A stretch of DNA of 64,000 nt from Arabidopsis thaliana (taxonomy: Eukaryota; Streptophyta; Magnoliopsida; Brassicales; Brassicaceae), in contig NC_003070.9 of NCBI RefSeq assembly GCF_000001735.4, positions 27,079,971 to 27,143,970 on the forward strand, written 5' to 3'. A model generated the notes under the pieces. That model saw only the letters and a program-made list of their open reading frames with translations. It ran no database searches and was not told the origin of the DNA. A program made the position numbers and the translations under genes. Below, piece after piece: positions 1 through 64,000 of this stretch. How positions within the stretch are numbered: position 1 is the first letter of the stretch; each line of letters begins with the position of its first letter.

Positions 1-482
1 TACACATGGCCTAACATTCAATGCCATACAGAGAACAAGAATACACTTAACTTGTTTAGAGGACACAACAGAACAAAACTTCTGATTCGTTTACTTGTCA
101 CTTGTCGTAACGATTCGTTGATAGTTTTTTTGTTGTCATATTTTCTTACTATTTGGCAAGTAGAGGTTGAGAAGAAATTACAGAAATAATACAATTTTTT
201 GTACAAGACGAGAGACCATGAAATATTTTGGTTCTAGATTTATTATGATCGTTTCTTTTCAGAATTTAACCATCTGAAATTGGAACTAGAAGAAACATTT
301 ATCTTAGAATAATATATTGACAAAAACTCAGTTACTCAACAACACAGAACAACTCGAATCAAAGCAACTTCATAACATTATTTTAGTTAGATACTTGGTT
401 CAAAGTCACAACAATACAACAACAGACTAGTTTCTGTAAAGCAACAGGTTTAGTTGAGAAGTAGAGAATACACAAAGTCAAG
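1..482. other. 3' flank of SPI-1, no gene seen
   Basis: AT-rich sequence downstream of the SPI-1 stop codon. Part of it must be the 3' untranslated region of that minus-strand gene. The only open frame (62 codons, minus strand) has no recognisable motif and no support. I see no RNA gene or repeat. Confidence 0.6.
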
Positions 483-1603
483 TTAGGTCAACTTGAAACC
501 ACCACCACCACCAGGTTTGTGCAGCTGATAAGTCTGGCTTGGCACAACTTGAATCACACCTGGTTGTTCTGCAACATCCAAATCCCCAAAAGCATATAAG
601 AAAAACAGAACAAAGACAAAAAAAAAAAACATTGATCAAGTTGAAAACTTTATCCTGTTTTTCCTAAGCCTACATACACAAAATCGTGCATTCATGACTA
701 TATGATTCTATTTCTACAGGTTCACATGCGCCTATCTTAACCTGACAGAAACATTCAAACATCACAAATCATGGAACAGTTTATGAACTTGGACTAAAAA
801 TGGAATTTACTTCAACCTTGGTGACAATTGGATCTTTCATTGTTTCAGTGGAATCGATGATCACAAGTTCAAAACCAGATAAGCACTTAAACCAATTAAA
901 CTAAATCAAACAAAGAAGCTACTAGAGACTTATGCATTCAACGGGTTCTATGCTCTCCAAGTTACAAGTGCAGGATCAAACGAGAAATCTAATGGAAAAA
1001 AAAACGTACTTGATATCTCAGCGACTTGCTCAGGAGTGAGCTTAGCTGAAAAACCAGAAGCAGCTTCCTTGTAACTGTAAATCAAAGCATCTTTTGCAGC
1101 TTCCTCACTGTATAATAATCAGTAACATAAGAACAAACACATCCACACATAGAATCAATGTTGAAGCAATCCAAACTATAAACATAAAGTGAGACAATCC
1201 GTAATCAGACAACAATATCTCTTCTTTAAAACAATTTCAGCTACTAAATTGAAAAATCCCCCATTTCACAGAAACAAAACCCTAAAATCAAAGCGATCAA
1301 ACCCAAAAAAAATCTCATCCAAGACAAATTGCATCTATAACCCATGGAAATCGAGAGTTGCAATTTGATTACAGACCTGCCGAGAGCAGAGGAAAGGGTA
1401 CGGAGATGATAGGTTTTAGGTTCTTCATCGGTAGGTTTCTCGGTGTAGATGATGTGAACCTTTGCTTCCGACGATCCCGTTGCTTCTCCGGTATATTCAT
1501 CAGCCATGACGATTGAAGCGAAGAACGATGATAAGCAGAAGAAGAAGAAGAAGACGATGATGATGAGGTGGTAGACTCTTGTTCCAGGAGCAAATGTTTG
1601 CAT
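483..1603 (-). CDS. SPI-1: Subtilisin-propeptide-like inhibitor (I9 fold), SPI-1
   Basis: Three coding exons: 1603-1377, 1107-1010 and 568-483, all with GT-AG borders and a continuous frame, giving 136 aa. Residues 11-34 are a Phe-rich hydrophobic segment that looks like a signal peptide. Residues about 48-123 match the I9 propeptide/inhibitor domain (KVHIIYTEKP start, SYKEAASGFSAKLTPEQV centre, PGVIQVVPSQTYQL end). The protein stops there, with no protease domain behind it, and ends in a Gly-rich tail. In the family such stand-alone propeptides bind and inhibit subtilases tightly; I recall this locus (At1g71950) as SPI-1, an inhibitor of SBT4.13. The poly-Phe run is coded by a TTC microsatellite near 1543-1560. 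Partner and location are inferred from family knowledge. Confidence 0.9.
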
Positions 1604-2616
1604 TTCTCTTTTTTATAGAATCTGGGAATTTTTTTTCAATAACGCGTGAGAGGTGACATTTTCCATTTATGTCACAATTTAAACCGACTCATAAATGGAC
1701 GGTCTCAAATGGTTAATCCATAATCTGACGGTTGAATGATGTCGGTATGTAGATAATTTTATAATTCCACTCATTTTTGTAATTACCTTGCCTACAATGT
1801 GACATTTAACTTAAAAAATAAAATGAATCAGCCAATATTTTTTGTGACTACTTTGATTTTAGCAAAAAAAAATGATAATTAAAAAGCTAATCAAAATTTT
1901 GTGAGCTTTTATCTTTAATTACAATATTTCTTTATGGTATTCAAGATTTTATTTTTAAGGAATTTTTAATGTTTTTTAAATTTCTAGCTTTAAATTAGTT
2001 TTCTTGATACAAATCTTTGACTTCATACAGATTTTTCCTATTAGAATTTTTATATTTTTGTGACCATTTTCCACTTCTATTATTTATTTGTTCTCTAATA
2101 CTTTATTGGAAAAATAAATTTAACTAATTGGAAAAAAAATTGTGAATGAATCTCAATCTTTTGGTAGTTTGAAAATTAAATTTTTATCTAAAATAACTTT
2201 TTGAATCCAGACTAGTTGGGTTCACCACCAGTAAAAGTATAACCATCAAAATAAGCCTTGATCAAGCCCATGGGCCATTAACTATGAGTCTTTGACTACT
2301 CAGAAAACTCAAATGGCTCTGTTTTTCTTTTACCGTATCACAAATGGCTCTGTTTTTTTCTCTGTTTTAATATCACACAAAACATTCAATAGGTTTTGAC
2401 AATAAAAACAATACAAAACCAATAGGTGAAAATATACATTTTATTAAAAACAATTAAAAATACTTGTCATTTTCATTTTCACATGTTAAAAACTGAACCC
2501 GTCGCTAAATCGCAAAATTACAATTAGCGACGTTTTAATATTCCGAACTAGAACCCTAAAAATTAAATTTACCCACTCATTTTTATTTAACTTTCTCCCC
2601 CTCTCCCTCTCTTTAT
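1604..2616. other. Spacer: SPI-1 promoter and ABCG25 3' end
   Basis: Both flanking genes are on the minus strand, so this stretch holds the 3' untranslated region of ABCG25 (near 2616 downwards) and the promoter of SPI-1 (near 1604 upwards). It is AT-rich, with no convincing open frame. Confidence 0.6.
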
Positions 2617-5308
2617 TTAATGTTTGATACGTCTCAAAGCTAGATATGCCAATACTCTATACCCAAAAAACATCAAAAACAAAACACCAACGCTCGTCCA
2701 CATCCCAACATCTCCGATCACTTCCTCCTCCACAAATCGACATCCAGCCGATGTCGCCGCACTCGCTCCTTGCTTACCCTTTGAATCACATCCAAGCATT
2801 CGCAATATCTCTTCCCCACTCCCGTATTGGATCGCCACTAAAAGACGGTAACAATAAAACGTCGTGGAAACGTATTTCATCCACACCATTCCGGATGGCA
2901 CTTTGTTGACGTAGTAACCACCGGTTAAGACAAACGCTAGCATTGTCACGGTCACGATTGTAGACGCTTTTTTAGCGTCCATGATCGCTGCACCAAGGGC
3001 AAGTCCAAGTCCTTGTGACGCTAAAACGTATAGTAAAAGCACGGAGAGGGTGAGGAGGAATGGGACTATCCCGGGGCGTAGATAGACCATCCAATAAGTG
3101 AACGTCAAGAATGATGCCGGAAGAACGAGCTCCATGGAGAGCGATCCGAGTACATGGGCCATGAAGTAAGAAGAGAGTGTGTACATACCGGACGCACGCT
3201 CTCTAGTGAAAATTGCACGTTCTTGCGGAAACGTGAAGACCGCGTTAAATGATGGAAGTACTCCCCAAAAGATGGATATGAAGAAGAGTAGGCCTAGTCG
3301 GTCCTGTTATAACAACATTATTATTAGCAAAAACGCCAAAATGTTTTGTTTTAAATGAAGTTTGGTACTTACATGTACGTCTCGATAATCAGAGTGCCAC
3401 CACATGAGACCACAAAGGATCGAAGCCGCGACGACTTGGAAAATGCGAAGTAAGTCAAAGGATTCGTGACGCCGTTCTTTTAAAAGTCTGTGGAGGAGAA
3501 TGCAGAGTTGGCTAAACCATGTTGCAATACATGTTGTTATTCCACCGCCGTTTACTCGCGTTTTCACGAAACGCGCGTTGTCTTGAGGAAAATGTGACAC
3601 TTCGATACAAGTTTTGACTTGTGGGGCTAGCAATGTATCATAAGCCGTGACCAGCGTTTGTCTCACGTTTGGCTTTTCCCGTTCCGTTACACCGTCAGTC
3701 TGACAAACTCCTGCATATTAAAGAAAATCAAGCAGCTTAGAGATAAATTTATCCCAAAAAAGTGTTTTAGAAACTAGGAAATTTTTCATGCTTTTGCTAA
3801 TCACTATCGTGACATTAGCATTTTTACGATGACACACCACTCGGATATAAATTAATTATACGAAATATCCTAGCGATTAATTAATTAATTAATTAATCTA
3901 CCAATCAAAATTAGAACTATTTACTAATGAAAAAGAACCACTCAAGTTATCATCCAAATAGACGAAAGTTAATTGGCCAGTATAATTAACCTAATTATAA
4001 AAAGAAAAAGACAATTCAAAGTGGCATTGAACCGAACAGAGGCGAGAGCGAATCAGCCAATCGTGTTCTTTGGACCGACCAAACAAATATACTTAAACAG
4101 GTTTTGACACTATGTTGGACCCATTAATTTATTAATCGTAACAAAAGCAAACATCTTTAAATTAATAAATTGACTAATTAATAAGATATGATTTGCAAGT
4201 AAAGCTGACCAATCAAGGTGGAGAGACGAGAGAGTCCACCCAAGAAAGCATATAAGGTCGCCACTATGATTCTTAATTTTAGCTTCTTCATGATATCGAT
4301 TCCAAAATTTAATAAATGGAAAATGTTTGAGCATCATCAAATAATCTATTTGAAGTTAACTTTTCCTTAGATAAGCTTATGCTAAGTAAGGTGAATAATT
4401 AGTCTATCCTAAACACGTGGTATGCTTTTTTCTTACGAGGATTATCAAGAAGATTAAAACTGAATTTGAGTGGAACAAAAGTTTGAGAAAGTCAATAAAT
4501 AAATGAACAAATGCATAGTCAATACTCGACAAGTGTAATCATGAAATGTCATAAGCCAGCTTTTGGAAAAGCAATAATTTTGGAATAGAAAATTTAATTA
4601 TGTTGTTCTTTTCTTTCAAATTGATCAATAATAAGTTAAAGCAAGTGGAGTTTACTGTTGTAATTTGACGTTGAAAGCAATATCCTAACAGCTCCTCGTG
4701 AAAAAATAGCAAACATATTTGATCTTTCTAATAACGAAATAATTAGTCAAAGAAGATTCTTGCTTAGTAAGATCATGCATGCGATTATTAACTTTCCCCC
4801 CATGGAACATCGCATACATGCACATTTATAATATTATATAGTTATATACTCATGAAATAGATCGAATGGTCATGTGAATGGTTGGTTCAATGAAATGAGC
4901 TTTTTTCAGAGATAATAATACAAAGAAAGATTGAATGTGAAGCATATGGTTCGTGGAGACAAAGAACTTAATACCCACCAAATTATTAAATTGAAATCTA
5001 ATACTACTGTATATATGCCATCGTGCGCAACAAACTATTTCTATGTGCCAATTTTATTCCCCCATCTTATTAATGCCTTCTTACTCTACCTATGGCGTCA
5101 CCAAAATATACATACCATGTGCATATATAAATATATACATACATACATTTTGTGAAGCAATTCCCTTATTAATAGACTCCTACCAAAAATGAAAAGTCAA
5201 CGAAGACATGAGATTTGTTTTGTCTTCGGTTCACATAAATTAGTCATTTAACTCTTATAACAATCCCCAAAAAAACACATTAAATCATGTATGTGATGCA
5301 TGTCCCTA

Positions 5309-5351
<43 letters not shown>

Positions 5352-8193
5352 AGGACCATGAAAGAATGAATATTTATCATCAGTACACTGAATGACCAAA
5401 CGAACATAAGTTTGGTCCACACTTTTTAATCATGTATATGCCTAAAACGTCAAAACACTCGTACCATTATTTGGTACTTACTAGCTTGTTTAGGATTAGC
5501 AAGGACGAATTGGAATAAATTAACGTGACCTCAAGGATCCGTCTCTTTAGATTTTAAGATCGTAAATTTCCTAGAAGTCCTTTTCTATTTCCTAAGTGGA
5601 AATATTATTTATATTCAAAAAAAGAGTTGACTATGAAGAATGCAAATACCTATGCAGGTTTTCTTCACAAATCACAATGAGACTCAAAAAACATTGAAAC
5701 TGAGTTAAGAGTACCCTGACTTCTGACTATTCCAATTCCCGAAGCTCTATGTTTTATTGCTTCGATGAGGATTGAAAGAGAGTTAACAGCACGCGCTAAA
5801 TGCGAGAGTGTGATTGGGTTCCCTTAGGCGGTTATCTCCTAAAGTAAAGTTTTCCCGAATCAAGGATTTATGGACAATACGTAAGAGCATACAATCAAAA
5901 CCACACGCCTCCGTCGACTCGTGTAGCTTAAACGCCACACACAAAATAAATAAAACAAAAGCAGAGAGAAAGAGTGTGAGAAGACTACTTTGATCAAAAG
6001 AATGTAAAAGCCAAAAGGATGTTAATTTTTAAAGTTGGCTGAAGAAAAAGAGAATAAGAATTATTGGGAAAACAGAAAAAGATAAGAGATAAAATGGAAA
6101 AGTTTAGATAGTGCAAAAAAAAGACGAACTAATTTTTGAAAAAGTTGGATAAAGAGGAAACAGAAAACACAATGCCCATCGCTAAAACCATACGTCATCT
6201 TGTAACCAGTTAGACACATGGTGTTTTCCTATACACCCGTTTTTTAAAAACAACCAAAATTAATATCATTTTCCTCTCTTTTTATTATCCCTCAAAAATA
6301 AATAAAAAGCATGGTTTAATAGTGTAATGGGTAATGCGATAAAAGATTTTCATATAAAAGCAGGGAATAACATTTATTCAGATGATATATAATATGCCAA
6401 AATTTTAGACCCCAAAAATCATACAAATCATACTCGAAAAAAAGAGAAAGAAAGACTTAACACGTATCCCCAATTGCCCATAATTATTAACTTTAGAATA
6501 AACAATTATTGGAAAAAAAACGGTGAGAAAAAGGATGCTATATCAATATTAATCTAATGCTAGAACCGTACTAATGTAATAGCTATAGATTAGGGCTAGT
6601 TTAACTCCAAAGACAAAGCAATAAATCAAGTAATTAAATTTGTAGCCAGCGCGACGACCATCGTCAACGAGGGACACATCAAAACTTGGACTTGCATAGC
6701 TCTCATCGTACGTCGGCGATAACGTTCATAAATAAGCATTTATTACTCTCTTTTTTTGGGGTCGAGCTGTTATTTTCATAGTAGTTTTCTACACAAATAT
6801 CTACCCTCACGGCCTCCCCACATGATCGTATTATGCATGGTTTCAATACCAAAGATCCATATTATACGTATAGATATACACGTATAAATATGATTTCTTT
6901 TTAAAAAAAAATCATCCTATCATCAGTCAATTCGTGTAAGAATACTTTCACGCAAATTAAATATAAAACGGGAATCATAAGTCATATAGTAAAAGTATTC
7001 GGTTAATTCAATCATATAATGATTTAAGTTAATTATCGTGTTAGTACATACACTACGTAAATGAAAGTTTAAAAGCTGTATTTTAAAAGAGAACGTACCG
7101 TTAGCAAGATCAAGAAGAAAATCAGCCGGATTCATAGGAAAAGCCGGCGAAAATCCGACGGATTCAAAGTAAGCCATGGCGTCTCTTCCTTTTCCGACGA
7201 ACAAACACTTTCCTTCACTCAAAAGAAGCACCGTATCAAACATCTGAAACACACGACTCGACGGCTGATGAATCGACGTAACCACCGTTTTTCCTTTCCC
7301 ATGAGCCAACCCGGCAAGAGTCTGAACCAACCGGAGCGCCGCCGTAGCATCAAGACCCGAAGTAGGCTCATCAAGAACCAAAAGACTCGGGTTTATAAGC
7401 AATTCATGAGCTATACTAACTCGTTTCCTTTCTCCACCAGAGATACCTCTAATGAAAGTGTTCCCAACGACTGTGTTCTCACATTTCGTTAAACCTAGCT
7501 CCGATATAACCGATTCAGCGGCTCTGAGTTTAACGTCTCTTGTTAGACTCCGAGGAAGACGAAGCAAAGCCACGAAAACTAAGGTTTCACGTACGGTTAA
7601 GTGAGGGTAAAGAAGATCGTCTTGTGCTACAAATCCGGTGCGTTTTAATGTTTGTTTCGTTATTTTACCGTCGTTTATAAGTATTTTTCCGGTGAGGTTT
7701 GATCCATGGAGTCTCCCTGCGACTGCGTTTAGTAGCGTAGATTTGCCACTTCCCGATGGTCCAAGAACGGCCATAAACTCGCCGGGTGATATCATTCCGG
7801 TGACTCCGCTTAGTATCGTCCTCTCCTCCGTCGATCTTGTCTCATCGGACGGTTTTTGTTTTAATCCTAATAGTTTCTTGATATTACAAGAATCGTTACT
7901 CATGCCATGGATCTTGACTCGGTAACACACATCAACGAACTAATATCAAGAAACCAATAAAAAAACAGAGTCAAGAACAGAGTCAAAACTAGTCAACAAT
8001 AGATTAGTGTGGTTTAAATTTTAGAAAATACGAATTAAATATTGAAAATCTGAGTTTTGTTAAGTGAAACCTTGAGGGTGATTGGGAAACAAGAAGATGA
8101 TAATAATGAGCGAGGCTCACGAGGATCTTGAGAGAGACGAGGAGATGAATCTGGACCGTTCATTTGATTTTCAACGCCGTCAAAAGCTGACAT
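2617..8193 (-). CDS. ABCG25: ABCG25, half-size ABC transporter (abscisic acid exporter)
   Basis: Four coding exons: 8193-8071, 7939-7099, 3710-3373 and 3303-2617, giving 662 aa. The nucleotide-binding domain comes first, as in all ABCG (WBC) proteins: Walker [10 protein letters not shown] at 101-109, signature ISGGE at 207-211, Walker B LLVLDE at 227-232. An ABC2-type membrane domain with about six segments fills residues 370-660. As a half transporter it should dimerise. ABCG25 is known as a plasma-membrane exporter of abscisic acid from vascular cells; I assign it from sequence recognition and exact length. The intron between exons 2 and 3 is 3388 bp, very large for Arabidopsis. Two ABRE-like motifs lie upstream of a TATA-like box, fitting ABA-responsive expression. 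Confidence 0.95.
3711..7098 (-). other. 3.4 kb intron of ABCG25
   Basis: The donor after residue 321 (7098) and the acceptor at 3711 join in frame (Gly codon split), so the whole stretch is intronic. It is AT-rich, contains a (AT)17 microsatellite, and has no open frame with recognisable motifs on either strand. I find no nested gene and no clear transposon ends. Confidence 0.8.
5311..5344. repeat. (AT)n microsatellite, about 17 units
   Basis: An uninterrupted AT dinucleotide run inside the large ABCG25 intron, followed by a slightly degenerate tail. It is likely to vary in length between accessions. Confidence 0.95.
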
Positions 8194-8299
8194 TAGTGTT
8201 CCTTTGTAAAATTCAGACGGAAAATTTAAACGGAGTTAAAAAAAACACAGAGAGAGAGAGGTGAAAATGGAGAAAGCTGAAGAAGAGATTGTGAGAGCT

Positions 8300-8310
8300 G
8301 TATTTATGGA
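8300..8310 (-). promoter_or_regulatory. TATA-like box of ABCG25
   Basis: Read on the minus strand the sequence is CCATAAATA, about 110 bp upstream of the ABCG25 start codon. This would place the transcription start near 8270 with a leader of about 80 nt. Inferred from motif and position only. Confidence 0.5.
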
Positions 8311-8338
8311 GAAGAAGTGGAACGTGAAGCAAGTGGGT

Positions 8339-8382
8339 GCCACGTCATTAGATTACTGGTCATTGAGAAAATAACACGTGGC
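8339..8382 (-). promoter_or_regulatory. Two ABRE-like ACGT elements upstream of ABCG25
   Basis: GCCACGTCA at 8339-8347 and CACGTGGC at 8375-8382 lie just upstream of the TATA-like box. Both contain ACGT cores with the flanks preferred by ABF/AREB bZIP factors (the second is a full ABRE/G-box). Paired ABREs are the usual requirement for ABA induction, and the gene exports ABA. Confidence 0.6.
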
Positions 8383-8777
8383 AAAACGTATAATGCCAGC
8401 TGGCGACTGCTGAAAGGAATAAATAAAAAGTGTTTTAGTTTTGTTTCTTTTTTCTGCTTAGCCACTTTAAAATTCTTCTTTTTTTGCCAGCCTTTTTTTT
8501 CTTCTTCTTCTGATTTTTTTTTTTTTTCGAATATACTTTCTTTCTCTTTACAGAAATTTCAATTAGTGTTTTCCACTCTAATTGTCAAATTGAGAATCCA
8601 CCTGATTTTTATTTTATTTTGAAAAGAGGAAAGATATATTTGTAAGACTGACTATTAATCATCATGAAAAATGTGCAAAAACTTTATTTTGTGTTTGTAT
8701 GTGTTTATGTCCTTTTCCTTTTTTTAGTTAACAATGTAATTAGTAATTACCACATAATTAATTTTGAAATCATGGTA

Positions 8778-9135
8778 TAATTAAAAAGTATCTATATATT
8801 TGATTTCTAATAATTATAAAATGAAAAAGTATCAAAAGCATTTATTATTAGTGTAATTCAAAATATGTCCCTGTCTAAAATATGTTTTCACTTAAAAACT
8901 CTGACACTCTTTAGTATATAAAATCCCAATTATATAAAATTTAATTATGTGCAAAATATAACTTTAGATACTCTAAAATATATTGTTTTCTAGTAATTGC
9001 AAAATGCAAAACACTTAAAACCAATAATTATTTGTGTAACCCAACAAATATCTCTCTTTAAAAACAATTTCCACTTAAAAATTATATAATCTAGTATATA
9101 AAATCTCAATTAAAAATAAAAAAGTATGTGCCTCA
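8778..9135. repeat. Diverged tandem dimer of an AT-rich unit of about 180 bp
   Basis: Block A (about 8778-8957) and block B (about 8958-9135) align end to end with a period near 183 bp. Shared landmarks in the same order are TTCTARTAATT, an AAAATG, TTAGTGTAA or TTTGTGTAA, CACTTAAAAA, TAGTATATAAAATC and TATGTGC. It is unlike the 178-180 bp centromeric satellite as I remember it. It may be an old transposon fragment, but I cannot name a family. Confidence 0.55.
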
Positions 9136-12100
9136 TATATTTTATGATTTGGTTTATAATTATTGACTATGTATGTGTTACAACTAATTATAAATTTTTT
9201 GGCCTTAAAGTTGTTAAAATATATTTAAATTTAAATAATCAAAATTAATGATTTCTTTTGTCAGATAGGTTTTGAAATTACATTTATTTTAGTTTATTGC
9301 TTAAATTAATTGGTCTTACTAGCTGTTTAATTTAAATTTGAATAAATATTATGAAATTAATTATTTGATTTTAATTTAATTAACATTTTTATTTCATGTT
9401 ATTGGTTATTTTAGAGGAAATTGTATACTAGATAAATTTTGATGTAATATACATTAACTTATTTTTTTTTAATAAGAGATATTAAAAGACTTTAGATGGC
9501 AAATCTATATATTTTCACTGCAAATGTTTTGGAGGAAATATTTTTCAACTTTATCTTTTCCTTCTATAGATACATATATAAAACATATACAGTACATTGT
9601 GCTGGGTTTTTTTCTGAGGCAATTTTTCATACATAATGTCTTTCTTTCTATTAGAAGTTTCAAATCGACTATTCCACTTTTTCTGGCACCAGCGATGTCT
9701 GTTTGTATTTATTGGGCTATATGATACCATGTATTTCTGTAAATCATTCGAAACCGTCCAAAGCTGCATAAGCTTCTTTTCTTTGGTTAAATTATAATGA
9801 ATAGAAAATTCAAATTTACGTAAAGACTTTTAGTATGTCTTGAAATCAGAATGTTGCCGCATTGATTTACTAAAATGTAACTTTATGATTTTATTTTATA
9901 AACACAGTTGATTAAATCTAAAATGGAAAAAGATAAACTTTATAAAACGTGTTGCGGTGAAACTAAATTTTCGAATATGACAACCACAAATTTACACGTC
10001 AGACTTAACTCAACATTTCCAAGTCATACGTGTCTCGGATGAATGAAAGAAACTTGTCGATAGCTTAGAGCCGAATGTTCCTTAGACCGGTTGATCAATT
10101 CAAAAAAGGTAAACGTACGAAGATAAAACACGATCAGGATAAAAATATGGATACACAAAAATAAATGTAGCTGTATTCATCTTATGCGTGGCTCAATATG
10201 ACAAAACATGTATAGTAGCTATCTTACGAATATTTTATAACCAGCCTCCCAGCCTCCTTTTTTTTGTTAATCTTGTGCATGGTCATACTAATCGATTACA
10301 AAAAAAAATCACATTCACCGATTCACGTGACAAAATGTATATTGTGTAAATATTGTATCTAGCGATCAAGAAGACGTGCTTTTACATGGATGTTACGGTG
10401 GTGCGTTTTAGAGCCGTCACGACATTGTTTAAAGACCGTTCTCATCTTCTGTGGTATGGAAATATCCCCGATTTAAGTCGAAGCGTTGACCATGACGTGA
10501 CTGTAATTGTACAAATAATCATAACTCAAACGCTCTCGAAAAGTCAAAGTGTGTTATATGAAGAAACAAAAACTGATTTCTCGGGATTTCAGTCCTTTCG
10601 TCAGAGAGACACAAACAATGAATGGCGTAGATCAGTTTAGTTTCAACGATAGTGTCCCACTCCAAAACTGATGACGGCGACGCGTGTCACACGCACGTGA
10701 TGATCCACTCAACACTGTCTTTTCTTTTCTAAAACTCAGATCCAATTTTATGTCATTCATGATTCATAACTTGTGTGTGTGACTGTGCTGCTTAGATTTT
10801 CCTTTCTTCGAACAAGGGTTTACTTCAAATGCCACCTTCGACGACGGCGCGTGGGTGTGAAGCGCTGTGTTATTAGGAAACAAGGTGAGATAGAAGTGTA
10901 CAGAGAATTTGGACCACATGATCTACTTATGGCCATGACGAACGAAGTAAGCAAGCATTCCCTTCTTCCATTTTCTTTTGAGTACACTTTATTATATGAG
11001 TATGACAATTACGTCACGGCAATATAAATTAGTTTTCAATTCCTTTTTTTTCCCTTTCAATACGGTTTCTTTGTTAGTCTGTTTTAGTCCTTTTCCTAAA
11101 TTTAGGACTCTCTATTCACTGAATTTAAGTATTCGTCTACGGTCTGTACTCCTACACATTTTTTCTTAGCTACTACAACTAATCATTTTCAATTTATAAA
11201 GAAAAAGTTAAACGCTATAACTAATAGCAATTAATTTTGAAGTAGTTGTCAATTTGAGTTTGTTCAACTCCGGTAATTAATTTTCTTGAAATTTTATTGG
11301 ACTATAATTAAAAAATTGACATCCACAACCAAAAAGTATATAAAAATGTACAATGAATCTCTCGACAAAAAATTATAGTAACGAACACACTAGAGAAAAG
11401 TGAGTTTAGAGAAAGAATGGGCTACGGAGCTTAAAGAAATAAAGATAATGTGGTATATAAAGATGTTAGCTCGATTTAAGCCCACCAGTAGTTCTCAGTA
11501 CACCCATTTAGCCCAAAGGATTCGTCAACCTTATACTACATCTATTATTCGTACTACATCTTTGTAAACTTTACTGTGAATTAATGTCGTAATTCTTTTG
11601 GGTATATGTATTTGATATCGTACATATAAAGTCTTAAAAAACAAAACTTTGTATTTGTGGATCATAACTACAAATTAAAACATACAACGGACAAAAGTTA
11701 CAAATAGGCAGAAAACAAAACAAAACAAAACAAATAACTCATCGAGACCATATTTTAACGATCCAAATTTCACGAGGCCAGTAGTTAGGGGCCTTATGGC
11801 CCATGAAATGATGATATGTTTTATGTCATGTGCCATTAGCAAAGAAATCTCTTTGTTTTCTTCTTCTTTTGAATGTGACCAGACCAGCGACCTAACGCTC
11901 TATACGAATGGGCAATGTCATATTATTAATTTTTTATGTTGCTGTTGTAGTTTTTTCTATCTAGTCATAGTCAGAGGCGGCTCAAGAATATTATGAGTCT
12001 TATTTATAATTGTAAATATACATATTTGTCTCTACGTAAATATTCTTCACAAAACTTAGATTTTAAAGATAGGTAAGGTGCGACAAAAAAGGGTAAGGTT

Positions 12101-13128
12101 TGTTAATTTGTTTTGTTATGTTAGGGTACGTTAAAAATATTTGATGACACAAAGTACACAACCTGCGTTATTTAAAACCGGTTTTGACAAGTGTGCAATG
12201 ATTTGCTTTCACATGTAATTTGTGTATTTATATGGACCTTCGATTATAATGTCACTCAATTTAAACCATTTTGAATTGATAGTTGTGAAAAGTGTTATCA
12301 AATGAAAAAGCTTGAAGACAGGTCAATAAAAAAAACAAAAACAAAATTGTAGAGACTAGGAAGTGCTTAAAAAGACCAAAAAAGCTCGTATAGTTTCTTT
12401 TCTTTGTAGCTAACTATTGTCAAATTCTACCGCCTTCTTACATTTGTATGCCGTGGTGAATTACTCGCATGTAGATTTGTCAATCAATCTATAACAATTT
12501 GTTGTTTTTGTTCTTAATGACTCATGTACCCCGCATAATTTTTAAAATTTAATAGTATCCTCTTGAGTCTGGATAGAACTTAAAAAGATCATGTCCCTAG
12601 TGGCTTCACACAATGTCTATGTCGTTTTCATCTCTAACGTCTAAGCCCATCAATCCCATGGGGTCGCCATTCTCACTCTTAAATTCATCTTTACTTGCAT
12701 TTTCAGAATTTTCAACAAATTAAACAAGACGTTTCTCTTTATCCACTAATACAACCACATCTACCAAAAACTAATCTTCTGTTTAAGTTTCTGTGCGTAT
12801 TATCTTCACCTACCTAAAAGTTCTTAACCCACATTCATATAAAACTTTAGACTTTAAGCGTATAAATAAATCGTTTCAAAATAGTTATACATGACTAGAA
12901 ACAAAATAATAATACTTAGATGTGATAATTATGTTTAGTCTTTTTGTCACTATAGTAATTACAATTAGTTGAATAAACAAGAGAAAACCAAAATTATTCG
13001 GACAGTTTTATCCTCATTCTCCACAGCTTAAAAACAAGTCGCAGAGGAGACCAAACCAATAAAGGCCAAAAATAGAGAGTTTTTCTCTGGATCACATTAT
13101 CTCTTTCTTTTTCTTCTTCTTCTTCCTC

Positions 13129-13806
13129 ATGGATTCTTTAAGAACTCGAAATGTATCCAAAAGATCCGATCCGATCAACTTTCCGGCGAAGTCATCCATT
13201 TCATCCCGGAGATCATTATCTTCTTCTTCTTCCTTCTCATCTTTTTCCTCCTGCTCCTCTAGCTCCCTTGTCTTTCCCGGCGACTCTCCTCTGAATTCTC
13301 CGGCGACTCCTCTCCGTCTACTCGGTGTCCCTTTTTCATGGGAACAACTTCCCGGAAAACCTAAAGACTACTCTCATAGACTCAACAACCGTCGAAACAA
13401 TGAATCTTCAAATCTATTGCTACCCCTCCCTCCTCACCGGAATATTTCCTTTCCGGCCACCGGAAAAAAACCTAAACCTAACAATTCCAGTAAGAAGAAC
13501 AGCTTCCCCGTGACCGGAAAAGATCCCTTCGCGGCTGCGTTGTTGGAATGTTCCAAAGACGAAGGAACAAACAGTGACAACGATGATGACGTCGACGGTG
13601 TTGAAGACGTAGATCGAAGGTTTCGAGGAAACTCCGGTGGTTCAAGCAAGGTGTTGTCAAAGAACAGCATCGGAGACAGGTTTGGGTTAGTAAATCTCTA
13701 CGGTTCTTGTCGGAGAACTTGTGCAGTAACAGAGTCCATTGTTTATCTTCCAAGAGCAAGAAAAGCTGCTTCGTACGATAATCTTCTTCCACGTCGTCGC
13801 TGTTGA
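13129..13806 (+). CDS. DUF688-type protein of unknown function
   Basis: Single exon of 225 aa with no intron, starting at the first ATG after a CT-rich leader. The N-terminal third is Ser-rich (long serine runs at about residues 25-47). Residues about 50-75 carry the motif LGVPFSWEQLPGKPK, the signature I associate with the plant DUF688 family. The middle has an acidic stretch (about 143-160) and the C-terminal end reads RARKAASYDNLLPRRRC. It has no signal peptide or membrane segment and is probably mostly disordered. Function is unknown; paralogues with this motif are plant-specific. It sits alone between two large spacers, so context gives no hint. It should correspond to At1g71970. Confidence 0.85.
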   Translation: MDSLRTRNVSKRSDPINFPAKSSISSRRSLSSSSSFSSFSSCSSSSLVFPGDSPLNSPATPLRLLGVPFSWEQLPGKPKDYSHRLNNRRNNESSNLLLPLPPHRNISFPATGKKPKPNNSSKKNSFPVTGKDPFAAALLECSKDEGTNSDNDDDVDGVEDVDRRFRGNSGGSSKVLSKNSIGDRFGLVNLYGSCRRTCAVTESIVYLPRARKAASYDNLLPRRRC

Positions 13807-14282
13807 TTTGTTCGTATTTGGTGATTTACTACATATTTTTGTCTTTTTTTGTGGGTTAAATTCTGTATAATTTTCTCTGAATGTGATATATTATGGGTTT
13901 ATGAGTTTGTGTTTTTATTTTTCTCTCTTTAGATCGTGACATGAATGTAGTATAATTCCGAGACGTTGTTTACTTGTAGAAGTTGTAACCATAAATCCAT
14001 GATATAGCATATTCACTTACATTATTTGTGTGTGATAATTGTTTATAAACTTTAATTATATTATATTTGTGTTCAATTATTTAAATTTGGTGGAACCAAG
14101 TGTGAAAGATTCTGTCATTCTGTGATCTCTAGCTAGTTTCCAATTCCATTCCATGTGACAGCAAGCTAAGCTATATCTGCAGATAAATACAAACTATGTA
14201 ACATTGATTAACTTGTTATAGGATTTTAAACAAGGACACGAGCTTGTACTGACATATGATTTTGTTTTTTTTTTACCATCTT

Positions 14283-14336
14283 GAAAATGATGTTCTCTTA
14301 GCATGCCTGGAAAATGATGTTATCTTAGCATGCCTA
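14283..14336. repeat. 27 bp tandem duplication
   Basis: Two adjacent copies of a 27 bp unit (GAAAATGATGTT, then TCTTAGCATGCCT with one or two changes) at 14283-14309 and 14310-14336. It looks like a recent slippage duplication in a spacer. Confidence 0.85.
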
Positions 14337-17300
14337 GGGACTTGAGCTGTGTATATTTAGTGTTTTCATAGAGTTTTGGAAGTCTCTAAAGAAATAGATC
14401 TTTCATTATTGTTGTTAGCATAAGGCAATAAAAATAACAAAGTTGTTGAGCCACCATGCATGTCTTTGCAGCAAGTATTTTTTTTTTTTTGATCAAACAC
14501 CAAGTATTTTATACGTTTCAGATTAAATATAAACAAAATTTCTTCTTAATTAGATGGAGTATCTATCTTTATTTATTGTTAATAAAGACATTGTCTCGTC
14601 TTGTTTGGGGGTGAGATAGACCCCACTTTCCCATATTTGTGATATCAAAATGACTTCCGTGGAAAACCAATATCACATTCGTACCACCAAACTACCAATC
14701 AATTATTTGATTTTAACTTTCATTATTTTTAAAAAGTGGATCAAGTATTTCAAAAAATTCTAATAAAATACAATCGTATTGCAAATAAATGATAAGTTTT
14801 AAAATACAATCATACATATGTATGAATACAAGATGAAAATTTGAACAATGTAATACTTCTTCACATGTTCTGGTGGCATATTTAAAATCGAACTATTATA
14901 GGTTTCTTTTTTACACATGTGTGAATTGGGTTTGTGCTGTTAACTATATTTTTTGTGGTCATAAGTTTATGTGATTAAATTTCAGGGACCCGGTAGAAAT
15001 AAATAGCATGTAGTACATAGGTGCAACATATTACTATCTGCACTATGGAGTGAAAAATTGAAGTCAATAGTCAAATATCAATGACAATTCATAATTTCGT
15101 ACTCAAATACTGTTTCTACATCCGAATGTTACGCAACTCACATGATGTAATATTTGAATAGCTTGTTCACATTTATGTCCCACGCTGTAGTTAACATGTC
15201 TTGATCATGCTTAATTAAGATAGATTATGATTTTTTTAATAATCAAGTTGTTTGGTTTAGCGTACAAATTAATAATATAATATATTGTTTCGGTTTAAGA
15301 TAAATGTATCACGCAATTCAAACATATGTCAAAAAATCAGGCTGGGAACTTATTCCCAGAGGTTTGTACCTGTTGCTGTCTTGGTTTACTTAAGACTTGT
15401 GATATCAGTTTGCAATGTATTGGAAAATAATATAGTATTTGCCACAAGATTGTTCCATTTCATCTTCTTTTTGTATTTTAATCCGTATTTGTATCAATCA
15501 TATTGCTCTCTATTGCAAGGTTCGTAGTCAACTCGCAAACACCCCCACCTTACAATTGCCAGTTATCGATTATTTTTACGCTAATAAATCTAAAATTCCA
15601 TTTTGTTTCGTTTTTTTTTTGCAATGGAAACATTTAAATAAATACAAAAGAAATACCTACGATAATGGGGTATTTATACAAAAAAATGAATTTGAAACAA
15701 AAAAATATAATGAAAAAAAGAGAGAGTTAAATTTGCTAAGAATTTATTCTTCAGGTTTCTGTTTTCGTTGGAACTAAGTTTGGAGTTGGAGCAGGAGCAG
15801 GAGCACCGAGAGGAATTTAGTGGGGAGCGAAAAGAACCTAAAGAAACGTGGAATATTAATGATGACCAATTCTCTAATAACATTGTTAGACATAATTTAA
15901 TATGAACATTACTTTCATCATTGTCATTTGTCTGCTAATGTATTCGCGTGTTTGCTTTTACATTATTGACTTATGTCTGAATATTATAACGCCATATAGT
16001 TAAAACAATAGACCCCTAAATGTATCATGAGCACATTTGGTATCCATAAAAACTGATGGAAAATCATCACAAAAGTGATAGCTATCTCGGTTTATTTAGT
16101 ATATTATATCAGATTTTGAAGTGACTTCAACTCAGTAGTGACTATTTTTACGTACTAACTTATATATGTAAATATTCAGCATTCGCATTCGCATGTGTAT
16201 GGGCATATATATTATACATAATAAATGAAAATTGGATGAGACAAGATGGACCGCTCTAAGTGTGATTGAGATGTAGCTTGAGACCAAAGAGACCGTTATC
16301 ATCATCAACCATCATGTCCTCTCTTTAGCACATGGAAAGCAATATACTATAGAAATTGTACTATATATATGGATCAAGCATACGAATCAGAGTCCATTTT
16401 GATGTGAAGGCATCAAATCTGCAAAATTAAATCAAGTTTCTTGAGCGACAAAGCTGATGATATCATTCTTGCACTTGGAGTATTTTCTACAACATAACCT
16501 AAGCCGGTGGTTATTTAATAATGTTTAGTAATCTTGAATTCCATACATTTACGAGGGAGTGTCTGCATAGTTGATAGTAATCATGAAGAAGCTAGGTCGG
16601 TTCATTTCATCAAATTATATGTTTTACAAAAATTGTATCAACATGACTTGAATCCATTATCACAGTAATAAAAGTTTGAAACGGAATGAATACAATATTG
16701 AGATGCTGCAAGATAAATGGATATAATTAATGCTTTGTCTTTTCTTTCTTCTTTTAAGCCTTAAGTGTCACAAACGTAAACATCAAGATTCAATACCATA
16801 ATGATATAAAAGATCGTGCGTGAACCATGTGAATGTGATCAAACCCAAAGTGAAGCTAACAAGTAATAACACATGTCAAAGATATACAAACATTTGTATT
16901 TAGAGTGTATAACTATAACCCCATCCCAAGAGTGTCGAACCAAAAACCATAATCTAAGAGATTTATACCGATCAGATCACGGAAGAAGTTATAGAAAACC
17001 GCATCTCGTTGATTCTGATTTTCGACAAATAAGATACAAGCCAGCCCACCGTCTGCACGGATACTCAACTTCCCTGTTGGTAATCGAGTTAATTTCGAAT
17101 TACATGGGTCAAATTAGAAAAACTGTTCTTGTTTTATTTGTTTTTAAATGGGCCATGGGGTTTTAATGTCTTAGTATTTAATGGGCTTATTTAAGGCCGA
17201 CTCTAATAATAGACGAAATTAAAAATAGGCCCATTTATCCGTTAATTTTGCCATGGTTTTTTTTTCCATGAATATTGCAAGTTTTTTTTTTGGTGTAAAT

Positions 17301-18131
17301 CTTACAAGGTTTAAGAAAGAAAAAGTGAATTAATACTACTATCAAAACCGGGAGTAACAGCTAATTATGTGTGTATTATTATGGTTTTGGATAGCAATAT
17401 TATTTAAGCAGATAATTATTATTTTTTGATATAACGGAAGGGACCATCATGTTCCGTTGTCTCCAAGAGTTTACGAACAGATACAAGTTATCTAGAAGAT
17501 TAGTTCCAAATCATAATATATATATTTTTTTAATACAAGTATACAAGTTTCCACATCTTTTGTTGACTGTTTATTCGAGAAGAAACAAAGATAACACCTT
17601 TTGTCCGTGTAATCATATATCAACTCGTGGGTCATGACTCATGTATGATCAAACCTAAACATCTTCAAAACCGGTAAAAAAATCAGTAAGTAAAACAAAT
17701 ATTGAGCTGTAAAAAAAATTCTTAGAATTGTTTTAGGCAGATTTATCTTTAGAATTTAGAGATAAAACAAAAATTGTTAAACCAACAAATGGATCCACAA
17801 AACAAAACCATGAGCTCTGAAGTCAATCTCACCAGTCACCATGACTCACTTACTACGTGTATCTGTCTTTTTTACATATATTTTGAAAGTTTCATCCTTT
17901 ATCCCGATGGATGCGAATAATACAAATAACCTAACAAAACTCGAATCAGAGAATTCCAGATATTACTTACATAAGACAATTTTAGCAATTAGCTTTCAAA
18001 TCTCATCTCTTTATTCTCTCTCTCTATCTCTTCTCCTCAAGAACCCTAAAAATCTCCAGAAAAAAGATCCCAAATTTCGTATTTCAACGATCTGAATCTC
18101 TCTCTCTTTCGGGTTTATTTTGTTTCCCGAT

Positions 18132-18181
18132 ATGGTTTAGAATTTGTGATTTAAATGGAAGCTGACGTGTCAATTTCCTGA
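18132..18181 (+). promoter_or_regulatory. Two short upstream reading frames in the RMR2 leader
   Basis: ATG-GTT-TAG at 18132-18140 and a nine-codon frame (stop included) at 18155-18181 precede the RMR2 start codon at 18280. If the leader starts in the CT-rich zone near 18000-18060, scanning ribosomes would meet both first. Seen directly; an effect on translation is inferred. Confidence 0.5.
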
Positions 18182-18279
18182 AAAAACCCTTATCGCGAAA
18201 TTTTCCAGATTACCAAAAAAAAAAAGATTGAAACTTTTTTCGATTTGTTTGAAGAAGAAGCACGGTAGGAACGACGACG

Positions 18280-19911
18280 ATGAATCGTGCTTTGGTCCTA
18301 CTTTTATATGTTTGTACTGTTTCTTGTTTAGCTTCAAGCAAAGTTATTTTGATGAGGAATAACATCACTCTCTCTTTTGATGACATCGAAGCTAACTTCG
18401 GTGAGTCTCTTCCTTATCACTCTGTTTTCATTTCAGATTTTTGATGAATTGAATCTGTAATTGGGGTCAACGCATAAAAAAGAAGAGATTTTTAATCTGT
18501 TTCTTGCAACAGCTCCGTCAGTGAAGGGTACAGGTGAAATTGGAGTGGTTTATGTGGCTGAGCCTCTTGACGCTTGTCAAAATCTTATGAATAAACCAGA
18601 ACAGAGCTCCAATGAAACTTCTCCTTTTGTGTTGATTGTTAGAGGAGGCTGTAGTTTTGAAGAGAAAGTTAGAAAAGCTCAGAGAGCTGGTTTCAAAGCT
18701 GCTATTATCTATGACAATGAAGACCGTGGAACATTGATAGCAAGTATGAAAATTTATGTCTTGATCTTGTGATTCTGTTGTTTCTACATTTTGCTGAAAG
18801 TTTTGAGATTTGCAGTGGCAGGTAACTCTGGAGGTATAAGGATTCATGCGGTCTTTGTTACGAAAGAAACGGGAGAAGTTTTAAAGGAGTATGCGGGTTT
18901 CCCCGATACGAAAGTTTGGTTGATCCCAAGTTTTGAGAACTCGGCGTGGTCTATTATGGCGGTTTCGTTTATCTCGCTGCTTGCAATGTCGGCTGTTCTC
19001 GCTACTTGTTTCTTTGTGCGTAGGCATCGAATAAGAAGGCGGACATCTCGGTCCTCTCGAGTGCGTGAGTTTCACGGTATGAGCCGCCGCTTGGTGAAAG
19101 CAATGCCGAGTCTTATATTCAGTTCGTTTCATGAAGATAACACTACTGCATTCACTTGTGCTATTTGCCTTGAAGACTACACTGTTGGAGACAAGCTCAG
19201 GCTCTTACCTTGCTGTCACAGTGAGTACATTGTATACAAAATCCTGTAACTCAGGGCACATTTGTTAGAACTTAGAACTAACTAACAATTTCTGATTCTG
19301 TTTTTGTGTGTATGTTTTCAGAGTTTCATGCTGCGTGTGTTGACTCATGGTTAACCTCTTGGAGAACTTTCTGTCCGGTGTGCAAACGAGATGCAAGAAC
19401 GAGCACGGGAGAGCCTCCAGCTTCAGAGAGCACGCCATTGCTCTCATCTGCTGCATCGTCTTTCACTTCTTCCTCTCTGCACTCTTCAGTCAGATCATCT
19501 GCACTATTGATTGGTCCTTCCTTGGGCTCATTACCAACTTCAATCTCTTTCTCTCCCGCATACGCAAGCTCATCCTATATTAGACAATCATTCCAGTCTT
19601 CCTCTAACCGTCGATCACCTCCAATAAGCGTAAGTCGAAGCTCAGTGGATCTCAGACAACAAGCAGCTTCTCCATCTCCATCACCATCACAGAGATCATA
19701 CATTTCCCATATGGCTTCTCCACAGTCACTAGGTTACCCAACTATCTCCCCTTTCAACACGAGGTACATGTCACCGTATAGACCTAGCCCGAGCAATGCA
19801 TCACCTGCAATGGCTGGATCATCGAATTATCCGTTGAATCCACTGCGTTACAGTGAATCAGCTGGAACTTTCTCTCCATACGCCTCTGCAAACTCGCTTC
19901 CAGACTGTTAG
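18280..19911 (+). CDS. RMR2: RMR-type PA-TM-RING-H2 vacuolar sorting receptor / E3 ligase
   Basis: Four exons: 18280-18400, 18513-18743, 18816-19220 and 19322-19911, giving 448 aa. A signal peptide covers residues 1-20. The lumenal protease-associated (PA) domain follows (about 45-150, with [14 protein letters not shown] and AAIIYDNED). One membrane segment lies at about 162-185, followed by a basic stop-transfer stretch. A C3H2C3 RING-H2 domain occupies 232-274 (CAICLEDY through CPVCKRDA). The C-terminal 170 residues are Ser/Pro-rich. RMR proteins are type I receptors that sort cargo to protein storage vacuoles, and the RING suggests ubiquitin ligase activity. I recall this locus (At1g71980) as RMR2. 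Confidence 0.92.
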
Positions 19912-20374
19912 AAAGTCTACAGAACCAACCACTCTTGGTTCAGGTCATATAAGATTATTTCTTTTGCATTTGAGTTTTACTACGAAACGTACTTCTGGCG
20001 TTTGTGTGTGGTGTGTGTGTGTGTAACGATGCTTTTATAGTCTTTTGGTTGAGATGAAACATCATCGGATTTAGGTTAGAGAGATTTTAACACTTCGACA
20101 ATTACACAAACTCGGTTCCTTTGTACAAAGAAATATGAGCTTATGTATATACACGTCTCTTTCCTTGTTATTACTATCTGATCACTCTTATCTCTATCCG
20201 TTTGCATTGATACGATCCTATCTAGTAAATAGGCCCAGTAGGCCTAATTAAGGTCCAGTAACATAAACTGATTTGGGCTAAAGTGAATGAAGAAAACTCC
20301 ATCCCACCGTTGGCCGGTCTATTCTCCTCCGGCGTCGTTGAGGATCTCCGGTGGTTTAAGGAATCAATCACACC
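19912..20374. other. Short spacer between RMR2 and FUT13
   Basis: It contains the RMR2 3' untranslated region, with a short TG microsatellite near 20005-20024, and the FUT13 promoter. A GGCCCA motif (site II type) occurs near 20232. No other gene is seen. Confidence 0.6.
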
Positions 20375-22127
20375 ATGCCAATGAGATACCTCAACGCAAT
20401 GGCCGCTCTACTAATGATGTTCTTTACTCTCTTGATCCTCTCTTTCACAGGCATTTTAGAATTCCCATCTGCTTCAACTTCGATGGAGCATTCAATAGAC
20501 CCGGAACCGAAATTGTCTGATTCAACATCGGATCCATTCAGTGATGTTCTTGTAGCTTATAAAAAATGGGACTTTGAAGTGGGTTGTGCTCGGTTTAGGG
20601 AGAATCATAAAGATGCGATTTTGGGTAATGTTAGTTCGGGTTCTTTACAAGAATTTGGTTGTGGTAAGCTTAAGATGAAGCATGTTAAGGTATTGGTTAA
20701 AGGGTGGACTTGGATTCCGGATAATTTGGAAAATTTGTATTCTTGTCGTTGTGGGATGACTTGTTTGTGGACTAAATCATCGGTTTTGGCTGATTCACCT
20801 GATGCTTTGTTGTTCGAGACAACAACTCCTCCACTACAGGTAATAAAATTGCTTGTTGCTAATCTTGTCAAAGTTTGCGTTTTGGAAAGTAGTTATAGAT
20901 TTGGATGATTGGGACAGATTAGATCACACTGTCTGTTTTTTCTTACCCCAAATTGGATGTGATCTTGTGATGTATTCTTCACTCTAGCAGATCTTTTAGT
21001 TCTATGACTCACTAAAAGATACTTTTTCATTGTTGTCTATATGGTTCAAGAATTTTGGTTTGTAAAGTGGAAAATTTCAGAGTTTAATTGTCTACGTGAG
21101 CTTATTGTAAACCAGAAGAATCTTTGTGTACTGCTATTCTTGTTCTTAGTCAATTCATTTTTGAAAGTTGGACATAGATATGGATAATAAAGGCAAACTA
21201 AAATCTCCTATGTTCTTATTTTCCCTTCAGTGCCTGCTTCACTATAGTTTTCTTTCAATAATTGGATCCCATTGATGCTGAGTTTCTTGGTTTGTTTCCT
21301 TAGAGACGTGTTGGAGATCCGCTCCGTGTGTACATGGAGCTAGAGGCCGGAAGAAAACGCTCAGGCCGTGAAGATATATTCATCAGCTACCATGCGAAAG
21401 ACGATGTCCAAACAACTTACGCCGGTTCGCTCTTTCATAATAACAGAAACTATCACATCTCTCCACATAAAAACAATGTAAGTAACGTTTTATACACCCA
21501 TTCCATACTGTTCTTCTTTCATTTCATCGTTTTTTAATTCGATTGTTAAACATTGCACAGGATGTTCTGGTGTATTGGTCTTCCTCAAGATGCCTCCCTC
21601 ACAGAGATCGTCTAGCAAAGAGCCTACTCGATTTGATTCCCCACCACTCCTTTGGTAAGTGTCTTAACAATGTTGGTGGCTTGGACTCAGCTCTCTCTAT
21701 GTATCCAGAATGTGTCGCTGAGCACAACGCTGAAGCAAAATGGTACGATCACCTCCACTGCGCTATGTCACACTACAAATTCGTCCTTGCAATCGAAAAC
21801 ACAGCTGTTGAGTCATACGTGACCGAGAAGCTTTTCTATGCGCTCGACTCTGGTTCTGTTCCAATCTATTTTGGGGCCTCTAACGTGCAAGACTTTGTCC
21901 CTCCGCATTCCGTGATCGATGGTAGCAAATTCGGCTCGATGCAGGAGTTGGCTGCGTACGTGAAGCGGCTCGGTGATGATCCTGTGGCTTACTCAGAGTA
22001 CCATGCGTGGAGGCGGTGTGGACTAATGGGGAACTACGGGAAAACCCGTGCGGTGAGTCTCGATACATTGCCATGTCGGTTGTGCGAAGAGATTAGCAGA
22101 AGAGGTGGGAAGAACGCCGGAGTTTGA
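20375..22127 (+). CDS. FUT13: Alpha1,4-fucosyltransferase FUT13 (FucTC), GT10 family
   Basis: Three exons: 20375-20839, 21304-21477 and 21561-22127, giving 401 aa. It has a short cytosolic N-terminus, a signal anchor at about residues 8-28 and a stem: the type II topology of Golgi glycosyltransferases. The C-terminal half has the GT10 core, including HYKFVLAIENTAVESYVTEK and YFGASNVQDFVPPHS, which form the GDP-fucose site in this family. A Cys-rich stretch sits at about 100-130. The enzyme adds alpha1,4-fucose to the terminal GlcNAc of complex N-glycans, making Lewis a epitopes in the late Golgi. Identity rests on sequence recognition and exact length (At1g71990). Confidence 0.94.
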
Positions 22128-23108
22128 TGAGCCACATGTGGTTTCATTTAGTGTGGGTTTATGTAAATGTGATCCTATGATCTGTTTCTGTTACATATGA
22201 TAACTTTTTTGTCCTATATAGTCTCAGATCATCAAGTAAATGCTATCAAATCATGTGTTCAAGGGACAAAAACAGAATTATTCACTTATGTTAGAGTTAA
22301 ATGGGATCTCTTGGTGTAGCTTTTCCTTAATCAAAAATTCAAAATAGATTATGATTGTGATTGTGTAGACTAAGTTAAAAAGGACAAAAATCAAGTCATA
22401 ACCACTTTCCTATATTTACCTACAATAATCAGAATCATTTAAAACTTATCAAAACTAAAACCATTCAAAATATTGGGTGAATTAAAGTTTCGATTGTTTC
22501 AAAACGTCTGTATAAGTATGACAAAGAGACATCAAAATTCAGATTATTGTCACATTTTTATCACCGTAAAATCTTAGAAGAAAGAAAGATAATTTTTTTT
22601 TTTTTTTTTTAATGATAATCAAAGATATTATGTTAGTAGTAAAATAGAGAATGGAAAAAATAAATTAATTACATAGACAAACGTGTAGGTCATAAAATCA
22701 TTTGGTACATCAAATTCATACATGGGTCTTCTGGTATTATCTATTAACAGCTTTAGGAAAGAAATATGAGATCAGATTTTTAGGCTAATCAAACAAAATT
22801 TTCTATAAAACCATCATATACATAACAAATATGCACAAGAAGTGCATAAGAAGAAAGAAATCAAACAGAAATGCAAACAAACTAGATATGATGATTGGTG
22901 ATATATATATCTTGAAATTGTTTCTATCCGCAAAAAAGCAAACGCTCCAATCAACATGTTTTGCCAGCTTGCTAGGTCTCTCTATAAATATTGGTTCCTT
23001 CTCTTAACATCATTTTTTCTTCTCTCGAGTGTTGTTAAAGTTTTTGTATAGTTTGCTATTTTTCGTGAATCAATAAAAAGAGCTTTGTTGAACAAATTAG
23101 CTATCTCC
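22128..23108. other. Spacer with the A/N-InvF promoter
   Basis: AT-rich. It contains a T homopolymer of about 20 bases near 22592, which may hold sequencing or slippage variation, and a TATA box near 22980. No other gene is seen. Confidence 0.6.
22980..22990 (+). promoter_or_regulatory. TATA box of A/N-InvF
   Basis: CTCTATAAATA lies about 125 bp before the start codon. A transcription start near 23012 would give a leader of about 95 nt with no earlier ATG, which supports the chosen start at 23109. Confidence 0.65.
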
Positions 23109-25693
23109 ATGGACCGACCAAAGAAACGGGACGTACTACGAGCGGTGAATTCGATGAGCTCTCTATGCGAGAATGGCAAAAAAAAGGAAGGAATTCGAGC
23201 AGTAAACTCGATGTGCTCGATATCCGAACTGACGGATGAAGACCTACTGTCTCGGCTGCTTGACCGTCCAAGACTCAAACTTGAACGGAAAATATCATAC
23301 GAGGAAATGTCTTTAAGCCTTTACGACAGTGCACATTCACTAGACGGTAAGTCTGGTTGGGATACTCCGGTTTTCTCCATGAAAGACTCAATGGATCGTA
23401 ACCCGATGGTCACAGAAGCTTGGGAGGCTCTCTGCCAGTCTCAGGTCTACTTCCGGGGAAAACCGGTAGGAACCATCGCCGCCTACGACCATGCTTCAGA
23501 AGAGGTCTTGAACTATGATCAGGTATGGTTGTGTTTTGTTTCTTTCTAGTTTGTTTTTGCTGTTTTGGTTTTGGTGAATTTGATGAACTCTTAAGACATA
23601 AAAGAGAAGAACAAAATTAGAGTGAATCGCACGTCAACTAGAACATTTAAGCAAATTACAAACTATGATTGTTCTGCCTCATTACAATTTTTCTTGTCTA
23701 TTGTAACTTTTAAGGTGTTCGTACGTGATTTTGTACCGAGTGCTCTAGCATTTCTGATGAATGGAGAGCCTGAAATTGTGAAGAACTTTCTCCTGAAGAC
23801 ACTTCATATTCAGGGACAAGACAAAATGATCGACAAGTTCAAGCTTGGTGACGGCGCAATGCCAGCAAGCTTTAAAGTTCTACATAATCCTATCAAGAAG
23901 ACGGATACGATTATCGCTGACTTTGGAGAAAGCGCCATCGGGAGAGTGGCTCCAGTCGACTCTGGCTTCTGGTGGATCATTCTCCTCCGAGCTTACACTA
24001 AGTCTACAGGAGATCATTCTCTAGCAGAGAGACCAGAGTGCCAAAAGGGAATGAGACTCATACTTTCTTTGTGTCTCTCTGAGGGTTTTGATACTTTTCC
24101 GACTTTGCTTTGCGCAGATGGTTGCTCGATGGTCGATCGTAGAATGGTAAGCTTGCTCTCATCCTCTTGACTATAAAATTCCATAAATCAAGAAACCAAT
24201 ACTTTTTTTGGCATCGAACTTTTGACTTTTGAATATGACCGTCTCAAAGAACATATAGGCCTCAATTCATATACATATATATCCTAAGTGAAAATGAACC
24301 TCTTGAACGTTCTCTTTTTGAAATGTACTGTGCAGGGCATTTACGGCTATCCGATTGAGATCCAAGCCCTCTTTTTCATGGCTCTTCGATCCGCACTCTC
24401 AATGCTGAAACATGATTCTGAGGGTAAAGAGTTCATGGAAAAGATAGTGAAGCGGCTGCACGCACTAAGCTTCCATATGAGAAGCTACTTTTGGCTCGAT
24501 TTCCAGCAGCTCAATGACATTTACCGTTACAAGACGGAGGAGTACTCTCACACCGCGGTAAACAAGTTCAACGTAATCCCTGACTCCATCCCTGATTGGA
24601 TCTTTGACTTCATGCCTCTCCGAGGTGGCTACTTCGTTGGAAATGTCAGTCCCGCCCGCATGGACTTCAGGTGGTTTGCGTTAGGAAATTGTATCGCAAT
24701 TCTTTCCTCATTGGCCACACCAGAGCAGTCCATGGCGATCATGGACCTGATTGAGGCCCGGTGGGAAGAACTTGTGGGAGAGATGCCGTTGAAGATATGT
24801 TATCCGGCGATGGAGAGTCACGAGTGGGGGATTGTCACTGGCTGTGACCCTAAGAACACAAGGTGGAGCTACCACAACGGAGGCTCTTGGCCAGGTGAGT
24901 TACCTTCTTTTACAAGTCATTGATAGATAGTTAATGGGATCTAATGGGCATTAAGTTGTCAAAATTACCGAAAACATTATATAAATATAATTTAAGGTCA
25001 TAAAAAACATGAGAAAATAAACGAATGCAAATAAATATGATATAGATGCTAAACATGAGCGATTGAAGAGTAATAGTATAGTAGACTAAGATATACTATA
25101 TGATTAGGGAATCCGATGCCGAAACCGACATTAATTCTTGGATTTGTTTGCCGTCTATGATGGCCAAAGAATATTCAACTCTTAAATCTGTTTGAATTTT
25201 TGGTTTGTCCAAAAAATAAGCAGAGTTTGTTTTTATAATATCTTTATTGTAATGGTAGAACCAAAACAAGATCCACGTAAATACTTTCATTCAACCCTAT
25301 TTTCTATTTCTAACGCCACATTTGATTAATTTTGTTTTTTGTTTGGAAATATAATCATTCAATCAATATTGTTGACTCATGTGGCTGATGCAAAATGTAG
25401 TGCTTCTATGGTTACTAACGGCGGCAAGCATAAAGACTGGACGGCCACAAATAGCACGACGGGCTATAGAGTTGGCGGAGGCACGACTGTTGAAGGATGG
25501 ATGGCCGGAGTACTACGACGGAAAGTCTGGAAGATTCATCGGAAAACAGGCTAGGAAATCTCAGACATGGTCAATCGCTGGCTATTTGGTCGCCAAGATG
25601 ATGATGGATGATCCAACGCATGTGGGAATGATCTCAATGGAAGAAGAGAAACATATGAAACCTCCTCTTAGAAGATCTTCTTCTTGGACTTAA
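23109..25693 (+). CDS. A/N-INVF: Alkaline/neutral invertase F (GH100)
   Basis: Four exons: 23109-23522, 23715-24146, 24336-24894 and 25401-25693, giving 565 aa. The first ATG after the TATA box is used; an upstream in-frame extension has only a TTG. The GH100 catalytic domain runs from about residue 100 to the end, with [38 protein letters not shown] and [19 protein letters not shown] matching neutral invertases. The enzyme splits sucrose into glucose and fructose at neutral pH. No clear transit peptide is seen, so it is probably cytosolic like the CINV1 branch. The N-terminal region is Ser-rich, holds RKISYEE (a possible 14-3-3/CDPK-type site, inferred) and carries a small internal duplication (RAVNSMSSL / RAVNSMCSI). 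It should be At1g72000. Confidence 0.92.
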
Positions 25694-27873
25694 ATTATAT
25701 AATTTCGTTTTGTGTTTTTTTTTCTTCATTGTAGGGCCTTTTATAATTACCATTAACAGAAACAAAAATATTCATAGCTCCCAAATTAACTTTAATATGT
25801 GGAATAATCAAGAATGGTTGTCTTGTGATCACTATGGTACCATGGTCTACTACGGACCACCAGGTAATAAGGCATGGGTTTAGAAGGAGTCATTGACTAT
25901 TGACGAATCAAAAGTCTTACAAGACACAATCCGACAGAAACAAATTAGAAAAAGAAGAAAAAGACAACAGAGTACGACCGTTCGATTAATATCATGCATG
26001 TACTTATACAACCCTACACTTCCAGTAATTTTTGGTAACTTTACCAAGTCAAACGCAGTATAATCTCTTATGTAACTACTTTGTGATACTTGAGGTTATG
26101 GATATTTTCGAATATGTCTATTTGAGTTAAAATAAAGCTACGGCCTACGTCACATGTCATTTAAAAAGAAACTAGGTTGAAATTCTGTGCTATACTAAAC
26201 TAAAAGATGATACAAGAATCAATTACTTTTATAAGCAAATTGAAAATCTCAAAATACAAGATTTCATATACCATTTTAAGTGCATATAGGTAGACTAATA
26301 GAAAAGCAGGTGAAACTCTATGAGCCTATAATATATAAACTTTGTGATTCTTTATCCACAAAATATTAATTCCATAGGCCATAGACACTTTAGATAGTGT
26401 GATACAAAATGAGCAAACCCTAAATCCTATTGATTTAAGGTTTCTGATCGTACAACTTCGGTCAAGTTCATAGAAAAACTAGGGAAAAGATTCGTAAACA
26501 ATAATATTTTTCTCTGAAAATCATGATCAAATTCTAAAAAAGAGAGAGTATTGGATCGCACTTTGTATACTTTAGGCTTGACAGGGTCAACGAGTTGCTT
26601 TTATGTCCTTGTTTTATTCCAGATTTTCGGCCATTTACTTTTTTTTCTTTTCTTTAAATTCTTTTGGTGGGAAAAACTTTTTTCTTTTACTGGTAAAGTA
26701 AGAACTGTTTTATCTATATACATTATCATGGACTTAAAACTTGAAAGCTGAAATCTAAAAATTAGTGATAAAGTTTGGACGAAAAATTAGCAGTTAACTA
26801 AAATGATTTGTTTTGAGACCAAAACTAATAATAATAATCAAGATCTAGCTTTTTTTCATGTGGGAATAAGAATAATAAAAAGGAGGCAAAACGGGTTGTT
26901 GAGGAGAGTGATTAACATGAATCACCGCTCACCAGTAACGTCTTTATCGACAAAAAAACAATTTAAAAATGGTGAGTGGATTAGTATTAGCAACCACCAA
27001 ATAGATTTAACTATAATAAGATAACTAAACTAATTAGCTGTATATAATTTCTTTTAACTATACATTAATTAATCCCTCTCGTAAAATAAGTAGATATGAT
27101 TGTAGTCTTTTCAAGTATGAACAACCAACAAATCTCACACTAAATATCTCCTTCGCGTTAACTTAAACAGTACACATCACGTAGTCTTTATCAAAACACT
27201 CTTAAGGTTAAAGAAATAATACACCTAAATTAAAGAGTTAATTAGGTGATGATCACGGTTAAAGAAACTTAGATGGGAAAATCAAGGTTAAAAAAATTCA
27301 CCTAATTTTATTTTTATTTTATAAAGGTTCTTAATTACATCACTGATCTATAGGATTAGATACTCTAAGAATGTTCATGTTCCATTCTAATTAATTATAT
27401 ATTTAAAAAACAAATCCGAAAATTAGCTTGCATAATTATCCAAAAGTAACAATGATGATTTTTTTTTTTTTAACTGTGTCAATTTTAATTTTAACCATGG
27501 CAAAGCAAAAAAATGAAGGGTTTTCGACAAGAAAGAAGAACAGTGTAAGAAACAAATAAGTCAATAAAGGTTGAATTGAATAGAGAATTTAGATGGATAG
27601 TTTCTTCCTGCAATCACACCATTCATATCCACTTGTTTTTATCCTTCTCAATCATTCTCTCTTCTCTCTCCCTCTCTGTTCTCAAACTCCATTTTAGTAG
27701 CAAGCTTAGATCTCCTCCTTCCACAGTCACTTTCTCTTCTTTCTCTGCTTTTGTTTCTTCAATCGATTTGCTTCAGATTTCCCCAGATTATATAGAATTC
27801 GATGTCAAGACACAGAATTCACATGGGTTTTGTCTAAAAATCATAAAAATCATATCTTTTTACGGATTTGAAG
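25694..27873. other. Spacer with the TCP22 promoter and long leader
   Basis: About 2.2 kb, AT-rich, with no supported gene. The last 300 bases are CT-rich and look like the TCP22 leader. They contain two upstream reading frames, listed separately. Confidence 0.55.
27593..27837 (+). promoter_or_regulatory. Upstream reading frames before TCP22
   Basis: One ATG-initiated frame of 34 codons spans 27593-27697 and one of 11 codons spans 27802-27837, both before the TCP22 start at 27874. The shorter frame is very probably within the leader; the longer one depends on where transcription starts. A repressive effect is inferred. Confidence 0.45.
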
Positions 27874-29001
27874 ATGAATCAGAATTCCTCTGTTGCGGAG
27901 GCGACGCTTCAGCTTAATTCCGGTGAAAAACCATCGCCGGGATCGATTCCGTTTATCTCCTCTGGTCAACACGGAAACATAAGCACTTCAGCGACGAGTT
28001 CGACAAGCACAAGCTCAGGTAGTGCTCTTGCCGTAGTTAAATCCGCCGTGAAAAAACCAACTAAAGATCGGCATACTAAAGTCGATGGTCGTGGACGGCG
28101 AATTCGTATGCCGGCGATGTGCGCCGCTAGAGTTTTTCAGTTAACAAGAGAGTTAGGTCATAAATCTGATGGAGAAACCATCGAGTGGCTTCTCCAACAA
28201 GCTGAGCCAGCTATCATCGCTTCTACTGGTACTGGTACGATCCCGGCGAATTTCTCAACACTTAACGCTTCTTTACGCAGTGGTGGTGGCTCCACCTTGT
28301 TTTCTCAGGCGTCGAAATCTTCTTCTTCGCCACTCTCGTTTCATAGCACTGGAATGTCTCTTTATGAAGACAATAACGGTACTAACGGATCATCGGTAGA
28401 TCCTTCTAGGAAGTTACTGAATTCAGCCGCAAACGCGGCTGTTTTCGGTTTTCATCATCAGATGTATCCACCAATAATGTCGACGGAGAGAAATCCGAAC
28501 ACTTTAGTGAAACCTTATAGAGAAGATTACTTTAAGGAGCCGAGTTCTGCAGCGGAACCAAGCGAGAGTTCTCAGAAAGCGAGTCAGTTTCAGGAGCAAG
28601 AGTTAGCTCAGGGTCGTGGGACGGCTAATGTGGTGCCTCAACCTATGTGGGCGGTTGCGCCAGGGACTACGAATGGAGGTAGTGCGTTCTGGATGCTTCC
28701 GATGAGCGGTTCGGGTGGGCGGGAGCAGATGCAGCAGCAGCCTGGTCACCAAATGTGGGCGTTTAATCCAGGGAATTATCCAGTTGGGACAGGACGAGTA
28801 GTAACTGCACCAATGGGGTCAATGATGTTGGGAGGTCAACAGCTAGGATTAGGAGTGGCAGAGGGCAACATGGCGGCTGCAATGCGTGGCAGTAGAGGCG
28901 ATGGTTTGGCCATGACTCTAGATCAACATCAGCATCAGCTCCAACATCAAGAGCCAAACCAGAGTCAAGCTAGTGAAAATGGTGGTGATGACAAAAAGTG
29001 A
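27874..29001 (+). CDS. TCP22: Class I TCP transcription factor TCP22
   Basis: Single exon of 375 aa. The open frame extends six bases upstream but only to a TTG, so the ATG at 27874 is the start. The TCP basic helix-loop-helix domain lies at about residues 62-120 ([20 protein letters not shown], then the helix-loop-helix region with [20 protein letters not shown]). The shorter basic region is typical of class I (PCF) members, which bind GTGGGNCC and related site II elements (TGGGCY). The rest is Ser-, Gly- and Gln-rich, with His/Gln repeats near 350-362. Class I TCPs promote cell proliferation and activate ribosomal and mitochondrial gene promoters; site II motifs sit in front of the very next gene. 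It should be At1g72010. Confidence 0.95.
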
Positions 29002-29550
29002 TCAATCCTTTTCTCTAGTTCCACCTCATGACATTGTAATGACCACACTCGAGTTTGAAGATTCGCAATCTGCGGTTTGGCTATTAGCAACTCCATTTGT
29101 AAAACATGTTTTGGCGATGGCGGTTGAATGCTGCCATGCTTGAATGACAAATATGGTGAAACAGATAATGGTTTTAAGCTTTTGAACAGATTTGTCACAT
29201 CATTTGTGGGTTTTTGTGTGCCTATGTGTGTTTTCTTGATTTCATCTCTCCTTTTGATTGTACCTTTTTATTAATAGATTTGTGAATATGTTGATCTTTC
29301 TTGGCTTTTGGGTTCTACGATACTCAAACAAAACTTTCACTTCCAATCAAAGTAAAAAAAAATATATCTGTCAGATTATCATTATTACAGCATCAAACAG
29401 CCAGCAAAAGAGGAAGACACAGAAGACTTAACCATAACGATAAGACTTGTGGCTAAGATCCAAAGGGAGAAAGAAAAACTCTCTTGCAAAAGCAGAGTTT
29501 GAGAATTCATACAAATTATTCAAGCTGTGAACAAGAGCATCCTGAGGGAC
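29002..29550. other. Convergent spacer between TCP22 and the COX7c-like gene
   Basis: Holds the 3' untranslated regions of both converging genes. No other feature is seen. Confidence 0.6.
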
Positions 29551-30357
29551 TTAACCAGATTGAGTCTTCCTCTGCTGGAAAACGACTGCGAAGATAGGAA
29601 CCCCAACACCGATGCTGAAAGCGGTGAATACACCGAGAGACATCTTGAGAGCTTGGTACTTCATGCGGTCCAAATTGTACATGTGTTTTGCGTGGAGGTA
29701 GTATTCATCGTAACCACCATGTCCTCCTCCGCTCATCTTCTTAACTCCAGTCGAGTGGAAGCTTCTAGTCACTGTTGTTGATGATATCAAAGAAATCTTC
29801 AGCAAGTTTTGAAATATTACCAATCAAACACTCATAAATCATCTTATAGCCCATTTAGTTTCAAGAGATACATCAAAACAAGCTGATCATAGCATGAACA
29901 TGGAGCCTTTCACTGATCAACCAAAACTATCAAAACACGAACATGGAAAATTTCCATGAAACAAGGAAACATCAAAATATGCATTTCTAATTTCATGATA
30001 CAATTTTTCAGCCTAATCATAAACAATCTGTTTCGCATCACGCCATTAAAGCGTGTTTCTATGACAAATTCGCGAGCAGAGAAGTTTCAAATCCCAGAAT
30101 TCAATCAACGAAGAATCGCATCGGAATCAATCCGCGGCTAATCAGAAACATTGATATCTAGGCAATCAAACAAAACCTTAGAATAATCGATTCCTGGGAA
30201 ATCAAACAAAACCCTAGACAACAAAAAAGGGGAAAAACAAAGAAATGCAAAACCAATTCAGCAGATACTTCTATTGGTACTGACCAGATCTGGAGACTGA
30301 TGCTTCGGAAGAAGCAATGATCTTAGATACAGATCTGATGCTGGTGCTCAACGCCAT
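29551..30357 (-). CDS. Small mitochondrial membrane protein, probable COX7c-like complex IV subunit
   Basis: Two exons: 30357-30285 and 29771-29551, giving 97 aa. The N-terminus (MALSTSIRSVSKIIASSEAS...) is Ser/Arg-rich and lacks acids, as a mitochondrial presequence should. A Gly/Tyr/His-rich loop follows, then one membrane segment at about 66-87 (KMSLGVFTAFSIGVGVPIFA) and a basic tail. I recall this locus (At1g72020) as carrying the misleading database name TonB-dependent heme receptor A, while proteomics found it in complex IV (COX-X3), and it is now considered COX7c-like. That assignment is from memory. The intron is 513 bp. Two site II motifs lie just upstream, as in many nuclear genes for respiratory subunits. 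Confidence 0.8.
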
Positions 30358-30916
30358 GATTCAGAACTAATCGAGAAATTGCAAATGATGAACGACTTCT
30401 CTGGAAATTTTACGGCGAATTTGTTTTGGGGAGGAGAGGAGACTGAGAAATGAGAGATGATATCACACGTGCAAAGCGACATCTTCTTTTGGGCCAGGCC
30501 CATTTACTCTTACACAAGGCCTTTATTTAACTGTGTTGTTCAAATATTTTTGTTTTAAGTAAAAGCTGACAAAAATGTTCAGAAAAAAAAAACTTTGGGA
30601 ATTTTCTTAGGAATCATATAACATGTCAAAATAAAAATTCATGTCACTTTCTTTGATGAACATGAAATATACTAATTTTTGCTTGCAAATCTCCACGTGT
30701 AGAGTCACCATTTGTCCACGTAGCTGAACTATTTTATCTTTTCTAACCCCAAAAAAATCTCTGGATGGTCATGAGCTAGCGATGATTCTTAACCACAGAA
30801 AACAGACGATGGAAGCAAGAAGCGTATCTTATCTCTACGTTTCATATTAAAGCGCATGAAAACGAACATAATAAAGATTCTCTTTTTTTTTTTTGAAAAA
30901 TGCTAGAAAAATAAAC
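30358..30916. promoter_or_regulatory. Divergent promoter region with site II motifs
   Basis: Separates the COX7c-like gene (minus) from GNAT10 (plus). TGGGCC and GGCCCA occur close together near 30489-30502; these are site II elements bound by class I TCP factors. A CACGTG core lies near 30465. Whether the motifs serve one or both genes cannot be told from sequence. Confidence 0.5.
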
Positions 30917-31855
30917 ATGGGTCACTTGCCACAGAGCCTCTACTCCGCCGCTGGACCAAAGTTTCCATATCCTGGAAGCTCCGGTCTAGGAGTAGATCAA
31001 CGGAAGCTGACGTGGAGCCGCTTCCCGGTGTTCCTACGGTGCGCGTCGACGGAGTCGTTAACGAGTTTGACTCAGAATAATGCGGCGGAGATAGAGTTGA
31101 AGTATCTGGTGAGTCAACACGGGTGGGACGTGAGGAGATTGAATAGAGACGACGAGGATGAGATCAGGAGAGTGTCTCTTGTTCAAGCCGAAGCTTTCCA
31201 CATCCCTCTTGCTCTTTTTGATGATTTTTTCTTCATGTTTTTTCAGGTTTGTTTATTTTTCATTCTCATATATGATTTACATTGAAGATTATTGTTTTGA
31301 TGTATATGAAGATTTTGATAATATGTAATACAGGCAGAGGTTCTATCAGCACTTCTTTACAAACTAAAGAATTCACCACCTGACAGGTAAAACAAATAAC
31401 ATAACATAATTTCTTTAAGACTAGTTTTTAAATGTGATTAATTATAAAAGTTTTAAGAATTTGGCAGATATGCATGTCTCGTGGCGGAGCAAACAAGTGA
31501 AACTGAAACTTTGTCGAGCTCAAGTGTTGTCGGAGTAGTTGATGTAACAGCTCAAACTGAAAGTTCAGTACTTCGCTATTTTCCGGGCGTCGAAGAATAT
31601 CTATACGTCTCGGGTTTAGCTGTCTCAAAATCTCAAAGGAGAAAGAAGATGGCAAGTACATTGTTAAAGGCATGTGATGTTTTGTGTTACTTGTGGGGTT
31701 TCAAGCTTCTTGCTCTAAGAGCTTATGAAGACGATGCAGCTGCTAGAAATCTTTACTCGAATGCCGGCTACAGTGTGGTCGAGACTGACCCGTTGTGGAC
31801 CTCTACTTGGATAGGCAGAAAACGTCGCGTTCTTATGAGTAAACGCTTTTCTTAG
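30917..31855 (+). CDS. GNAT10: Plastid GNAT-family acetyltransferase
   Basis: Three exons: 30917-31246, 31334-31386 and 31468-31855, giving 256 aa. The first 50 residues are rich in Ser, Arg and small residues and lack acids, consistent with a chloroplast transit peptide. The GNAT fold follows (DVRRLNRDDEDEIRRV start; VVGVVDVTAQ strand; LYVSGLAVSKSQRRKKMASTLL acetyl-CoA region; ARNLYSNAGY near the end). Plastid GNATs acetylate protein N-termini and lysines. I recall this locus (At1g72030) as GNAT10 in that group. The pyrophosphate-binding loop is atypical: the conserved Gly of the Q/RxxGxG/A motif is replaced by Lys (QRRKKMA). Confidence 0.85.
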
Positions 31856-32188
31856 GCGTTTTCTTCATGTACATTTTGGTTAAAACAATAAACACACTAC
31901 CATCTAATTGGATACAGAGTAAATGTGCAGAAACATGAACTGAACTGAAATTTTAGACGACCAACAAGATTTCAAGAAACAAATTATCCAGAGACCAAAC
32001 TTTTATACAAAAGGGTTAAACTAAACGGTGGCACGACCATGTTTTGTTTCTACATCTAAGATGGACAAAAGCGGCAGCAAACGTTTTTTTCCTAAATAAA
32101 CGATATAAAAGCCGATCGAAACTATTGACATTCAATAACCTGACACGCTCCCTTGGAGCCAACAAAAACAGAGTCAGTGAATGGACAG
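31856..32188. other. Convergent spacer between GNAT10 and dNK
   Basis: Only 333 bp between the two stop codons, so it must contain both 3' untranslated regions, which may overlap. No other feature is seen. Confidence 0.6.
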
Positions 32189-34278
32189 TCACGCAGACGG
32201 TCTAGTGAGGAGTGACTTGAGATCTAGAGGCGGGAGATCTAATCCCGGGACATGATTGCCTGCTGGTCCCATCCAGAGACCTCCATTCTGATGTGGTAGC
32301 AGTACCGGCGACTGACTGTTGCTCTTCTCTGTAGATGTTTCTTGCTTCTTCTTCACAAACTCAAAGAACTCAGCGACCTGGCGTGCATACCTTTTAACAA
32401 CATCAATCAAGAAAGTATCTATTAGATTTATGATTCCAAATAAGTTATGGTGACATTACAGTAGTGTGAGCACTTACTGTGTCTTTGCTTCAATATCCCG
32501 GCTGAAGTCGATATTGGGTTCACAGTCCAAAACCAGAGCAGGGACCTGTTACAACCAATGAACCAGTCTAAGCAAAATCTATCTTCAGACTTTTAGCACA
32601 AAGAATGCAAAAAAGAGATAAGTTTACCTTCTGGATACTAGAATGCATATGATTTCCTTCCAAGTAAAAGACACGGTCCTTTATATCAGGATGCAGAGAG
32701 TTGTCCATGTGTAAAGATGGTCTACTAACAGACAATACACCATGGTTTCCGCTCTCAAAGGGAAGCAGCCAGCTCTCGTGCTTCTCGTGCAAATCTTGGA
32801 GGTATTTCAGAGAGACTCCGCCTTCTTCTGCTCGTTTCCTGAGCATCATTCGCTTGTGGCAAGTGTCTGGACTCGCCCTTAAGTATATAAACCCATCAGG
32901 AACAAGTCCAGGTAAAGAAGAGACAACCGGATCAAACCAAGAGTCGTAAATGCTGATCTCCATCTCATTCATCCATTTCGCTTCATGAACCGCACGCACA
33001 AACACCTAAACACCAAATTCCACAACATATTAAGTTTCCAATCACACATTTCAAACTATAAATTTTAATAACGTTGGCTTTAAAATTACCATTCGGTCAC
33101 TGAAGACACTCCTTTCCATCAACCTGAGAGGTTTAACCCCAGAAGCAGACTCTTTCTCCTGCATCAGCCGAGTGACAAACACATAGTTCTGGAAAGTATA
33201 AGCATACCTCTGAGGCTCAGAGTAGAAAGCATCCAATATATTGAAATGGTCAGGTCCAACATCTTGCCACTTATCAACTGGCTCAGGAACAATCTCAACA
33301 AGGTCTTGTAACTCAACAGTCTCATTCGCTATCCTCTGAAGAAAAGTTGATTTACCAACACTGATGTTCCCTTCAACACAAAACGTCAAACGTTTCTTCA
33401 CATTTAGATTAGGTTCAGGGCCAGAATCCTTAAGCTCATCATCCACACTCTCTTTAATAAACGTTGTTATACTCTCCGCATGGTTTCTATGTATAATCCC
33501 AACAGAGCTCCTAAGATAATCAACCATCTTCTGACTAGCCTTCCAAAACTGAGATTACAAATCAACCAACCAAAAATAAAGATTGAAACTTTCAATACTT
33601 GTCTCAAAACCCGCAAGTTAAAAATTGAAGATTCAAAAGTACCTTATCCTTATAAAGCTTCTTGAGCTCTGCAACATCACCAATCCCATTATCAACAAGC
33701 TTTCTCTGATTCCTTAAACCAACTCCAGGAATCTTCAGCAAATCTGGATTACCAACAAACTCACCACTTCCACTAGAGCTCCGGTTTCTACGGTTCATCC
33801 TCACAGGCTTCTCATCTTTCTCCTCGTCTTCATCTTCTCCGTCAGACTCTTCCTCGCTTTCAACCACTGCTCCAGCAGTAGCATTAACCGGGGTTAAACC
33901 ACCAGTAGAGTCTGAACAAAACAACGCACGCCAAGACCCAGTTCGACCAACCCAAGCCCGGTTCGTACCGTCAATTGAACACCGGCAAGTCCGGTAACCA
34001 GCTGTTGAGAACCGAACAGACGCCGGTGCCGGTTTATGAACAGTCCTCTGTAGATAAGCAGAGAAACCAACACCGCCTGAAGAAACAGAAGCCGTTGTGG
34101 TCGGCATAGCGGAAGTAGAGAAGAAACAAGTGGAGAGAGGTTTAGTAGTAGAACAAGGAGGGAGATTTTTAACGGGGGTCTTAAACCCTAGAGAGATAAA
34201 ACCGGCGGCGAGAGAGTTCACCGGCGTAGAGAGAACAGGGGTTGAAGAAGTGGTACTTTTGCACAGAATCTTCTGCAT
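32189..34278 (-). CDS. dNK: Deoxyribonucleoside kinase dNK
   Basis: Five exons: 34278-33643, 33548-33090, 33005-32628, 32545-32478 and 32390-32189, giving 580 aa. The kinase domain covers about 265-505: P-loop EGNISVGKST at 271-280, the ERS motif at 357-359, and an Arg-rich lid (KRMMLRKRAEEGG). It phosphorylates deoxyribonucleosides to monophosphates for the salvage of dNTPs. In front lies a 210-residue extension: a Ser/Thr-rich, possibly organelle-targeting N-terminus, an acidic patch (about 140-160) and a helix-hairpin-helix-like segment (NPDLLKIPGVGLRNQRKLVD). That extension is absent from animal dNKs as I know them. The C-terminal end (about 535-580) is Pro/Leu-rich. An E2F-type site and a telo box lie upstream, fitting S-phase expression. 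It should be At1g72040. Confidence 0.93.
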
Positions 34279-34382
34279 CGTTTCCGTTTACACGAGCATT
34301 TCACATCACTCAGAGAAATAGAAACCCTAGTTTCAGAGAGAGAAGGGGATAACAAAAAAGAGGGCTTTTGTGTGGGTTTTGG

Positions 34383-34390
34383 TTTGGCGC
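34383..34390 (-). promoter_or_regulatory. E2F-type site upstream of dNK
   Basis: TTTGGCGC is an exact match to the TTTSSCGC E2F/DP consensus, 105 bp before the dNK start codon and about 40 bp from a telo box. E2F sites drive S-phase genes, and dNK supplies DNA precursors. Confidence 0.6.
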
Positions 34391-35018
34391 AAAGACAGAG
34401 GAAGAAGAAGAGAGAAAGTTGCGTTTTAGGGTTTTTAATTTTATTGATTAAAATCATTAATTTCAATTTTGTGGTGTGGTTAATTATTTAATTAATTAGA
34501 AGATATGATTATGGGATTAATACGTTTTTTAATAAATCGTTATGGGGAAAAAATGTTAAAAAATGGTGATGTGTCCTGTCCTTGAGGTGTTATTTGTCAT
34601 CTTTACGAAGTTGTGTAGCACACATGACACGTGCGGATAACAAATAAGTACATAATCATTTTTTTATTGTTTAAAAAAACGCTTGTTTTTGAATTGGACT
34701 GGTTTTTTATTTGGGCCTACCCTTTGTTAAAACGATGACCTAATTGAGCTTATCGACTGTAAATTTTTCAAAAATGTTACAGATGCAGGGCCCATTAGAT
34801 TTAATGGACCGATTGTGACGTTTCAAATTTGTTCCCTTTTTTCCTGGCACAAGTCTAACTTTTCGTTTTGCAAAGATCCCTTGTCTATTTTCTACTCGAT
34901 TTTGCAAATTTGTTGTAATTCTAATTTAAATTTGTTATATGGGCTTGAAAGGCCCATTATACAATTAGAAGCCCAAGTGTTCTAGGTTAGATTTCTCACT
35001 CCCGGAAAAAAGAAGCTG

Positions 35019-35028
35019 ATATATAAAT
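35019..35028 (+). promoter_or_regulatory. TATA box of TFIIIA
   Basis: ATATATAAAT, 48 bp upstream of the in-frame ATG at 35067 and 93 bp upstream of the ATG at 35112. With a start site about 30 bp downstream, either codon could be the first one met. Confidence 0.6.
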
Positions 35029-35111
35029 GGCCATTGTTACTTCAGCTTCTACTGTGCGGCGTCTTGATGGAGGAGATAAACCCTAGTTCTTCTGTAGACA
35101 ATAAGAGAGAC

Positions 35112-37258
35112 ATGGCGGAAGAAGCTAAAGTTGATGTGAAGACTTCGGCGAAGAAGGATATACGCAATTATCTATGCCAGTATTGCGGAATCAGCAGATC
35201 TAAAAACTATCTCATCACTAAACACATCCAATCTCATCATCAGGTTTGAGATCTTCCTCCAATTCGATTCCAATTTCTCATCCGTGGCATCTTGATTTGT
35301 TTTCAATGAAATTGAGAGTTGAGTCTGTAGAATCGGCGATGGTTTGTTGAATTGAGAGTTTCTATGATTCGTTTGTTTAGATGGAACTTGAAGAGGAAAG
35401 AGATGATGAAGCTTGTGAGGTTGATGAGGAGTCTTCAAGTAATCATACTTGTCAAGAATGTGGTGCTGAGTTTAAGAAACCTGCTCACTTGAAGCAGCAT
35501 ATGCAGAGTCATTCGCTCGAGGTAGATTTATGCATCCTCTTGTCATGAGAAGTCGAATTGTTCCCATTCTGTGTGTTGCAGCTACAGATGGAGATACATA
35601 GAGATACTCGTGGATTTTGCTTAGTGTTGAGTTTTGTTCTGGTTGTGAACTAAAAGTTTATACATTTGCAGGAAATAAATAGCCTTTTGTTTAAATCAAA
35701 AGGTCTTACCTATGTTATTGCGTGAGGCATTGGATCCCAAAGAGAGAACTCCAAAATGCGAGGCTACATGTTATGGACTAGTATCAGGTTGGGAGACCTC
35801 CTGAGAAGCTCCAGCAAGTAAGCCTCGATCACGCAAAATGTTTGAGGTCTGATGTTCAATAGCTTGTTTTGTTTCACTTTGCTTTGGACTTTCTTTTCGC
35901 CAATGAGCTATGTTTCTGATGGTTTTCACTCTTTTGGTGTGTAGAGATCTTTTACTTGCTATGTGGATGATTGTGCTGCTAGCTATAGGAGGAAGGATCA
36001 TCTCAATAGGCATCTTCTTACACATAAAGGGAAGCTCTTTAAGTGTCCGAAGGAGAACTGCAAGAGTGAATTCTCAGTACAGGGAAATGTTGGTAGGCAT
36101 GTTAAGAAATATCATAGTAATGACAACCGTGATAAGGACAATACTGGTTTGGGCGATGGTGATAAGGACAATACTTGTAAGGGGGATGATGATAAGGAAA
36201 AATCTGGTAGTGGCGGTTGTGAGAAGGAAAATGAAGGGAATGGCGGAAGTGGTAAGGACAATAATGGTAATGGCGATTCTCAGCCTGCGGAGTGTTCAAC
36301 TGGTCAGAAGCAGGTTGTCTGCAAAGAAATTGGTTGTGGAAAAGCCTTTAAGTATCCTTCACAGCTTCAAAAGCATCAGGATTCTCATGGTAAGTGCACC
36401 TTCCTACCCTTACTTTCCCTCTAGTTTAGTATCCTGGGCATATGAAGATTTCTACGTTTCCTCTCTATGTGCTTTGTTATAAATTAAAGACAGTTGTTTG
36501 TTAAAGCTTGATAGATTTTCAATCTCTGAAGGTTTAGATTTACATTTGCAGTGAAATTAGACTCTGTGGAGGCATTTTGTTCCGAGCCTGGGTGTATGAA
36601 GTACTTTACCAACGAAGAATGCCTCAAGTCACACATAAGATCCTGTCATCAGCACATCAACTGTGAGATATGTGGTTCTAAGCATTTGAAAAAGAACATC
36701 AAGAGACATCTACGGACTCATGATGAAGATTCCTCACCAGGAGAAATCAAGTGTGAAGTTGAGGGTTGCTCTTCGACTTTCTCCAAGGTAAAGAAACATC
36801 CTGAGCTACGTCAAACTTATATAGTCCAAAACAAGTTTCGTTTCCAGATTATTCAACATCACTAATTACATTACGATTATTTCTCAGGCTTCTAATCTTC
36901 AGAAACACATGAAAGCAGTGCACGATGATATACGTCCCTTTGTCTGTGGCTTTCCCGGTTGTGGCATGAGATTTGCTTACAAACATGTCAGAAACAAGCA
37001 CGAGAATTCCGGGTATCACGTATATACCTGCGTAAGTTCATCCAACCTACATACTATCGTGTTTTTCTTACAAACTCAAAAGACTAGAATCTCATGTAAA
37101 ACTGAATGTGGTTTCAGGGTGATTTTGTCGAAACTGATGAAGATTTCACTTCAAGACCGAGAGGTGGACTAAAGAGGAAACAAGTTACTGCGGAAATGCT
37201 GGTACGAAAGAGAGTCATGCCTCCTCGGTTTGATGCAGAAGAACACGAAACTTGCTAG
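35112..37258 (+). CDS. TFIIIA: TFIIIA, nine-zinc-finger factor for 5S rRNA transcription
   Basis: Six constitutive coding exons: 35112-35243, 35381-35521, 35945-36389, 36552-36787, 36888-37031 and 37118-37258, giving 412 aa. C2H2 fingers start at [20 protein letters not shown] and continue to the ninth ([20 protein letters not shown]...H). A long, low-complexity Asp/Lys/Gly/Asn-rich spacer (residues about 145-205, with DKDNT-like repeats) separates fingers 4 and 5, a known feature of plant TFIIIA. It binds the 5S gene internal control region for Pol III and also binds 5S rRNA. A cassette exon between the second and third coding exons resembles 5S rRNA and contains a stop. An in-frame ATG at 35067 could add 15 residues (MEEINPSSSVDNKRD). 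It should be At1g72050. Confidence 0.95.
35672..35817 (+). ncRNA. P5SM: P5SM: 5S rRNA-mimicking cassette exon of TFIIIA
   Basis: Acceptor TTTGCAG ends at 35671 and donor AA|GTAAGC begins at 35818. The 146 nt cassette is not a multiple of three and, read on from the preceding exon, reaches TGA at 35723-35725, so inclusion ends translation early and should trigger nonsense-mediated decay. The segment about 35702-35815 parallels plant 5S rRNA in order: TGGATCCCA, GAGAACTCC, ATGCGAGG, TAGTATCAGG, GGGAGACCTCCTGAGAAG. The last differs from 5S (GGGTGACCTCCTGGGAAG) at two positions. Published work on this element shows that ribosomal protein L5 binding to it controls splicing and feeds 5S rRNA/L5 balance back on TFIIIA. 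The resemblance is seen here; the mechanism is from that literature. Confidence 0.9.
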
Positions 37259-37376
37259 TAGTGTCCAAGCCTTAATTATATTTTCTGTCTTAAGATAAGT
37301 GAAGTAGTTTTGTGTAAAGTTCTTTTTGTTTGTGTGTTGGTAGGAAGAAATATAGAACTACAATAGTAGGTAGTAA

Positions 37377-37533
37377 TATAAGTAATGTTGTGCTTAGAAT
37401 CTATGTTCGTTTAACCTTTTATCTCCCACGGCTTTAATGTATTGAACCCAACGTTTGAGATATAAGTAATGTTGTGCTTATAATCTATGTTCGTTTAACC
37501 TTTTTATCTCCCACGGCTTTGATGTCTTGAACC
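37377..37533. repeat. 83 bp tandem duplication, second copy interrupted
   Basis: Unit 1 runs from 37377 to 37459 and unit 2 from 37460, both beginning ATATAAGTAATGTTGTGCTT and sharing TATGTTCGTTTAACC and TCTCCCACGGCTTT. Unit 2 breaks off at 37533 and its remaining bases resume at 38235 after the inserted element. Confidence 0.85.
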
Positions 37534-38223
37534 AATGTTTTTAAAACTGACCCAAACAGTGAACCGGACTACCTTTTGGGTAAATATTAATAGAGATTTT
37601 ACAATTTTTATAAATAGAAAACAAAATAATCATATTATGTTTAATAGAAAACAAAATAATCATATCATGTTTAATAAAAAAATATAAAATCATATTATGT
37701 TTGATAAAATATAAAATCATTTACACCAAAAAAACATATATATATATATATAAAATCAAACAATAATAAGAAAGTGATTAAAAATTTTAAATTCAACTAA
37801 ATGTCTAACATCGTAACAAATATAATAGAAGATCACTAATGATAGAAACAAATTAATGAAATATCGTGAATTCAAACAACTAATCTCATTTGCATATATC
37901 ACCATTCGATTCATTTTTAAGGCCGCATTGTGAAATCTTCACCAAAATCTAAAACATCAAATGAGTTTAAGAACTAAAAAAACTTATAAAAATAATTGAA
38001 GAAAGTTTAAAATCCCACATTTTATTCCAAAATGAAGAGAATTTTTTAAAACCCACATCCGGCCGGTTCAACCGATTCACCGGGTCATGGATTAATGGCG
38101 AATTTTTGTGGGTTTTTTCGGTTTTGAATTTGTCGGGTTTTAGCACTAAACCCAAACCGGAAAAGTGTTCGGGTCACGAGTTAACTGGTCGGACCGGGCG
38201 GTTCGGGTCGGGCGTGAAAACAC
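37534..38223. mobile_element. Non-autonomous DNA-transposon-like element (possibly MULE-type), about 0.69 kb
   Basis: TGTCTTGAACC occurs on both sides (37523-37533 and 38224-38234), a target-site duplication of 9 to 11 bp. The ends form imperfect inverted repeats: the left begins ATGTTTTTAAAACTGACCC, and the right, read inwards, begins GTGTTTTCACGCCCGACCC. The interior has no open frame of note. It is AT-rich on the left, with an imperfect repeat of about 30 bp between 37614 and 37720, and CGGTT/GGGTC-rich on the right. Unit 1 of the neighbouring tandem repeat preserves the uninterrupted site. The 9-11 bp duplication suggests a Mutator-like family; I cannot name it more closely. Confidence 0.65.
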
Positions 38224-38481
38224 TGTCTTGAACCCAACATTTGAAGATAAGCTTTATGGGATGAGATAAACTCCAATATTCAAGTCTCTCTTTGCGTCTC
38301 ATATTCAAACTGTAATGAGATAACATTTCATTACAGTTTCAAGATAAGCTTTTGGATGAGATAATGATCTCTTAGTGGTTTAGTCAAAGTAAACAAGACT
38401 TTGACTGTTCAACTTCAACCCAATCAAGAGTCAACGGTCGGAGTTATTCAAAACACTAGTTTTTGAATTTAGTAGCTTCAT

Positions 38482-38490
38482 CTATATATA
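38482..38490 (+). promoter_or_regulatory. TATA box of the small inhibitor gene
   Basis: CTATATATA, about 40 bp before the start codon at 38524, implying a very short leader of about 10 nt. Confidence 0.55.
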
Positions 38491-38523
38491 ACCCAGGAGA
38501 AGCAGAAATCTTCCAAGAAAGAA

Positions 38524-38873
38524 ATGGTTACATACAAGATTTGGGTGATGTCTTTCATCATAGCAGGTTCAACTTATAAAAAAGGAATTCCTCTCCTCAA
38601 TTTGGTTAGCAATTACACAATCAGAAATTTAATCAAATTTTGTGTTTCATTGTTTTGAAAAATCCACTAGGAGCTATTTTAGGAGGAATAATCCCTGGAG
38701 TTACTACAACAAAGACAGCGATCGCGTGTCCTCTCTATTGCTTACAAGTAGAGTACATGACATGTCCTTCCTCCGGCGCTGACAAGCTTCCTCCAAGATG
38801 CAACTGTTGTCTTGCTCCCAAAAATTGTACTCTCCATCTCTCTGATTCTACTACTATCCATTGTAGCAAATGA
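38524..38873 (+). CDS. Potato-inhibitor-II-like small secreted Cys-rich protein
   Basis: Two exons: 38524-38566 and 38671-38873, giving 81 aa. The split Gly codon joins a signal peptide (residues 1-30, VMSFIIAGAILGGIIPG) that spans the exon border. The mature part has eight cysteines in the pattern CPLYC, MTCP, RCNCC, NC and HC, and reads MTCPSSGADKLPPRCNCCLA, closely matching one repeat of the Solanaceae proteinase inhibitor II (PF02428) family. Four disulphides are expected. The family inhibits serine proteases such as trypsin and chymotrypsin; activity here is inferred. It should be At1g72060. Its stop codon lies only 7 bp from the stop of the converging J-domain gene. Confidence 0.88.
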
Positions 38874-38880
38874 TATATAT

Positions 38881-39638
38881 CTAGTAAGAAATACCTGATG
38901 GTATCCCTCCTTCGAATCCCATCCATTCCTCCCACTCATCGATTTCACCCATTTCTGTAATCTCCATTTCTTCTTCTTCTTTCTTAAACTTTTGCATCAA
39001 ACACTGAAAATGTGATTAATATAAGGAAAATGGTTTCAATTACGTTTTACCATGGCTAATATTAAACACCACATATTCAAAAAGTTAAAGATAAGAAAGA
39101 ATCAAAATCAGAAAAGCAAACAAAATACGGGTTTGTATTTTTTATTCTTAACTTAGAAATTTTTTGTCCAAAACCAAAAAAAAACTTAAATAATCCAAAA
39201 AAAATCAAGAAATCAGAAAAACATTTTTTTGTTTTACCTCGTAAGCGGATTTGATCTCCTTGAAATCTTTGTCCTGACCCTTGTGAACATCTGGATGATA
39301 CTGCAATAACTCATTTTGTCTTATTTAGTTATAATCCTTCTTTTTATTTTCTTGATTTGATTCGTCAAAAGGTTTTGAACTTTCTTTTAAAAAAAAATTA
39401 AAAGCGTAATAAGACGCAAAAGGGACAAACAAGAATTAACAACCTTTAGAGCGAGACGTTTAAAGGCACGTTTGACTTCGGTTTGGGAAGCGAGAGGAGT
39501 CAAGCCAAGAACCGTGTAATGGCTAAGATCTGGTGATAAACAACATCTTGTCGGAAACTGGATTAACCGGCGGCTATCAGTTTGGATGGTGGAACCAGGG
39601 TGATTCGTCGGAGCTTTGAACCGGAAATTTCGTATCAT
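38881..39638 (-). CDS. Small J-domain (DnaJ-like) protein
   Basis: Three exons: 39638-39444, 39300-39238 and 39003-38881, giving 126 aa. The N-terminal 40 residues are rich in Arg, Ser, Thr and Pro and almost lack acids, suggesting plastid or mitochondrial targeting. The J domain covers about 41-87 (HYTVLGLTPLASQTEVKRAF, then HPD at 67-69), so it can stimulate an Hsp70 ATPase. The C-terminal 40 residues are acidic (EEEEMEITEMGEIDEWEEWM). There is no Gly/Phe or zinc-finger region, so it is a type III J protein. It should be At1g72070. Client and compartment are unknown. Confidence 0.88.
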
Positions 39639-40333
39639 CGTTTCTTCTTCTTCTTCTTCACCAACCAAACATTTTAGGTTTATAACAAATCTTTTTTTCT
39701 TTCCCTTTTTGTGGGACTTTGGTGAAGGACCCTTTTTTATCTTGTACCCGACGGTATGGTCTATTGGATATCCTATTATCCGATTCACATTCCGATGTCA
39801 TGTCGGTGTTTATTTATTTATTTTTATATTTATGTGTTCCTTTGTTCTCGGTTTTGTTACTAGCTAGGACGATATAACATTATATGTGTTAAAACCTATA
39901 TTGTTTTGTGTAAACTATATTCTGATTTAAAAATTAAATTTCGTCCCATAAAAAGATTGAATCCGAGATACTTAAATCAACTTCATGATATTAATTATCT
40001 CTAATCTACCCACCCTTTTTTTTAATGTATTTCTCACAATAACCATAAGTAAATTTACCGATAATATGCACATGTGCTGAGGTGAATTGTGACAACTATG
40101 AGATATTTTTCTCCAAATTTATAAAATTTCCAACAAAACAATTATATGAAATTTCGCCATATAGAAGTTAATTTCATAACAATAATCCCACATTATTCTT
40201 TTAAAAAAATGAAAAATAAAATGCATAATCCAACATTGTTCCAAATTTTATCCAGAGAAAAAAGGAAAGACAACATTGGTACTCTTTTTTTTTGTCTAAA
40301 AACATGTTGAAATCGTCGTCCGCTCCTCCCGTT
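39639..40333. other. Spacer upstream of the J-domain gene
   Basis: AT-rich; contains the promoter of the J-domain gene and the 3' end of the RG-repeat gene, both on the minus strand. No other gene is seen. Confidence 0.55.
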
Positions 40334-42791
40334 TTAGAAGCCTGAAAGATTCATAAAATTATAGGTCACGATCACAAACTATAACAAGTTGTTTTTACAT
40401 ATAATAATAATTTGAATATAAAAGTTAAGGTTTATACTAACCGAGATAAAACATCGATGGAATTGGGAGTTTATCCAATAAACTACGGATATCGTCCTCA
40501 TCTTCTAAGATCTCTTCGTCAGTTTTAGGAGGAACTGAAGATTTACCAATAAAGAATCAAACAATAACATTTTTGTCAAGTACGCTAAGTAACAAAAATA
40601 GTATAGTTTAACGTTCTCACCTGTTTCATCAATTTTACAATCACTCTCTATGTTATTAACTGCCACAACGTTGTCGTTGGCATCAGTACCATTCTGTAGA
40701 AAAAAAAAGAAAAAATTAAGTTTTATCCATACAAATTATATATTTTCATGTGCATATTTACACTACTATCTTAATATTTATCGAAAATAATAAATATATT
40801 AGGTAGATAAATACGTGAAAACATTAAATTAGTTATTTTCATTTGTAAAGCACCTCTCTGTTAATTATGGTAGATGGTGGTTCAATTTGCATGGTCAAAT
40901 GATCCTGTAAAAGAAGAAAACATACACGTTATACATTTTCATGCATATTAACAATATATAGCTTAATATTTATCAAAATATATATAGAGTAATGGATATA
41001 TACATTAAAAATGTTAAATTAAACTCTTGAGTTTGTAAAGCACCTCTGTGTTAAGTGTTGTAGTGGGTGGTTCACGACCACCATTGCTATGGCTGGGACT
41101 ACGACTACGGCTACGATTTCGTCCACGTCCACGTCCACGCCCACGTCCACGGCCACGGCCACGGCCACGCCCACGCCCACGTCCACGACCACGACTACGA
41201 CTACCATCATCATCACCAGCACGTCTTTCCTGTACACCGAAGCATGGGTTTTAGGATATAATATACACATATACTAACTTAGGATTTAAAATTTTCAAAG
41301 AACTATGTTAATGAAACACCTCTGTGTTAATTATGGTAGAGGGTGATTCAATTTGCATGGTCAAATGTTCCTGTAAAAGAAGAAAACATACATGTTATAC
41401 ATTTTCATGCATATTTACAATATATAACTTAATATTTATCAAAAATTTATGTAGAATAATGGATATATACATTAAAAATGTTAAATTAGACTTTTGAGTT
41501 TGTAATGCACCTCTGTGTTAATTGTTGCAAAGGGTGGTTCACGACCACCATTGCTATGGCTGGGACTACGACTACGCCTACGGCTTCGTCCACGTCCACG
41601 CCCACGCCCACCATTGCTAGGGCTTTGGTTATCATCACGACCACGACTACGATTACGATTATTACCACCACGTCTTCCCTGTACACATAAGCATGCATTT
41701 TATGATATTGATCGATAGTATACAAATACATATACTTACTAACGATTTTAAAATTTTCTAAGTACGCTATTAATGAATCTATCCAATTATATACTTCATA
41801 CGACAAATTAAACATTCTCTAAAGCTGAAAGTTTCTTCGTCCTCATGAAGTATACAAACCATAATCAAATTAATGAAAAAGAAAAATGCAGTACTTAACT
41901 ACTTACCAAACCATATCTATGTCGCAGCGAAGTGTTTGAGATTGCGGGAAGAGCAAGAACCTATTTATTTTTGAACAAAAAATTATTAGCAGGAATCAAA
42001 TATCTTTAAAGTTTTTATTTCACCTAATTTAGTATTTGTTAGCTTTCGAGCAAGAAAAATTTAGATATCTCAACTGAATATTCGCGGGAGAATTCAAAAT
42101 GAAACTTATGAGTTAGTTTCATTCAATCACGAAATCTTTGATATATTACATTATCTTTAAAAGATACCAAACAGAAGAGAAACAATTAACACTAAAACCA
42201 AATCATAACAAAGTCAAGTACTATTTTACTAAATGATCCTTTAGATTGTAAAGTCTTATTAACCTATAGATTATTCTTATACACAAACACCGAAAACATC
42301 TTTTTCTTGCAAAACAATTCCGCAAAAATTTGAAACAAAATCTATATATGTTCTTCATTTAATCATTAAAATATTTGATTAGATCACACTGTTTTTAAAT
42401 AAACAAACAGATGCATTAAATTAATAACAAATAAAGACATATTATAAAATTAGATTGTTACGCTCGCAAACAATGAAACATCTTATTCAAAATTTCGCTC
42501 GCAAACAATGTTTTTTTATATGTTTTTACATATTGTGTTAAAAATCAGATAAGATCTTAAGATATATTATCATATACAATGATACATCTATAAATTATCA
42601 TACAAACAAAAACAACATAAAAAAATATATCATCCTATGAAAAACAACATCAGCACAAATGATATATTTTTTCTAAAAAAATAAAAACCAACGGAATGTT
42701 TTCTACAGTTTGACAATTTGTAATGAAAACTAGGACTTACCACACATCGTTGTGGTTGTTCCTGGGAAGATTGGTTTGAGGGATTAGACAT
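40334..42791 (-). CDS. Arg/Gly-repeat protein of unknown function with duplicated exons
   Basis: I reconstruct nine coding exons: 42791-42741, 41960-41907, 41678-41511, 41370-41320, 41229-41044, 40904-40854, 40693-40621, 40534-40442 and 40341-40334, all GT-AG and in frame, giving 244 aa. Exons 3 and 5 encode RG/RS-rich segments (RGRGRGRG runs, then RSPSHSNGGREPP). Exons 4 and 6 encode near-identical 17-residue peptides (HLTMQIE-P-STIIN-E). The C-terminus is acidic (EEILEDEDDIRSLLDKLP). Gly-Arg repeats suggest RNA binding or arginine methylation, but that is inference. I do not recognise the family. The repeats give misleading open frames on the other strand. It could be a fast-evolving, lineage-restricted gene; it probably matches At1g72080. 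Confidence 0.7.
40851..41780 (-). repeat. Tandem duplication of a two-exon unit of about 465 bp
   Basis: Copy 1 (40851-41316) and copy 2 (41317 to about 41780) are very similar through exons and introns alike, for example the shared intron text TTATACATTTTCATGCATAT and GGATATATACATTAAAAATG. Each contains a short HLTMQIE exon and an RG-rich exon. The intron just left of 40851 shows a weaker third match, so an older copy may precede. Confidence 0.85.
41118..41196. repeat. Six-base minisatellite coding for (Arg-Gly)n
   Basis: A run of CGTCCA / CGCCCA / CGGCCA hexamers. On the coding (minus) strand each unit reads Arg-Gly. The matching exon of the other copy (near 41580-41610) has far fewer units, so the array length has changed since duplication. 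Confidence 0.9.
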
Positions 42792-43646
42792 ATCACAAAC
42801 TAATTAGTTTTTCTTCCTTCAATTTGGTCTGAGATTCAATATGAGGCTTGTGAAATGAAATGATAATGTATATATAGAGAGAGGGACATGATATATATTA
42901 AATCAATGAAAATAAAATAAAAGAGAAATTTTGAAATCTTACATTTCGAACATATTCCTATTCTGACTTTGGATTTTCTTCTAAATTTGGAGAAAATAAT
43001 AATTAAGAAAGATAAATGTCAAAATACACAGTTTGGAAGTTTCTCATCTCCTTTTGGTGATATATTTTAAAATTGAAAAAGAAAGAAGGCAAATGTCCAA
43101 TTAAAGAAAACTCATAATAAGTTTTAATTAATGATAATTGTAATAAGAAAAAAGTCAATAATAATTGTAAAATATGTTTGGTAGCAAATAGTAAATATCC
43201 AAATATATTTTGTAATAACCAAAAAAATCTCAATCATCATCAGATTTGTTATGAAAAATTGGTGAAATCAATTTATTTCCAATTTTTGTTTTACAAGTAG
43301 TGTTGACCAGTTAAAATTTACAATAAGAAAATACAAAATAGATTTTGTCTATATATATCATAAAATTACTTTACTAAAGCTATGAATAATTTTCGTTGAA
43401 TATAACTTAAAATTCATATAATTGTTTTTTCACTGCATTTATTTGCTAGCTATTTTTGCTTTACTTGAAGAGTACTACTAGTTGGGCTTTAGTCTGTTAT
43501 AGCTCTATCGGGTCATTGTAATGGAACATGAATTCGACCCGACCCAGGCCCATTAAGTCTCACTATGCCTCTCCTGCTTCGTTGCGAAAACCCCCACACA
43601 CTCCATTGTCACTCGTAAACTCGCCGCCGTGGAGAGAGAAGAGAGA
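42792..43646. other. Divergent spacer before the methylthiotransferase gene
   Basis: AT-rich, with the promoter of the RG-repeat gene at the left and that of the plus-strand methylthiotransferase at the right (AGGCCCATT near 43546 is a site II motif). No further gene is seen. Confidence 0.55.
42867..42880 (-). promoter_or_regulatory. TATA box of the RG-repeat gene
   Basis: On the minus strand CTCTATATATACAT lies about 80 bp before the proposed start codon at 42791, which supports that start. Confidence 0.55.
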
Positions 43647-46600
43647 ATGGAGGATATCGAGGATTTGTTGGCCGGAGGAGTCGGTGGTGCACCACCGGGA
43701 TTCCGATTACCCTTGAATGCAGTCGGAATTAATCCGAAGACGAATAAGAGCAAACGTATTAGCTCGAAACCGGATCAAATTACTGCTTCGAATCGTGACT
43801 CGCTTGCTCCACCATCGATGAAGATTCCAGGAACTCAGGTCACTCTCCTCTCTCGATTTCATTTTCTCATTTGCTTCGGTTTCTGTATCTATCAACGTTT
43901 TTGCGTGCACTTACATTTCGTCTTGATGATTTTTCGCAGACGATATACATCAAGACGTTTGGATGTTCTCATAATCAGGCGAGTCATTTTATGAATCTTA
44001 AGTGCTTTGATTCTGATTTTGTAGTTCTTAGTGTTTTGGTGTTGATAGATTTCTAAATGCCTCATATACACTTACAATGTTTGTTACTCTAGTGATTGAG
44101 ATGAAATCTTTTAGCTAATCGTATCTGGTCTTGTCTCGTTGCTTGGTTATTGTTCAGAGTGATAGTGAGTATATGGCTGGTCAGCTTTCTGCATTTGGCT
44201 ATGCGTTGACAGAAGTCCCGGAGGAAGCTGATTTATGGCTCATTAACACGTAAGCTTCAGCCTCGTATTCTGTTTACCCGATGCAATGGCTATGTGTTTT
44301 TGCTGTTGAGATATAGTTCACTTGGTCACGGTCTAATATTGTAGATTTATAGTTTATGGCGCAGCATTTTGCTCGATATAGCTTTACTTTGTGTTTACTC
44401 TATATGTGCGGTTGATGCAGCTGTACTGTGAAGTCCCCTAGCCAGTCTGCGATGTCTACTTTGATAACGAGGGGTAGAAGTGGGAAAAAGCCTCTTGTGA
44501 TTGCGGGATGTGTTCCTCAGGGCAGTCGTGATCTTAAAGAACTGGAAGGCGTTAGTGTAGTTGGAGTCCAACAGATTGATCGTGTTGTTGAGATTGTTGA
44601 AGAAACTCTTAAGGGTCATGAAGTACGGTTGCTGACTCGGAAGACTTTGCCTGCGCTTGATCTCCCAAAGGTGGGTAAAAAGAGTTTAAACTTTTGATTG
44701 TTTTGACTTTAATGCTGAGTATGGCTATTCCTAGTACCAAACAAGTAGAAGCCAAAATCTTGATTTCAGAGACAGTTCTTTGATCCTATAAATTTTGCTT
44801 AGTCTTTCATTACACAATTTCTTGCTCGATTTCATTTGGGTTCGATTAATGGGGACTAATAAGTCATTATTTTCCACTGCAGGTGCGGAGGAACAATTTT
44901 ATCGAAATTCTCCCCATTAATGTTGGCTGTTTGGGTGCCTGTACTTACTGCAAGACCAAGCATGCCCGTGGTCATTTAGGAAGTTACACAGTTGATAGTC
45001 TTGTAAGCAGATTCAGCTTCACAGCGAAGAGTTTTTTTCAATTTGTATCCAGCTTTTGCCCCCTTTTTTTTTTTTTCTGCCTATTGAGATTCCTAAATTG
45101 CAGGTGGAGCGGGTGAGAACTGTAATCTCTGAAGGAGTCAAGGAGATTTGGTTAAGCAGCGAGGACACTGGAGCATATGGTTCCTTTTCAAACCTTTAGT
45201 TAAAGACATAATTTTGTATTTCCTTTTCATTGGGCTAATGCCCCCAAAATGTTGCAGGTCGTGACATAGGAGTTAATCTTCCAATACTGCTTAATGCTAT
45301 CGTTAAGGAACTTCCTTCTGATCAAAGCACAATGCTAAGGATTGGGATGACTAATCCTCCCTTTATTTTAGAGCATTTGAAAGAAATAGCGGCAGTGTTA
45401 CGTCACCCATGTGTCTACACCTTTCTTCATGTCCCTGTGCAATCTGGTAGCGATTCTGTGTTGACGGTGAGTCATGAGTCCAGAGTTGTTTACGACTGCC
45501 AAATTCTTTTCTAGTCTTACCTGAATATATTTTGCAGGCCATGAACAGGGAATATACAGCAAGTGAGTTCAGGACTGTGGTAGACACCTTAACAGAGCTT
45601 GTGCCAGGAATGCAAATTGCTACTGATATAATATGCGGTTTTCCTGGTTAGTGCTGGATAAACATGGAAGTCTGTATTATTGGTCTTTTATTTTCTTCGA
45701 ATTAACATATTCCTCTTCATTTAAGTGTTGAGACATAAAAAACATCATACCGCCATGCAAAATCACTTTAGTCGCATGTATTAGTTGGATGTGGATAGTT
45801 ACATGGTCAACAAAGACTTGAGGATAATTATTGTTCATATAATTGGGCTGTGTTGAAGATATGTTTCTCACTTTCCCAATTCCAGGTGAAACCGATGAAG
45901 ATTTTTCTCAGACAGTTGAACTCATCAAGGATTACAAGTTTCCTCAAGTTCATATTTCTCAGTTTTACCCCAGACCAGGTAAGCACAAGGATTTGGTTAC
46001 GTATGTAATCTGTGAATTGGTGAGTGTTTCATAGGTCTAAACATTATTTTGGATGTGCCATTTATAATATAGGGACCCCAGCAGCAAAGATGAAGAAGGT
46101 ACAAAGTAAAATAGTGAAGCAACGAAGCCGTGAATTGACTTCTGTCTTTGAGGCTTTTGCGCCTTACACCGGAATGGAGTGCAGAGAAGAGAGGATATGG
46201 ATAACTGAAGTAGCTACTGATGGAATTCATTTGGTAAGCCCATACTTCATATCAAATAAAACTGAAAGCTACTATATTTTTTTTTATATCTTTGATTGCC
46301 AACACTGTTTCATTTATAAATTGAATTTGTAGGTTGGACATACGAAGGGATATGTACAGGTCTTAGTTACTGGACCAGAAAGTATGCTTGGGACTTCAGC
46401 TATGGCGAGGATAACATCTGTGGGGAGATGGTCAGTATTTGGGGAAGTGATTGAGACATTTAGCTCTGCAAATAGAGAAACAAAATCCCGAGAGGAAACA
46501 AAGCTGCCTTGTTCGTCGAATGTTAGCACTTGTGAGACTTGCACTTGCTCTGCTGAGAGCTGTGGAGAAGAGAGATCAGGAGAGGCGTGTAACATTTCTG

Positions 46601-46797
46601 GAAATATCTCAGGACAAGATGATAACAAGGGAAAGTCAAAGAAAGAAGAGAAGGAGGTACAAGAGGTCGTCGTACCGGGAAGCAGCGTAGCAAATTGGGG
46701 TTTCATTGATAAGGCACTTGTCTGTGGAGTGTTCGTAAGCTCTGTCACCATTCTTGTTTTGTTGATTAGCATTGCATGTAGAGTTTTGCTGCGGTAA
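43647..46797 (+). CDS. CDKAL1-type tRNA t6A37 methylthiotransferase (radical SAM)
   Basis: Eleven exons: 43647-43838, 43940-43978, 44158-44249, 44421-44670, 44883-45002, 45104-45179, 45258-45466, 45538-45646, 45886-45978, 46073-46233 and 46333-46797, giving 601 aa. The N-terminal MTTase domain has its three cluster cysteines at 73 (FGCSHNQSD), 109 (NTCTVKSPS) and 138 (AGCVPQG). The radical SAM site CxxxCxxC is at 207, 211 and 214 (GCLGACTYC). A TRAM domain follows near 440-500. A final hydrophobic segment (about 573-598) makes it tail-anchored, as in CDKAL1. It adds methylthio to t6A at position 37 of Lys tRNA. Intron 2 begins with GC (CAG|GCGAGT), a GC-AG intron. It should be At1g72090. Confidence 0.93.
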
Positions 46798-47279
46798 TGA
46801 ATCAGTGTGTCCGACTAATGTAGTCTTTCGAATAATTTTCGTCTTTTACTTGTCTAAGAAATATTCCGTGATGTACTCACTAAATCAAACCTTGATGGAA
46901 ACCAATCAACCATGTAGAATACTAGAATGTATTGCAGCAAAATGTTTGATTCGTTTCTACCAACTATCTAGAGAGTCCATAGTTGTATACTGGGCCTCAA
47001 TGTACCAAAATCAGGCCCATTATGTGATTTCTTCTACCCTCATGTACAACCGTTTCGGTTGCTGTGCAAAAACATCGTCGAGCATTCGAGAAGTTACTTT
47101 TCTCGTACAGGCGACACGTGCAAATACGTGGAGATACGTGTCAATTAGAAGCTAAAAGAAAAAAATGACAAATCTGATGTTACGGTTCCACATCCCTCGC
47201 AAAGTGTTTATTATGCTAAGTGCTGGTTAAGATTTGATGACATATGAAGAGAGGAGGAAACAACACCGATAAGTAAGTA
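46798..47279. promoter_or_regulatory. Spacer with an ABRE cluster before the LEA gene
   Basis: Contains the methylthiotransferase 3' untranslated region and the LEA gene promoter. Three ACGT elements lie within 30 bp: ACACGTG (47114-47120), TACGTGG (47125-47131) and TACGTGTC (47135-47142). The last fits the YACGTGKC ABRE consensus exactly. Such clusters give ABA- and seed-specific expression. Confidence 0.65.
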
Positions 47280-48841
47280 ATGACGAATCTTTTGGCCTTG
47301 TGTCTTGTCTTGAGCACTTTACTAGCGGCGGAGGTATGGTCTCCGAGTCCAGCCATGACCACCCACAACACGGCGGTGGCGTCAGAGGGAGAAGTCATCG
47401 TCAAAGACGGACACCACGTTGTGGTGGTTGAGTACGATCGCGACGGGAAAACCAATACCAGAGTCTCGATCTCGCCACCATCGGCAGATCAAGGAGAAGA
47501 AAAAGAGAATGAAGTAGAGATGGGAACTTCTATGTTTAGAAATGTTAAAGAGAAAGCTAAAGAAACGGCGTCGTATCTTCCACACGTCGGCCAAGGAATC
47601 TCCCAGCCGGTGATGACAGACGAGGCGCGTGATCACCACGCGACGGCTGGGGAAGTCATATGCGATGCGTTCGGCAAGTGCAGGCAGAAGATCGCGAGTG
47701 TGGTAGGTCGGGCTAAAGACCGCACCGTTGATTCCGTCGGCGAGACAGCTTCTGATGTCAGAGAAGCCGCCGCTCATAAGGCTCACGATGTGAAGGAAAC
47801 GGTTACACATGCGGCACGTGACGTGGAAGACACGGTGGCTGATCAAGCCCAGTATGCTAAGGGTAGGGTAACAGAAAAGGCCCATGATCCGAAAGAGGGT
47901 GTAGCCCATAAAGCCCATGATGCGAAAGAGAGTGTGGCTGATAAAGCCCATGATGCGAAAGAGAGTGTGGCTCAGAAAGCCCATGATGCTAAAGAGAAGG
48001 TAAGAGAGAAAGCTCATGATGTGAAGGAGACGGTAGCCCAAAAAGCCCATGAATCGAAAGAGAGGGCAAAAGATAGAGTGAGGGAGAAGGCACAAGAATT
48101 GAAGGAAACGGCTACTCATAAGTCTAAGAACGCGTGGGAGAGAGTTAAGAATGGGGCGCGTGAGTTCGGGTCAGCCACAGCAGCGACGTTGAGTCCGACT
48201 AAGGTAGCGAGCATTGTGGGGTTGACGGGGATAGCGGCAGCATTTGGGACTTCCGTGTGGGTGACGTTTGTGTCAAGCTACGTTTTAGCCTCAGTGTTGG
48301 GGAGGCAACAGTTTGGTGTTGTGCAGAGTAAGCTGTATCCTGTTTACTTCAAGGCGACCTCTGTGGGAATCCTTGTGGGTTTGTTTGGTCACGTGCTTAG
48401 CAGGCGGAGGAAACTCCTTACCGATGCAACGGAGATGTGGCAAGGGGTTAACCTCTTGTCCTCTTTCTTTATGATCGAGGCTAATAAGTCATTTGTTGAG
48501 CCACGTGCCACGAAGGTCAGTTTACACTTCTCTGGCTATTATACTACTTTTGTTTATAGACCATGCATATGGGTCGTTTTTGTATGGGATCTTCTAGTAA
48601 AACAATGTTGGTTGGGTTATACTGTTGTGGGCAGGCGATGTTTGAGAGAATGAAGGCCGAAAAGGAAGAAGGAAGAGGAGGAGAGAGGACGAGTGAGCAG
48701 GAGCTAAGGCGGAAATTGGAGCAGCTGAGTGAGAGGCTGAGCAAGCTCAACACGTACTCCTCTTGGTTGAATATATTGACGCTTATGTCTCTAACCTGGC
48801 ACTTTGTTTATCTCGGTCAGAGACTCGGCGCCGCTTGTTGA
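47280..48841 (+). CDS. LEA-repeat protein fused to a DUF4149/TMEM205-like membrane domain
   Basis: Two exons: 47280-48515 and 48635-48841, giving 480 aa. Residues 1-24 look like a signal peptide (MTNLLALCLVLSTLLAAEVW). Residues about 135-290 hold many 11-mer LEA (group 3/LEA_4-like) repeats of the type KAHDAKESVAx, predicted to be amphipathic helix on drying. From about 300 there are hydrophobic segments and a DUF4149-like region: VQSKLYPVYFKATSVGIL, then FVEPRATKAMFERMK, and a last membrane helix near 450-475. LEA proteins protect membranes and proteins in desiccation; the second module should anchor this one in a membrane. It should be At1g72100. The upstream ABRE cluster fits seed/ABA control. 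Confidence 0.9.
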
Positions 48842-49282
48842 TCAATGCTTTTGTTGTCTTTTACGTCTCTTTTGGTCCCAAACCCTAACTTAGCTTTTTT
48901 GTTGTTGTTCTTGTTGTTGTTGTTTACTGACTTACCAGTCACGGTATCAGGGTTCTTCTGGTTGTTGAATGTAATATTTAGTAATGTATACATATTTTGT
49001 AATTTGCTAGGTCATGCCTTCTTCACTTTTGGCCTTTGGGTTAGAGGTTGTGTTTCACATATAAGGACTGCGATATAAAATAGACGAGAACATAGTACAA
49101 GAAAAAGACAAAATATTGAACCGAAACTCATTATCTCACACAGTAATAGTGTAGTACATAGAAAGATGATAAACTCATATATCATGAGATGGTCGTAGAC
49201 CAATAAAAATTAAAGAGATGGTAGGAGGCAAGGTATTGAAAATAATTCCATGCTCAATTCTTTTGTACGCCAAACATTTCGT
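48842..49282. other. Convergent spacer between the LEA gene and WSD2
   Basis: Holds the two 3' untranslated regions. A GTT-rich (TTG)n stretch lies near 48899-48923. No other feature is seen. Confidence 0.6.
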
Positions 49283-51384
49283 TTAAACCTTTGAAGCATG
49301 AAAAACCTTTTTTGGAGCAGCAGAATTCATCATGCGGAGAGCTTCAATGATGAGATCACAAAGGTGATGAGGGTCTGGAATCACGTCTACATCAACCCCA
49401 ATGTTGATTATAAGTTTGTCCACATAGCTTTGAATACAGATATTGAGTGCCTTTGTTAAAGAAAGAAAAATACATTCGAAATTAGTTTCATCAATCAAGG
49501 TTCCCCAACTATAATAGATTATGAATAGAACAGGTTTATGTGTAAGAGAGTACCTGTGGGACACCAAAGGTACTTGCAGCAATGTAAGCTATTCGATGGC
49601 CAAAAAAGCTAATTTCTTCGTCTGGACCAACCACATTTGAGAATATCATTGTTGTGCTACCAAATATTCTCTTCACAAGAGTCTTGAGTCCCTGTTTTCC
49701 ACCCCCACACATCCATCTATGTCGATCAGACACGCATACTATATAAAAAAATAATATTAAAATCATGTTTGATTCAGTATCTTACCCTTAATCCGAAAAC
49801 CTCCATTGTTACTTTGAGCAATCCATAAGAAAATAGAGGTTCGAGGGAATGTTTTTTACCATCCATGATAGTTTTGGCTTGTCGAACATATTCAAATACA
49901 TCATCCTGTGGCTTCATCCCCAAAGGAATCAGAACATAACCTATTGAGTTTCCCCATCTACACTTTGAACCTTTTGCCATCATTTTAGCCAAATCCTACA
50001 TATAGACTTATGTGTTAGATTCTTACTAGCTATTTTTATAAAGACAACATAAAATAAGAAGCACTTATATATTTGGGGTATATGTTCTTCGGCACCTCAA
50101 TATTTCTATTTGGCCTTAGATTAAAGAAAACAACACCATGAAGACCGATATTGTGTAGATTTTTTCTTGACTTTGAAGATGTTTCAAGATCTGTTCACAA
50201 ATTCGAGAAAAAGTGTAAGAATATGTTACAAATGTTATTTAATTATGATATTGAACAAGAGTAAATGATTTACCATATCTTTGGTTCAAATATCGAGAAA
50301 GACCAGCTTGTACCATCCCAAAAAGAACATCATTTACAGTCTAATAGAAACAGAGAAAAAAAGAACATAAAAATCATCTTGAAATAGAAAATAAAAAAAT
50401 AGGAAACTAATTAAGCAAACGTACCATATTCATGGCGTTCTTCACCATTTTGACATCATCTAAACTAATGATTCGATGAATGAACTTATTAGCGCTAAGT
50501 GTAGCTCCTGGTTTTCCCATTATATGAGCTGAGGTGTCACTCGCACGACATATAAAAACTATAGACTTGATGACTTCAACACAAGTGTGGAACATAAGTC
50601 TTACTATGAACCATAACCAAGCTACCAAAGAAAAACAAACGTTCTTCGCTTTGTTTTTCTTCGGAGCCACAAAAGTGGGGAATGCCTCGGGATCACATGT
50701 TTTCCGAGTACAAGCGAGTAAAAGAGACATAAGAGACATTCCGTCGCCCAAAGAATGATGGAACCTAGCCACGGTCACAGCTTCCGCATGTGATGTTTTA
50801 AGTTTCAATAAATGAAACTCCCATAAAGGTTTGGACATATCCATTGGAGAAAGAGCCATGTTTGATGTATAATCTTCAAGAAACTCATCAGGATTCTCAA
50901 TGTTGGGATCTATATCCGGAACAATGACATGCTCTTCTACGTTTATTTTCGTTGGAATCCATCTAGCTTTTCCTTTGTGCTCACCATGACCAGTCACCTA
51001 CAAGTATCATGTAATGTTAGGAATCTTACATCTGAATGAGAGGAACCCTAAAGTAATATATTGTGGATATGGATCAATACACTCATTTGATATTGATTTT
51101 GAAATGGAAAATCATGAAACTTAACTTATAAATTAACAATAAAAATGCGTGTACATGTGCATATTTGTATATGTGTGTGTACGTTGATTACGTACCAGTA
51201 TGCTAGAGAAGCGTGGATGGTTGATCAATGTGTTCTTTATGCCTTCGACGATGGTTGAGGCATTGCCTTCGGTTTTGCATCCAATGGTTACAATGTTGAA
51301 GACATCGAGACCCGGCAAGCTAAACAAGCGTGCAAATGGACTTACTGGCTCCTCTGCTTCCGTCACTTGCCTTTCTATTGCCAT
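49283..51384 (-). CDS. WSD2: WSD-family wax ester synthase / diacylglycerol acyltransferase
   Basis: Seven exons: 51384-51196, 50997-50425, 50340-50274, 50190-50096, 49995-49786, 49691-49554 and 49450-49283, giving 479 aa. The acyltransferase active site HHxxxDG is at 143-149 (HHSLGDG). The C-terminal WS/DGAT domain includes SNVVGPDEEISFFGHRIAYI. A hydrophobic segment near 175-200 may be a membrane anchor. WSD enzymes join fatty alcohols or diacylglycerol with acyl-CoA; WSD1 makes stem wax esters. I recall this locus (At1g72110) as WSD2; its substrate is not evident from sequence. All catalytic residues I can check are intact. Confidence 0.9.
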
Positions 51385-52162
51385 ATCTCTCTCTCTTTCC
51401 AATTTCTAGTTTTATGGTATTATTTTACAAATTACATATATATGCAAATGGTTTATTTATAAACACATAATAGCTATTAATTAAATGAGGTTGTTGAGAA
51501 GCTAACTAACTCTTCTTTACCACACTATATATATGTACGATAGGTCCAAGAGATAGTGGCGATTGTCGAGAGAATTATAATTGACACCATTCATAGGGGT
51601 TTTATGCATTCTCTATCTCTTGTAATTGTCGGTACGTGGATTCATGAGATATTTTTCTTCAACCAAAATTTCAAGAGATAATACTCCTAGTGAAAGAGGA
51701 TGACAAAAAAAAAAAAAGGTGTGTCAGAAAAGTATCCACGTATTTCGAAATTGAACTTAACATTTCTATTTCTGTGGCAAGAACTCTTCAGTGTATAATA
51801 AATGAAAAGGAAGGCCATACGTCCGTGCTTGTTGTTGGTGAAGGGTACTACTAGAGTACTAGTTATTAATTCTCATTGTTTCAAAAGAAAGACATTAGTC
51901 TATCAAAGAGTGACATTAGGTTTAATATTCACCTAGATTCTGGATCCCCCTCAATGCTCTGGGTCAAATCCCAACATTGGGCTTAGAAGAGGGTTCATAG
52001 TCTAGTGGTATTGGGCTCTGTAAAACTCTTTTTTACTTTACTTTCCACATCAATTATTTGATCATAAAAAAACACACACAAAGAAATAGCTTTTTAAGGT
52101 TTAAACAACACAAAACGAGTTTCACGTTTCTTGTCTCTTTCGTTGGAGAGACAGAGGAAAAA
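51385..52162. other. Divergent spacer between WSD2 and NPF5.14
   Basis: TATA-like motifs on the WSD2 side lie near 51455-51461 and 51525-51535. A 10 bp inverted repeat (CAAGAGATAG at 51547-51556, CTATCTCTTG at 51613-51622) could form a long-loop hairpin. Near 51960-52030 there are tRNA-promoter-like strings, discussed as a finding. The right end is the NPF5.14 leader. Confidence 0.5.
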
Positions 52163-54005
52163 ATGACGACTACTTCAGAAATTTCTCTTCAAGAAGAATA
52201 CGTCACCGACGCCGTTGACCACCGTGGACTTGCCGCCAGAAGATCCAATACCGGTAGATGGAGAGCCGCCTTGTTCATAATCGGTAAGCTCCAATCACAA
52301 ACTGCTCTGTTTCTCAATTTCTTCCTCTTTGAATCTCTCTGAGAATATATTTGCAGGTGTGGAGGTGGCTGAGAGGTTCGCTTACTATGGAATCGGATCA
52401 AACTTAATAAGCTACTTGACTGGACCACTTGGTGAATCCACGGCTGTAGCCGCCGCTAATGTCAACGCGTGGTCAGGAATTGCCACTCTTCTTCCTGTTC
52501 TTGGAGCTTTTGTCGCCGACGCATTTCTCGGTCGTTACCGAACAATTATCATCTCTTCTCTTATCTACGTCCTGGTTCGTTCTCTTCTCTTTAGTCTTTT
52601 TTTCTTTTGGTTTACTTGTTCTTCATGATTGAGAAGTAACTTAAAGAAGAATTTGAATTTGATGTGTTAGGGATTGGCGTTTCTGACTTTATCTGCGTTT
52701 CTGATTCCCAATACTACTGAAGTGACATCTTCAACTTCTTCTTTTCTCAATGTACTCTTCTTCTTCTCTCTGTATTTGGTGGCTATTGGACAAAGTGGAC
52801 ACAAGCCTTGTGTTCAAGCTTTTGGTGCTGACCAGTTTGATGAAAAAGACTCTCAAGAGAAATCTGACAGAAGCTCCTTCTTCAACTGGTGGTACCTTAG
52901 TCTGTCTGCAGGAATCTGCTTTGCGATTTTAGTTGTTGTATACATCCAGGAAGAGTTCAGCTGGGCTTTTGGGTTTGGAATCCCATGTGTGTTCATGGTG
53001 ATCTCTCTTGTTCTTTTCGTGTCAGGGAGAAGGATTTATAGGTACAGTAAAAGAAGACATGAAGAGGAAATAAACCCTTTTACGAGGATAGGTAGAGTCT
53101 TCTTTGTAGCACTCAAGAACCAAAGATTGAGTTCATCAGACTTGTGCAAAGTTGAGCTAGAGGCAAATACATCCCCAGAGAAACAGAGTTTTTTCAACAA
53201 AGCATTGCTTGTACCCAATGATTCTTCTCAAGGAGAAAACGCATCCAAGTCTAGTGATGTTGAAGATGCCACAGCTCTTATCAGGCTAATTCCAGTATGG
53301 TTTACGACTCTGGCTTACGCGATACCCTACGCGCAATACATGACATTTTTCACTAAGCAAGGCGTCACAATGGATAGAACAATTCTTCCTGGTGTTAAGA
53401 TCCCACCTGCTTCTCTTCAGGTCTTTATCGGCATATCAATAGTCCTCTTTGTCCCCATCTACGACCGAGTTTTCGTCCCCATCGCCAGGTTAATAACCAA
53501 AGAACCTTGTGGCATCACAACCCTCAAAAGAATTGGAACTGGAATTGTACTGTCGACTATCACTATGGTAATTGCAGCTCTGGTTGAGTTCAAGCGGCTC
53601 GAGACTGCGAAAGAACACGGGCTTATAGACCAACCGGAAGCAACTCTTCCAATGTCGATATGGTGGTTAATCCCTCAGTACTTGTTGCTGGGATTGGCTG
53701 ACGTATATACTTTAGTGGGAATGCAAGAGTTCTTCTACAGCCAAGTCCCTACTGAGCTGAGAAGCATCGGTCTCGCGCTTTACTTAAGCGCGTTGGGCGT
53801 GGGAAGCTTATTAAGCAGCTTACTCATCTCTCTGATAGACTTGGCCACTGGAGGAGACGCAGGAAACAGCTGGTTTAACAGTAATCTGAACAGAGCTCAT
53901 CTTGATTACTTCTATTGGTTACTAGCGATTGTTAGCGCCGTTGGGTTCTTTACGTTCTTGTTCATTTCCAAGTCGTACATCTATCGTCGAGTGGATCGAG
54001 TGTAG
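52163..54005 (+). CDS. NPF5.14: NPF5.14, NRT1/PTR-family proton-coupled transporter
   Basis: Three exons: 52163-52283, 52357-52574 and 52671-54005, giving 557 aa. Twelve membrane segments are expected, with the central loop around 240-300. The proton-coupling ExxER motif is at 43-47 ([10 protein letters not shown]). Other POT-family marks are [30 protein letters not shown] and [14 protein letters not shown]. The family moves nitrate, peptides and hormones; the substrate of this member is not known to me. Unlike its neighbours it has no intron before FFNKALL, where the other copies keep one, which points to intron loss. It should be At1g72120. Confidence 0.92.
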
Positions 54006-54197
54006 TTTCCAAATGAAAAAAAAATGCTTCTTTAACATTAAGTTACTTCTTGATGGTCTCTGTAGTTTGTATACTGTAACTTTACACAAAATAAGTTTTT
54101 TAATCATAAAAAGACAAGAAATACCTTTTGAAGGTCAAACAAACTCAAACAAGTTTCTATATGTTGTTTATTGTCTCTTTCGTTAGAGACAGAGAAA
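54006..54197. other. 192 bp spacer between NPF5.14 and NPF5.13
   Basis: This must hold the NPF5.14 3' untranslated region together with the NPF5.13 promoter and leader. The last 100 bases resemble the NPF5.14 leader (both contain GTCTCTTTCGTT just before the start), so they were copied with the gene. Confidence 0.75.
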
Positions 54198-56287
54198 ATG
54201 ACGACGACTTCCAAAACTTCTCTTCAAGAAGAATACGTCATCGACGCCGTTGACCACCGTGGCTTTTCCGCCAGAAGGTCTATTACCGGTAGATGGAGAG
54301 CTGCATGGTTCATTATCGGTAACCTTCAATCACTAGCTGCTCTGTTTTTCAATTTCCTCTTCTTTGAATCCCTGAGGACATTTTTGCAGGTGTGGAGGTG
54401 GCGGAGAGGTTCGCGAACTACGGGATCGGATCAAACCTGATAAGCTACTTGACTGGACCACTTGGTCAATCTACGGCGGTCGCCGCCGCTAATGTCAACG
54501 CTTGGTCTGGAATTTCCACTATTCTTCCTCTTCTTGGAGCTTTTGTCGCCGACGCTTTTCTTGGTCGCTACATAACAATTATCATCGCTTCTTTTATCTA
54601 TGTCCTGGTTCGTCTCCTTCTGTCTCTTCTCTTTCGATCTGAATTTTACAATTAGTGAAGGAATTGTAGAAATTGATTCGTTTCAACCGCAATGTGATGG
54701 TTTGGTACGGTTTCGGTTTTGATTAAGTCAAATAAAATTTTTAATTTTCAAAGAAACTTCGGTTTTAGATCGGTTTTATTCCTTTTCGGTTTGATTTGGA
54801 TTCGGTTTCTCTGATATAGAAGAAGTAGAAATTGAGTTGAGAATATTTGAATTTGATGTCAGGGACTGGCGTTTCTGACTTTATCTGCGTTTCTGATTCC
54901 CAACAATACTGAAGTGACCTCGTCACCTTCTTCTTTTCTCAATGCACTCTTCTTCTTCTCTCTTTATTTGGTGGCTATTGGACAAAGTGGACACAAGCCT
55001 TGTGTTCAGGCTTTTGGTGCAGATCAGTTTGATGAGAAGAACCCGCAAGAGAATAGTGATAGAAGCTCTTTCTTCAACTGGTGGTACCTTAGTATGTGTG
55101 CAGGAATCGGCCTAGCGATTTTAGTGGTTGTGTACATCCAAGAAAATGTAAGCTGGGCACTTGGGTTTGGAATCCCATGTGTGTTCATGGTGATCTCTCT
55201 TGTTCTTTTCGTTTTAGGGAGAAAGAGTTATAGGTTTAGTAAAACAAGACAAGAAGAGGAAACAAACCCGTTTACGAGAATAGGTAGAGTCTTCTTTGTA
55301 GCATTCAAGAACCAGAGATTGAATTCATCAGACTTGTGCAAAGTTGAGCTAATAGAGGCAAATCGATCTCAAGAATCTCCAGAGGAGCTGAGGTATGTTT
55401 AACATATAGGTTGTGGTTCGAACTTCAAAGTCTTGTTGTATGATTATAAGATTCTACTTTCTTGTGACAGTTTTCTCAACAAAGCATTGCTTGTCCCAAA
55501 TGATTCTGATGAAGGAGAAGTGGCATGCAAGTCTAGAGATGTCGAAGATGCTACAGCTCTTGTCAGGCTTATTCCAGTATGGCTTACAACTTTGGCTTAC
55601 GCGATACCTTTCGCGCAGTACATGACTTTCTTTACAAAGCAAGGTGTCACAATGGAAAGAACAATATTTCCAGGTGTAGAGATCCCACCTGCTTCTCTTC
55701 AGGTTCTTATCAGCATATCAATTGTTCTCTTTGTCCCCATCTATGACCGTGTTTTGGTCCCAATCGGAAGGTCAATAACTAAAGATCCTTGTGGCATCAC
55801 AACTCTCAAAAGAATTGGAACCGGAATGGTACTAGCAACTCTCACTATGGTGGTGGCTGCTTTGGTTGAGTCAAAGCGGCTCGAGACTGCAAAAGAATAC
55901 GGACTTATAGACCAACCGAAAACAACTCTTCCAATGTCGATATGGTGGTTATTCCCTCAGTATATGTTACTGGGATTGGCTGACGTACACACTTTAGTAG
56001 GAATGCAAGAGTTCTTCTACAGCCAAGTCCCCACTGAGCTGAGAAGCCTCGGTCTCGCGATTTACTTAAGTGCAATGGGCGTTGGAAGCTTATTAAGCAG
56101 CTTACTCATCTATCTGATCGATTTGGCCACTGGAGGAGACGCCGGAAACAGCTGGTTCAACAGTAATCTGAACAGAGCCCATCTAGATTACTTCTATTGG
56201 TTACTTGCGGTTGTTAGTGCCGTTGGGTTCTTTACGTTCTTGTTCATCTCCAAGTCCTATATATATCGCCGGGTGGACGTAGTGTAG
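54198..56287 (+). CDS. NPF5.13: NPF5.13, NRT1/PTR-family transporter
   Basis: Four exons: 54198-54318, 54390-54607, 54863-55392 and 55471-56287, giving 561 aa. It is very close to NPF5.14 along its whole length. ExxER is intact at 43-47 ([10 protein letters not shown]), but the Tyr that usually follows (FAYYG) is Asn here. Intron 2 is 255 bp and contains many CGGTTT-like strings absent from the sister copy. The intron before FLNKALL is kept. It should be At1g72125; older annotations, as I recall, fused it with NPF5.14. Transport substrate unknown. Confidence 0.92.
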
Positions 56288-57230
56288 TTTACGCATGGAG
56301 GAGGAAATGGAGAGTTTCTTTTTGTGATTTTTGATTTTTATGGACGTTACGATTCTAACGTAAAACTCCCACAAATGACAAAACAGACCATAAATATCAT
56401 GATTCTTATGTGAATTTGTAACTATATTTCAAGTATGCAAATTTGATATTAAATTGTGATTCCACGATTCTAACGTAAAAATAACATTATGCAAATATTT
56501 ATGTATGAATGTACGGCCAGTGCTATAAAGATCGTTGAAACTTGTTGAATTTTAATCCCCATGCAAGAGTTTAATACATAAAAACAAAATTAAAAAAATA
56601 AGACGTAAGTGGACAAGGTATTTAAAAAATAAATAAAATTGATTTATACATGTTTATAGGTTTTCTTCGTTTTCCATTCGTTTAAACCATTATAAAATAT
56701 AACTAACAACAAATTTTGTGGTCCATTCCCCGGTTCTTTATCTTCAATATTCTTAATCACATATGTGTCGTGCGTGAGCACAGCGACAATAAACAATTGA
56801 TTGTGGTCTCCAAAATTCTAGAGATTTTTTCTTTACAAAAACACCTCCAATTTTAAAAACTTACAAATAAAATCTTTTAAAAATTTTAGACCCTCGAAAT
56901 TTCAGGCCGACAGTGCATATATGTAAGCTCAAGAACACAAGGAATCTTAACTAGTTGAGCATGTTCCAACAACTTTCGAAATATACAAAACATATATATA
57001 TATATATATGGCCCTTTCGGGAACTTCTGCTAATAAAACAAAGTCCATACGAATCACGAGTTAAGTTAATTGTTATCGTGGTCATCATTTAATATAACTT
57101 GCCTTGTCAGCTAAGCCACTTGCGTCCACACCTTCATCATATAATCTTCACCTATATATACTACAGAAACAATATAATAAACATTTTGTTTGTATATTAT
57201 TTTATCAAGACCAATCAATCATACACATTA
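56288..57230. other. Spacer with the NPF5.11 promoter
   Basis: AT-rich. ACGATTCTAACGTAAAA occurs twice (about 56348 and 56465). A short (TA)n run lies at 56992-57009 and a TATA box CTATATATA at 57152-57160, about 70 bp before the NPF5.11 start. Confidence 0.55.
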
Positions 57231-59253
57231 ATGGCTATCACCTACTCCTCCGCCGACGAGCTCGGAAACACCACTGAGGGTTTTCTGGAAATCCGAGAAA
57301 ATACCTCCGGTGGATGGAAATCAGCGAGGCTCATCATCGGTAAATAAACATGATATTTACTTTTTTAGCAACAAAAAAATTGATTTAGTTCCTTACTTCA
57401 TTATTATTTCTCCCGGGAATTTTGCTAATTTCTCTTTGTTTTTGTTTCTAAAAATTTTGTAGTTGTACAAATGGCGGAGCGATTCGCTTACTTTGGTATA
57501 GCGTCAAACCTAATAATGTACTTGACGGGACCGTTAGGTGAGTCAACAGCTGCAGCGGCAGCGAATGTCAATGCTTGGACTGGAACGGTGGCGTTTCTGC
57601 CGCTTCTCGGGGGCTTTCTCGCTGACTCGTATCTCGGTCGTTTCCGTACTATAATCATCTCATCTTCTCTCTATATCTTGGTAGATAAAAAAATTTCCTC
57701 TCTAACGTTTCTATAATCAGAGTTTCGTTACAGATTTTGATGATTAACGAAAACAAAACAAACAGGGACTTGGGTTGCTGTCTTTTTCAACCATGATTCC
57801 TTCTCATCAGTCCAAAGATTCGAATCAGCTGCAAGAGACTATCTTCTTCTTCTCTCTTTATCTTGTAGCAATAGGACAAGGCGGTTACAACCCGTGTATT
57901 AAGGTATTTGGAGCGGATCAATTCGATGGAAATGATCATAAAGAGGCAAGAGACAAGAGTTCATTCTTCAACTGGTTGATGTTTGGAAACTGTATTAGCA
58001 TATTGACGACTCGTTTGGTCTCTACCTACATTCAAGAGAACCTAAGCTGGTCACTAGGGTTTGGTATTCCTAGTGTTTCCATGTTGCTTTCTCTGTTTCT
58101 CTTCCTCCTTGGAACTACCTCTTACCGTTTTAGTACTGAGAGAGTAGGAAAGAAAAACCCTTTTGCCAGAATCAGTCGTGTATTCATGGAGGCTTTAAAG
58201 AACAGAAGACAACCCGATTTAGATATTGCTAACGCGAACGCCAACGAGACTCTCCTTCTCCTGGCTCACCAGAGTTCCAAACAGTTCAGGTAACATAATT
58301 AACAGCGATGTTCTTTTGAGAATCTTCTTGTTCATACCATCTTGGTTTCTATTAGTGAATCCACGTCGATATATTAGAGAAGAAATGTATATTGTTCCAT
58401 CTAGGTTTTTATATATACCAACTGATATTTAGAAAAATTATTATAAGAAAACGAAGTTTATAGTTTCTTTTCTTGTATACTATGCAGATTCCTAGACAGG
58501 GCAGCTATTTCTTGTGAATTGGCTGAAATTGAAGAAGCAAAGGCGGTTCTTAGGCTTATTCCCATATGGATAACTTCTGTAGTCTACACCATTGTACATG
58601 CACAATCCCCTACTTTTTTTACAAAGCAAGGAGCCACAATGGACAGGTCAATCTCACCAGGACTCTTAGTTCCTGCAGCTACACTTCAAAGTTTCATAAA
58701 CCTCTCAGTAGTCGTTTTCATCCCAATCTACGACCGCTTACTCGTCCCATTCGCAAGGTCCTTCACTCAAAACTCATCAGGTATCACAACGCTACAAAGG
58801 ATTGGTACAGGGATTTTCCTCTCCATTCTTGCTATGGTATTAGCCGCATTGGTCGAGACAAAAAGGCTCCAAGCCGCCCGGGATGAACTCTCCATACCGA
58901 TGAGCGTGTGGTGGCTGATTCCACAGTATGTTATCTTTGGAGTCTCAGATATGTTCACAATGGTGGGTTTACAAGAGTTCTTCTACGGCCAAGTCCCTAG
59001 TGAGCTTAGGAGCGTTGGTATGGCTTTGAACCTAAGCATATACGGGGCGGGAAACTACCTAAGCAGCTTTATGATATCAGTCATTGATAAAATCACGAAC
59101 CAGTATGGTCAAAGGAGCTGGTTCGATAATGACTTGGACCAAGCTCATCTAGATTACTTCTACTGGCTACTGGCTTGTCTCGGCTTCATTGGTTTCGCCT
59201 TCTACTTATGGTTCGCCAAGTCATATGTCTACAGCAGATCAAACACCTTTTAA
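57231..59253 (+). CDS. NPF5.11: NPF5.11, tonoplast nitrate transporter of the NRT1/PTR family
   Basis: Four exons: 57231-57339, 57463-57680, 57766-58289 and 58488-59253, giving 538 aa. Typical NPF features are present: [41 protein letters not shown] and [14 protein letters not shown]. The first Glu of the ExxE[K/R] motif is replaced by Gln (QMAER, residues 39-43). I recall NPF5.11 (At1g72130), with NPF5.12 and NPF5.16, as tonoplast proteins that release vacuolar nitrate to the cytosol; that is from literature, not sequence. A promoter TATA box lies 70 bp upstream. Confidence 0.92.
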
Positions 59254-59524
59254 ATTGTCTCTCCTCTGTTCTGCCAATTAAATTGGGCTGGGATTTCACA
59301 ACCAAGGAAATAAGAATTTCCTCAGGCGAAAGAAATTTCGTGAGTATATCAAAAGCTTATAAGATTTCTGTTAAAGAAATTTGAAATTTCTAAGGAAAAA
59401 GATAAAATTCGACAAGAATATTTTATGATCTCTATTCAGAGCCAACTTGCTTGTGACACACTCTTTTAACTTATTGTTGAATCACTAATTTTTCAAAGCA
59501 AAATATTGAACTGGAATCTCTTTA

Positions 59525-60560
59525 TGGGATTTCCTTGAACTTGATAACATATCTGACCGGACCATTAGGGGAGTCAACAGCTGCAGCTGCAGCCAATGTC
59601 AACGCATGGAGTGGGGTGTCGTTTCTTCCCCTTCTCGGGGGCTTTATCGCTGACTCGTTTCTTGGACGTTTTCGTACAATCGTGATCGCGTATTCTCTTT
59701 ATATCATGGTATATAACAATCTCCTCTTAAAAACATCTCTACTAAAACATGTTATTGTTGTTTCTTGAAATGATTTAATGAAACAAGCAGGGACTTGGGT
59801 TGCTGTCTTTTTCAGCCATGACTTCTTCTAACTCTAAAGATCCAAATCAACTCCAAGTGATTCTCTTCTTCTGCTCTCTGTATCTTATAGCAATAGGACA
59901 AGGCGGTTACAAACCATGTATTAAGGTATTTGGAGCAGATCAATTTGATGGAAATGATATAAAAGATGCAAAAGACAAGAGTTCTTACTTTAATTGGTTG
60001 ATGTTTGGAAGTTGTGTTAGCATATTGACCTTTCGTTTGGTCTCTAGCTACATACAAGAGGACCTAAGTTGGTCCTTAGGATTTGGTATTCCAAGTGTTT
60101 TCATGCTACTTGCTCTGTTTCTCTTCCTTCTCGGCACTAAGACTTACCGTTTTAGCACTGCAAGAGAAGGGAAGAAAAATCCTTTTGCTAGAATCAGTCA
60201 TGTTTTCATGGCGGCTTTAAAGAATAGAACACAACCAGATTCATATATAGCTAACCCCAACGAGACCCTTCTCACTCATCAGAGTTCCAAGCAGTTCAGG
60301 TAACATAATTACTTATCTTGAAAATCTTTCAAGCCACAATTGTTCTATACCATCTTGGTTCGTGTCCTTATGTATTGTTGCAGATTCCTCAACAAGGCAG
60401 CGATTTCTTGTAGTTTTGCTGAAATTGAAGAAGCAAAAGCGGTGCTTAAGCTTGTCCCATGTGGCTGACTTGCTTAGTCTATGCTATTGTATGTGCACAA
60501 TCTCATACTTTCTTCACAAAGCAAGGAGCCAAAATGGACAGGTTAATGTGACCAGGGCAA
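59525..60560 (+). pseudogene. Truncated NPF5 copy related to NPF5.11
   Basis: Homology begins inside exon 2 (about 59525-59708, [17 protein letters not shown]...), continues through exon 3 (59791-60299) and reaches the start of exon 4 (60384 to about 60560). The first exon and the ExxER region are missing. Exon 2 lacks one codon in frame. Exon 4 has a one-base deletion at the LxPxW motif, which shifts the frame to an early stop (CATGTGGCTGA), and similarity ends soon after MDR. Introns still sit at the family positions, so this is a DNA-level tandem duplicate, not a retrocopy. Exon 3 is well preserved and open, suggesting the decay is fairly recent. Confidence 0.88.
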
Positions 60561-61906
60561 TGTTAAATAACAACTCGAGCGATACACTGAGACTAACGCG
60601 ACAGCAAGCACTGTTGATTAACATTTAGCGCTGAATTTTTTCAGCGAATATGGCAGCTCAATTTTTGGTTGCTGCGCCTTTATTTTTGAAGTAGAATTTT
60701 GAAACAGCTTTACTTATGACTGTTGGTGTAGGAAAGCATTTGGGCCTTTCAGTTTCCTAGTCGCTGTCGTTTGGTTGAACTACTAGAAAAGAACAACCCC
60801 ACACTATAGGGGTAAACCAGGCTAGCATGTTATACAAAATGGCATAAGCTAGCTAGAAAACACATATATTTAAATAAAGTTTAGTAATAAACGGAAACTT
60901 TAAAGATGAGTAGGTTCTCTAGTTGCCCCCCAAAAAAAATTTAAAAAAATATGAGTAGGTCTTTCGGATATATACACAGCTTGCCCAAAAATTGATTGTC
61001 TCACACAGAACAACACCATGCACGTTCTCTGCCAGCTGGACCCGAAATTAACTACGTAGCAGCTTACTCTCTGTAACTTTCAAAGTTGGTTACATATTTA
61101 AGTAACCACACAAGGCATGCTACCTGACCATCACCGTTGTCTGAGTGATATTAATTTCCGTTTTATTAAAAAGCTTAGATATTACTCTACGATAAAACCT
61201 TATTTTATAAAGGTTATTAGATTGATCTATTAACCTTGGTGAAAAGTTCATATTACTTTATAGTAACAATTTAAATATAAAAAAATGACAATTTTTTACT
61301 TTTTAAAAGGTTTGAAATCGACATATCTATCAAATTTGATAACTTTTCCAGGGTATTATTATTATTTATATTTTAAATTTTTTTTGGAAAACGGGTTTAA
61401 TTAACAAGAAATAATTAATCAAACAAAAAGGTTCAATACGTCTACAATGAAAACAAAAAAAAACAAAGCAAAACAAATCAAAATTTCTACTTAAATGATA
61501 ACATGCGAAGATGACAATCATGTAACGTCTAAGATGAATCTTGAATAAGTCCTTTAGGCCAGCCATGCATGGATGGGAGATCGGCCGTATCATCCACATA
61601 ATCGAAATCTAATCTTTCATTTATTTTTATTAATTATCTTAACCAACCGATTGTGACAATTTCTCCTTGTTGCCAACCACTAAGATACGGTGTCATTCCT
61701 GACAACGAAGACTTTTATCGCGTCGCATTTATCAATCGATTACTCAATAGCGTTCTCACTTCTCGTCGTGACTCACGTGTTAAAATCTGTCATATTATAA
61801 TATGAATTTATATTAGATTTTGGTCATTGTGCATGAAATACCAACTATATATATACACATATATAACCTATAGATAAATACATCTGAAACGAAATAACAA
61901 GAAGCA
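60561..61906. other. Spacer with the NPF5.12 promoter
   Basis: Begins with sequence unrelated to the NPF copies, including a perfect 7 bp stem hairpin (CGCTGAA, TTTT, TTCAGCG at 60629-60646). The rest is AT-rich. A TATA box lies at about 61845-61854 (CTATATATAT), roughly 55 bp before the NPF5.12 start. No other gene is seen. Confidence 0.5.
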
Positions 61907-64000
61907 ATGTCGACATCCATCGGCGATAATGAGACTGGAGCTATAGTTTCAAACGAGAATGTCGAGTTTTCCGTCGATTTCCGAGGCAATCCATCTATCA
62001 GATCCTCTTCCGGTGCATGGAAATCTTCTGGCTTCACCATGTGTAAGTCTTGACTCTTTTTTTTCCATTTCCTCAATTTACCACCAAATTCTCAAAAAAG
62101 TGAATATTCCGGCAGGTGCGGAAGTTGCCGAGAAATTCGCCTACTTCGGTATCGCCTCGAATCTGATAACCTACTTCACCGAGGCGTTAGGAGAGTCGAC
62201 GGCTGTTGCAGCGTCAAACGTTAACCTCTGGCTTGGGACGGCAGCTTTCTTGCCTCTCATATGGGGTTCTATCGCCGACTCTTTTCTTGGCCGTTTCCGT
62301 ACAATCCTCTTAACCTCTTCTTTCTATATCATGGTAATAATTCAGCTCAAAGCTTTCATCTTTTGTTACCTTGTGTAACCTTCTTGATTTTTCTAGTGCG
62401 ATCATTACCAATTAGGCATGAGTTGGATCTTAGGCTACACATCCATTTTCCTATACCCTAGAAACAAGATAAGAATTTGAATCAAAAAAAAAAAAATTGA
62501 TTAAAAATTTAATGATATATGCGACTAAACCCCCAATCCAAATTGAAACAGAAACCATACGTGCATACCAAACTATTCATATTATTATATAGGTTTTAAT
62601 TTGGATACTTTTTTGTTTCTACTACAAAAATCAAATGTGAATCAAGATCTTGAAAATCTTTGACCTAATAAAAAACGCGGGATAGTTTTGGAAAAACCTT
62701 TAATATAATTTATGTGATGTGATCCTGAATTTTAGGGACTTGGGCTGCTTACGTTTTCAGCAACGATTCCTTCTCTTTGTAATGATCAAGAAACACGTGA
62801 GTCGTGCGTCTCTCAGGTCAAAGTAATAATCTTCTTTTGTGCTCTCTACCTAATTGCTTTGGGAGAAGGAGGCTTCAAGGTATGTCTTCGAGCCTTTGGA
62901 GCAGATCAGTTTGATGAACAAGACCCAAATGAGTCCAAAGCCAAGAGTTCTTACTTTAACTGGTTGTATTTTGCTATATCAATCGGCATATTGACCACTC
63001 GTCTGGTCACAAATTATGTCCAAGAGAATCTGAGCTGGGCTTTAGGATATGCGATTCCATGTCTTTCTATGATGCTTGCTCTATTCTTGTTCTTACTTGG
63101 AATCAAAACTTACCGCTTCAGCACCGGAGGAGAAGGAAGACAGGGCAAAAAACATGATAACCCTTTTGTTAGAATTGGCCGTGTTTTTGTGGCTGCAGCT
63201 AGAAACCGGCGACAAACTCCTTCTGATACTTGTCTTCTTCTGCCTAACGAAAGCACCAAGAAATTCAGGTATTATATGTTTTGTTTGTTTGGTCTTTTGT
63301 TTTCTTTTGTCTTTACACTGTGTTTTTGTTTACAAACAAAATCATTTTTTAGTCAAGTTTCTTATCTGAACTTAGGTAATTAGTAATTTTACATATATTT
63401 TTTAATAGTCCTCCAATAGTTAAAAAGTTGTAAATACATAAATGAAAATACAAAATTCTTGAATCATCTAACTAAAAAAAGGTTGGAACGACTTATAATC
63501 TATAGAATTTAAAGCATGTGTTAGCTTCGATAATTTACATGCATGCTTTTGTTAGATATAAAATTAAGTATGCATGTAATTTTTGGTAACGACAGATTCT
63601 TGGACAGAGCGGTGATTTCATGCGATTCATATGAAGTTGAGGAAGCAAAAGCTGTGTTGAGTCTCATTCCAATTTGGTTGTGTAGTTTGGTGTTTGGCAT
63701 TGTGTTTGCGCAATCTCCTACTTTCTTTACAAAGCAAGGATCTACAATGGATAGATCAATCTCATCAACACTCCAAGTCCCTGCAGCTACACTCCAATGC
63801 TTCATAAGCCTAGCAATCCTCGTCTTCATCCCAATCTACGACCGTTTATTCGTCCCAATCGCACGATCAATCACTCGTAAACCAGCAGGAATTACAACCC
63901 TTCAGAGAATTTCCACCGGCATTTTCCTCTCAATTATTTCAATGGTAATAGCTGCTTTGGTCGAGATGAAAAGACTCAAGACTGCTCGAGATCATGGATT
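61907..64000 (+). CDS. NPF5.12: NPF5.12, tonoplast nitrate transporter (5' part; cut by window end)
   Basis: Exons 61907-62042, 62116-62333, 62736-63268 and 63596 onward; the last is cut at 64000 after about 430 visible residues of an expected 550 or so. The proton-coupling motif is intact as ExxEK (EVAEK, 48-52). Other marks are [26 protein letters not shown] and PIYDRLFVPIARSI. The N-terminal tail is longer than in NPF5.11. Intron 2 is 402 bp, longer than in the other copies. I recall it (At1g72140) as a tonoplast nitrate transporter acting with NPF5.11. The reading is complete and undamaged as far as seen. Confidence 0.9.

Follow-up and report, generated by a model that had tools for sequence, protein, structure and literature searches.

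The stretch of DNA analyzed here, hereafter the window, comprises 64,000 nucleotides from Arabidopsis thaliana, and a gene for TFIIIA lies on its + strand at positions 35112-37258. Spliced translation of this gene gives a 412-residue product in which the pattern of nine C2H2 fingers is found, and GT...AG borders are present on all of its introns. The coding exons, together with the cassette exon that is the subject of this study and the stop codon that it introduces, are as follows:

35112-35243, 35381-35521 and 35945-36389, + strand: constitutive coding exons of TFIIIA (from spliced translation)
36552-36787, 36888-37031 and 37118-37258, + strand: constitutive coding exons of TFIIIA, continued, the last including the stop (from spliced translation)
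35672-35817, + strand: cassette exon of 146 nt (2 mod 3), holding most of the 5S rRNA mimic (from splice dinucleotides, frame and 5S alignment; cassette use from the literature)
35723-35725, + strand: in-frame TGA that arises on exon inclusion, after zinc finger 2 (from spliced translation)

The Pfam family zf-C2H2 was matched in the protein, and a PDB search with it (E <=1e-15) returned seven sequences, all of a general zinc-finger kind. The gene is called TFIIIA on the grounds of its nine-finger layout, of the mimic exon itself and of its presumed identity with At1g72050, rather than of a database match. A published list gives AtTFIIIA as AT1G72050 (PMC9317785; this and the other papers are cited here from excerpts). 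By eye, an alternative ATG was seen at 35067, 45 nt 5' of the assumed start at 35112, in the same frame and with no intervening stop, and the true start of TFIIIA may be either of the two. Inspection by eye also revealed repetitive GATAAGGACAATACTGG-like units at 36120-36290, which encode a low-complexity Asp/Lys/Gly/Asn linker joining finger 4 to finger 5, and, right behind the TFIIIA stop (37380-37520), a TAAGTAATGTTGTGCTTA...CTATGTTCGTTTAACC stretch that occurs twice in near-identical copies. Elsewhere in the window, an ORF at 6923-7930 (- strand) shares 277 of 279 residues with ABCG25 of known structure (chain 8i38_A, residues 45-323), the only mismatches falling on the two terminal positions of the alignment; the chain is presumably that of Arabidopsis thaliana, and this identity marks the window as DNA of that species. 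Three consecutive ORFs at 52674-59250 matched the POT/PTR2 transporter family and have the look of a tandem cluster.

The sequence bore out the earlier note's exon of 146 nt at 35672-35817 with its flanking splice dinucleotides (acceptor AG at 35670-35671, donor GT at 35818-35819), and the TGA that it had tied to inclusion is indeed in frame in the spliced translation. When the exon is skipped, 35521 is joined to 35945 and the frame is kept. Inclusion adds 17 codons and then the TGA, resulting in a 108-residue product; this stop lies 92 nt from the exon end and has four exon junctions downstream. The layout of the inclusion mRNA fits nonsense-mediated decay, of which it would be a likely target, although a review, as excerpted, doubts the decay-target status of the TFIIIA inclusion message (PMC6164485). 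A separate hairpin, GCCUUUUG...CAAAAGGU, is predicted close to the start of the exon (35682-35704), outside its 5S-like part.

The exon was aligned with a typed-in A. thaliana 5S rRNA sequence, and all identities given here are relative to that sequence. The alignment spans 5S positions 21-105 of 120 and window positions 35723-35812, with 59 of 85 columns identical, and its local score is 65, whereas none of 5000 dinucleotide shuffles exceeded 51.5 (p ~5e-5 by a Gumbel fit). When the entire window was ranked in this way, the two tiles with the mimic came out at the top of 2128 tile-strand combinations, the runner-up score of 47 being shared by a third tile of the mimic site and one tile elsewhere. 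Identity is distributed unevenly. The blocks GGATCCCA (35732-35739) and AGAACTCC (35745-35752) each equal 5S at 8 of 8 positions, and the loop E/helix IV block (35779-35809) does so at 25 of 31, with one position opposite a gap. Between them, 35740-35744 has no identity in five positions, three of which lie opposite a gap, and 35753-35778 has 10 of 26, one position being opposite a gap. The 5S helix III pair C29-G48 has become U35731-A35753 in the mimic, so that pairing is kept. All four of the 5S landmarks previously listed for the exon are found, although not one of them matches the typed 5S exactly. The stretch that had been proposed as most unlike 5S, 35737-35775, coincides in part with the internal stretches that resemble 5S least (35740-35744 and 35753-35778). 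The most extensive mimic-specific portions, however, are formed by the outer helices of the predicted fold, 35708-35725/35829-35848 and 35760-35771/35814-35826, the second of which contains the donor.

A covariance search, which the earlier note had suggested as a check, gave a match to the full RF00001 model at 35702-35826 with 20.4 bits, whereas the gathering score of that family is 38 bits; by this threshold the mimic does not qualify as an RF00001 5S rRNA. The library-wide E-value of the match was 0.087 in a 423-nt scan and 0.035 in a 171-nt scan, and RF00001 was absent at E <=1 from a 12-kb scan, in which filters are tighter. No family reached its own threshold when the whole window was scanned at gathering scores, and RF00001 was unmatched at E <=10 in a 423-nt control stretch surrounding the best-scoring 5S alignment outside the mimic site. 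No P5SM family was returned by the covariance scans of the 171 nt, the 423 nt, the 12 kb, the whole window or the control stretch. The mimic is thus missed by a scan at Rfam thresholds. Judged from the sequence, the 5S likeness of the exon is real yet partial and diverged.

The plant 5S rRNA mimic (P5SM) was reportedly described by Hammond et al. 2009 and Fu et al. 2009. What was found here is a 5S-like exon flanked by constitutive exons in a plant TFIIIA gene (its cassette use being taken from the literature), a premature stop upon inclusion, and a 5S-like sequence and fold, weak by RF00001; the exon is very probably the P5SM cassette exon of A. thaliana TFIIIA, which is already known. Published accounts state that P5SM was discovered by comparison of A. 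thaliana and rice and that it is one of few plant RNA structures known to control splicing (PMC12218528), that exon skipping is triggered when the mimic is bound by L5 (PMC5972288; PMC12857756; PMC5568362), that the stop lies within the retained exon (PMC12857756; PMC5568362), and that the TFIIIA exon event is conserved from A. thaliana to mosses (PMC4374538). The gene, the stop after the first two fingers, the 5S-like element and the discovery species are common to P5SM (Hammond et al. 2009; Fu et al. 2009) and the exon described here, and no difference was found, the original 2009 descriptions being compared through excerpts of papers that cite them. This agreement supports the earlier reading of the exon as the published, L5-dependent P5SM. 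In relation to 5S rRNA (RF00001), the mimic has the loop C blocks, the loop E/helix IV blocks and a three-way junction in common, but scores below the gathering threshold, has its helix I and II counterparts replaced and has a longer helix V base. According to a review, RPL5 contacts 5S at helix II and loop C (PMC6164485), and the perfectly kept blocks of the mimic are the loop C blocks. The HyP5SM suicide-exon cassette is a P5SM derivative whose exon is retained when rice L5 is absent and skipped when this protein is supplied; it differs in being a construct, reportedly engineered for non-response to dicot L5 (PMC4538838). Pattern searches for plant relatives in non-plant collections of viral and genome contigs returned no stretch. 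With the protein encoded by TFIIIA exon 4, 25 pattern-matched stretches were obtained from the non-plant genome contigs, none of them confirmed, and four from the non-plant viral contigs, of which one (L001) was confirmed as a short 45% zinc-finger match.

Beyond the known P5SM, the present analysis adds the extent of the predicted fold, a putatively buried donor and the absent start of a seven-finger TFIIIA. The elements of the fold are as follows:

35708-35848, + strand: predicted three-way junction of 5S type, crossing the exon/intron border (MFE -46.4 kcal/mol, low z)
35727-35759, + strand: predicted arm like 5S helix III/loop C (from fold and alignment; in the MFE of 8 of 11 contexts)
35760-35826, + strand: predicted arm like 5S helix V/loop E/helix IV, with a longer base that includes the donor (from fold and alignment)
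35829-35848, + strand: predicted helix I equivalent, intronic strand, pairing with exon positions 35708-35725 (from fold and duplex energy)
35818-35822, + strand: cassette-exon donor GUAAG, predicted to be paired with 35764-35767 (from pair probabilities and opening cost)

The segment 35708-35848 had a z of -3.05 (2 of 300 shuffles as low) and, in a second run, of -3.06 (0 of 200). This segment was chosen after the fold was seen, and it was therefore checked against 121 segments of 141 nt along the gene, at 20-nt steps and with 60 shuffles each, on a grid set to include 35708. It had the lowest z of all 121 (-3.06), followed by those at 35948 (-2.62) and 35688 (-2.58); the second-lowest of these, 35948-36088, lies at the start of exon 4. 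Fold stability was unexceptional for the exon alone (z -0.63; 72 of 300 shuffles as low), for the exon with the entire downstream intron, 35672-35944 (z -1.17; 32 of 300), and for intron 2 (z -0.54; 80 of 300). As modeled, the 5S-like unit is thus not coextensive with the exon, since it leaves out the first 36 exon bases and takes in 31 bases of the downstream intron.

To gauge robustness, the fold was computed in 11 contexts ranging from 181 to 1009 nt in length. All 11 MFE structures contained the tested pairs of the donor helix and of helix IV, with probabilities of 0.97-0.99 and 1.0, respectively. Eight of them also had the outer helix and the arm of loop C; over all contexts the mean pair probabilities of these two elements were 0.32-1.0 and 0.29-0.92, the lowest of both being found in the exon with its two complete flanking introns, 35522-35944 (outer helix 0.32). 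In the other three contexts, including 35522-35944, the MFE had neither the outer helix nor the loop C arm. As a duplex, the outer helix has an energy of -15.1 kcal/mol, which was equaled by none of 2000 intron shuffles and by 16 of 9140 22-mers of the window. By total folding energy, sequences as good as its intronic half were found among dinucleotide-shuffled introns (283 of 2000), window 22-mers (40 of 2064), single-base shuffles (45 of 1000) and shuffles of the 22-mer alone (20 of 1000), so by this measure the half is not exceptional and no clear significance attaches to it. Overall, we regard the outer helix as a fair prediction. A different helix I, of RF00001 style and as aligned by cmscan (CUUAC 35705-35709/GUAAG 35818-35822), was considered and rejected. 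The junction extending into the intron is preferred because forcing this helix costs 13.7 kcal/mol (-42.3 vs. -56.0 kcal/mol); the donor is paired in both alternatives.

The pairs tested in the 5S-like arms had probabilities of 0.71-1.0 in a 573-nt stretch of pre-mRNA. When the inclusion mRNA was folded in its spliced form, as exons 2 and 3 with 156 nt of exon 4, they dropped to 0.11-0.50. Bases past the donor are needed for the outer helix and for the third arm at its base, so the predicted junction would be possible in pre-mRNA only.

A seven-finger protein, TFIIIA-7ZF, has been discussed in this context, and its origin, by translation of the inclusion mRNA or by proteolysis, is disputed; the review that describes the dispute favors translation, citing immunoblots that include A. 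thaliana (PMC6164485). In the spliced inclusion mRNA, exon 3 supplies the final in-frame stop ahead of finger 3, at 35779, and finger 3 starts at 35957. The first usable in-frame AUG after 35779 is at 36596, inside finger 6. Among near-cognate starts (nine codon types), only AAG at 35806 occurs from 35779 to 35957, as GTG at 35963 and later near-cognate codons fall past the finger 3 start. If intron 3 is retained, in-frame ATGs are available at 35852 and 35903, and both run into the stop at 35942. Because of the stops at 35779 and 35942 and the position of the next AUG at 36596, an AUG-started seven-finger protein is excluded on both the inclusion and the intron-3-retaining mRNAs. Going by these reading frames, TFIIIA-7ZF of A. 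thaliana would have to come from proteolysis, from a non-AUG start or from a message other than these two. The absent AUG bears on the dispute between proteolysis and translation (PMC6164485).

The donor of the cassette exon was then compared with other potential donors. Three of the five bases of GUAAG had pair probabilities of 0.96-1.0, and the two A's share U35765 at ~0.5 each. The cost of opening the donor (-3 to +6) was 10.0 kcal/mol, compared to 2.6-6.0 kcal/mol at the five other donors of the gene, and was the highest of 44 GTAAG sites on the + strand of the window, namely those away from its ends (median 3.88). Out of 300 GTA sites sampled from 767, five had a cost >= 10.0 kcal/mol, a sample that may include the cassette donor itself. 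The donor was paired in each of the 11 contexts folded, and its burial inside the fold is, in our view, a good prediction of the model.

The switch is read as follows. With L5 available, the 5S-like fold of the pre-mRNA would be bound by it, leading to exon skipping and to nine-finger TFIIIA; with L5 in short supply, e.g., because 5S rRNA takes it up, exon inclusion would follow, with the stop after finger 2 and likely decay of the message. We infer, leaning slightly towards this view, that L5 would cause skipping by stabilizing the fold and thereby keeping U1 off the donor. The full reading, in which the mimic is a device of pre-mRNA only, with the donor locked in the helix V extension, access of U1 clamped by L5, and TFIIIA-7ZF having no AUG start, is offered tentatively, with a probability of roughly 0.48. 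Donor masking clamped by L5 is not stated for P5SM in excerpts of later P5SM and plant-splicing literature (PMC12218528, PMC12857756, PMC10753412, PMC8617911, PMC4538838, PMC5972288), nor in those of PMC5568362, PMC10952736, PMC4374538, PMC6164485, PMC9317785 and PMC8909551, a set that is without Hammond 2009, Fu 2009 and Hickey et al. 2012. For a different plant motif, GRP7&8, occlusion of an alternative donor has been proposed (PMC12218528).

The same P5SM could conceivably work in another way, with L5 blocking enhancers or the acceptor, or recruiting a repressor, and with the pairing of the donor being incidental. We consider this doubtful, although a substantial possibility. The mean unpaired probability of the donor is only the 4th lowest of the 44 GTAAG sites, the intronic strand of the outer helix is unexceptional by total energy (283 of 2000), and the MFE lacks the outer helix in 3 of 11 contexts, points in favor of an incidental pairing. 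However, the opening cost of the donor tops the same 44 sites, the donor helix is predicted in all 11 contexts and, among the four stretches tested for fold stability, the significantly folded one is that which crosses the donor.

Direct autoregulation, in which 35786-35808 would have been kept as box-C-like DNA or RNA bound by TFIIIA itself rather than acting via L5, appears improbable. This segment equals the typed 5S at 20 of 23 bases, and we take its 5S counterpart to be box C of the 5S internal promoter, but 35753-35778, which is presumably aligned with box A, is the most diverged (10 of 26). Moreover, the identical blocks are those of loop C, in the RPL5-binding part of 5S (PMC6164485), and the literature names L5 (PMC5972288; PMC5568362). 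Lastly, a recent and functionless insertion of a 5S pseudogene or 5S-derived retroposon is hardly credible since, despite the 59 of 85 aligned columns that equal 5S, the change from C-G to U-A preserves the helix III pair, and conservation of the event throughout land plants, mosses included, has been reported (PMC4374538).

For a gene whose switch is already established, this analysis may still be of use through a testable prediction, that the donor of the cassette exon lies inside the fold, and through the lack of an AUG for TFIIIA-7ZF in A. thaliana. In P5SM, the shape of a ribosomal RNA is reused, and the synthesis of 5S rRNA is tied to the supply of L5.
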